From an uncultured Oscillospiraceae bacterium (GTDB lineage: Bacteria > Bacillota > Clostridia > Oscillospirales > Oscillospiraceae): 35,920 bases of DNA. The position numbers and the translations under genes are program-made. Shown one piece after another: positions 1 to 35,920 of this stretch. The stretch spans positions 1 through 35,920 of the forward strand of contig CALXFT010000020.1 in NCBI GenBank assembly GCA_944387635.1, written 5' to 3'. Below the pieces are notes generated by a model, which had not been told where the DNA came from, searched no databases, and saw only the letters and a program-made list of their open reading frames with translations. Position 1 is the stretch's first letter. Every line of letters starts with the position of its first letter.

Positions 1-31
1 GCCGAATGTCTGTTTTCAAACAGCATTCGGC
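1..31. terminator. Inverted repeat at window edge
   Basis: GCCGAATG at the first bases pairs with CATTCGGC at 24-31, and the inside continues with CTGTTT/AAACAG, giving a stem of about 14 bp with one bulged T. The right side is not followed by a T run. If it is a terminator it would serve a minus-strand gene ending at 32 or beyond, or a gene left of the window. The orientation cannot be settled because the left flank is missing. Confidence 0.35.
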
Positions 32-170
32 TTGTGAAATAGATGAGAAAAACAATATTGGATTGAACTATCAATAAGGCATTGGTGTGAATTACTTTAG
101 AACTCTGTCATGACAGCAAAAAGACATTTCCATCTTAGAGAAATATTATAAGCGTGGGTTTGTGGTATCT

Positions 171-308
171 TTAACTATGGGAAACTCCGGTCTCCCATTT
201 GGAAACCGCCCCTTTGGAAACGCCCATGTGGGCGGCCAGTTCATCCTGGGTGATTCCTCTCTTGCGGCGGTTTTCAATCAGGATGCGGCCCAGATTCATT
301 TCTCTCAT
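171..308 (-). pseudogene. Truncated XRE-family HTH regulator (45 aa)
   Basis: The reading frame starts at ATG 308 behind an AGGTGAG ribosome binding site and encodes 45 residues. It opens with MREMNLGRILIENRRKRGIT and includes QDELAAHMGVSKGAVSKWE, the helix-turn-helix of Cro/CI-type regulators of the 'SKGAVSKWETG' subfamily. In those proteins the text normally continues as GxSYPDI and runs on for 100-300 residues. Here it reads GVSHS and stops. The DNA-binding helices are complete except for the last helix of the five-helix fold, and the whole effector part is missing. I read this as the 5' remnant of a regulator gene cut off by deletion or insertion. A functional micro-repressor is less likely but possible, because the start signals are intact. 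Confidence 0.6.
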
Positions 309-325
309 AGCGCTCACCTCACAGT

Positions 326-355
326 ATTATATAATGTCTGCTGAATAAGCCGCAA
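326..355 (-). promoter_or_regulatory. Possible promoter for the XRE remnant
   Basis: On the minus strand TTGCGG (355-350) and TATAAT (331-326) are separated by 18 bp and lie 18 bp upstream of the XRE start codon. The -10 is perfect and the -35 is weak. Confidence 0.4.
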
Positions 356-451
356 AGCGGCACTTTTAAACCGTTTTTATGGAATTCAGACAGCAATCAA
401 TGCCTGAGAGCCTTGGTTCTCAAGGCGTTTCGCGTTGTTCTGTACGTATTA

Positions 452-556
452 TTATAATGGTTCGGGAAGCCGGATACAATGGAGGCGTGTTTCATTTTTC
501 TCTAAAAAGTCAACCGTCAGGAAACTTTTTCGCTGACATAAATCCCGATCTTCCAA
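452..556 (-). CDS. Possible 34-aa small protein, TTG start
   Basis: A TTG at 556 sits 5 bases behind a very strong ribosome binding site (GGAGGTGATTTC on the minus strand) and opens 34 codons ending in TAA at 452-454. The predicted peptide begins MEDRDLCQRKSFLTVDFLEK, is mixed in charge and has no membrane segment or metal-binding motif. I do not recognise it. The Shine-Dalgarno match is the only strong evidence; no convincing promoter was seen upstream. It lies in otherwise non-coding, fairly AT-rich sequence between the tRNA-Leu terminator and the truncated XRE gene. Two hairpins without T runs follow it (GCCTTG/CAAGGC near 412-428 and GCCGC/GCGGC near 349-361). It may be the end of a decayed gene. 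Confidence 0.25.
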   Translation of the reverse strand: MEDRDLCQRKSFLTVDFLEKNETRLHCIRLPEPL

Positions 557-654
557 GAAATCACCTCCGGTTTTTCTGCTCCAATATCAAAGGGTCTCAC
601 TGATATGGGAGTAAAGAAAGAAGGATTCCTTGCGCCCGTTTTGAAAAAATGTAC

Positions 655-708
655 AGAAAAAGGCGAGTGTTCTGAATCAGCATCTGAAATGCTGTAAGAA
701 CACTCGCC
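655..708 (-). terminator. Rho-independent terminator of tRNA-Leu
   Basis: On the minus strand, directly after the tRNA CCA end, a 12-bp perfect stem GGCGAGTGTTCT / AGAACACTCGCC (arms 708-697 and 673-662) is followed by TTTTT at 661-657. Confidence 0.9.
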
Positions 709-709
709 A

Positions 710-793
710 TGGTGCGGGCAACAGGACTCGAACCTGCACGCTTTTGGCAGTGGAACCTAAATCCACCGAGTCTACCAATTCCACCATGCCCGC
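710..793 (-). tRNA. tRNA-Leu, anticodon TAG
   Basis: The 84-nt minus-strand sequence folds as a class II (long variable arm) tRNA. The acceptor arms are GCGGGCA and TGCCCGC. The anticodon arm is GTGGA-TTTAGGT-TCCAC, with TAG at positions 34-36. The T-arm contains GGTTCGAGTCC, and the CCA end is encoded at 712-710. A TAG leucine tRNA reads CUN codons. Confidence 0.97.
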
Positions 794-796
794 GGA

Positions 797-885
797 ACAA
801 ATTGACAATGGATAATTGATAATTTTCTATAATTTTCTATAATTTTCCATTGTCCATTGTCAATTGTCAATTGTCTTTCGTCTAT
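797..885. repeat. AT-rich palindromic intergenic repeat
   Basis: The stretch consists of iterated heptamer-like words (ATTGACA, ATGGATA, ATTGATA, ATTTTCT, then TCCATTG, TCAATTG). GACAATGGA at its left end is the inverse of TCCATTGTC near its middle, so it can form a long hairpin. Shorter members of the same family lie at 4045-4065 and 22263-22300. Its AT content contrasts sharply with the GC-rich genes on either side. Confidence 0.6.
836..863 (-). promoter_or_regulatory. Probable tRNA-Leu promoter inside the AT-rich repeat
   Basis: On the minus strand TTGACA (863-858) and TATAGA (841-836) are 16 bp apart, about 43 bp upstream of the tRNA 5' end. A second TTGACA (870-865) and a second TATAGA (831-826) lie in register because the region is repetitive. 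No other promoter for the tRNA is visible. Confidence 0.5.
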
Positions 886-917
886 CTTACCACGTCATCT
901 GTCCCTTGTCAATCGGC

Positions 918-2525
918 TCAATCCTTCCACTTGCCGATGAGATTGCGGATCTGGGCCGTGAGCTTGGCGTTGTCCTTGTTGGTCCGGCCCTTCCGGGTCC
1001 TGACCAGAGCCAGGAGCTCTTCGGCCGCGGCCACCAGCTCTCCGTAGACCTGCTTGGCCCGCTGGCTGCCCTTGAAGGCCTCGGCCCGGTCCAGCTTCAC
1101 CCCTTCGGTGTACTGGGTCATTTTGCCGGTGAGAAGGTCGTACTCCGTGCCGCTGTAGGGGGCGTCCGCCTGGTACCCCAGATCCTTCAGAGTTTTCTCG
1201 AAGGCGGTGCAGCTGGCGTCGTCGCCGTGGTTGACGAAGACCATTTGGGGCTTCTTTTGGAATTTGCCCAGCCAGTTCAGCAGGCCCTCCTTGTCCGCGT
1301 GGCCCGAGGTGCCGTGGAGGGTGGCGATCTGGGCGTGGACCGCGATCTGCTCCCCGAAGAGCTTGACGCTGGAGGCCCCGTCCTGGAGCTTCCGGCCCAG
1401 GGAGTTCTCCGCCTGGTAGCCCACGAAGAGGATGATGCTCTCCCCCCGCCACAGGTTGTGCTTTAAGTGGTGGCGGATACGGCCCGCCTCGCACATGCCG
1501 CTGGCGGACAGAATCACCTTGGGCTCCTGGTCCGCGTTGATGTTCTTGGACTCCTCGGAGCTGACGGACAGCCGGATGCCGTCGAACCAGATGGGGTTGA
1601 TCCCCTGGCGCACAATGGCGGAGGTCTCCTCGTCAAAGCACGCCGGGTCGCATTGCAGGAAGATTCCCGTGGCCTCCACGGCCAGCGGGGAGTCCACATA
1701 GACCGGGAAGCCGTCGTGGCCCTTCACCAGGCCCCGCTGCTTGATCTCCCGGATGGCGTAGAGCATCTCCTGGGTCCGGCCCACGGCAAAGGAGGGGATC
1801 ACCAGGTTGCCGCCCTGGTCCAGAGCCTGCTGGATGTAAAACGCCAGTTCCCCCACCGTGTCACGCCGGGTCTTCTCGTGGTACCGGTCGCCGTAGGTGG
1901 ACTCGATGACCAGATAGTCCGCCGCGTCCACACTCTGGGGGTCCTTAATCAGGGGCTGGTTCACGTTGCCCACGTCGCCGCTGAAGACGATCTTCCGGGT
2001 TTCGTCCCCCTCGGTCAGCCACAGCTCCACGGCGGCGGAGCCCAGGAGGTGGCCGATGTCCGTCAGCCGCAGGACAATGCCCTCGGCCACCCGCATGGAC
2101 TCCCCGTACCGGCAGGGCCGGAGCTTTCCGACGGCGGTTCTGGCATCGGCAATGGTGTACACCGGCTCCACCGGCTCCTCACCGGCCCGCTCCGCCTTCC
2201 GGCTGCGCCACTGGGCCTCGGACTCCTGAATGTGGGCCGAGTCCAGCAGCATAATGCTGCACAGGCTGCAGGTGGCCTCCGTGGCGTAAATGGGGCCGGA
2301 GAACCCGTCCTTGCACAGCTTGGGCAGCATGCCCGAGTGGTCGATGTGGGCGTGAGTCAGAAACACGGCCTCGATGGCGCCGGCCGCCACCGGCAGGGTG
2401 ATATTCTGGAACACATCCGCCCCCTGCTCCATGCCGCAGTCTACCAGATAATACCGGCCGCCGACTTCCAGCAGGGTACAGCTGCCTGTGACCTCGTGGG
2501 TCGCGCCGATGAATTGGACTTTCAT
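918..2525 (-). CDS. Beta-CASP metallo-beta-lactamase-fold hydrolase
   Basis: This 535-aa protein belongs to the family of mRNA 3'-end processing factors and RNase J-like nucleases (COG1236 type). Visible motifs in order are the zinc ligand motif HAHIDH (about residues 58-63), the later histidine in DIGHLLGSA, the bridging aspartate in FSGDVG and the beta-CASP motif IESTYGDRYHE. These are followed by PSFAVGRTQEML, the conserved histidines of SASGMCEAGRIRHHL, and VNHGDD near the C-terminus. A cytoplasmic, zinc-dependent phosphodiesterase acting on RNA is expected; the physiological substrate is not known for most bacterial members. The last 40 residues are a basic helical tail. I chose ATG 2525 because GGAGGTG lies just upstream; an in-frame upstream start at 2618 would overlap the promoter. 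The gene is divergent from the ruv operon. Confidence 0.9.
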   Translation of the reverse strand: MKVQFIGATHEVTGSCTLLEVGGRYYLVDCGMEQGADVFQNITLPVAAGAIEAVFLTHAHIDHSGMLPKLCKDGFSGPIYATEATCSLCSIMLLDSAHIQESEAQWRSRKAERAGEEPVEPVYTIADARTAVGKLRPCRYGESMRVAEGIVLRLTDIGHLLGSAAVELWLTEGDETRKIVFSGDVGNVNQPLIKDPQSVDAADYLVIESTYGDRYHEKTRRDTVGELAFYIQQALDQGGNLVIPSFAVGRTQEMLYAIREIKQRGLVKGHDGFPVYVDSPLAVEATGIFLQCDPACFDEETSAIVRQGINPIWFDGIRLSVSSEESKNINADQEPKVILSASGMCEAGRIRHHLKHNLWRGESIILFVGYQAENSLGRKLQDGASSVKLFGEQIAVHAQIATLHGTSGHADKEGLLNWLGKFQKKPQMVFVNHGDDASCTAFEKTLKDLGYQADAPYSGTEYDLLTGKMTQYTEGVKLDRAEAFKGSQRAKQVYGELVAAAEELLALVRTRKGRTNKDNAKLTAQIRNLIGKWKD

Positions 2526-2589
2526 AATTCGCACCTCCAATGGTACCCGGATAAACCGGACGAAAAAAGCGGCTTCCTCTATATTCATA

Positions 2590-2618
2590 AGTATAGCACG
2601 GTTTCCCGCCTGGGGCAA
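2590..2618 (-). promoter_or_regulatory. Promoter of the beta-CASP hydrolase gene
   Basis: Minus strand TTGCCC (2618-2613), 17-bp spacer, TATACT (2595-2590), about 65 bp upstream of the start codon. Confidence 0.65.
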
Positions 2619-2651
2619 GAGGACGTTTTTTTCAATCTGGGCCTAGGAATT

Positions 2652-2680
2652 TTGAAACAAATGTGCTATGATACTATAGA
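2652..2680 (+). promoter_or_regulatory. Promoter of the ruv operon
   Basis: TTGAAA (2652-2657), 17-bp spacer, TATAGA (2675-2680), 55 bp upstream of the first start codon of the operon. Confidence 0.65.
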
Positions 2681-2735
2681 TATGGAGCGGCTGAGGCGCG
2701 TTGCCCAGTTTTTTCAGCCGCCGGAGGAGACGCCC

Positions 2736-2903
2736 ATGGAAGACAAGCACGAGAAAAATCCCCGGGAACACACCGAAGCGGAGCAGGCGGAGGGCTATAC
2801 CCCCCGGCCCGCCGGTCAGGTCTGGGCCGCCCGGGCGGGACTGGTCCTGGCCATCGGATTTGTGATCTGGCAGGTTCTGACCATTGCCAGGGGAGGTCTG
2901 TAA
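2736..2903 (+). CDS. Small single-pass membrane protein (55 aa), leads the ruv operon
   Basis: ATG 2736 follows GGAGGAG with 5 bases between. The 55-residue product has a hydrophilic, charged N-terminal half (MEDKHEKNPREHTEAEQAEG) and one C-terminal membrane helix (about residues 30-50, AGLVLAIGFVIWQVLTIA), with almost nothing after it. The charge pattern suggests a mostly cytoplasmic N-terminus, but topology is an inference. Its TAA overlaps the ATG of ruvC by one base (TAATG), so the two are probably translationally coupled. An earlier in-frame ATG at 2682 would fall at the transcription start and lacks a ribosome binding site. The function is unknown to me and no ruv-associated family comes to mind. 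Confidence 0.75.
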   Translation: MEDKHEKNPREHTEAEQAEGYTPRPAGQVWAARAGLVLAIGFVIWQVLTIARGGL

Positions 2904-3403
2904 TGCGGATTCTGGGCATTGATCCCGGCTACGGCATCACCGGCTTCGGCCTCATCGAGGCCCAGGGCAGTCAGTACCGGCTGCTCAACTGCGGGGCCAT
3001 CACCACACCCCCCAATACGGACTTTTCCTGGCGGCTGGAAGTGATCTATGAGGACATGCGGCAGCTGCTGGAAAGGGCTAAGCCCGACGCCGTGGCCATT
3101 GAGGAGCTGTTCTTCGGCCAGAACGTGACCACCGGCATTGGCGTGGCCCAGAGCCGGGGGGTGATATTGCTGGCCATCCGTCAGGCGGGACTGACCCCGG
3201 TGCCGTACAAGCCCATGCAGGTCAAGCAGGCGGTGGTGGGCTACGGCAGCGCCACCAAGCACCAGGTCCAGGAGATGACCAAGCGGCTGCTCCACCTGCA
3301 GGCCATGCCCAAGCCCGACGACGCCGCCGACGCCATTGCCATCGCCCTGTGCCATGCCCGTTCCAGCACTTCCCTGCTGGCCCGGTACCAGGCCCGGGGC
3401 TGA
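2903..3403 (+). CDS. ruvC: Crossover junction endodeoxyribonuclease RuvC
   Basis: This 166-aa homodimeric nuclease resolves Holliday junctions by symmetrical cleavage, working with the RuvAB branch-migration motor. The RNase H-like fold is recognisable from MRILGIDPGYG at the N-terminus with catalytic Asp7, the acidic pair in AIEELFFGQN (Glu67/Glu68), and the C-terminal motif KPDDAADAIAIALCH that supplies Asp140 and Asp143. The length matches the family. It starts inside the stop codon of the preceding 55-aa gene and is followed 16 bp later by ruvA, giving the order ruvC-ruvA-ruvB. Confidence 0.98.
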   Translation: MRILGIDPGYGITGFGLIEAQGSQYRLLNCGAITTPPNTDFSWRLEVIYEDMRQLLERAKPDAVAIEELFFGQNVTTGIGVAQSRGVILLAIRQAGLTPVPYKPMQVKQAVVGYGSATKHQVQEMTKRLLHLQAMPKPDDAADAIAIALCHARSSTSLLARYQARG

Positions 3404-3419
3404 GAACAGGAGGAACCCT

Positions 3420-4022
3420 ATGCTTTACTATGTGTCCGGCACCGTGGCGGTGCTGGAGCCGGGTTTGGCGGTCATCGACTGCGGCGGCGTGGGCTACGGA
3501 TGCCGGATCACCGCCTACACCGCCGGTCAGCTGAAGCTCAACCAGAACGCCAAACTCTTTGTCACCGAATCCATCCGGGAGGACGCCTTCGACCTGTACG
3601 GCTTTTCCAGCCGGGAGGAGCAGCGGTGCTATGAGTTGCTGACCTCGGTCAACGGCGTAGGCCCCAAGGCGGCCATGGCCATTCTCTCCGGCTGCGGCCC
3701 TCAGAACTTCACTCTGGCGGTCATGACCGGGGACGAGAAAGCCCTTACCGCCGCCCAGGGCATTGGCAAGAAAATCGCCCAGCGGATCATTCTCGAGCTG
3801 AAGGACAAGCTCGGCGGCGGAGCTGCCGAGCTGGACTTCTCCGCCGGAAGCGCCGCCGTACCCGCGCAGAAGGGCAGCAACCTGGCCCTGGCCCAGGCGG
3901 CGCTCCAGGAGCTGGGCTACTCCGCCGCGGAAATCGGCATGGCCCTGAAGGGGGCGGACGCCTCCGCCTCCGTAGAAGACCTGGTGCGCTACGGCCTGCG
4001 CGCCATGGTCATGAAGGGATAA
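3420..4022 (+). CDS. ruvA: Holliday junction DNA helicase subunit RuvA
   Basis: This 200-aa protein binds the Holliday junction as a tetramer and loads RuvB. The N-terminal OB-fold begins MLYYVSGTVAVLEPGLAVID. The two helix-hairpin-helix segments are visible in LLTSVNGVGPKAAMAILSG and AAQGIGKKIAQRIILELKDK. A flexible linker of about residues 135-155, rich in Ala/Gly/Ser, leads to domain III (ALAQAALQELGYSAAEI), which contacts RuvB. ATG 3420 is preceded by AGGAGG with 6 bases; the upstream part of the same open frame overlaps ruvC and is not used. Confidence 0.98.
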   Translation: MLYYVSGTVAVLEPGLAVIDCGGVGYGCRITAYTAGQLKLNQNAKLFVTESIREDAFDLYGFSSREEQRCYELLTSVNGVGPKAAMAILSGCGPQNFTLAVMTGDEKALTAAQGIGKKIAQRIILELKDKLGGGAAELDFSAGSAAVPAQKGSNLALAQAALQELGYSAAEIGMALKGADASASVEDLVRYGLRAMVMKG

Positions 4023-4044
4023 ACCAGGCGCGGAGGCCGAACCG

Positions 4045-4065
4045 AATTATCCATTGTCCATTATC
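4045..4065. repeat. Short AT-rich repeat between ruvA and ruvB
   Basis: Contains ATTATCCATTGTCCATTATC, the same words as the repeat at 797-885 and 22263-22300. It lies within the transcribed 64-bp gap between ruvA and ruvB, just before the ruvB ribosome binding site (CCGGAGGA). Confidence 0.5.
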
Positions 4066-4086
4066 TAACCCTCCGGAGGAACCCAT

Positions 4087-5124
4087 ATGAGCCTTGAATT
4101 TTCCCAGGATCTGGATGCCCCCCTGGTCAGTCCCGCCTTTGCCCCCCAGGATGCCGGGGAGATCGGCCTGCGTCCGAAGCGCCTTTCCGACTATACAGGC
4201 CAGGAGAAGGCAAAGGGGAACCTGTCCATCTATATTGAAGCGGCCCGCCGCCGGGGGGAGCCCCTGGACCACACCCTGCTCTACGGCCCTCCGGGGCTGG
4301 GCAAGACCACCCTGGCCGGAGTCATTGCCAATGAGATGGGGGTCAACATCCGCATCACCTCCGGCCCCGCCATTGAAAAGCCCGGAGACCTGGCGGCTCT
4401 GCTGACCAACCTGAGCCCCGGGGACATCCTCTTTATCGACGAGATCCACCGGCTTAACCGGGTGGTGGAGGAGATCCTGTACCCGGCCATGGAGGACTTT
4501 GCCATCGACATCATCGTGGGCAAAGGCCCCAGCGCCAACTCCATCCGCCTGGACCTGCCCAAGTTCACCCTGGTGGGCGCCACCACCCGGGCGGGCCAGC
4601 TGTCCGCCCCCCTGCGGGACCGGTTCGGCGTGAACCTGCGCCTGGAGCTGTATACCCATGAGGAGCTGGCCCGGATCGTCAAGCGCAGCGCCGCCATTCT
4701 GGGCATGCCCATCGAGGACGCGGGGGCCATGGAGATCGCCTCCCGGAGCCGGGGCACGCCCCGGATCGCCAACCGCTTCCTGCGCCGGGTCCGGGACTTC
4801 GCCCAGGTCATGGGCGACGGCACCATCACCAAGGAGACCGCGGACCTGGCCCTGAGCCGCCTGGAGGTGGACAAGCTGGGCCTGGACAACATCGACCGGC
4901 GGATGCTCACGGCCATCATTCAGAACTACTCCGGCGGCCCCGTGGGTCTGGAAACCCTGGCGGCCACCATCGGAGAAGAGGCGGTGACCCTGGAGGACGT
5001 GTACGAGCCCTACCTGATGCAGCTGGGCTTCCTGACCCGGACCCCCCGGGGCCGGTGCGTCACGCCCCTGGCCTATGACCATCTGCGCATCCCCTTCCAG
5101 GGACAGACCCGGTTCTCCCTGTGA
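4087..5124 (+). CDS. ruvB: Holliday junction branch migration ATPase RuvB
   Basis: This 345-aa AAA+ hexameric motor drives branch migration with RuvA. The Walker A motif GPPGLGKTT is at residues 67-75 and Walker [12 protein letters not shown] at about 113-123. Sensor 1 and the arginine finger lie in [19 protein letters not shown] (about 163-181). Sensor 2 is in [18 protein letters not shown], and the C-terminal winged helix ends [17 protein letters not shown] 4087 follows CCGGAGGA with 6 bases. It is the last gene of the ruv operon; no T-rich terminator hairpin was seen in the short gap before the next promoter. Confidence 0.98.
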
Positions 5125-5188
5125 GCCAGGGAAGAGAAGAACCGCGGAAAAATCCTGAAAAAACGGGAAGAAATTTTTTCACAAAGCA

Positions 5189-5217
5189 TTGACAATTTGT
5201 TCACATTTGTGTATAAT
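5189..5217 (+). promoter_or_regulatory. Consensus promoter of the zinc-ribbon gene
   Basis: TTGACA (5189-5194), 17-bp spacer, TATAAT (5212-5217): a perfect housekeeping promoter. It predicts a leader of about 98 nt before the start codon at 5322. I found no recognisable riboswitch in that leader. Confidence 0.9.
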
Positions 5218-5321
5218 CCCGTTTGTGGAATTCTTTCCGCCCTATTCTATCTACCCTGCGTAATCACCTGTAACCAATCCGGAATTTCACGGGGCAAACA
5301 AACCGAAGAGAGGTATTTTTC

Positions 5322-5600
5322 ATGTACGAAGACAAGACTTTAGTGTGCAAAGAGTGCGGCAACGAGTTTGTGTTTACCGCCGGTGAGCAGGAGTTCTACG
5401 CAGAGCGCGGCTTCCAGAACGAGCCCCAGCGCTGCAAGGCTTGCCGCGACGCCCGCAAGAACGCTACCCGCGGTCCCCGTGAGTTCTTTACCGCTACCTG
5501 CGCGCGCTGCGGCGGCGAGGCCAAGGTGCCTTTCCAGCCCAAGACCGACCGTCCCGTGTACTGCAGCGAGTGCTTCGCTCAGATGCGCGGCAATGGCTGA
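5322..5600 (+). CDS. Zinc-ribbon domain protein (92 aa)
   Basis: The protein carries two CxxC...CxxC zinc sites. The first is CKECGNEFVF ... CKACRDAR (about residues 9-45); between the halves runs TAGEQEFYAERGFQNEPQRC, typical of the 'probable zinc-ribbon' (zf-trcl) family. The second is CARCGGEAKVPFQPKTDRPV then CSECF (about 65-85), a CxxC ribbon common in Clostridia. There is no membrane segment or enzyme domain, so a nucleic-acid- or protein-binding role is likely, but nothing specific can be assigned. The perfect promoter and strong terminator indicate a highly expressed single-gene unit. ATG 5322 follows GAGAGG. Confidence 0.9.
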   Translation: MYEDKTLVCKECGNEFVFTAGEQEFYAERGFQNEPQRCKACRDARKNATRGPREFFTATCARCGGEAKVPFQPKTDRPVYCSECFAQMRGNG

Positions 5601-5618
5601 TCGCTGAACAAGAAAAGA

Positions 5619-5647
5619 CAGGACCGGATCTTCCGGTCCTGTTTTTT
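5619..5647 (+). terminator. Terminator between two convergent small genes
   Basis: Perfect 10-bp stem CAGGACCGGA / TCCGGTCCTG with a 3-base loop, followed by TTTTTT. On the other strand it is followed by a TCTTTTCT tract, so it may also end the minus-strand small gene at 5651-5752. Confidence 0.93.
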
Positions 5648-5650
5648 CGG

Positions 5651-5752
5651 TCATCCGTTGCGAATCTGGTTCTCCAGGCGTCCGGAGCGGATCACCGGGG
5701 GCTTGGGATCGGCCAGCTCCCAGGTGTCGGGTTTTTGTTTCTCTTCCTTCAC
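5651..5752 (-). CDS. Small hydrophilic protein (33 aa), GTG start
   Basis: A GTG at 5752 follows GCGAGGTG by a normal distance and opens 33 codons ending in TGA. The peptide is charged and proline-containing (starts MKEEKQKPDTWELADPKPPV, ends RLENQIRNG), with no membrane helix. Four things argue that it is real: the ribosome binding site, the GC-rich third-position pattern typical of the neighbouring genes, the compact fit between start signals and a shared convergent terminator, and the lack of another gene in the gap. An in-frame GTG three codons upstream (5761) overlaps the ribosome binding site. No promoter was convincing (TATACT lies near 5803). The function is unknown. Confidence 0.5.
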   Translation of the reverse strand: MKEEKQKPDTWELADPKPPVIRSGRLENQIRNG

Positions 5753-5956
5753 AGTGTTCACCTCGCTGCCCAGGGTTCTCCCGCTTTGCGGGGTCCGGCC
5801 TTAGTATATGCGGATTATGGCGATTTAGCCGCGCTTCGCTTCCCCCAGGGACCGCGCCGAGGGCGCGGCAGGGAAATGTAAATTATCTGTGAACATATTG
5901 CATCCGAAATGAAAATATGCTAGAGTATTATGTAGCGAGCGACATTTTTCGGGGAG

Positions 5957-6421
5957 GTGATTTTTCTGCAGGACCATTTCGGCGTGCTGGTCCGGAGGCT
6001 CAACACCAGTATGAAACAGAATATGAGCGCTGCCCTGGAGACTTCGGAACTGACCGCTGCCCAGGGCCACATTATGGGTTTTGTAGCCCAGCGGCAGGAG
6101 CCGCCTTGCTCCCGGGATATTGAGGCGGCCTTCGGCCTGAGCCATCCCACGGTGTCCGGAATCCTGGCACGGCTGGTGAAGAAGGAATTTCTGGAGCTCC
6201 GGCCCGATCCCAGGGACCACCGGTATAACCGGATCTATGTGCTGCCCAAGGGACAGCAGCTCAACCAGATCATGCATCAGCGCATGCTGGACACCGAGCG
6301 GCAGGTCGTGGCAGGCTTCACCGACCTGGAGCAGGCCCAGTTCCGGGACTTCCTGGAACGGGCCATCGCGAACATGGAAACAAAGGAAAACCAATCTTTC
6401 AAGGAGGAACCTAAGGAATGA
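5957..6421 (+). CDS. MarR-family transcriptional regulator
   Basis: This winged-helix regulator of about 151-154 residues has the MarR layout: an N-terminal dimerisation helix (HFGVLVRRLNTSMKQNM), a recognition region (DIEAAFGLSHPTVSGILARL, about residues 55-75), a beta-wing (LRPDPRDHRYNRIYVLPKG) and a long C-terminal helix. It is the first gene of an operon with two ABC exporter genes, and its stop overlaps the next start (ATGA). It probably represses the exporter and responds to an exported compound. The start is unclear: GTG 5957 lies inside the ribosome binding site GGGGAGGTG, so CTG 5966, six bases behind that site, is the more natural start. An imperfect palindrome (CATATT ... AATATG, about 5894-5919) upstream could be its operator. 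Confidence 0.9.
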   Translation: MIFLQDHFGVLVRRLNTSMKQNMSAALETSELTAAQGHIMGFVAQRQEPPCSRDIEAAFGLSHPTVSGILARLVKKEFLELRPDPRDHRYNRIYVLPKGQQLNQIMHQRMLDTERQVVAGFTDLEQAQFRDFLERAIANMETKENQSFKEEPKE

Positions 6422-8160
6422 TCAAACGACTTGCCCGGTGTATCCGGGAGTACAAATGGGCTGCTTTGCTCAGCCCGATTTGTATGATCGGCGAGGTCTA
6501 TATGGAGACATTGATCCCGCTGGTCCTGTCCAACATTGTGGACCAGGGTGTCCAGGCAGGCAACATGGGGGCTGTGGTCCGCTACGGCCTGATTCTGGTG
6601 CTGTACGCCATGATTTCCCTGGTTTTCGGTGTGGCGTCGGCCTTCTTCGCCTCTTACGCCGCCACCGGCTTTTCCCGGAACCTGCGCCATGACATGTACT
6701 ACAAGGTGCAGACCTTCGACTTCGGCAATATTGACAAGTTCTCCACCTCCAGCATCGTCACCCGGCTGACCTCAGACGTGGCCAACATTCAGATGGCCTT
6801 CCAGATGATGATCCGCATGGCCATCCGCTGCCCCATGATGCTGATTCTGGCTACCATCAACGCCTACACCATCAGTCCCGAGCTGTGCGTGATTTACTGC
6901 GTCGTGCTGCCGCTACTGTTCGCGGGACTGCTGATCCTCATGCGCTGCGTCCACCCCATCTTCGACCGGGTGTTCAAGACCTACGACAAGCTCAACAACG
7001 TGGTTCAGGAAAACGTCCACGGCATCCGGGTGGTCAAGGCCTTCGTCCGGGAGGAGCGGGAGAAGGAGAAGTTCACCTCCGTCTCCAACGAGATCTACCG
7101 GGATTTCTGTAAGGCCGAGCGCATTATGTCCTTCAATAACCCTCTGATGCAGTTCTCTGTGTACACCTGCATCCTCTTCATCTCCTATGTGGGCGCGTCC
7201 ATGGTGGTGGCCTCCGGCAACGATCCCGCCGGCCTGACCACCGGTCAGCTGACCTCCATGTTCACCTACACCGGCCAGATCCTCAATTCCCTGATGATGC
7301 TGTCCATGGTCTTCGTTATGATCACCATGAGCCGGGCGCCCATGCGCCGGACCACGGAGATCCTGGCAGAAGAGCCCCATCTGGCCAGCCCCGCCCTGCC
7401 TGTAACCGAGGTCCCCGACGGCGCCGTGGACTTTGAGGGCGTGTCCTTCCGCTACTCCGAGAAGGCTGACCGCAACGCTCTGGAGAAGATCGACCTGCAC
7501 ATCGAATCGGGCATGACCGTGGGCATCCTGGGCGGCACCGGCTCCAGTAAGTCCACTCTGGTCCAGCTGATCCCGCGGCTCTACGACGCCACCGAGGGCG
7601 TGGTCCGTGTGGGCGGCGTGGACGTGAAGGACTACGACATGGACGTCCTGCGGGAATCCGTGGCCATGGTCCTGCAGAAGAACGTGCTCTTCTCCGGCAC
7701 CATCAAGGACAACCTGCGCTGGGGCGACCCCAACGCCACCGACGAGCAGATGATCCACGCCTGCCAGCTGGCCTGCGCCGACGAATTTATCCAGGGCTTC
7801 CCGGACAAGTACGACACCTACATCGAGCAGGGCGGCAGCAACGTCTCCGGCGGCCAGAAGCAGCGGCTGTGCATTGCCCGCGCCCTGCTGAAGAAGCCCA
7901 AGATCCTGATCCTGGACGACTCCACCTCCGCCGTGGATACCCACACCGACGCCATGATCCGCAAGGCCTTCCGGGAGGAGATCCCCAACACCACCAAGAT
8001 CATCATCGCCCAGCGTGTTTCCTCCGTGGAGGACGCGGACCTGATCCTGGTTCTGGACGGCGGCAGGATCGTGGGCCAGGGCAAGCACGACGAACTGCTG
8101 AAGACCTGTGATATCTACCGCGAGGTCTATGAATCTCAAGTGAAAGGAGGGCTGGAATAA
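6418..8160 (+). CDS. ABC exporter half-transporter, degenerate-site subunit
   Basis: This 580-aa protein has six membrane helices followed by a nucleotide-binding domain and belongs to the type IV heterodimeric multidrug exporters (LmrCD / TM287-288 type). Walker A reads GGTGSSKST (about residue 372), the signature VSGGQ lies near 475, and Walker B reads LILDDSTSAVD (about 497). In Walker B the usual catalytic glutamate after the aspartate pair is replaced. The switch histidine is replaced by glutamine (IIIAQRVSS). These changes mark the subunit whose own Walker motifs form the degenerate, non-hydrolysing site, while its intact signature completes the active site of the partner. It starts in the stop codon of the MarR gene and ends one base into the partner gene. 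Export of a drug, peptide or lipid-like compound is likely; the substrate cannot be read from sequence. Confidence 0.93.
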   Translation: MIKRLARCIREYKWAALLSPICMIGEVYMETLIPLVLSNIVDQGVQAGNMGAVVRYGLILVLYAMISLVFGVASAFFASYAATGFSRNLRHDMYYKVQTFDFGNIDKFSTSSIVTRLTSDVANIQMAFQMMIRMAIRCPMMLILATINAYTISPELCVIYCVVLPLLFAGLLILMRCVHPIFDRVFKTYDKLNNVVQENVHGIRVVKAFVREEREKEKFTSVSNEIYRDFCKAERIMSFNNPLMQFSVYTCILFISYVGASMVVASGNDPAGLTTGQLTSMFTYTGQILNSLMMLSMVFVMITMSRAPMRRTTEILAEEPHLASPALPVTEVPDGAVDFEGVSFRYSEKADRNALEKIDLHIESGMTVGILGGTGSSKSTLVQLIPRLYDATEGVVRVGGVDVKDYDMDVLRESVAMVLQKNVLFSGTIKDNLRWGDPNATDEQMIHACQLACADEFIQGFPDKYDTYIEQGGSNVSGGQKQRLCIARALLKKPKILILDDSTSAVDTHTDAMIRKAFREEIPNTTKIIIAQRVSSVEDADLILVLDGGRIVGQGKHDELLKTCDIYREVYESQVKGGLE

Positions 8161-10058
8161 TGCCTCCTGTGAAAATGTCCGGCGACGGCCGCATGGCCAA
8201 GGACCCCAAGAAGACCATTTCCCGGCTGCTGTCCTATCTGGGCCAGTACAAGGCCACGCTGGTGGTCGTGGTGGTGTGCATCATTCTGGCAGCCGTGGCC
8301 CAGTCCGCCGGCTCCTCCTCTCTGGGTACTCTGGTGGACGACTACATCAACCCCATGCTGACCCAGACGGACCCGGACTTCGGTCCCCTGATCCGGTTCC
8401 TGATTATGATGGCCTGCATCTACCTCATGGGCATGGTCAGCTCCTTCCTGTATAGCTTCCTCATGGTCCGGGTGGGCCAAGGCACCCAGAAGAAGATCCG
8501 GGACGACATGTTCATCCACATGCAGACCCTGCCCATCCGCTACTTCGACACCCATCCCGCCGGCGACATCATGAGCCGCTACACCAGCGACATCGACACA
8601 CTGCGCCAGATGCTCAGCCAGTCCATTCCCCAGTGCATCTCCTCCGCGGCCACGTTGATCGTGGTGTTCATCGCCCTGGTGATCACCTCTCCCATCCTGA
8701 CGGTGGTGCTTGCCCTGACGGTCAGCGCCATCCTCTTCGTGACCAAGGTGGTGGCGGGCCGGTCCGCCCGGTTCTTCATCGGCCAGCAGAAGACCCTGGG
8801 CGCGGTCAACGGCTATGTGGAAGAGATGATCAACGGCCAGCGTGTGGTCAAGGTCTTCTGCCGGGAAGAGGCCTGCAAGCGGGAGTTTGACGAGATCAAC
8901 GAGCAGCTGCGCCGCAACGCCTTCCAGGCCGGCGCCTACTCCAACGTCATGGGTCCCGTCAACAACAACCTGGGCTATTTGCAGTACGCCATTCTGGCCA
9001 TTGTAGGCGGCCTGCTGGCCATCTACTCCGAAGGCCAGCTGCTCACCATCGGCAAGCTGATCTCCTTTTTGACCCTGTCGAGAACCTTCAACCAGCCCAT
9101 TTCCCAGATCAGCAACCAGATCAACTCCATCGTCATGGCCCTGGCCGGCGCGGAGCGGATCTTCGAGCTGCTGGACGAGGAGCCGGAGCAGGACAATGGC
9201 TACGTCAAGCTGGTCAACGCCAATATCGACGAGAACGGCGTCATCACAGAGTCCGCCGAGCGGACCGGACGCTGGGCCTGGAAGCACCCCCACAAGGCCG
9301 AGGGTACCGTCACCTACACCGAGCTCAAGGGCGATATCACCATGTTCAACGTGGACTTCGGCTACACACCGGAGAAGACCGTGCTCCACGACGTGACCCT
9401 CTACGCCAAGCCGGGCCAGAAGATCGCCTTCGTCGGCGCCACCGGCGCGGGCAAGACCACCATCACCAACCTGATCAACCGGTTCTACGACATTGCCGAC
9501 GGCAAGATCCGCTACGACAACATCAACATCAACAAGATCCGCAAGACGGACCTGCGCCGGTCCCTGGGCATGGTGCTCCAGGATACCAACCTGTTCACCG
9601 GCACGGTCATGGACAACATCCGCTACGGCAAGCTGGACGCCACCGACGAGGAGTGCATCTACGCGGCCAAGCTGGCCAACGCCCACGACTTCATCACCCG
9701 TCTGCCCCAGGGATACAACACGGTGCTCACAGGCAACGGCGGCAGACTCTCCCAGGGCCAGCGGCAGCTGCTGTCCATCGCCCGGGCCGCTGTGGCCGAT
9801 CCCCCGGTGATGATCCTGGACGAGGCCACCTCCTCCATCGACACCCGGACGGAAAAGCTGGTTCAGGACGGCATGGACGCGCTGATGAAGGGCCGGACGG
9901 TCTTCGTCATTGCCCACCGGCTCAGCACCGTGCGCAACAGCGACTGCATCATGGTTCTCGACCACGGCCGGATCATCGAGCGGGGTACCCACGACGACCT
10001 CATCGCCCAGAAGGGTACCTACTATCAGCTCTACACCGGCGCCTTTGAGCTGGAGTGA
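8160..10058 (+). CDS. ABC exporter half-transporter, catalytic-site subunit
   Basis: This 632-aa partner of the preceding half-transporter has six membrane helices, then an insertion of roughly 40 residues (around residues 340-385) between the membrane and ATPase domains, then a complete ATPase domain. Walker A is GATGAGKTT (about 426), Walker B MILDEATSSID retains the catalytic glutamate (about 551), and the switch histidine is present in IAHRLST (about 584). The signature is LSQGQ rather than LSGGQ, which in heterodimeric exporters contributes to the degenerate site. Each subunit therefore supplies what the other lacks. The ATG overlaps the TAA of the first subunit by one base (TAATG), implying coupled 1:1 synthesis. 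Confidence 0.94.
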   Translation: MPPVKMSGDGRMAKDPKKTISRLLSYLGQYKATLVVVVVCIILAAVAQSAGSSSLGTLVDDYINPMLTQTDPDFGPLIRFLIMMACIYLMGMVSSFLYSFLMVRVGQGTQKKIRDDMFIHMQTLPIRYFDTHPAGDIMSRYTSDIDTLRQMLSQSIPQCISSAATLIVVFIALVITSPILTVVLALTVSAILFVTKVVAGRSARFFIGQQKTLGAVNGYVEEMINGQRVVKVFCREEACKREFDEINEQLRRNAFQAGAYSNVMGPVNNNLGYLQYAILAIVGGLLAIYSEGQLLTIGKLISFLTLSRTFNQPISQISNQINSIVMALAGAERIFELLDEEPEQDNGYVKLVNANIDENGVITESAERTGRWAWKHPHKAEGTVTYTELKGDITMFNVDFGYTPEKTVLHDVTLYAKPGQKIAFVGATGAGKTTITNLINRFYDIADGKIRYDNININKIRKTDLRRSLGMVLQDTNLFTGTVMDNIRYGKLDATDEECIYAAKLANAHDFITRLPQGYNTVLTGNGGRLSQGQRQLLSIARAAVADPPVMILDEATSSIDTRTEKLVQDGMDALMKGRTVFVIAHRLSTVRNSDCIMVLDHGRIIERGTHDDLIAQKGTYYQLYTGAFELE

Positions 10059-10386
10059 GCCGAAATAAACACAATGCCAATGTCCCCGGCGCGGCCCCAA
10101 AGGCCCCGCCGGGGGCCTTCCTTTCTTGTTCCGCACAGAAATGCCGGCAAAGAACGCGGCCAGGGGAGGCGCTGAGCTGCGGGGAAGCTTTGCTCCCGTT
10201 TTATACCGGCGGCAAGTATGACAGCTTCCTGTACCTGCCGGTACTGCCCCAGGGCAAGTGAGGGAGAGGAAAGGCGCCGGGCAATGTGTCGCCGCGGGCG
10301 TTTTTCGGATCACCGGGGAAACGCTCCCAGACTTAACCGCAAGCGCGGCAAGATCAAAAAGGGAACCGGGCCTGCCCGGTTTGGCC
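10059..10386. other. Intergenic region after the ABC operon
   Basis: No convincing gene was found. It contains a GC-rich hairpin at 10084-10114 (CCCCGGC ... GCCGGGG with CGGCC/GGCC inside, followed by CCTTCCTTTCTT) that may end the ABC operon. It also holds the first copy of an 89-bp dispersed repeat (10108-10196) and a second hairpin ACCGGGC/GCCCGGT at about 10366-10381. Confidence 0.5.
10108..10196 (+). repeat. Dispersed 89-bp repeat, copy 1
   Basis: Starts GCCGGGGGCCTTCCTTTCTT and matches 21824-21912 in the same orientation with 5 differences in 89 bases and no gap. It carries no plausible gene; the word GAAATGCCRGCAAAGAACGC lies at its centre. Confidence 0.8.
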
Positions 10387-10421
10387 GGCCCCCGGCGGGA
10401 AGTTTCCCGCCGGGGGCCTTT
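10387..10421 (+). terminator. Strong hairpin ahead of yabP
   Basis: A perfect 15-bp stem GGCCCCCGGCGGGAA / TTCCCGCCGGGGGCC with a 2-base loop is followed by only TTT. It probably separates the ABC operon from the sporulation cluster. Confidence 0.65.
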
Positions 10422-10425
10422 ACGC

Positions 10426-10454
10426 GCATATTTTCCGGTCCGGGGCCATAGGCT
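10426..10454 (+). promoter_or_regulatory. Possible sigma-E-type sporulation promoter for yabP
   Basis: GCATATT (10426-10432), 14-bp spacer, CATAGGCT (10447-10454) resembles the mother-cell sigma-E consensus (about GNATATT - 14 - CATACANT). It lies 24 bp before the yabP start. In Bacillus subtilis yabP and yabQ are sigma-E controlled, which fits; no housekeeping promoter is visible here. Confidence 0.45.
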
Positions 10455-10477
10455 GTCCCATGGGAGGAGGGATGGCC

Positions 10478-10741
10478 ATGGAAGAGCAGCGGCTGCCCCA
10501 TAAGATGCAGCTGAACGAACGCAGGGAACTGACCATGACCGGGGTCACGGAGGTGGTCAGCTTCGACGAAAGCGCGGTGGTCCTGCGCACGTCCCTGGGA
10601 TCTCTGCTGATCCAGGGCAAGCAATTGCAGCTGAAGACCCTGTCCCTGGACGGAGGGCAGGTGGCCGTGGAGGGGACCGTGTCCGCTCTGGTCTATGAGG
10701 AGCCCCGGCAGACTGGATTCTGGCGGCGGCTGCTGGGATGA
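10478..10741 (+). CDS. yabP: Sporulation protein YabP
   Basis: This 87-aa protein has the YabP/YqfC beta-rich fold. It starts MEEQRLPHKMQLNERRELTM and includes ITGV-like TGVTEVVSFDE, LRTSLGSLLIQGKQL and LSLDGGQVAVEGTVSALVY. In B. subtilis YabP is needed for proper spore coat/cortex formation and acts in the mother cell. I chose ATG 10478 because it is six bases behind GGAGGAGGG; two earlier in-frame ATGs (10460, 10472) overlap that site. The stop overlaps the next start (ATGA). The order yabP-yabQ-divIC-S1 protein is the same as in Bacillus. Confidence 0.93.
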   Translation: MEEQRLPHKMQLNERRELTMTGVTEVVSFDESAVVLRTSLGSLLIQGKQLQLKTLSLDGGQVAVEGTVSALVYEEPRQTGFWRRLLG

Positions 10742-11400
10742 GCGTGGGCCGGCGGCTGGCCTGGGGCCTGGTCCTGGGGGGCGTTCTGGGCATGCTGTAC
10801 GCCTTTCTGCGGCCCTTGGGGCGCAAACACCCGGCGCTGGCGGACGGCCTGTTCCTGTTGGGAGCGGCCTGGGTCTGGCTCTGGCAGGGCTTCGGCGTCT
10901 GCGGCGGGGACCTGCGGCTGGGCTACTATATCGGAGTGCCTGTGGGGGCGCTGATCTGGTATCGGGCCGCGGGGGCGCCTTTGCTGCCTGTATTTTCCAG
11001 TATCTGGGAATTTTTTCGGACCATTCTGCGAATTTCGGCTCTGCCCGGAAAATTTTTTCATCAATTTTTGAAAAATCTCTTTGCATCCTGGAGAAAATGG
11101 GTTACAATAAGAGGGACACTTTTTTTGCGGAAGCATCGAGGAATTCTCAATGGAAAAAAATCAGGCAGCACAGGCAAAACAGGCCCAGGCCGTCCAGCCC
11201 CGCAAGCCGGTGAAGGTGGTGTTCCGCTCCGGCTCCCGGACGCTGAAGATCGCGGCCGGCCTGCTTATCGTATTCTCTATGGCGGCGCTGACCGCCCTGC
11301 AGTGGGTCCACAACGGCATCCAGGAGCAGACCAGGGAGCTGGGCCGGGAGGCCGCGGCGGTGGAGTACGCCAACGAAGAGCTGGAGACAAAGAAGAATAA
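10738..11400 (+). CDS. yabQ: Spore cortex biosynthesis protein YabQ, 3' end overlaps divIC
   Basis: The N-terminal 135 or so residues are a typical YabQ: membrane helices in [34 protein letters not shown] and YIGVPVGALIWY, then a basic region FFHQFLKNLFASWRKW. YabQ is a mother-cell membrane protein needed for spore cortex synthesis. The frame does not stop where the family normally does but runs 251 bp into divIC, to 11400, with a Gly/Pro/Arg-rich tail that looks like the wrong frame of divIC. Either the tail is a real long overlap, or a stop has been lost. The A7 run in the divIC start region (11154-11160) is also a plausible slippage or sequencing-error site. ATG 10738 overlaps the yabP stop. 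Confidence 0.82.
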   Translation: MSVGRRLAWGLVLGGVLGMLYAFLRPLGRKHPALADGLFLLGAAWVWLWQGFGVCGGDLRLGYYIGVPVGALIWYRAAGAPLLPVFSSIWEFFRTILRISALPGKFFHQFLKNLFASWRKWVTIRGTLFLRKHRGILNGKKSGSTGKTGPGRPAPQAGEGGVPLRLPDAEDRGRPAYRILYGGADRPAVGPQRHPGADQGAGPGGRGGGVRQRRAGDKEE

Positions 11401-11491
11401 CGTGGGCACCGTCCAGGGCATCGCCCAGATTGCCCGGGATGAGCTGGGACTGGTGGACCCCGACACCATGTTCATCGATCCGGAAGGATAG
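11150..11491 (+). CDS. divIC: Septum formation initiator DivIC/FtsB-like
   Basis: This 113-aa bitopic division protein has a short basic cytoplasmic N-terminus (about 38 residues, QAVQPRKPVKVVFRSGSR). One membrane helix follows (LKIAAGLLIVFSMAALTAL, about 41-60), and then an extracellular coiled coil (EQTRELGREAAAVEYANEEL) and the conserved end IAQIARDELGLVDPDTMFI. DivIC joins FtsL and DivIB in the divisome and controls septal peptidoglycan synthesis. ATG 11150 follows GAGGAA. Its position after yabQ is as in Bacillus. The first 251 bp also lie within the open frame of yabQ. Confidence 0.92.
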   Translation: MEKNQAAQAKQAQAVQPRKPVKVVFRSGSRTLKIAAGLLIVFSMAALTALQWVHNGIQEQTRELGREAAAVEYANEELETKKNNVGTVQGIAQIARDELGLVDPDTMFIDPEG

Positions 11492-11554
11492 GGCAGATAA
11501 AATCGTCATTCTGGCATAGACTTGCCAAATTATTATGGAGGAAGCAAAATACAT

Positions 11555-12037
11555 ATGGAGTTAACCGTAGGAACCGTTATGGAGGGCAAAGTCAAATCCA
11601 TCACCAACTTCGGCGCATTCATCTCTCTGCCGGATAACAAGACCGGCATGGTGCATATTTCCGAAGTTGCCAACGCGTACGTCAACGACATTCGCCAGCA
11701 TCTGACTGAGGGGCAGGATGTAAAGGTCATGGTCATCGGCCTGGACAACAACAAGATCAACCTTTCCATCAAGCGTCTGGAGCCTCGCGCGCCCCGGGAC
11801 AACGGCGGCCGGTCCAACCACCGCGCCGGCGGTCAGCGTCGGGATGGCGGCAGCGCCCCAGGCCGGGAACAGAGCTATGGCCGCTCCCAGCGGGCGCCCA
11901 TTCAGCCTGCGGCCCCGAAGACCGCGGATCAGCTCTTCGAAGAGAAGCTGAAGGCCTTCATGACGGAATCGGACAGCAAGCTCTCCTCCATCAAGGCATA
12001 CTCGGACCATCGGGGAAGAAGCAGAAGAAGAGGATAA
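11555..12037 (+). CDS. yabR: S1 RNA-binding domain protein, YabR-like
   Basis: This 160-aa protein has one S1 domain at residues 1-72 (VGTVMEGKVKSITNFGAFIS, then GMVHISEVANAYV and NLSIKRLEP). After it comes a disordered Arg/Gly/Gln-rich linker (about 75-125) and a short helical end (ADQLFEEKLKAFMTESDSKL) finishing in RGRSRRRG. Single-S1 proteins at this locus (YabR in Bacillus) bind RNA or ribosomes; the exact role is uncertain. ATG 11555 follows GGAGGAAG; the open frame reaches back to a TTG at 11522, which lacks a ribosome binding site. The gene is 63 bp after divIC. Confidence 0.9.
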   Translation: MELTVGTVMEGKVKSITNFGAFISLPDNKTGMVHISEVANAYVNDIRQHLTEGQDVKVMVIGLDNNKINLSIKRLEPRAPRDNGGRSNHRAGGQRRDGGSAPGREQSYGRSQRAPIQPAAPKTADQLFEEKLKAFMTESDSKLSSIKAYSDHRGRSRRRG

Positions 12038-12090
12038 GGTGACAGCGGGCTGCGGCGCGGCCCGTGTTTCCCTGTCAGGAGGAACGGATC

Positions 12091-12789
12091 ATGGGCAATG
12101 TGGTGATCACCGGCGGCTCCCGGGGCATTGGGGCCGCCGCCGTGCGGCTGTTTGTCGGCCAAGGGGACCGGGTCTGGTTCCTGTATGAGAAAAACCATCC
12201 GGCGGCGATGGCCCTTGCCCGGGAGACCGGGGCCTTAGCCATCTGCTGCGACGTGTCCCAGGGGGACCAGGTCCGGGAGGCCTTCGCCGCCATCGGCGAT
12301 GTGGACACCCTGATCTGCTGCGCGGGCATCGCCCACTACGGGCTTCTGCGGGACCTGGATGAGCGGCAGTGGGACCGGCTCTTTGACGTCAACGTCAAGG
12401 GCGTCTACCACTGCGTCAACGCCGCCATGCCCGCCTTCCTGCGCAAGCACGCGGGCTCGGTCATTACGGTCTCCAGCATGTGGGGCCAGGTGGGGGCCTC
12501 CTGCGAGGCGGCCTATTCCGCCGCCAAGGGCGCGGTGATCGCCCTGACCAAGGCTCTGGCCAAGGAGCTGGGACCCAGCGGCATCCGGGTCAACTGCGTC
12601 TGTCCGGGGGTGATCCTGACGGACATGTGCGCCCAGGTCTCCGAGGAAACTCTGGCGGCCCTGGCAGAGGAGACCCCTCTGGGGCGCAACGGCCGGGCTG
12701 AGGACGTGGCCCAGGCCTTTGCCTATCTGGCCAAGGCGGATTTCGTCACCGGGCAGATTCTGCCGGTGAACGGCGGTCTGGTGATCTGA
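12091..12789 (+). CDS. Short-chain dehydrogenase/reductase (FabG-like)
   Basis: This 232-aa SDR has the Rossmann cofactor loop ITGGSRGIG (residues 5-13), a CCAGIAHYG variant of the NAG motif, the catalytic serine in VSSMWGQVG and the YSAAK catalytic pair. The family end VTGQILPVNGGLVI is present. It is an NAD(P)H-dependent oxidoreductase of the classical FabG type. The position away from fatty-acid genes means that a fatty-acid role should not be assumed. ATG 12091 follows AGGAGGAACGGATC. It lies between the S1 protein and rpiB on the same strand without a visible terminator. Confidence 0.9.
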   Translation: MGNVVITGGSRGIGAAAVRLFVGQGDRVWFLYEKNHPAAMALARETGALAICCDVSQGDQVREAFAAIGDVDTLICCAGIAHYGLLRDLDERQWDRLFDVNVKGVYHCVNAAMPAFLRKHAGSVITVSSMWGQVGASCEAAYSAAKGAVIALTKALAKELGPSGIRVNCVCPGVILTDMCAQVSEETLAALAEETPLGRNGRAEDVAQAFAYLAKADFVTGQILPVNGGLVI

Positions 12790-12834
12790 CCGAAGAACAG
12801 CGCTGTTTTCAAAATTACAAAGGAGATGCGGACT

Positions 12835-13293
12835 ATGAACATTGCCATCGGATGCGACCATGGGGCTCTGGATCTGAAGAACAAGGTGAAGGCCCATCTG
12901 GAGAAGCGGGGATATCAGGTGACGGACTTCGGCGCCTACACGGCGGGCAGCTGCGACTACCCGGACTTCGCCCGGGCGGCCGCCGAAGCGGTGGCGGCGG
13001 GACAGTGCGGGAAGGGCATCGTCCTGTGCACCACGGGCATCGGGGTGTCCATCACCGCCAACAAGGTCCCCGGGATTCGCTGCGCCCTGCTCAGCGACCC
13101 CATGTCCGCCCGGTTGACCCGGCTGCACAACGACACCAATATGATGGCCCTGGGCGCGGGGGTGGTGGGGGACAACCTGGCCCTGGAGATCGTGGACACC
13201 TGGCTGGACACGGAATTCTCCGGCGAGGAACGCCACCGGCGGCGGGTGGAGAAGATCATGGCCGTGGAGGCAGCCTACAGCCGCCAGGGCTGA
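12835..13293 (+). CDS. rpiB: Ribose-5-phosphate isomerase B
   Basis: This 152-aa LacA/RpiB-type isomerase interconverts ribose 5-phosphate and ribulose 5-phosphate in the pentose phosphate pathway. Visible signatures are IAIGCDHGALDLK at the N-terminus, the catalytic cysteine Cys65 in IVLCTTGIGVSITANK, and the sugar-phosphate-binding TRLHNDTNMMALGAGVVG. Closely related allose-6-phosphate or sugar-phosphate isomerases cannot be excluded. ATG 12835 follows AAAGGAGATG; an in-frame ATG at 12826 lies in the ribosome binding site. A strong terminator follows. Confidence 0.95.
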   Translation: MNIAIGCDHGALDLKNKVKAHLEKRGYQVTDFGAYTAGSCDYPDFARAAAEAVAAGQCGKGIVLCTTGIGVSITANKVPGIRCALLSDPMSARLTRLHNDTNMMALGAGVVGDNLALEIVDTWLDTEFSGEERHRRRVEKIMAVEAAYSRQG

Positions 13294-13310
13294 GGCGAAA
13301 GAAAAATCAG

Positions 13311-13345
13311 GAGGCAGACGGCCATGGGGCTGTCTGCCTCTTTTT
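13311..13345 (+). terminator. Terminator after rpiB
   Basis: The stem GAGGCAGACGGCC / GGCTGTCTGCCTC has one mismatch and a 4-base loop, and is followed by TTTTT. Confidence 0.93.
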
Positions 13346-13383
13346 CGTCTCCGGGCGGGGGCCGTGCCTGGGGAAGCGCAGGC

Positions 13384-14310
13384 CTATTCCAGCAGCCCCA
13401 GGGCGGCGGTGACCAGGATGCCCAGATTGTCCCGGTAGATCTGGTCGAACTGGTCTATGGGCAGGGGGTTGACGCCGGAGCCGGCTTCGATGGTGTAGCC
13501 CGGACGGCGGAAATACTGGATGAACCAGTCCTTGTACCCGGCGAAGGAGGAGCTGTAGGCCGGGTCCGCCAGGGTGTAGCCGCTGAGCCGGGCAAATTCC
13601 TCCCCCAGCTCCCTGGCCCCCGGGACTTCATAGTCCTGGAACTGCCAGTAGATCTGCTGGCCCTGGGTGTGATAGGCCAGGATCAGGGTCGGGTCCACGC
13701 CCTCGGTGTAGCGGGCCAGGGCGATGGTCTCCCGCTGGTTCAGCGGCGCCCGGCCCACATAGTCCCGGGGGCCGGGCTGACGGTAGCCCTGGGAGAACTT
13801 GATTTCACGGGCCTGGAGCCAGGCGGCGGGGTATTGCAGATTCAGGTCCACACCCAGCAGGTTGGCCTTCCAGCCGTCTGGGAAGGGAATCTGGGGGTAG
13901 TTGTCGGCCATGGTCCGGGCAGCCTCGTATTCCAGCGTCCCGACCTCGATATCCCCCGTCACCAGATCCACCCCGTCGGGGTTCACCATGGGCACCAGGT
14001 GAATGGTGGCGGCGTTCAGAATATTCCGGGCCTCCACGCCGTAAAGCCGGTCCCGGCCGGCGAAGGCCTGAGCCAGGTCCTCGGCAAATTTCAGCAGCAA
14101 TGTGGCGGTGATCCACTCGTTGGCATGGTGGGCGGCGGTGTAGAGAACCTGCCGCTCCCCCTGGCCCAGGGTCATCACCTGAACCGGCCGGCCGTAGGCG
14201 GTGGTGGTCAGAATCTCCTCCGTCAGGAAGGGATAGCGGCCGGTCAGCCGCCGGATGGTCTCCCGGCACAGACTGCTGGTCATGGGTACGTCCGTTGGCA
14301 CCATAGACAA
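13384..14310 (-). CDS. M14-family zinc carboxypeptidase
   Basis: This 308-aa protein of the carboxypeptidase A fold has zinc ligands His62 and Glu65 in AAHHANEW, the third ligand in LAYHTQGQQIYW and the catalytic glutamate in YTIEAGSG. NPDGVDLV and DLNLQYP are also family segments. It resembles gamma-D-glutamyl-L-diamino acid endopeptidases, which cut peptidoglycan stem peptides, but has no LysM domain and no clear signal peptide, so a role inside the sporangium or on recycled muropeptides is an inference. The start is probably TTG 14310, eight bases behind GTGAGG; ATG 14304 is spaced too far. It is downstream of mgtE on the same strand, separated by a terminator. Confidence 0.88.
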   Translation of the reverse strand: MSMVPTDVPMTSSLCRETIRRLTGRYPFLTEEILTTTAYGRPVQVMTLGQGERQVLYTAAHHANEWITATLLLKFAEDLAQAFAGRDRLYGVEARNILNAATIHLVPMVNPDGVDLVTGDIEVGTLEYEAARTMADNYPQIPFPDGWKANLLGVDLNLQYPAAWLQAREIKFSQGYRQPGPRDYVGRAPLNQRETIALARYTEGVDPTLILAYHTQGQQIYWQFQDYEVPGARELGEEFARLSGYTLADPAYSSSFAGYKDWFIQYFRRPGYTIEAGSGVNPLPIDQFDQIYRDNLGILVTAALGLLE

Positions 14311-14391
14311 AATATCACCTCACGGAAGAATATGCGCCCGGAGGGAGAACATGCGCTCCGTTTCTCCCGTGGGGCGTGCCGCCGAAAAGAA

Positions 14392-14426
14392 ACACCGGGA
14401 AGCGGAGCGGTTCCGTTTCCCGGTGT
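14392..14426 (-). terminator. Terminator after mgtE
   Basis: On the minus strand the stem ACACCGGGAA-A-CGGA / TCCG-C-TTCCCGGTGT is followed by TTCTTTTC. It lies 9 bp after the mgtE stop. Confidence 0.88.
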
Positions 14427-14434
14427 ATTTTCGC

Positions 14435-15814
14435 TTATAGTCCCAGAATGCTCTGGGCGAAGAGGAAGTAGGCCAGCAGGGACAGGGCGTCTACAATGGT
14501 GCTGATGAAGGGTCCGGCCATGACCGCCGGGTCCAGCTTCAGCGCTTTGGCCGCCATGGGCAGCAGACAGCCCACTGCCTTGGCCATGATAACGGTGACG
14601 CACAGGGCCACGCAGACCACCAGGTCCACCATGACCGTGATGTTCTCGTTGCCCAGAAGCGTCCTGTCCACGAGCCAGATTTTTACAAAGCAGGCCGCCG
14701 CCAGGGTCACGCCGCAGATCACCGCCGTGCGCAGCTCCTTCCACAGAACCGTCCCCAGATCCCGGAACTTCAGCTCCCCCAGGCTCAAAGCCCGGATCAC
14801 CGTCACCGAAGTCTGGGAGCCGGAGTTGCCGCCGGTGCCCATGAGCATGGGAATGTAGGAAGTCAGGGCCACCTGGGCCGCCAGGGCGTCCTCAAAGCTG
14901 GTGATGATCATGCCCGTAAAGGTGGCGGACACCATGAGCAGCATGAGCCAGGGAATCCGGTTCTTGAACAGGTCCAGAGGCGTGCTGCGCATGTAGGGCT
15001 TTTCCGAGGGCGTCATGCCGTGCATCAGCTCGATGTCCTCGGTGGTCTCCTCTTCCATGACGTCCATGGCGTCGTCGAAGGTGACGATGCCCACCATCCG
15101 GTGCTCCGTGTCCACCACGGGCAGGGCCAGGAAGTTGTATTTGCTGAACATCCGGGCCACTTCTTCCTGATCCGTCTGGGTGGTGACGTAGATCAGGTTG
15201 GTGAGCATGATGTCCTGGATCTGGACGTCGTCGTCCTCTGCCAGCAGCAGATCCCGGACGGACACCAGGCCCAGGAGGGTCCGGTCCTGGCCGGTGACGT
15301 AGCACAGGTAGATGGTCTCTTTGTCAATGCCCTGCCGGCGGATGCGGAGGATGGACTCGCCTACGGTCATGGTGGGCCGCAGGGAGACGTACTCCGTGGT
15401 CATGATGGACCCGGCGGAATTCTCCGGGTAGCGCAGGATCTGGTTGATGGAGCTGCGCAGCTCCGGGTCCGCGTGCTTTAAGATCCGCTTGACCACGTTG
15501 GCGGGCATCTCCTCGACGATGTCCGCCGCGTCGTCGGCGTAGAGCTCGTCCAGGACTTCCTTCAGTTCGTTATCGGAAAAACCCCGGATCAGCAGCTCCT
15601 GAGCCTCAGGCTCCATTTCCACGAAGGTCTCCGCCGCCAGCTCCTTGGGCAGCAGGCGGAACATCAGCGGAATCTGCTTTTCGTCCAGGTTGTCAAAAAG
15701 CCCTGCCAGATCGCTGGAATTCATAGTCACCAGAATATCCCGCAGGGTCGCGTACTTCTTCTCCTCCAGCATTTTCCGGAGGGCTTTTTCTACAAGAACA
15801 AAACGTTCAGCCAT
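14435..15814 (-). CDS. mgtE: Magnesium channel/transporter MgtE
   Basis: This 459-aa protein has the full MgtE layout. The N-terminal superhelical Mg2+-sensing domain (about 1-130) includes FDNLDEKQIPLMFRLL and ELYADDAADIVEEMP. A CBS pair follows (about 131-260: SIMTTEYVSLRPTMTV, DIMLTNLIYVTTQTD and FDDAMDVMEEE), then the plug helix and five membrane helices. The pore motifs PMLMGTGGNSGSQTS and KLDPAVMAGPFISTIVDAL are present; the last contains the ion-binding aspartate. In homologues cytoplasmic Mg2+ bound between the N and CBS domains closes the channel. ATG 15814 follows GGGAGG with six bases. It is transcribed from a perfect promoter through a 0.2-kb structured leader, suggesting extra control at the RNA level. 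Confidence 0.97.
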   Translation of the reverse strand: MAERFVLVEKALRKMLEEKKYATLRDILVTMNSSDLAGLFDNLDEKQIPLMFRLLPKELAAETFVEMEPEAQELLIRGFSDNELKEVLDELYADDAADIVEEMPANVVKRILKHADPELRSSINQILRYPENSAGSIMTTEYVSLRPTMTVGESILRIRRQGIDKETIYLCYVTGQDRTLLGLVSVRDLLLAEDDDVQIQDIMLTNLIYVTTQTDQEEVARMFSKYNFLALPVVDTEHRMVGIVTFDDAMDVMEEETTEDIELMHGMTPSEKPYMRSTPLDLFKNRIPWLMLLMVSATFTGMIITSFEDALAAQVALTSYIPMLMGTGGNSGSQTSVTVIRALSLGELKFRDLGTVLWKELRTAVICGVTLAAACFVKIWLVDRTLLGNENITVMVDLVVCVALCVTVIMAKAVGCLLPMAAKALKLDPAVMAGPFISTIVDALSLLAYFLFAQSILGL

Positions 15815-16024
15815 GATTTGCCTCCCTCAATATGATCCATTCCATTCTGAGGGCAATCCTACAGGGCCGAAGTGGTTTAAGCACCCACCGGGACGGCGGG
15901 GCCTGCGCTACTTCGACCGGGTATATTGCCATTGCCGCCAGCATCCATGGTGGGTCCTCCTCTTTTACAAATTTGGCCGGGACAGAAAGATGGGGCGGAC
16001 CCCGTTCCTGTTTTTCCCGAATTC
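15815..16024 (-). promoter_or_regulatory. Structured leader of mgtE, candidate cis-regulatory RNA
   Basis: About 210 nt lie between the predicted transcription start and mgtE. First comes a hairpin with stem segments CGGG, ACAG and GGGG/CCCC (about 15980-16019). A 23-codon ORF with its own ribosome binding site follows (15877-15948). Pairing A uses GGTCGAAGT (15918-15910) with ACTTCGGCC (15873-15865), and outside it GGCAAT (two copies, 15936-15931 and 15930-15925) with ATTGCC (15857-15852). Pairing B uses GATTGCCCTCA (15858-15848) with TGAGGGAGGCAAATC (15829-15815), which buries the mgtE ribosome binding site. A and B cannot coexist. It does not look like the M-box riboswitch usually found before Mg2+ transporter genes, whose conserved AGGTGAGGC and CCAATGGGTCA words I do not see. 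Confidence 0.55.
15877..15948 (-). CDS. Short upstream ORF in the mgtE leader (23 aa)
   Basis: ATG 15948 follows AGAGGAGG with seven bases. It opens 23 codons (MDAGGNGNIPGRSSAGPAVP plus three residues) ending in TAA. The peptide is small, Gly/Ala-rich, has three prolines and no recognisable domain, so it looks like a leader peptide rather than a working protein. Its codons contain the left arms of the structure that would free the mgtE ribosome binding site, and its stop lies only four bases before the right arm ACTTCGGCC. A translating or stalled ribosome would therefore decide which structure forms. Mg2+-responsive leader peptides with prolines (mgtL, mgtP) are known in enterobacteria; the analogy is an inference. 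Confidence 0.45.
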   Translation of the reverse strand: MDAGGNGNIPGRSSAGPAVPVGA

Positions 16025-16030
16025 TTTACC

Positions 16031-16059
16031 ATTATACCCGGGTTTTTTTTTGTTGTCAA
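16031..16059 (-). promoter_or_regulatory. Consensus promoter of mgtE
   Basis: Minus strand TTGACA (16059-16054), 17-bp spacer containing an A9 run, TATAAT (16036-16031). It predicts transcription from about 16024. Confidence 0.92.
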
Positions 16060-16139
16060 CCGGAACCCGGCACGGCGGCGCGAAAAAAGCGGAGACGTCC
16101 GGGACCGGGAAAAGCAGGCGGCGGCCGGGAAAAACCGCC

Positions 16140-16167
16140 TTGACAGCGAAGCGGGAGGGTGTAAAAT
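16140..16167 (+). promoter_or_regulatory. Promoter of the acetyltransferase gene
   Basis: TTGACA (16140-16145), 16-bp spacer, TAAAAT (16162-16167), 47 bp before the start codon at 16215. Confidence 0.6.
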
Positions 16168-16214
16168 GGAGGAAAGAGGCTCCGGCGCCCCGGAGAGAAA
16201 TGGAGGCGGCGTTT

Positions 16215-16796
16215 ATGATCCGTTTTGCCGAAGAAAGAGACCTTCCCCCCATGCTGGACATCTACAGCCCCTATGTCCGCCGGACCACGGTCAGCTTTGA
16301 GTACGACCCGCCGGACCTGGCGGAATTTACCGGCCGGTTCCGCGCCGTTACCGCCCAGTTTCCCTGGCTGGTGTGGGACGAGGGGGGACAGATCCTGGGC
16401 TACGCCTATGCCAGCGCCCCCTTCAGCCGGGCGGCCTACGCCTGGTGCGCCGAGCCGGCGGTGTATCTGCTGCCCCAGGCCCGCGGGCAGGGAATCGCCG
16501 CGGCGCTCTACGCCGCCCTGGAGGCGATTTTGAAGGCCCAGGGGTACCGGGTCCTCTACGCCCTGATCTGCGGGGAGAACGGCCCGTCCACGCGTTTTCA
16601 CGAAAAGGCGGGATACCGGATTCGGGCGGAGCTGCCCCGGTGCGGATTCAAATTCGGCCGGTGGCTTGACCTGGTCTGGATGGAAAAATGCCTCCCTTTT
16701 GGTGACAATCCCAGGGGTTTTCCGGTTCCATGGAGGGAGATTGTGCAAAATGACGAAAAGCGGATTGATATTTTAGACAACTTTTCCCTTTCCTAA
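16215..16796 (+). CDS. GNAT-family N-acetyltransferase
   Basis: This 193-aa protein resembles the phosphinothricin/MnaT acetyltransferase subfamily. It begins MIRFAEERDLPPMLDIYSPY, followed by VRRTTVSFEYDPPDL, the substrate loop typical of that group. Motif A, the acetyl-CoA pyrophosphate loop, is ARGQGIAAALY (about residues 92-102), and the C-terminal strand-helix ends NGPSTRFHEKAGYRI. Likely substrates are small amines or amino-acid analogues; the exact one cannot be told. ATG 16215 is eight bases behind GGAGG; the longer open frame upstream overlaps the mgtE leader and is not used. The last 25 residues extend beyond the usual domain end. A short TTTCCT/AGGAAA inverted repeat spans its stop codon. 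Confidence 0.88.
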   Translation: MIRFAEERDLPPMLDIYSPYVRRTTVSFEYDPPDLAEFTGRFRAVTAQFPWLVWDEGGQILGYAYASAPFSRAAYAWCAEPAVYLLPQARGQGIAAALYAALEAILKAQGYRVLYALICGENGPSTRFHEKAGYRIRAELPRCGFKFGRWLDLVWMEKCLPFGDNPRGFPVPWREIVQNDEKRIDILDNFSLS

Positions 16797-16897
16797 TTGA
16801 GGAAAATATGTTATTTTATCAATGTGGAAAATTGTGCCTCGACGCACCTGTTTTTCATTTACAGAGCGCCAATCAATATATGTAAGGAGCTGTGACT

Positions 16898-18088
16898 ATG
16901 TATTTTCAGAAAAAACGCGTAATCGCTATGCTGCTGGCCGGCGGCCAGGGCAGCCGTCTGAAGGTTTTGACGGAAAAGACCGCGAAACCCGCCGTGCCTT
17001 TTGGCGGCAAGTATCGCATCATCGACTTCCCTCTGTCCAACTGCGTCAATTCCGGTATTGACACCGTTGGCATTCTGACTCAGTACCAGCCTCTGGAGCT
17101 GAACGAGTATATCGGCAACGGCCAGCCCTGGGGCCTGAACAAAACCCACAGCTGCGCCCAGGTGCTGCCTCCCTACGAGCGTCACGACAAGAAGTCCGGC
17201 TGGTACAAAGGCACGGCCAATGCCATTTACCAGAACATCGACTTCGTGGACCGCTTTTACCCGGACTATGTGGTGATCCTCTCCGGCGATCATATCTACA
17301 AGATGGACTACGCCGCCATGGTCACCTACCACGAGCAGCACAACGCCTCTTGCACCATCGCCGTGCGCAACGTGCCTCTGGAGGAGGCCTCCCGCTTCGG
17401 CATCCTGAACACCAACCCCGACAACTCCATCTACGAGTTCGAGGAGAAGCCCGCCGTGCCCAAGTCCACCAACGCCTCCATGGGCATCTACTGCTTCAAC
17501 TGGAAGGTCCTGCGCGACGCCCTGATCGCCGACGAGGACGACCCCAATTCCTCCAACGACTTCGGTAAGAACATCATTCCCAAGCTCCTGAACGAGGGCC
17601 ACAAGATGATGGCCTATCCCTTCGACGGCTACTGGAAGGATGTGGGTACCATCGACTCCCTGTGGGAGGCCAACATGGAGCTGCTGGGCAAGGACCCCGC
17701 CTTCAACCTCCGCGGCGACGAGCGGTTTAAGATCTCCGCCCGGAACTCCGCCCTGCCCTCTTCCTACATCGACGAAAAGGCCAAGATCGTCAACGCCTTC
17801 GTGGCCGAGGGCTGCGAGGTCTACGGCAAGGTCAAGCACTCCGTCATCTCCGTGGGCTGCACCATCGGTGAAGACGCCTTGGTGGAGGACTCCGTGGTCA
17901 TGCCCGGCGTCGTCATCAAGGACGGCGCCATCGTCCGCAACGCCATCCTGGGTGAGAACTCTGTGGTGGGCAAGAACGCCGTGGTCGGCGGCGCCTTCGG
18001 CCCCGGCGACAAGAGAAAGATCAGCGTCACGTCCAAGGGCGCTGAGGTCAAGGACAGCACCGTGCTTCTGCCCGGTGACATGCTGTAA
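16898..18088 (+). CDS. glgC: Glucose-1-phosphate adenylyltransferase, catalytic subunit GlgC
   Basis: This 396-aa enzyme makes ADP-glucose from glucose 1-phosphate and ATP, the first committed step of glycogen synthesis. It carries the nucleotidyltransferase signature [20 protein letters not shown] followed by the allosteric/substrate segment [17 protein letters not shown]. The ATP-binding [11 protein letters not shown], metal-binding [11 protein letters not shown] and substrate lysine in YEFEEKP are all present. The C-terminal third is a left-handed beta helix of hexapeptide repeats (about residues 290-385). ATG 16898 follows AAGGAG. It heads glgC-glgD-glgA. No confident promoter was found in the AT-rich 100 bp upstream. 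Confidence 0.97.
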
Positions 18089-18103
18089 CAGGAGGTTTCC
18101 GCT

Positions 18104-19213
18104 ATGAACGTAATGGGTATTATTTTCGCCAACGACGCCACCATTGGTGAACTGACCAATAAACGCACCATGGCCTCTCTGCCTTTCGGAGGCCGCTACC
18201 GTCAGGTGGACTTCGGTTTGTCCAACCTGAGCGCCGCCGGCGTGCGCCATGTGGGCATCATTTCCCGGCACAGCTATCAGTCCCTGATGAACCACATCGG
18301 CGACGGTGAGGAGTGGGGCCTGGAGCTGGAAGAGGGCGGCATGGAGTATCTGACTCCCTACGCCCAGTCCGTCACCCACACCTACCGGGGCAAGCTGGAG
18401 TCCCTGGCCAACGCCATGAGCTTCCTGGAGTTCGGCCCCGAGGATGAGCTGCTGGTCATGATCGACTCGGCCATCTTGTCCAATGTAAACCTGAACGACG
18501 TAATCGACTGCCACATCCGCAGCGGCAAGGACATCACCGTAGTCACCAAGGCCGGCATCGCCAACGGCGAGAAGGTCCTGGACCTGGCCCTGAAGATGGA
18601 AAACGGCGAAGTGGTCGATATGGTCGTGGACTACGCCGCCCCCGCGGACTACCTGGCCTCCATGGATATGTTCGTTCTGAACAAGAAGTGGATGATCCAG
18701 CAGATCAAGGAAATGATCGGCCGGGACAAGTTCCACATGGACCGGGACCTGGTGCTGGGCGGCTGGCAGCGGGGCAAGGTCAGCGTCAACGTCTATGAGT
18801 TCCAGGGCGTGGCCCTGTTCAACGAGTCCGTGGAGGAGTACTTCTACAACTCCCTGGCCCTGATCCGTCAGGATGTGCGTCAGGACCTGTTCCACGGCAA
18901 TCACCCCGTCTACACCAAGGTCCGGGACCGGGTGCCCACCTACTACGGCGAGGACAGCGACATCGAAAACTGCCTGGTGGCCGACGGCTGCTTCCTGGAG
19001 GGCGAGGTGGAGAACTCCGTGCTGTTCCGCCAGGTCACCGTGGAGAAGGACGCCGAGGTGGAGAACTGCGTCATCATGAACGACGCCGTCATCGGCGAGG
19101 GCGCGGAGCTGAAGTACGCCATTCTGGATAAGAACGTCACCGTCACCGCCGGCGCCAAGCTCATCGGCACCAAGCAGAGCCCCATCATCGTCCGCCGGGG
19201 GGAGACTGTATGA
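18104..19213 (+). CDS. glgD: ADP-glucose pyrophosphorylase regulatory-type subunit GlgD
   Basis: This 369-aa paralogue of GlgC keeps the overall fold (SLPFGGRYRQVDFGLSNL near the N-terminus and a C-terminal hexapeptide helix). It lacks the GGxGSRL nucleotide-binding loop, reading FANDATIGELTNKRT instead, and lacks the LSGDH metal motif, reading MIDSAILSN. In Firmicutes GlgD associates with GlgC and raises its activity while being nearly inactive itself. It lies 15 bp after glgC behind AGGAGG, and its stop overlaps the glgA start by four bases (ATGA). Confidence 0.96.
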   Translation: MNVMGIIFANDATIGELTNKRTMASLPFGGRYRQVDFGLSNLSAAGVRHVGIISRHSYQSLMNHIGDGEEWGLELEEGGMEYLTPYAQSVTHTYRGKLESLANAMSFLEFGPEDELLVMIDSAILSNVNLNDVIDCHIRSGKDITVVTKAGIANGEKVLDLALKMENGEVVDMVVDYAAPADYLASMDMFVLNKKWMIQQIKEMIGRDKFHMDRDLVLGGWQRGKVSVNVYEFQGVALFNESVEEYFYNSLALIRQDVRQDLFHGNHPVYTKVRDRVPTYYGEDSDIENCLVADGCFLEGEVENSVLFRQVTVEKDAEVENCVIMNDAVIGEGAELKYAILDKNVTVTAGAKLIGTKQSPIIVRRGETV

Positions 19214-20655
19214 AAATCGCGATCTGCGCCTCTGAGGGCGCGCCCTATGCCAAGTCCGGCGGTCTGGGCGATGTGATGGAAGCGTTGCCCGCCGCCCTGG
19301 CGCGGATCGAGGGCAATGAGGTGGCCCTGTTCCTGCCGTACTACAGCAAGATCAAGAACAACGAAGCCTACGTCACCGAGAAGGTGGGCGAGTTCCGGGT
19401 CCAGCTGGGCTGGCGGCGGCAGTACTGCGGCGTCATGAAGCTTCTGGGCCGGGAGGACGGCGTTCAGGTCTACTTCCTGGACAGCGAGTACTACTTCGGC
19501 GGCCGGACCGGCGCCATCTACGGGGACATGGACGACGGCGAGCGGTTCGCCTTCTTCTCCCGGGGCTGCCTGGACGCCATGGCCGCTCTGGACTACATCC
19601 CCGACGTGATCCAGTGCAACGACTGGCAGACGGCCCTGATCCCCACCTACCTGAAGGCCGTGTACTACAGCAAATTCCCCAAGACCCGCTGCATGTACAC
19701 CATTCACAATATCGAGTACCAGGGCTGGGCCAACGCCAGCTTCTTCGACGACATGCTGGGCCTGCCCTGGGAGTACCGGAGCACCCTGGACATGAACAAC
19801 TCCGTCAACGTCATGAAGGGCGCCATTGAGACCGCCGACATGGTGACCACCGTGTCCGAGACCTACGCCCGGGAGCTGATGTATCCCTACTACGCCCACG
19901 GTCTGGACGGCATTCTGGCCAACAACGCCTGGAAGCTCACGGGCATCACCAACGGCATCGACGTGAACACCTTCAACCCCGAGACGGACAAGGCCCTGCC
20001 TGCCCACTACAACGCCGAGACCTTTGTGGAGGGGAAGGCCGCCTGTAAGGCTGCCCTGCAGAAGGAAGTGGGCCTGCCTGTGAAGCCTGACGTCCCCCTG
20101 CTGGCCATGGTCACCCGTCTGGCCGGACACAAGGGCCTGGACCTGCTGTGCTACATCGCCCGCCGCCTGCTGTGGGAGGAGGATGTGCAGATTCTGATCC
20201 TGGGTACCGGCGAGGCCCAGTACGAGGGCTTCTTCAAGGATCTGGAGAAGCAGTTCCCGGATCAGGTCAGCGCCAAGATCACCTTCAACCTGGGGCTGGC
20301 CGCCCGGATCTACGCCGGCGCGGACATCTATATGATGCCCTCCAAGTCCGAGCCCTGCGGCCTGAGCCAGATGAACGCCATGCGCTACGGCACGGTGCCT
20401 GTGGTCCACGCCACCGGCGGCCTGAAGGACACGGTGCCTCCCGCCGACGAAAACGGCGAGGGCGGTCTGGGCTTCACCTTCCAGAGCTACAACGCCGACG
20501 ACTTCTACGCCGCCCTGCGCCGTTGCCTGCGGCTGTACAACGAAGACCGGCCGGCCTTCCGGGCCTTGCAGAAGCGGGGCATGGAGATGGACTTCAGCTG
20601 GGACGTTCCCGCCGCCCGGTACATGGAGCTGTTCGAGAACATGCTCCGCTGGTAA
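19210..20655 (+). CDS. glgA: Glycogen synthase GlgA (GT5)
   Basis: This 481-aa glycosyltransferase adds glucose from ADP-glucose to alpha-1,4-glucan. It has the N-terminal ADP-glucose loop KSGGLGDVMEALPAAL (about residues 15-30), IQCNDWQTALIPTYL and the linker TGITNGIDVNTFNPETD. The C-terminal GT-B motifs LAMVTRLAGHKGLDLL and SKSEPCGLSQMNAMRYG are complete, as is VVHATGGLKDTV. The length is normal. It is the last gene of the operon and ends in front of a strong terminator. Confidence 0.97.
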   Translation: MKIAICASEGAPYAKSGGLGDVMEALPAALARIEGNEVALFLPYYSKIKNNEAYVTEKVGEFRVQLGWRRQYCGVMKLLGREDGVQVYFLDSEYYFGGRTGAIYGDMDDGERFAFFSRGCLDAMAALDYIPDVIQCNDWQTALIPTYLKAVYYSKFPKTRCMYTIHNIEYQGWANASFFDDMLGLPWEYRSTLDMNNSVNVMKGAIETADMVTTVSETYARELMYPYYAHGLDGILANNAWKLTGITNGIDVNTFNPETDKALPAHYNAETFVEGKAACKAALQKEVGLPVKPDVPLLAMVTRLAGHKGLDLLCYIARRLLWEEDVQILILGTGEAQYEGFFKDLEKQFPDQVSAKITFNLGLAARIYAGADIYMMPSKSEPCGLSQMNAMRYGTVPVVHATGGLKDTVPPADENGEGGLGFTFQSYNADDFYAALRRCLRLYNEDRPAFRALQKRGMEMDFSWDVPAARYMELFENMLRW

Positions 20656-20735
20656 CGATCTCCGGGGCTGTAAAAAGCGCCTCCCCGAAAGGGTTCTGCG
20701 GCAATCGCCGGCAGAGAAGAAATGAAATAATCGGC

Positions 20736-20771
20736 AATCGTGCCGGAGAGAAATCTCCGGCACGATTTTTT
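20736..20771 (+). terminator. Terminator of the glycogen operon
   Basis: A perfect 14-bp stem AATCGTGCCGGAGA / TCTCCGGCACGATT around a GAAA tetraloop, with six Ts at 20766-20771. Confidence 0.95.
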
Positions 20772-20833
20772 GCAGGCGTCCATTCCAGGCCCAAAAGAAC
20801 ACACCGGGCCGCAGGCCGGGTCAAGTCCATGGG

Positions 20834-21076
20834 GAATTTGGCGATGTGGAGGGCGAGAAGTACTCCGCGTATCTGCAAAACATTGCCATGAGCGTGGCCT
20901 ACCTGTATATGCTCCAGCGGCGGAAGTCCTCCAAGGGCCAGACCATGCTGATTGCTGTGTGCAAATGTATCGGCACGGCAGCCCCCACCATTTTCGGCAC
21001 CTTGGAGGGAAACCGGTTCATTCTGGTGACAGGCGAAAAATCCCGCCCTTGCCTTTTGGGGTGGCAGCCGGTATAA
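20834..21076 (+). pseudogene. Fragment of an unidentified gene
   Basis: An open frame runs through this stretch without its own start signals; the only early start is a GTG at 20846 without a ribosome binding site. The coherent protein-like part is EFGDVEGEKYSAYLQNIAMS, then VAYLYMLQRRKSSKGQTM and TAAPTIFGTLEGNRFILVTG, and it ends 20 residues later. The composition is that of a real soluble protein, but I cannot name the family. It directly follows the glycogen terminator and precedes the promoter of the HD gene. It is therefore probably the 3' end of a gene lost when an accessory element was inserted or decayed. Confidence 0.4.
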
Positions 21077-21077
21077 T
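21049..21077 (+). promoter_or_regulatory. Promoter of the HD-domain gene
   Basis: TTGCCT (21049-21054), 17-bp spacer, TATAAT (21072-21077), about 100 bp before the start codon at 21180. The leader contains a perfect hairpin TCGCGCCG/CGGCGCGA at about 21095-21113. Confidence 0.7.
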
Positions 21078-21179
21078 GAATTTGCACGAAGTTTCGCGCC
21101 GTTCCGGCGCGACAGGGGACTTCCTTAAAAAGCGGCAGAAATAGGGGAAAGGGCATAATGGCCAGCGGGAGGACAGGGC

Positions 21180-21626
21180 ATGATTTATACATCGTTGACC
21201 AACAAGGCTTTGCGGCTGGCCTATGCGGCCCACCACGGGCAGACGGACAAAAGCGGTCAGCCGTATATCTTCCACCCATATCACTTGGCGGAACAGATGA
21301 CGGACGAGGTAAGCACCTGCGTGGCTTTGCTCCACGATGTGGCGGAGGACACCAGCCTGACCCTTGAAGATTTAGAGCGTGCGTTTCCGCAAGAGGTCAC
21401 GGACGCTCTGCGCCTGCTGACCCACGAAAAAGGGACGGACTACTTTGACTATGTGCGAGCCATACGGAAAAACCCCGTGGCGGTGAAAGTTAAGCTGGCC
21501 GATCTTGCCCACAATTCCGATGAGACTCGATTTGCCGGCTGCGAAGACATACCGGCGGAACAGCTCGCGAAAAGGCGGGAGAAGTACGCCAAGGCAAGGG
21601 CGATCTTGGAGGGCAGCGGGGACTGA
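21180..21626 (+). CDS. Small HD-domain phosphohydrolase, alarmone-hydrolase-like
   Basis: This 148-aa single-domain protein has the metal-binding pattern of the RelA/SpoT hydrolase domain: His32 in IFHPYHLAE, His52-Asp53 in LLHDVAEDTS, Glu56-Asp57, and Asp108/Asn112 in VKLADLAHN. It has no synthetase, TGS or ACT domain, which makes it comparable to small alarmone hydrolases (Mesh1 type), predicted to remove the 3'-pyrophosphate of (p)ppGpp using Mn2+. Other nucleotide substrates are possible. ATG 21180 follows GGGAGG with eight bases. Because it sits among a gene fragment and repeats with its own promoter, it looks like accessory cargo. A hairpin CAGCCG/CGGCTG (21640-21666) without a T run follows. 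Confidence 0.85.
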   Translation: MIYTSLTNKALRLAYAAHHGQTDKSGQPYIFHPYHLAEQMTDEVSTCVALLHDVAEDTSLTLEDLERAFPQEVTDALRLLTHEKGTDYFDYVRAIRKNPVAVKVKLADLAHNSDETRFAGCEDIPAEQLAKRREKYAKARAILEGSGD

Positions 21627-21669
21627 CAGCGGCGGGCATCAGCCGAAAATCTCCAATTTGCGGCTGAGA

Positions 21670-21822
21670 GGGGTCGGGGAGCACCCGGTTCTATCTGAGC
21701 ACCCGAGAAAAACGTACTGCGGTATGGACCTCTCAGTCAAAAATCAAAGATTTTTAACTGAGAGGTTTGGGCAGTACGTTCTAAGTGAAGTGCTGAGACA
21801 GCGGCAAGTGCTCCCCGACCCC
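21670..21822. repeat. Nested 153-bp palindromic element
   Basis: The outer arms are perfect: GGGGTCGGGGAGCAC (21670-21684) against GTGCTCCCCGACCCC (21808-21822). Inside are AGCAC/GTGCT, AACGTACTGC (21711-21720) against GCAGTACGTT (21771-21780), ACCTCTCAGT (21728-21737) against ACTGAGAGGT (21757-21766), and AAAAATC/GATTTTT around an AAA loop. The sequence therefore folds into one long interrupted hairpin. It encodes nothing and abuts the 89-bp repeat. Confidence 0.8.
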
Positions 21823-21823
21823 T

Positions 21824-21912
21824 GCCGGGGGCCTTCCTTTCTTGTCCCGCACAGAAATGCCAGCAAAGAACGCGGCCAGGGGAGGCGCTGAGTTTCGGGG
21901 AAGCTTTGCCCC
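21824..21912 (+). repeat. Dispersed 89-bp repeat, copy 2
   Basis: Same orientation as 10108-10196, with 5 differences in 89 bases. It begins two bases after the 153-bp palindrome, so the element boundary at GCCGGGGGCC is sharp here. Confidence 0.8.
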
Positions 21913-21914
21913 GT

Positions 21915-22045
21915 CGGCAAGAGCTGGCGGCGAGAGATTTTTCTTCGGGAAAAAGGTTGGAAAACCGAGGAATACTGTATGTATTTCCGGTTTTACAACC
22001 TGCGTTCCCGGAGGAAAAGATCCGCTGTCCAGCCGCAGGCGATGG
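21915..22045 (-). repeat. Diverged, inverted copy of the 163-bp palindromic repeat
   Basis: Read on the minus strand it contains CGGAAATACATACAGTATTC followed by CTCGG, then AAATCTC and CTCTTGCCGA, in the same order as the tandem repeat units at 30439-30772. The outer parts are more diverged than the core (about 21961-21994), which itself forms a hairpin. Confidence 0.6.
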
Positions 22046-22262
22046 GGCAAAGCATCCCCTTGGCTCCCGCTCTCAAAGCCGCCCTCCCCTGGACCCCTCC
22101 CGGCGCGCCCTTCGTTTCGTGCCGGTATTGCCTTAAGCGCCAAATCGGTGCGGTGCCCATGGCAAGCGCAAGCATCCTGGCAGCTGCTCAGACGGAGGTC
22201 TGCATGGAAGCAGCGGATATCCGCGTTTTTCGCAGCACAAAGTCGCTGAGCATCATGGATCA

Positions 22263-22300
22263 TATTGTCAATTATCAATTATCCATATGTCCATTTCCTC
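22263..22300. repeat. Short AT-rich repeat
   Basis: Words ATTGTCA, ATTATCA, ATTATCC, ATATGTCC in tandem, as in the repeats at 797-885 and 4045-4065. It lies just downstream of the ktrA-like gene on the opposite strand. Confidence 0.45.
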
Positions 22301-22329
22301 TTTTGTGTAAAATACATTCAAAGCGGGCG

Positions 22330-23004
22330 TTACTCGGCCCACTGAGACAATTTGCTCAGACCTTCTTTTGAGCCTGAAACAAAGAGGATGTCCCCACGGC
22401 GGAATGTGTAATCGGGAGTTACCGTTTCGTTCAGCTCTCCGTCATTCTCAACGGCAATGATGTTCGTTCCGAAGCGCTTGCGGAGGTTGACCTCCAGAAC
22501 GGTCTTGCCTGCCATTTTCTCAGGCAGCATGAGCTTGGAGATGTTCAGCTTTTCGGAAAGCTGAACATAGTCAAGCATCCGGGACGCCTCCAATCGGTTG
22601 GCAAGGCGGATTGCCATATCCTGCTCCGGGTAGACAACCTTTGCCCCCAGCTTTTCCAAAATCTCGCCGTGCTCTGCGCTGGTGGATTTTGCGATAACAG
22701 AGGGGATGCCCATGCTCACAAGATGAAGCGTTGCCAGAATGGAAGTGTCCATGGCTTCACCGATGCATACCACAGCCACATCGCAGTTCTGAATGCCGGC
22801 TTCGGACAGGGTTTTCTTGTCCAGCGAGGACACAACAAAGGCGTTGTCCGTGCAATCCCGCAGTTCTCTGATCCTTTCCTCACTGCGGTCAAGCACAATC
22901 AGCTCCGCTCCGGATTTTGCCAGTTCCAGAGCCAGCGCCGTGCCAAATCTGCCGAGTCCGATGATTCCGTATGTATTTCTGTCTCTCACATGTTTCCTGG
23001 ACAT
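22330..23004 (-). CDS. ktrA: Potassium uptake regulatory protein, TrkA/KtrA-type
   Basis: This 224-aa cytoplasmic gating subunit has an N-terminal RCK domain with the nucleotide loop GIIGLGRFGTALALELAKSG and the acidic residue in IVLDRSEERI that contacts the ribose. A linker then leads to a C-terminal RCK_C/TrkA_C domain (about residues 140-224: LNISKLMLPEKMAGKTVLEV, YTFRRGDILFVSG). Such octameric rings bind ATP/ADP and, through RCK_C, often c-di-AMP, and they open or close the KtrB channel. ATG 23004 follows GGAGGTAAACT. It is the third gene of a three-gene operon, 16 bp after the TrkH-type gene. Confidence 0.93.
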   Translation of the reverse strand: MSRKHVRDRNTYGIIGLGRFGTALALELAKSGAELIVLDRSEERIRELRDCTDNAFVVSSLDKKTLSEAGIQNCDVAVVCIGEAMDTSILATLHLVSMGIPSVIAKSTSAEHGEILEKLGAKVVYPEQDMAIRLANRLEASRMLDYVQLSEKLNISKLMLPEKMAGKTVLEVNLRKRFGTNIIAVENDGELNETVTPDYTFRRGDILFVSGSKEGLSKLSQWAE

Positions 23005-23020
23005 AGTTTACCTCCGTAAT

Positions 23021-24340
23021 TCAGCCGATGGCGATATTGCCTTCGGGATAGTTCACGCGATCTCCTTTGGTGAAATACCAAAGGGAAGCGATTGTCAGGG
23101 GCCCCAGCCGCCCGATGTACATAATCACAATGGACAGGATCTTCGACCCTACGCTGAGTGTGGGCGTAATGCCGGTGGATAAGCCAACCGTACCGAAGGC
23201 GCTGGTCATCTCAAACAGAGCGTCGATCATCGGTACATGGGGGTCCATTACCATCATCAGCCAAGTGCCGGATACCACCACGCACAAGGCCAATAAGGTA
23301 ATCACGGCGGACTTGCGGAACAGTTCTCTCGGAATGGAATACTTGAAGGCCTTTTCCGTTTTATTTGTTGCCGCCGACACAATGCCTCTGAACAAAACAA
23401 AGAATGTGGATGTTTTGATGCCGCCGCCGGTTGATCCGGGGGACGCGCCGATGAACATCAGCACCGTCAGCACCAGCAGGCCCGCGTCCGTGTAGTTTGC
23501 CATGTTTGAGGTGGAGAAACCGGCGGTACGGGCGGATACGCTGTGGAAGTACGCGCCCATCCAGGTTTCGCCTTCCTCGGTGACTTTAATCAGCACTGTG
23601 CCGGAGATAATCAGAAAGGCGGTGACGGAAAGGACAACCTTCGCGTGCATGGAGTATTTCTTCCAGCAGAATTTGTTCTTCCGCATCTCCTGAATCACAA
23701 GGAAGCCGATGCCGCCGAAAATAATCAGGCCGGTGGTCACAAGGTTCAGCAGCACATTGTCATGGTAGACCAACAGGTTTTCGTTGGCGTAGAGCTGCCC
23801 TGAGTGGCCGAGTATGTCAAAGCCGGAGTTGTTGAACGCCGCGATGCTGTGGAACAAGCTATACCCCAGGGCTTCCAGCGACGGATAATCCTGCACAAAC
23901 ACAATGAAGTTGATTGCCGCTCCAATGGACTCAATGGTCAGGGTGGTCAAAAGCACTTGCCGGACAAATTGGACTGCGCCCTTTCCGTTTTCCAGGTTCC
24001 CGGCTTCCTGAATGAGATTGCGGCCTTTCAGATTGATTTTCTTTCCCATGGCGAGAATCACGCCGGCGCCGACGGTGGTAACGCCCAAGCCGCCGACCTG
24101 AATCAGCATAGCCAGGAAAAAACGGCCGATGGGTGTGAAGGCGGTGCCGGGGTCAATGGCAATCAAGCCGGTAACACAAACCGCGCTGGTGGAAGTGTAG
24201 AGCGCGTCTATGTAGTGAATGTCCTGTCCCTCCTGCACGCTGCATGGGAGCATCAATAACCCCGACCCGATGAAAATCACCGCCGCGAAGCCGAGGGCGA
24301 TAATTCGTCCGGGAGACAGCTTCATGATTCGTTTCAGCAT
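23021..24340 (-). CDS. ktrB: Potassium transporter, TrkH/KtrB-type
   Basis: This 439-aa membrane protein has four repeats of the M1-P-M2 potassium-channel motif. All four filter loops are visible: TSTSAVCVTGL, AAFNNSGFDI, GASPGSTGGGIKT and TSAFGTVGLSTGI; each has the glycine that replaces the classic GYG. The length fits KtrB rather than the longer TrkH. It forms the K+ (often Na+-coupled) pore that works with the KtrA-like ring encoded next. ATG 24340 is behind GGGGAGGTTAAGCT and only 3 bp after the upstream permease gene. Confidence 0.95.
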   Translation of the reverse strand: MLKRIMKLSPGRIIALGFAAVIFIGSGLLMLPCSVQEGQDIHYIDALYTSTSAVCVTGLIAIDPGTAFTPIGRFFLAMLIQVGGLGVTTVGAGVILAMGKKINLKGRNLIQEAGNLENGKGAVQFVRQVLLTTLTIESIGAAINFIVFVQDYPSLEALGYSLFHSIAAFNNSGFDILGHSGQLYANENLLVYHDNVLLNLVTTGLIIFGGIGFLVIQEMRKNKFCWKKYSMHAKVVLSVTAFLIISGTVLIKVTEEGETWMGAYFHSVSARTAGFSTSNMANYTDAGLLVLTVLMFIGASPGSTGGGIKTSTFFVLFRGIVSAATNKTEKAFKYSIPRELFRKSAVITLLALCVVVSGTWLMMVMDPHVPMIDALFEMTSAFGTVGLSTGITPTLSVGSKILSIVIMYIGRLGPLTIASLWYFTKGDRVNYPEGNIAIG

Positions 24341-24343
24341 AGC

Positions 24344-25651
24344 TTAACCTCCCCATACCATCCAAATGTATATGTATCCGGCAAGTACCGCCGAGAACGT
24401 AAAGGGAACGCCGATCCGCAAGAAGTCACGAAGTCTGACGGTTTCTCCGTGCTTGCGAAGAATGCCGATGGCGGCGATGTTGGCGGAGGCCCCGATTGGC
24501 GTCAGGTTGCCGCCGAGGGTTGCGCCGGTCAAAAGCCCGAAATAGAACACATAGGGCTCCGCCCCCATCAGTGCGGAAATGCTCTGTACAACAGGCAGCA
24601 TAGTCGCCACATACGGAATATTGTCAATGAACGCCGAAAGCAAAACGGAGGCGAACACGATCATCGAGTAAAGCAGGAACGGGTTGTCTCCGGCAAAGTT
24701 ATAGAACAGATCGGCAGCCGCGTCAATGACGCCTGCTGTTTTAATGCCCTCAATGACGATAAACAGTCCAAACAGCAGAAGCAGGGTATCTTTGTCAATG
24801 TCAGCAAGCACCTGCTTCAGGGCGGCGGGAGATTTCGTCCGCGCGCAGGCACGAATCACGCCGATGACGCAAAGACCCAAGCAGATGAGACCGCTTCGGA
24901 TATTGTATATACTGAGCAAGAACGGGCTTTCCGGCTCCGGCAGGAAGGAGGACACAATCAGAAGTCCCACCGCGCCAACGAGCAATGCGGATGGGAAATA
25001 ATCTGTGACCGTGGTTTCCACTTTCGCGCTGACGGGCTGACTGTCTTTTCTGAACAATACCAAAAGGGCGATACAGGATACGACAGCCCCCAGCTCCACA
25101 CCCCAGAAAATGCCGGGTTTGCCGTTCATCCAGAAGAAGTCCAGAAAGTTCATGCCGGCGAAACTGCCCAGGAGCATGCTTGTGGTATCGCCGACCATTG
25201 TAGCCGCGCCCTGCAGATTGGAGGATACGGCAATGGCGATCAGCACCGGCACAGGCGAAATTTTCAGCTTACGGGAAATGGCCAGGCCGATGGGGGCCAC
25301 CATCAGCACCGTTGCCACGTTGTCGACAAAGGCGCTGACAACACCGGCGAACAGGGCAAGCGCCGTTACCGCCCATTTCACATTTGGCACACGGGCAATC
25401 AGGTGTTCCGCAAGCAGAGCGGGCATTCTGCTTTCTATAAAAAGCGTGACAATGCCCATTGTACCGGCAATCATCAAAAGCACATTGTAGTCTACCGCGC
25501 CGAGAGCCTGAAGCGGCGTAAGATCATAGACGCCGGCAAGGCCCAGGGCGACAAACACAGCCGCGCCCGACAGCGCGATCCATGGCCTGTATTTCTGCAT
25601 GGTCAGCATCAATACGTAAATCACAAGGAATATACATAACGCGGGAATCAT
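24344..25651 (-). CDS. Ion transporter superfamily permease (ArsB/NhaD/SLC13-like)
   Basis: This 435-aa protein has about 11-12 membrane helices and two inverted repeats carrying the family's hairpin motifs. The first is SAFVDNVATVLMVAPI with SNLQGAATMVGD; the second is SAFIDNIPYVATMLPV with GATLGGNLTPIGASANI. Members include arsenite pumps, Na+/H+ antiporters of the NhaD type and dicarboxylate transporters. The sequence does not fix the ion, but the tight operon with a K+ uptake system favours a cation or proton exchange role over arsenite export; no ars genes are nearby. ATG 25651 follows GGGAGGTATGGTTT. Codon usage looks less GC-rich than in the flanking core genes. Confidence 0.88.
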   Translation of the reverse strand: MIPALCIFLVIYVLMLTMQKYRPWIALSGAAVFVALGLAGVYDLTPLQALGAVDYNVLLMIAGTMGIVTLFIESRMPALLAEHLIARVPNVKWAVTALALFAGVVSAFVDNVATVLMVAPIGLAISRKLKISPVPVLIAIAVSSNLQGAATMVGDTTSMLLGSFAGMNFLDFFWMNGKPGIFWGVELGAVVSCIALLVLFRKDSQPVSAKVETTVTDYFPSALLVGAVGLLIVSSFLPEPESPFLLSIYNIRSGLICLGLCVIGVIRACARTKSPAALKQVLADIDKDTLLLLFGLFIVIEGIKTAGVIDAAADLFYNFAGDNPFLLYSMIVFASVLLSAFIDNIPYVATMLPVVQSISALMGAEPYVFYFGLLTGATLGGNLTPIGASANIAAIGILRKHGETVRLRDFLRIGVPFTFSAVLAGYIYIWMVWGG

Positions 25652-25773
25652 AAACCATACCTCCCATAAAAGGAATTTCTGTGTCCACCCATGGGGTTTA
25701 TGGTTAATATTGTATGGAAAACACGCAAGGATGCCCTTAAGACCGCCGTGCTCAGTTTAAGATTGTATAATGA

Positions 25774-25803
25774 TAGGACACCTGCCGGAAGGAAGGTGTC
25801 CTA
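25774..25803. repeat. Perfect inverted repeat between divergent operons
   Basis: TAGGACACCT (25774-25783) against AGGTGTCCTA (25794-25803) with a 10-base loop. It lies between the potassium operon (minus) and the sigma factor gene (plus), so it could be an operator or a transcript hairpin. A TATAAT precedes it at 25766-25771 on the plus strand, without a clear -35. Confidence 0.5.
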
Positions 25804-25944
25804 AAATCACGATATGTCCTTGCTGCGGGAAACCTGCCCGTGGGGCGCAATGACAGCGGCTCCCCGGGCCGGAAAAAATATTTTCATGGGCGAAATAAAA
25901 ATATCCTTTTCAACCGTCTAATGGGCAAAGGAGGTGAAGCGGCA

Positions 25945-26409
25945 GTGAACGATGAAGAATTCGCGAAACGTGTTGCGTCCGTCCGCACCAAACTGTATAA
26001 GACCGCGCTGACCTATCTGAGCAGTGAGTCGCTGGCAATGGACGCGGTAGACGAGGCAGTCTATAAGGCCCTCTGCGGCCGCTGGAAGCTTCGTCAGCCG
26101 GAGTTCTTTGATACCTGGATCACCAGAATCCTGATTCATGAATGCCACAATGAGCTGCGCAGACAGAAGCGCTGCTGTTCGCTGGAGGAACTGCCTGAGG
26201 CCGCGGCAGAGGATTTTGACGCTCTGCCGTTGAAGGAGGCATTGAAACGGCTTCCCAAGGATCTGAAAGATGTCATCATTTTACGCTTCTTTGGCGGTTA
26301 CACAGTGGCCGAAACTGCCCAGACGTTACATATCCCGGCGGGAACCGTTGCGTCCCGGCAAAGAAAGGCGCTGCGGCTGCTTCGGCTGGAACTTGATGAG
26401 GAGGTGTGA
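25945..26409 (+). CDS. RNA polymerase sigma factor, sigma-70 family (ECF-like)
   Basis: This 154-aa protein has region 2 at about residues 8-70 (RTKLYKTALTYLSSESLAMD, then FFDTWITRILIHECHNELRR) and region 4 at about 95-150. Region 4 reads ALKRLPKDLKDVIILRFFGG followed by YTVAETAQTLHIPAGTVASR. It is a two-domain alternative sigma factor. The next gene encodes a membrane protein with a DUF4179 region, the usual anti-sigma-like partner of this subgroup in Clostridia. GTG 25945 lies 10 bases behind AAAGGAGG; an in-frame ATG at 25921 has no ribosome binding site. Its stop lies 2 bp before the next start. Confidence 0.93.
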   Translation: MNDEEFAKRVASVRTKLYKTALTYLSSESLAMDAVDEAVYKALCGRWKLRQPEFFDTWITRILIHECHNELRRQKRCCSLEELPEAAAEDFDALPLKEALKRLPKDLKDVIILRFFGGYTVAETAQTLHIPAGTVASRQRKALRLLRLELDEEV

Positions 26410-26411
26410 CC

Positions 26412-27788
26412 GTGAACCGAATGGAAGAATATAAGGCTATGGTGGAAGCGCTGAATCGGCCCAATCCTGGTCTCGAGACCACGCTGGATCGGGCCCGCAA
26501 AAGAAAGAATAAGAAGACCCGTCAAATGATCCTTCGCCCAGCGGCCGGACTTGCCGCCTACTTCGCGCTCTTTGTCCTTCTGGTCAACTTCTGCGCTCCG
26601 GTGGCCTACGCCTGCTCTCAGGTTCCCATCCTGCGTGAGCTGGCTGCTGCGGTCACCTTTTCCAGATCCCTTAGGGATGCCGTTGAAAATGAATATGTGC
26701 AGCCCATGGATCTGTCCCGGACCGAAAATGAAATCACCGCGGAGGTTGCCTACCTAATCGTGGACCAGAAGCAGGTGAATGTTTTCTTCCGGCTAAAGTC
26801 TGAGAAGTATTCCGAACTGGCGGCAGACCCGGTAGTAGTCAATCCCGACGGCTCCGGAGTATCCTGCTCATGGGGTACGAATGGTCTCTATGCTGAGAAC
26901 GGAGAACTGCGATGCCTCTCGATTGATTTCGTGGATGAGAATGTGCCTGATTCTCTGAAGGTACAATTCAATGTCTATTCTAACGAAATTTTGGAGGAAG
27001 CGTTCGCGCCTGAAAACGCGGTTGACGATATCTTCCAAGATGCCCCCGATGATGATCGGAATTACCTGGCAGAATTTGAGTTTCTGTTGGAGTTTGACCC
27101 CGAATTCACCGCTGCGGGCAAGGTCTTCCCGGTCAATCAGACGGTAATGCTGGATGGACAGGCGATCACCATCACCGATATCGAAGTCTATCCCACCCAT
27201 CTGCGGGTGGACATCGCGGAATCGGAAGCCAACACCGCGTGGCTCAAGAGCCTGGACTTCTATATCCAGACCGACTGGGGAATGAAGTTCGCGCCTGTTT
27301 CCAACAGAATTGTCTCTACCGGATCTGCCGATACGCTCTCCATGGTTTCTTACCGCGCGGATAGCGCTTATTTCTACGAAGCGGAACACCTGAAGGTAGT
27401 GATTACCGGTGCGACCTGGCTCAGTAAGGATCTGGAGAAAACGTATATCAATCTGGCAACCGGTGAAACCGGTACGCTTCCGGAAGGCGCCGCGTTGGAT
27501 TCCGTCCGGAAGACGGGAAACGGTTGGGTCGTAAAGTTCCGTGCTGACTGGGAAGAGGAGGAGCCGATGTACCAGCTTTTCCGGAATATCTTCTACGATG
27601 CGGAAGGAAATGCGTACGAGTTCAACATATCGAGCAGCTGCTATGGCCAGGCAAACGAAGAAGGGGTGATCGATCACTTCTTTGAGGAGTTCCCGCTGGA
27701 GAACTACCCCTATGAGGAGGTCTGGCTCTGCCCCCAGTATTCCCATTACTGGACTGCTGAAGATGTCATCGTGATTACAGTCCAATAA
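26412..27788 (+). CDS. DUF4179-type membrane protein, probable anti-sigma partner
   Basis: This 458-aa protein has a cytoplasmic N-terminus of about 38 residues (MNRMEEYKAMVEALNRPN, then a basic cluster ARKRKNKK). A single membrane helix follows (AAGLAAYFALFVLLVNFCAP, about 45-65), and then a large extracellular part. The segment right after the helix (YACSQVPILRELAAAVTFSR) and the beta-rich domain following it are typical of DUF4179 proteins encoded next to ECF sigma factors. By genetic context it probably holds the preceding sigma factor inactive and senses an envelope signal; this is not proven for the family. GTG 26412 is seven bases behind GGAGG; an earlier GTG at 26406 overlaps the sigma stop. 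The gene is less GC-rich than core genes here. Confidence 0.85.
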   Translation: MNRMEEYKAMVEALNRPNPGLETTLDRARKRKNKKTRQMILRPAAGLAAYFALFVLLVNFCAPVAYACSQVPILRELAAAVTFSRSLRDAVENEYVQPMDLSRTENEITAEVAYLIVDQKQVNVFFRLKSEKYSELAADPVVVNPDGSGVSCSWGTNGLYAENGELRCLSIDFVDENVPDSLKVQFNVYSNEILEEAFAPENAVDDIFQDAPDDDRNYLAEFEFLLEFDPEFTAAGKVFPVNQTVMLDGQAITITDIEVYPTHLRVDIAESEANTAWLKSLDFYIQTDWGMKFAPVSNRIVSTGSADTLSMVSYRADSAYFYEAEHLKVVITGATWLSKDLEKTYINLATGETGTLPEGAALDSVRKTGNGWVVKFRADWEEEEPMYQLFRNIFYDAEGNAYEFNISSSCYGQANEEGVIDHFFEEFPLENYPYEEVWLCPQYSHYWTAEDVIVITVQ

Positions 27789-28048
27789 TGCATATGATGC
27801 TTATCCACTTGCCCCAGCCTGGGGCCCTGCGGGCCGCCTTGGCTTACCCCTTCACAAGGAGAGCCAAGGGACGCGCAGGTTTCTGAGCCGGTACGTATCC
27901 TCTGCAATTTCTGCTGTTTCAAGTCGATCAGAATAACCAATTTTATAGAATCATATTCGGCAGCGCCGCCAGACGATGCCTTCTTGATGAAATGGCATTG
28001 GGGAACCTTGAAAGCATATTTCAGACGTCTGCGCGGCTTTTCTACCCT
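27789..28048. other. Intergenic region after the sigma/anti-sigma pair
   Basis: No gene supported. It contains hairpins GCCCCAG/TGGGGC-type at 27811-27825 and CCTTGGCT/AGCCAAGG at 27837-27869 (with CCTT/AAGG inside), neither followed by Ts; one may end the sigma operon. The minus strand is open across 27900-28160, but without start signals or recognisable protein content. Confidence 0.4.
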
Positions 28049-28180
28049 GAGCGCGTTGGCTCCAGGCCCTGCCTGACGGAAGAACGAAACGCTATAGATT
28101 CCGCTCCGGACATGGCGTTTGCGTTTCGCGGACGTCCTCCAAGGCCCCGCGAACCGCGGCAATCACAAAGGCGGAAAAGG
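28049..28180 (-). pseudogene. Duplicated 3' end of the ribbon-helix-helix gene (132-bp repeat)
   Basis: These 132 bp match 28801-28932 in the same orientation with only two differences (28087 and 28173). Read on the minus strand the stretch holds the last 29 codons of the RHH regulator gene (from TFSAFVIAAVRGALEDVRE to the stop) plus 43 bp after it, but no upstream part. The homology breaks abruptly at both ends. It is a partial duplication, not a gene. Confidence 0.85.
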
Positions 28181-28219
28181 GATGGCTTTGGTGTCCCGAA
28201 CCGGCGCCCCTTCCGCAAA

Positions 28220-28588
28220 TCAAAACAACGCGTCGAGATCCGCGGTCCACGCCATGGAGCAATCCTGTCCCCAGAATTCAGAACCATATATGTGAATATC
28301 TGTGTTAATGGCGCAGCGCTTCTGCTGGTAGTCAATCACGATCCGGATATCCGCCACAGAAATCAACACAGCATTTTCATTTTTCTCCGTGGTTCTGATT
28401 TCAAGGGCGGTTTTTTTCAGATATTTTGGATGGCACAAGGGAATTGCCGCAAAAATCCCGTGGTTATTCTCACCTGTTGCGTAAACGCAAACAACCTGAC
28501 GCTCTTTTTCGATGACAAGCCACTTGTCTTCCATGTTGAAAAAGTAAGCTTTTGGGAAAAAGCCCAATTGTAAGGTTTCTGATTTCAT
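28220..28588 (-). CDS. Hypothetical protein (122 aa) with its own promoter
   Basis: The product (starting MKSETLQLGFFPKAYFFNME) has no membrane segment and mixes beta-strand-like stretches (WLVIEKERQVVCVYATGENN, NAVLISVADIRIVIDYQQKR), suggesting a compact soluble domain; I do not recognise a family. Evidence that it is real: an AAGGAGG ribosome binding site upstream, and a promoter TTGAAA-17-TATAAT about 57 bp further up. ATG 28588 is preferred, 11 bases from GGAGG; ATG 28597 lies only two bases behind that site. The gene is clearly more AT-rich than the core genes, as is the RHH gene beside it, consistent with acquired DNA. The partial RHH duplication lies 39 bp downstream. Confidence 0.7.
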   Translation of the reverse strand: MKSETLQLGFFPKAYFFNMEDKWLVIEKERQVVCVYATGENNHGIFAAIPLCHPKYLKKTALEIRTTEKNENAVLISVADIRIVIDYQQKRCAINTDIHIYGSEFWGQDCSMAWTADLDALF

Positions 28589-28650
28589 TGTGCGCATATC
28601 CTCCTTTGTGTGACATTTCCCTGGCTGACAAGCAGTGGGCTGTGACGATC

Positions 28651-28679
28651 ATTATACTGTGTTTTCCGCGTTTTTTCAA
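28651..28679 (-). promoter_or_regulatory. Promoter of the hypothetical gene at 28220-28588
   Basis: Minus strand TTGAAA (28679-28674), 17-bp spacer, TATAAT (28656-28651). Confidence 0.8.
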
Positions 28680-28800
28680 CTACGAACCACACATTCGCAT
28701 GCTTCATCTTCCCTATTGCTTCTTAATTCTTGGAACATCGAAACAGTATAGGCGATGCCTTCGTCACGAGGCGGAAGTCCGCGATACAGGGAAAGGCCCG

Positions 28801-28932
28801 GAGCGCGTTGGCTCCAGGCCCTGCCTGACGGAAGAACGGAACGCTATAGATTCCGCTCCGGACATGGCGTTTGCGTTTCGCGGACGTCCTCCAAGGCCCC
28901 GCGAACCGCGGCAATCACAAAGGCCGAAAAGG
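28801..28932. repeat. 132-bp repeat, copy containing the intact RHH gene end
   Basis: Pairs with 28049-28180 (130 of 132 identical, direct orientation, 752 bp apart). Here it is part of a complete gene, so this is the likely source copy. Confidence 0.88.
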
Positions 28933-29041
28933 TACAGTTTTTGCCCTGGATGGCCTTCTCCACATCTTCCACCACATCGGTTGGAAAGCGGATGGTTTTG
29001 TTGACGGTGGGTGGGGTAGAGGGGATCTGAAACCTGCCCAT
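28844..29041 (-). CDS. Ribbon-helix-helix (Arc/MetJ-type) DNA-binding protein
   Basis: This 65-aa protein has a beta strand TVNKTIRFPTDVVEDVEKAI followed by two helices (NCTFSAFVIAAVRGALEDVR), the ribbon-helix-helix fold used by Arc, CopG and antitoxin-type repressors. These bind palindromic operators as dimers of dimers. ATG 29041 follows GTGAGG; a longer frame from 29062 would start inside the palindrome upstream. Two perfect palindromes lie in the 112-bp gap to the divergent zinc-protein gene, which strongly suggests autoregulation. No toxin partner lies next to it. Its last 29 codons are duplicated at 28049-28180. Confidence 0.8.
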   Translation of the reverse strand: MGRFQIPSTPPTVNKTIRFPTDVVEDVEKAIQGKNCTFSAFVIAAVRGALEDVRETQTPCPERNL

Positions 29042-29054
29042 AGACGTTACCTCA

Positions 29055-29070
29055 CAATACATTTGTATTG
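29055..29070. promoter_or_regulatory. Palindromic operator candidate 1
   Basis: CAATACA-TT-TGTATTG, a perfect 7-2-7 palindrome just upstream of the RHH ribosome binding site. It is suited to binding a ribbon-helix-helix dimer. Confidence 0.5.
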
Positions 29071-29100
29071 CATTTAGTCTATATCACCGCTTCTTGAAAA

Positions 29101-29124
29101 TATGCATTGCGTTTGCAATGCATA
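29101..29124. promoter_or_regulatory. Palindromic operator candidate 2
   Basis: TATGCATTGC-GTTT-GCAATGCATA, a perfect 10-4-10 palindrome that overlaps the -35 and spacer of the promoter at 29107-29135. It shares ATTG/CAAT half-site cores with the palindrome at 29055-29070. Confidence 0.6.
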
Positions 29125-29135
29125 CGTGATATTAT
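29107..29135 (+). promoter_or_regulatory. Promoter of the small zinc-protein gene
   Basis: TTGCGT (29107-29112), 17-bp spacer, TATTAT (29130-29135), ending 18 bp before the start codon and overlapped by the palindrome at 29101-29124. Confidence 0.55.
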
Positions 29136-29153
29136 TGGTTAGAGGTGAGGGGA

Positions 29154-29345
29154 ATGGCTGAATTCTGTCTGGAATGTTGGAACAAGATAATAGGCACCCA
29201 GAAACCTGACGGGAAATTTCTGTTTTCCAGAGTACCGGATTTGTGTGAAGGATGCGGAGAATGGAAACCGGTCATCATTCGGCTCAAGATGCGGTATTTT
29301 GCGAAGGAATGGATTCGGGAACGGTTACGTGACGTTTCTGAATAA
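29154..29345 (+). CDS. Small zinc-binding protein (63 aa)
   Basis: The product starts MAEFCLECWNKIIGTQKPDG and has two CxxC knuckles (CLEC at residues 5-8 and CEGC at about 34-37), then a basic C-terminal helix (KMRYFAKEWIRERLRD). This is a four-cysteine zinc ribbon of a type I recall as an uncharacterised small protein in Clostridia. Binding of nucleic acid or a partner protein is possible, but no function is known to me. ATG 29154 follows GAGGTGAGGGG. It is divergent from the RHH regulator with shared palindromes, so it is probably under its control, and a terminator follows. Confidence 0.75.
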   Translation: MAEFCLECWNKIIGTQKPDGKFLFSRVPDLCEGCGEWKPVIIRLKMRYFAKEWIRERLRDVSE

Positions 29346-29399
29346 ACCCCAACTATCCTGCTCCCGATTCGGCGTGGCCATTTTACAGGGTATAGTTTA

Positions 29400-29435
29400 A
29401 ATCGACAAGCCCACAAGTGTGCTTGCCGATTTTTG
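29400..29435 (+). terminator. Terminator after the small zinc-protein gene
   Basis: AATCG-A-CAAGC-C-CACA paired with TGTG-CTTG-C-CGATT around a two-base loop, followed by TTTT at 29431-29434. Confidence 0.75.
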
Positions 29436-29555
29436 GTGACCCGCCGGAGATTCGTTACATTTTCTCCTTCGGAGAAAATAAAGGTGTTGCCGCCGTCGAG
29501 ACCGGCGGCAAGCCACAGTCCACCGGACTGTGGCATTGGACGGTTCGAATCTCCG
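29431..29555. repeat. Three-hairpin element flanked by tRNA-Lys 3'-end sequence
   Basis: The first 24 bases (29431-29454) are identical to 29598-29621, the last 20 bases of tRNA-Lys plus CCA and the adjoining Ts. An outer inverted repeat CGGAGATTCG (29445-29454) / CGAATCTCCG (29546-29555) encloses three consecutive perfect 9-bp hairpins. These are ATTTTCTCC/GGAGAAAAT (29459-29479), TTGCCGCCG/CGGCGGCAA (29487-29511) and CCACAGTCC/GGACTGTGG (29513-29533). The right arm reads GGTTCGAATCTCC, like a tRNA T-arm on the plus strand. It has no coding potential. Confidence 0.8.
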
Positions 29556-29563
29556 CTGAAATC

Positions 29564-29601
29564 AAAACATACAGGCACCCTTTGGGGTGCCTGTATGTTT
29601 T
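29564..29601 (-). terminator. Terminator of the tRNA-Gln/tRNA-Lys unit
   Basis: A perfect 17-bp inverted repeat AAAACATACAGGCACCC / GGGTGCCTGTATGTTTT directly follows the tRNA-Lys CCA on the minus strand and ends in TTTT. Confidence 0.93.
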
Positions 29602-29676
29602 GGTGACCCGCCGGAGATTCGAACTCCGGACCCACTGCTTAAAAGGCAGTTGCTCTACCTACTGAGCTAGCGGATC
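29601..29676 (-). tRNA. tRNA-Lys, anticodon TTT
   Basis: The 76-nt minus-strand tRNA has acceptor arms GATCCGC / GCGGGTC, D-arm GCTCAGTAGGTAGAGC, anticodon arm ACTGC-CTTTTAA-GCAGT (TTT), T-arm CCGGAGTTCGAATCTCCGG and an encoded CCA. The 3' 20 bases and CCA are duplicated at 29431-29454. Confidence 0.97.
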
Positions 29677-29681
29677 AGATA

Positions 29682-29756
29682 TGGCTGGGATGGCAGGATT
29701 CGAACCTACGAATACCAGAGTCAAAGTCTGGTGCCTTACCGCTTGGCGACACCCCA
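29682..29756 (-). tRNA. tRNA-Gln, anticodon TTG
   Basis: The 75-nt minus-strand tRNA has acceptor arms TGGGGTG / CATCCCA, anticodon arm CCAGA-CTTTGAC-TCTGG (TTG), T-arm GTAGGTTCGAATCCTGC and an encoded CCA. It lies 5 bp upstream of tRNA-Lys, so both are cut from one transcript. Confidence 0.97.
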
Positions 29757-29791
29757 ATGTGAAGCGCCCCCTTTGATCGGGCACACGGCGT

Positions 29792-29820
29792 ATTATATCA
29801 TGGATTTTTTGTTTTGGCAA
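29792..29820 (-). promoter_or_regulatory. Promoter of the tRNA-Gln/tRNA-Lys unit
   Basis: Minus strand TTGCCA (29820-29815), 17-bp spacer, TATAAT (29797-29792), 36 bp upstream of the tRNA-Gln 5' end. Confidence 0.88.
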
Positions 29821-29829
29821 TCCCCTTTT

Positions 29830-30271
29830 TTCAGATTTCCTGTGGTTTTTCCGGCCGACTCTCCCATGGGGCAGGCCGGAGCTTGTTCAGGCGGACTGTC
29901 ACGAGGGATTGTCCACCGCAGGTGCGGGTGAACAGGGGCAGCCCCGCTGCCAGGACCAGGCCCGTGCCGGCGGTGGAGCCAAGGGACGTTTCGGGGAGCA
30001 GGCGCCCATTTTCGGCACGGCTTGACCCGCGCGTCGGTCTGTCAAAATGATGAATTCTCAGGAAAGTATAGCTTTCTCTTCGATTTTATGATACAATAAA
30101 CCAACCCAAACCGTGTTTTTCCGCGGAAAACCGCGGATCTGGGGTGATTGCGTGTATATCAGGCTCCGGACGGGAGCTTCATTCCTCCCGTCGGGGGCAG
30201 AGCCGGAGGCAAACGCGGGGAACGTAAGATTTTGTACAATAGCACTGCGCAGGAATTTATGGAGGATTGCT
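29830..30271. other. Intergenic region without a supported gene
   Basis: Open frames exist but none has a ribosome binding site or recognisable protein content. Visible structure is limited to a CCGCGG-AAAA-CCGCGG palindrome near 30121-30136 and AT-rich patches around 30060-30110 with TACAAT-like -10 sequences but no matching -35. Confidence 0.4.
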
Positions 30272-30451
30272 ATGAAAAAGAAAGTAATCTATCTGCTGCT
30301 TTTGTTAGCGCTTATCGCCTGGTTTTCCACACCGGAGAAAAGAGCGACGCGATTTGTTGAAAGAAATGGGGAGGATTTTGCCGCGCTGGCGGACATATTG
30401 GACGGACAAGCTGGAGGGCTTGCCCGTCCTTTTTTGCTTAGGAATCTCTGA
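30272..30451 (+). pseudogene. Truncated small membrane-anchored protein
   Basis: ATG 30272 follows GGAGGATTGCT. The product has an N-terminal membrane helix or signal (KKKVIYLLLLLALIAWFS) and a soluble stretch (EKRATRFVERNGEDFAALAD). It then runs into GGACGG...CCGTCC-T6, which is a terminator, and stops at residue 59. Proteins of this type normally have a longer C-terminal domain, so I read this as the 5' part of a gene whose remainder was replaced by the repeat array that begins at 30439. The alternative is that it is a genuine 59-aa protein whose last codons form its own terminator. Confidence 0.5.
30401..30436 (+). terminator. Terminator overlapping the end of the truncated gene
   Basis: GGACGG-AC-AAGC pairs with GCTT-GC-CCGTCC (one mismatch) around a 6-base loop and is followed by TTTTTT at 30431-30436, all inside the last codons of 30272-30451. 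Confidence 0.75.
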
Positions 30452-30772
30452 ATCAATCGTCTTCGGCGGCATGCCGGATCTTTTGCCACATCCGTGCCGT
30501 TCAAAAAGCGGGAAATACATACAGTATTCCTCCGCTTTTTGAACTTTCGTCTGTGCCAAAATCTCGCGGCATCCGCTCTTGCCGATTGAGTCAGAGCTTC
30601 CTTAGGAATCACTGAATCAATCGTCTTCGGCGGCATGCCGGACCGAAAGTCCCATCCGCGCAGCTGAAAAAGCGGGAAATACATACAGGATTCCTCCGCT
30701 TTCTGAACTTTTGGACGAGTCTGGCTCTACGGCTGTCAGCGCCTGCCGATTTCTCCGGAGCTGCCTTGGGAA
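30439..30772 (+). repeat. Two tandem copies of a ~163-bp palindromic repeat
   Basis: Unit A begins at 30439 and unit B at 30602. Both start TTAGGAATC(T/A)CTGAATCAA and continue TCGTCTTCGGCGGCATGCCG (40 of the first 42 bases identical). Both contain a hairpin core AAAAAGCGGGAAATACATAC followed by AG(T/G)ATTCCTCCGCTTT (unit A about 30503-30540). They then diverge and end near TTGCCGA / CTGCCGA. A reversed, older copy lies at about 21915-22045. There is no gene in this stretch. Confidence 0.8.
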
Positions 30773-30815
30773 TATTCTTCCCGGAAAAGTTCAAAAATAA
30801 TTCAAATTACACCCA

Positions 30816-30844
30816 TTGACTTTTTCGGTCCTGTCTGGTATAGT
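30816..30844 (+). promoter_or_regulatory. Promoter of the hrcA-dnaK operon
   Basis: TTGACT (30816-30821), 17-bp spacer, TATAGT (30839-30844), directly followed by CIRCE. Confidence 0.92.
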
Positions 30845-30848
30845 GTGT

Positions 30849-30875
30849 TTAGCACTCAAGGAGAAAGAGTGCTAA
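30849..30875 (+). promoter_or_regulatory. CIRCE operator
   Basis: TTAGCACTC (30849-30857), 9-base spacer, GAGTGCTAA (30867-30875): an exact match to the HrcA-binding consensus, placed at the transcription start. HrcA bound here represses the operon until heat shock titrates GroE. Confidence 0.98.
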
Positions 30876-30893
30876 AACAAAAGGAGGGACTTC

Positions 30894-31967
30894 ATGGAAC
30901 TGTCTCAGCGGAAAAAGAAGGTGCTTCGCTCCGTGGTGGATCTTTACATCCGCACCGCCGAGCCTGTGGGCTCCAAGGCCGTGGCCGAGCTGCCTGACAT
31001 GAACTACTCCTCCGCCACCATACGAAACGAAATGGCGGACCTGACTGCTCTGGGTTACCTGGAGCAGCCCCACACCAGTGCCGGGCGGGTACCCTCCGCC
31101 GCGGGCTACCGGATGTATGTGGATGAACTGATGGCGGACTACCGGCTCAGCATTGACGAGACCCGCTCCATCAACACCGCCATTGAAGAAAAGATGCAGC
31201 GGGTGGATAAGCTGGTGGAGAAGGTGGCGAAGCTGGTTTCCCAGGCCACGGATCTTCCGGCCATTTCCGCGGCCGCCCGTCCCGGCGGCGCCTGCGTCAA
31301 GCATTATGAGCTGATCCTGGCGGGGAAGGGCAGCATCATCCTGGTGCTTATGCTCACCAACGACCAGGTGGTCAACAAGCTCATCAAGCTGCCTGTGGAA
31401 CTGACGGAGTCAGATCTGAAGCTTCTGAGCGCCGTCCTTAACGCCGCCATGGCGGACATTCCCCTGGAGGGCCTGACCCATGAGCTTATGGAGAAGGTCA
31501 CCCGCTCCGCCGGAGCCGCCTCCGCCCTGGTGCCGGTGATCCTGGACTTCACCCAGGAGACCTTGAAAAACCAGAGGGGCGTGAACATGGCGGTGGCCGG
31601 TCAGTCCCGGCTTCTGGGACTTCCGGAGTACCGGGACGTGGACAAGGCCCAGCGGGTCATGGAGTCCATCGACGAGGAGGCTCTGAGCAACCTGCCCGCA
31701 GTCATGGAAAATTCCATGGGTACCAAGGTCATTGTGGGACCGGAGAACGTGTCCGAGGAGTTGAAGGACACCTCTGTGGTCATGACCAAGTTCGACATCG
31801 GCGACGGCATGCACGGTATGATCGGCGTGGTGGGACCCACCCGCATGGATTACGCCAAGGTCACTGCCCGGCTGAGTTACTTCGCCGAGAGCCTGTCGAA
31901 GATGTTCACGAAGCCCGAATCCCCGCAGCTGCCGGAACCCCCCGCGGCCGGGGAGCATACCGAATAG
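30894..31967 (+). CDS. hrcA: Heat-inducible transcription repressor HrcA
   Basis: This 357-aa repressor binds CIRCE. The N-terminal winged helix includes RKKKVLRSVVDLYIRTAEPV and the recognition part YSSATIRNEMADLTALGYLE with QPHTSAGRVPSAAGYRMYVD (about residues 1-85). A GAF-like domain and dimerisation segments follow (AVMENSMGTKVIVGPENVSE, IGVVGPTRMDYAKVTARLSY). The length is normal. It is the first gene of the operon and controls its own promoter. ATG 30894 follows AAAGGAGG with six bases. Confidence 0.98.
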   Translation: MELSQRKKKVLRSVVDLYIRTAEPVGSKAVAELPDMNYSSATIRNEMADLTALGYLEQPHTSAGRVPSAAGYRMYVDELMADYRLSIDETRSINTAIEEKMQRVDKLVEKVAKLVSQATDLPAISAAARPGGACVKHYELILAGKGSIILVLMLTNDQVVNKLIKLPVELTESDLKLLSAVLNAAMADIPLEGLTHELMEKVTRSAGAASALVPVILDFTQETLKNQRGVNMAVAGQSRLLGLPEYRDVDKAQRVMESIDEEALSNLPAVMENSMGTKVIVGPENVSEELKDTSVVMTKFDIGDGMHGMIGVVGPTRMDYAKVTARLSYFAESLSKMFTKPESPQLPEPPAAGEHTE

Positions 31968-32012
31968 CCCGGGTCCTTATGGCCCGTATTCCAATCACAG
32001 GAGGCACAGAAC

Positions 32013-32555
32013 GTGGCAAAACAAGAAACCGAACAGAATACCCCTGTCCAGGAAGAACCCACCGAAACCCAGCAGCCGGAAGAACAGACCGTTGAAACGG
32101 CGCAGACCGAACCGGTTCCGGAGGAAAATCCCTGGGAGGCAAAATACAACGCCGAGCGGGACGCCCATCTGCGGGTGGCGGCGGAGTTTGACAATTTCCG
32201 CAAGCGCACGGTGAAGGAGAAAGAGGCCTCTTACGGCAACGGCCGGGCCGACACCCTGGCGAAGATCCTTCCCGTCTACGACAACCTGGAGCGCGCTCTG
32301 AACCAGCCCACCGAGGACGCCGCCTTCAAGAAGGGCGTGGAGATGACCATGAACGAGCTGGTCAAGATCCTCACCGGCCTGGGCGTGGAGATCTACGGAG
32401 CCCCCGGCGACCCCTTCGACCCCAACCTGCACAACGCGGTGATGCACACCGAGAGCGAGGAGCTGGGCGAGAACGTGGTGGCCCAGGTTTTCCAGAAGGG
32501 CTTCAGAATCGGCGGCAAGGTGGTCCGCTTTGCCATGGTCCAGGTGGCCAATTGA
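32013..32555 (+). CDS. grpE: Nucleotide exchange factor GrpE
   Basis: This 180-aa co-chaperone exchanges ADP for ATP on DnaK. It has a disordered Glu/Gln/Thr/Pro-rich N-terminus (about 1-40), the long dimerising helix (EAKYNAERDAHLRVAAEFDN then FRKRTVKEKEAS), and the C-terminal beta domain with NPxxHNAV-type PNLHNAVMHTE and the end VVAQVFQKGFRIGGKVVRFA. GTG 32013 follows AGGAGGCACAGAAC. It is 45 bp after hrcA with no terminator between. Confidence 0.97.
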   Translation: MAKQETEQNTPVQEEPTETQQPEEQTVETAQTEPVPEENPWEAKYNAERDAHLRVAAEFDNFRKRTVKEKEASYGNGRADTLAKILPVYDNLERALNQPTEDAAFKKGVEMTMNELVKILTGLGVEIYGAPGDPFDPNLHNAVMHTESEELGENVVAQVFQKGFRIGGKVVRFAMVQVAN

Positions 32556-32580
32556 TTGTATTCCCTGCTCTGCATACTAT
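32552..32580 (+). promoter_or_regulatory. Possible internal promoter for dnaK
   Basis: TTGATT (32552-32557), 17-bp spacer, TACTAT (32575-32580) in an AT-rich 82-bp gap between grpE and dnaK. It could give dnaK expression independent of CIRCE; the match is moderate. Confidence 0.35.
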
Positions 32581-32625
32581 ATATATAGCACTGTAAAACC
32601 ATTTCACTTTTTTGGATATCTATAG

Positions 32626-34458
<1,833 letters not shown>

Positions 34459-34470
34459 TCGACTCCGCAA

Positions 34471-34494
34471 AAGGGGCGGCTCCAGCCGCCCCTT
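34471..34494 (+). terminator. Hairpin between dnaK and dnaJ
   Basis: A perfect 11-bp stem AAGGGGCGGCT / AGCCGCCCCTT with a 2-base loop but only a weak T tract (TTATT). It probably attenuates read-through so that less DnaJ than DnaK is made, rather than ending the operon completely. Confidence 0.6.
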
Positions 34495-34558
34495 ATTGGT
34501 GTATATGGGGCACGCGGCCGGGCCGGGCTGCGGGTCCTGGTGTATGAGGTGAATGAAA

Positions 34559-35707
34559 ATGGCAGAAAACAAGCGGGACTATTATGAGGTGCTGGGCCTT
34601 TCCAAGGACGCCAGCGCCGAGGACATAAAGAAGGCCTACCGGAAAAGCGCCATGAAGTACCACCCGGACCGGAACCCCGGCGATAAGAACGCCGAGGAGA
34701 AGTTCAAGGAGGTGGGCGAAGCCTACGAGGTGCTCTCCGATCCGGATAAGAAGGCCAGATACGACCAGTACGGCTTCGCCGGCGTGGACCCCAACTTCGG
34801 CGGAGGCGGCGGATACGGCGGCGGAGGATTCAGCGGCTTCGGAGACTTCGGAGACCTGGGCGACATTTTTGGAGAGTTCTTCGGCGGCGGGGCCGCCAGG
34901 AGCCGGGGCAGCGGCCAGAACGCCCCCCGCCGGGGCGAGAATGTCATGGCCAGGCTGGACCTGACCTTTGAGGAGGCCGCCTTCGGCTGTGAGAAGGAAG
35001 TGGCGGCCCAGCGGATTGAGAACTGCGCCAGCTGCAGCGGCAGCGGTTCCGCCGACGGGGTCATTGAGACCTGCCAGCAGTGCCGGGGTACGGGCCAGGT
35101 CCGGTCTGTGCAGAGCTTCATGGGCATGCAGATGCAGTCCACCACCACCTGCCCCACCTGCGGCGGCAAGGGTAAGGTCATCAAGACTCCCTGCACCGTC
35201 TGCCGGGGCAAGGGCAAGGTCCGCCGGACCAACCGGGTCAAGGTCAAGATCCCGGCGGGCGTGGACGCGGGCCAGTCCGTCCGGGTCCGGGGCGAGGGCT
35301 GCGTAGGCAGCAACGGCGGCCCCAACGGCGACCTGCTGGTGGAGATCGGCATCAAGCGGCATCCCATCTTCACCCGGGAGAACTACGACGTGCTGTGCGA
35401 GGTACCCATCACCTTCACCCAGGCGGCCCTGGGCGCGGAGATCGAGGTACCCACCCTGGACGGCAAGGTGAAATTCGAGATCCCCGAGGGAACCCAGACC
35501 GGCAAGGAATTTGTTTTGCGGGACAAGGGCATTCCGGAGGTGGGCAACTCCCGCCGCCGGGGCAATCACCGGTTCACCGTGGTGGTGGAGACCCCCACCC
35601 GTCTGACCAGGGAGCAGAAGGAACTGCTGCGCCAGCTGGAAGGCGGCGCGGAGGAGACCCCCAAGCGCAAGCGGTTCGGGGATATGCTGAAGGATCTGTT
35701 CGACTGA
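34559..35707 (+). CDS. dnaJ: Co-chaperone DnaJ (Hsp40, type I)
   Basis: This 382-aa protein has a J domain (residues 1-70, with the HPD tripeptide in [10 protein letters not shown]) that stimulates DnaK ATPase. A Gly/Phe-rich linker follows ([20 protein letters not shown]), then four complete zinc motifs ([32 protein letters not shown], about 145-220). Two substrate-binding beta domains end with LKDLFD. ATG 34559 follows GAGGTGAATGAAA; an in-frame start two codons upstream (34553) sits too close to the ribosome binding site. It is the last gene of the heat-shock operon. Confidence 0.98.
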
Positions 35708-35719
35708 TCCGAAAACGTA

Positions 35720-35752
35720 CAGCGGCATTCCGTTCGGGAGTGCCGCTGTTTT
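35720..35752 (+). terminator. Terminator of the heat-shock operon
   Basis: CAGCGGCA (35720-35727) paired with TGCCGCTG (35741-35748) around a 13-base loop (with CG/CG pairing possible inside), followed by TTTT. The A4 before the stem extends the pairing. Confidence 0.88.
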
Positions 35753-35844
35753 CATGAAAGCGGCGCGGCCGCCCCGCCGCCCGGAGGGGGACCGCGCCGT
35801 GTGAAAAAAGTATTTTCAAAAATCAAAAAATGGAAAAATTTTTC

Positions 35845-35873
35845 TTGACAAACGGCGGCTTTGGTGGTAACAT
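35845..35873 (+). promoter_or_regulatory. Promoter for a gene beyond the window
   Basis: TTGACA (35845-35850), 17-bp spacer, TAACAT (35868-35873), preceded by an A/T-rich stretch that could act as an UP element. The 47 bp after it start a leader containing GAGGATGAGA; no coding start is visible before the window ends. Confidence 0.7.
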
Positions 35874-35920
35874 ATCTGAGCTGTCCGCGAGGGCGGCTTG
35901 CGGAAACCACGAGGATGAGA

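Follow-up and report, generated by a model that had tools for sequence, protein, structure and literature searches.

The magnesium transporter gene mgtE in a 35,920-nucleotide stretch of DNA from an uncultured Oscillospiraceae bacterium (hereafter, the window) is preceded by a conserved short upstream open reading frame (uORF), whose RNA can cover the start of the uORF itself and can probably determine whether the transporter is produced. We consider it fairly likely that this leader works as a translational attenuator with a conserved leader peptide at its centre, in which full translation of the uORF would turn mgtE OFF and early pausing or abortion, as at low Mg2+, would turn it ON. It would be a case of a Mg2+ transporter attenuated by a leader peptide, here with a uORF that locks itself and a structured RNA that recurs across the family, in a leader-RNA class unmatched by the models of Rfam 15.

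A first-pass annotation, made from the sequence alone, had described a perfect promoter, a 210-nt leader and a 23-codon ORF with a good ribosome binding site (RBS) ahead of mgtE, and had proposed a new cis-regulatory RNA. Comparison with relatives bore this out. The promoter pattern TTGACN-16/18-TANNNT was found in all 63 related leaders long enough upstream to show it, with 30–82 nt (median 33) between the -10 box and the uORF start; the leader length of 210 nt holds given a transcription start 7 nt past the -10 box. The uORF was recognised in 78 of 81 unique leaders, and the product of the downstream gene matches PF01769, PF03448 and CBS and has MgtE_N, CBS and MgtE domains. As in the annotation, which saw no M-box signature words, no M-box was found: a search with Rfam 15 gave no match at the gathering score in the window leader, and two sub-threshold matches at E ≤ 5 were both implausible, so an M-box or other known riboswitch was rejected as the identity of this leader. 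Across the window leader and the relatives' leaders searched, the uORF element was unmatched by any Rfam 15 family, with tRNA and M-box matches lying outside it. The single-sequence fold of the window leader was unremarkable (z -1.22; 22 of 200 shuffles equally good), and we therefore built the case on comparison. The surrounding genes are an M14 zinc carboxypeptidase-like gene behind mgtE (13384-14310, minus strand), a divergent GNAT acetyltransferase gene (16149-16796, plus strand) and a nucleotidyltransferase gene with GlgC-like features (16892-18088, plus strand).

Table 1 Features of the mgtE leader, in window positions
Feature	Position	Strand	Evidence or energy
Sigma-70-type promoter, TTGACA-17-TATAAT	16059-16031	(-)	12/12 consensus matches
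Predicted mRNA leader	15815..16024	(-)	Start site inferred
Shine-Dalgarno (SD) of uORF, GAGGAGG	15956..15962	(-)	Conserved in leader alignments
uORF MDAGGNGNIPGRSSAGPAVPVGA + stop, 23 codons	15877..15948	(-)	Coding selection
Strand A: uORF SD/start region, start-lock side	15941..15960	(-)	Duplex with A' -24.6 kcal/mol
Strand B: uORF codons 7-13 (TGGCAATATACCCGGTCGAAGTA), 5' side of P1 (anti-sequester)	15909..15931	(-)	-24.5 kcal/mol
Strand A': 3' part of uORF, antisense to own start region	15878..15896	(-)	Swap tests
Strand C (P1'): switch strand right after the uORF stop, forming the 3' side of P1	15851..15874	(-)	
Strand C extended: 5' side of P3 (mgtE RBS-sequestering hairpin)	15847..15879	(-)	-23.1 kcal/mol
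Strand D: 3' side of P3, spanning the mgtE SD, start codon and codons 2-5	15801..15830	(-)	Swap tests
mgtE SD, GGGAGG	15821..15826	(-)	Read from sequence
mgtE, magnesium transporter, 459 aa	14435..15814	(-)	TIGR00400 451.6 bits, cut-off 232.75

To survey the element in close relatives, we read mgtE leaders across the genus, where mgtE was present in 55 of 61 genomes and the element stood ahead of it in 46 of the 49 leaders read. When species genomes were scanned for the core pattern, 55 contigs came up. Their labels were Oscillospiraceae, Clostridia, Clostridiales, Eubacteriales, Bacillota or uncultured bacterium, and two carried the name Candidatus Faecousia; core conservation in these contigs is by construction, because they were chosen by the exact core pattern. 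mgtE lay just downstream in 53 of them; in the remaining two the locus stops 92 and 170 nt past the start of the core match. The resulting pool of 102 leaders (49 + 53) contained 81 unique sequences, 78 with the element, and 65 after removal of near-copies. Three of the 49 genus leaders (L008, L011 and L044) have a promoter directly before mgtE without the uORF element, as natural 'switch-less' forms, and gave no Rfam match in the stretch fetched.

Coding selection on the uORF is well supported by comparison of its start, frame and stop. The leader recognisers assumed in-frame starts and accepted ATG, GTG and TTG only; the frame claim rests on frame-free tests. A frame-free pattern located both marks in 43 of the 49 genus leaders, and in all 43 the start-to-core distance was 33, 27 or 36 nt, a multiple of 3. 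The same rule was kept at 59 of 64 other loci (both marks were found in 64 of 75); among the five that broke it, at least two (L119, L160) were in frame by a second recogniser, and L162 and L199 do not resemble the element. Start codons in the 78 uORFs were ATG (73), GTG (3) and TTG (2). The first in-frame stop fell at core +18 to +48 in 97% of 65 leaders, compared with 19% of 58 leaders with a stop in the frame +1 control, and in frame +2 a stop was met at about core +5. A purely non-coding RNA was ruled out by this selection on frame, start and stop, and comparative evidence indicates that the Mg2+ transporter gene is preceded by a short ORF that is translated. Another uORF in a different frame (15944-15807, 45 aa) was also rejected, since its ATG is absent from many relatives and variable third letters fall where frame 0 would place them.

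Within the genus the peptide reads M-[DE]-x-G-[SG]-[SN]-G-N-I-P-G-R-S-[SR], followed by a variable tail, and the family form is about M-D-A-G-S-S-x-G-T-x-x-G-R-S. Codon 2 is D or E in 57 of 59 genus uORFs, with the same letters also constrained by pairing at the start. The first-pass annotation had suggested stalling at prolines as the signal, which as a general signal did not survive the comparison: the window peptide has prolines at codons 10, 17 and 20, of which the latter two fall in the variable part and codon 10 alone is kept (P in 55 of 59 aligned uORFs). Three codons were nearly fixed among the 59 uORFs (CGA 58, AGT 58, ATA 54), in a set for which core conservation is partly by construction, some leaders having been selected by the core pattern. 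That these codons hardly vary shows an RNA-level constraint acting besides coding.

We looked for pairings that co-vary between species. RNAalifold on a MAFFT alignment of the leaders returned no pairs, probably because partners were thrown out of line by gaps in the P2 region and, in the RBS hairpin, by shifts of register; we therefore used alignment-free partner swapping, in which the duplex energy of a leader's own strands is compared with that of partners exchanged between species, together with reversed-partner controls. The statistics leave kinship among the leaders in place. By this measure three pairings are well supported: the uORF start region with the 3' part of the uORF (start lock), uORF codons 7-13 with strand C (P1), and strand C with the mgtE SD. 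The P2 region, which is the uORF's 3' part, paired better with its own start region (-14.8 kcal/mol, against -12.3 for swapped partners; z -9.3, 0 of 500 permutations), and the best window for it outside the start region reached z -2.1. A scan of 843 window pairs across genus-level leaders, with z values that are rough because they come from 24 permutations, gave P2 -9.9, the start lock -8.3, the mgtE RBS hairpin -7.4, and P1 -6.0 and -5.3; where strand C met the SD/start region of mgtE, the values were -6.7 to -4.7. Reversed partners fell below -4 in 4 of the 843 pairs, against 25 real pairs; the lowest control (-6.0) lay in the GC-rich P2 region, and the P2 value is thus partly a matter of composition. 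In 38 non-redundant leaders from other genera, the start lock was the strongest pairing (z -6.1), followed by P2 (-5.6) and P1 (-4.6), with reversed partners below -4 in 2 of 1,056 pairs (lowest -4.2) against 19 real ones. In three of these 38 leaders (L126, L134, L152) the own start-lock duplex was no better than the average swapped one.

The two alternative helices had been seen in the first-pass annotation: ATTGCC at 15857-15852 was proposed to pair either with GGCAAT inside the uORF (15930-15925) or around GGCAAAT at the mgtE RBS. Both partners hold up, at -24.5 and -23.1 kcal/mol, and both helices co-vary between species in the swap tests. The start lock had been overlooked (15960-15941 with 15896-15878), and as isolated duplexes all three are nearly balanced in the window, at -24.6 for the start lock. 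P1 and P3 share strand C and hence compete, so that co-varying alternative structures lie on one strand; P3 would do the blocking. Swap support along strand D was strongest at the SD and spacer. As an example of strand C pairing, L084 has GUGUUUGCCUCAUUU with AAAUGAGGAGGAAACAC. The start lock commonly takes the form of a start region CACCAUGGAC with a loop GUCCGUGGUG, as judged by eye, and compensated examples, also by eye, include L036 (UCGCUGUGG with CCACGGCGG) and L046 (CAUCAU with GUGAUG). Its letters vary by genus, as in L120 (AACGATGGACGC with GGCGTCCGTCGTG). By eye, three leaders (L020, L073, L077) have, between uORF stop and mgtE, a ~140-nt palindromic MITE-like insert at the loop of the RBS hairpin, both arms of which are kept, and L035, L045 and L115 have long inserts between uORF and mgtE, L115 seemingly repeating the RBS region.

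These crossing pairings could also be read as a ligand-binding riboswitch, for Mg2+ or another ligand, in which a pseudoknot of P1, P2 and the start lock with the near-invariant CGAAGUAG forms an aptamer overlapped by the uORF. The near-invariance of CGA, AGT and ATA where synonymous codons would do (in leaders partly selected by their core) fits an aptamer, as do loop letters that recur, by eye, in different reading frames. However, the constancy of CGAAGU needs no ligand, since it is paired with a co-varying ACUUCG (z -5.3 in the 843-pair scan), and L021 and L124 have CAAAGU paired with ACUUUG; the loop letters are accounted for by pairing with the uORF start; and the start, frame and stop are themselves under selection. 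We regard an aptamer as unlikely.

We favour instead the attenuator. Strand C would make the mgtE start region easier to open when paired with uORF codons 7-13 (P1, ON), and would close that region by pairing with it and with the SD (P3, OFF). A ribosome finishing the uORF would cover the 5' side of P1 and free strand C, allowing P3 to form and shutting mgtE; a ribosome pausing or dropping off in the first codons would leave P1 free to form, and mgtE would be made. The 3' part of the reading frame, complementary to the uORF's SD and start, would lock the uORF once ribosomes stop moving, and the start lock may thereby limit further initiation. This agrees with the direction proposed in the first-pass annotation, that complete uORF translation favours the RBS hairpin. 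In support, the mean cost of opening the mgtE start region was 5.25 kcal/mol with P1 formed and 14.4 kcal/mol when a ribosome covered codons 6-16, a gap that is partly built in because the model assumes that P1 occupies (masks) strand C; P1 made the region cheaper to open in 61 of 62 leaders. The SD of mgtE was mostly paired in every state of a nested-only ensemble computed for 61 leaders (unpaired 0.22 when free versus 0.19 with a ribosome at codon 12), and since this accessibility hardly changes, we left it out as support for direction. The direction of control that the opening costs suggest is one in which uORF translation would repress mgtE.

Ordinary translational coupling would predict the opposite sign, with the uORF recruiting ribosomes or keeping the RNA open and mgtE rising with uORF translation. 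It would fit the strong SD and the position of the uORF stop, 15-90 nt from the mgtE start in most of the genus leaders listed. However, coupling leaves unexplained both the sharing of strand C by P1 and P3 and the antisense to the uORF's own start, and masked uORF codons make the mgtE start region costlier to open, not cheaper; we consider it very improbable. A variant of the attenuator is a more serious possibility, although one that we hold only tentatively. Here the start lock and P1 would be mutually exclusive, ribosome-free RNA would be OFF, and an initiating or aborting ribosome alone would turn mgtE ON, similar to the logic of MgtQ, for which a start-codon mutant lowers mgtB (PMC8092293). 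In the nested-only model, masking the uORF start raised mean P1 occupancy from 0.30 to 0.52, and in the window leader from 0.02 to 0.73. Against this, the nested model is unable to form a pseudoknot, so that exclusivity is an assumption, and by eye the loop lengths appear sufficient for both pairings. Whether ribosome-free RNA is ON or OFF thus depends on whether the start lock and P1 can coexist.

For the attenuator, the most likely signal is intracellular Mg2+. As with MgtL and MgtQ of enterobacteria, it would act through how stable the ribosome is on the acidic N-terminal part of the peptide; ribosome abortion would then be the sensor. In MgtL and MgtQ, ribosomes are lost because of acidic codons at positions 2 and 4 or 5, which raises the Mg2+ transporter (PMC11282234, PMC8092293). 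The element may work like this class by analogy, with membership unproven because the window peptide keeps only D2, without D4/P5. MgtQ (Salmonella mgtC-mgtB) is alike in its short ORF with Asp2, its alternative stem-loops, and translation of a Mg2+ transporter governed by hiding or freeing an RBS, since it works through RBS sequestration (PMC8092293). It differs in having 8 codons and in lying between genes within an operon of a Gram-negative organism, and the available portion of that report mentions no antisense of its own start; we set it apart by this description (PMC8092293). MgtL and CorL (mgtA and corA of E. coli and Salmonella) are alike in that uORF translation is inverse to the Mg2+ transporter, and MgtL (EPDP) has acidic and proline codons near its start, as do some of the class-level relatives described below (M-D-x-D-P); they act via Rho-dependent transcription termination, whereas here the RBS is the likely target (PMC11282234, PMC11552253). 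Unlike MgtL, the window peptide has no second acidic residue.

Other structured leaders of Mg2+ transporters are less similar. The 'mgtE motif' SRC-65-1 is likewise a structured RNA ahead of mgtE with the SD inside a stem; it is described as exclusive to Thioalkalivibrio and as a riboswitch candidate, and the available portion of its description mentions no uORF (PMC11109978). We therefore rejected it as the identity of our element, on the grounds of this description and the different organism group. The M-box (RF00380) shares the setting of Mg2+-transporter leaders and is absent from the window leader. The mycobacterial tandem of an M-box and a conserved uORF resembles an M-box-then-uORF order that occurs in relatives of the window; its uORF2 peptide is described as mycobacteria-specific, of unclear role, with a start controlled by the M-box platform (PMC12810186). 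In the open-access literature searched, we found no similar element and no uORF carrying the antisense of its own start, the searches not being aimed at this wiring by name.

To determine how widely the element occurs, we searched with R1, a sequence model of its RBS-to-core part, which has one match in the window's own genome. At E ≤ 0.01, R1 matched in 76 of 300 family genomes and 36 of 106 genera, the weak end including chance matches, and mgtE lay downstream at all of the 30 best R1 loci (five of them in the own genus). The recogniser accepted 43 of 65 family loci. Sixteen with an mgtE match failed it, several of which show a uORF with another core, and six had no mgtE match, two of these with other likely Mg2+-transporter genes and four apparently chance matches. 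In the order, R1 matched 14 of 245 genomes at E ≤ 0.001, with mgtE at 8 of 10 order loci from other families. On these sequence comparisons, the element is associated with Mg2+-transporter genes. It was broader than the first-pass annotation had claimed: a further conserved pairing lies over the start of the uORF itself, and some relatives have an M-box directly upstream of the uORF. The annotation's leader, uORF and competing helices stand; its proline signal does not.

M-box riboswitches in Clostridia are described as stand-alone switches. No M-box exceeded the gathering score in the window or in those genus loci (4 + 8) that were searched over their full length. Among family genomes, 55 of 300 had M-boxes, at 60 places, and at 12 of these the M-box was followed on its own strand, after 45-160 nt, by an R1 match (G098, G119, G122, G156, G199, G215, G223, G241, G256, G275, G338, G351; those in G122, G241, G215 and G275 rest on weak R1 matches, E 0.001-0.009). 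The gene behind the tandem, read at 11 of the 12 places (G215 left out), was mgtE at nine, a CorA-like gene at one (G122, behind a uORF MDGDPGSSGN..) and a P-type ATPase at one (G241, behind MDAGSSNGINPDGRSRN..), for which the best family was the Mg2+-translocating type, in a partial protein and below cut-off.

At class level, outside the own order, we read 70 of 73 M-box places, of which 44 had an SD-preceded short ORF ahead of the next long ORF and 26 had none. Codon 2 of these 44 uORFs was D or E in 23, codon 4 was D in 10 and codon 5 was P in 14, with starts such as MDTDPDTN, MDCDPDSN and MDSGPLPN. An earlier count of D/E at codon 2 was 22 of 42, compared with 0 of 10 in antisense controls and about 1.3 of 19 in shuffles; over both strands of 30 class loci, D/E stood at codon 2 in 15 of 71 SD-ATG short ORFs, M-box uORFs included. 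In a test of 35 non-redundant class uORFs, about five of which seem to lie inside the transporter gene, the uORFs paired with their own SD/start (z -7.7; reversed control -4.1). Because this pairing centres on the SD and spacer, with windows beginning at the start codon at z 0.0 to -1.7, pairing probably does not fully account for an acidic codon 2.

The same device in family relatives, and a similar uORF beside the M-box in distant ones, suggest ribosome-based gauging of Mg2+. On a broader reading, to which we would give slightly less than an even chance, Clostridia would use two Mg2+ sensors in series, an M-box acting on transcription and then a self-locking leader peptide acting on translation of mgtE, corA or mgtA-like genes, with the mgtE leader of the window's genus having the ribosome-based sensor alone. 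The peptides in question have the form M-D-x-[D/G]-P or M-D-A-G-S-S-x-G, with a coding sequence ending in the antisense of its start. If the ribosome-based reading is true, MgtL/MgtQ-like Mg2+ sensing is no enterobacterial speciality and the M-boxes of Clostridia are often paired with a second, translational sensor; if the two-sensor reading is true, sensing of this type, so far described in enterobacteria, reaches Gram-positives with a new self-locking wiring. The leader-RNA class is in any case shared by many genera within a family of gut bacteria and linked to mgtE there, and the reading of its uORF as self-locking yields sharp, testable predictions.

Short acidic uORFs (M-D-x-[D/G]-P and similar) were seen behind many Clostridia M-boxes (L176-L195, L206-L275), followed by mgtE or other likely Mg2+-transporter genes. 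The window's own genome has a second mgtE (contig C21), 50% identical, whose leader (L050) has an M-box at 137-308 (94.3 bits), then a hairpin that looks terminator-like by eye and, from ~393, an SD-preceded acidic ORF, MDTDSGNG, that overruns the gene start.
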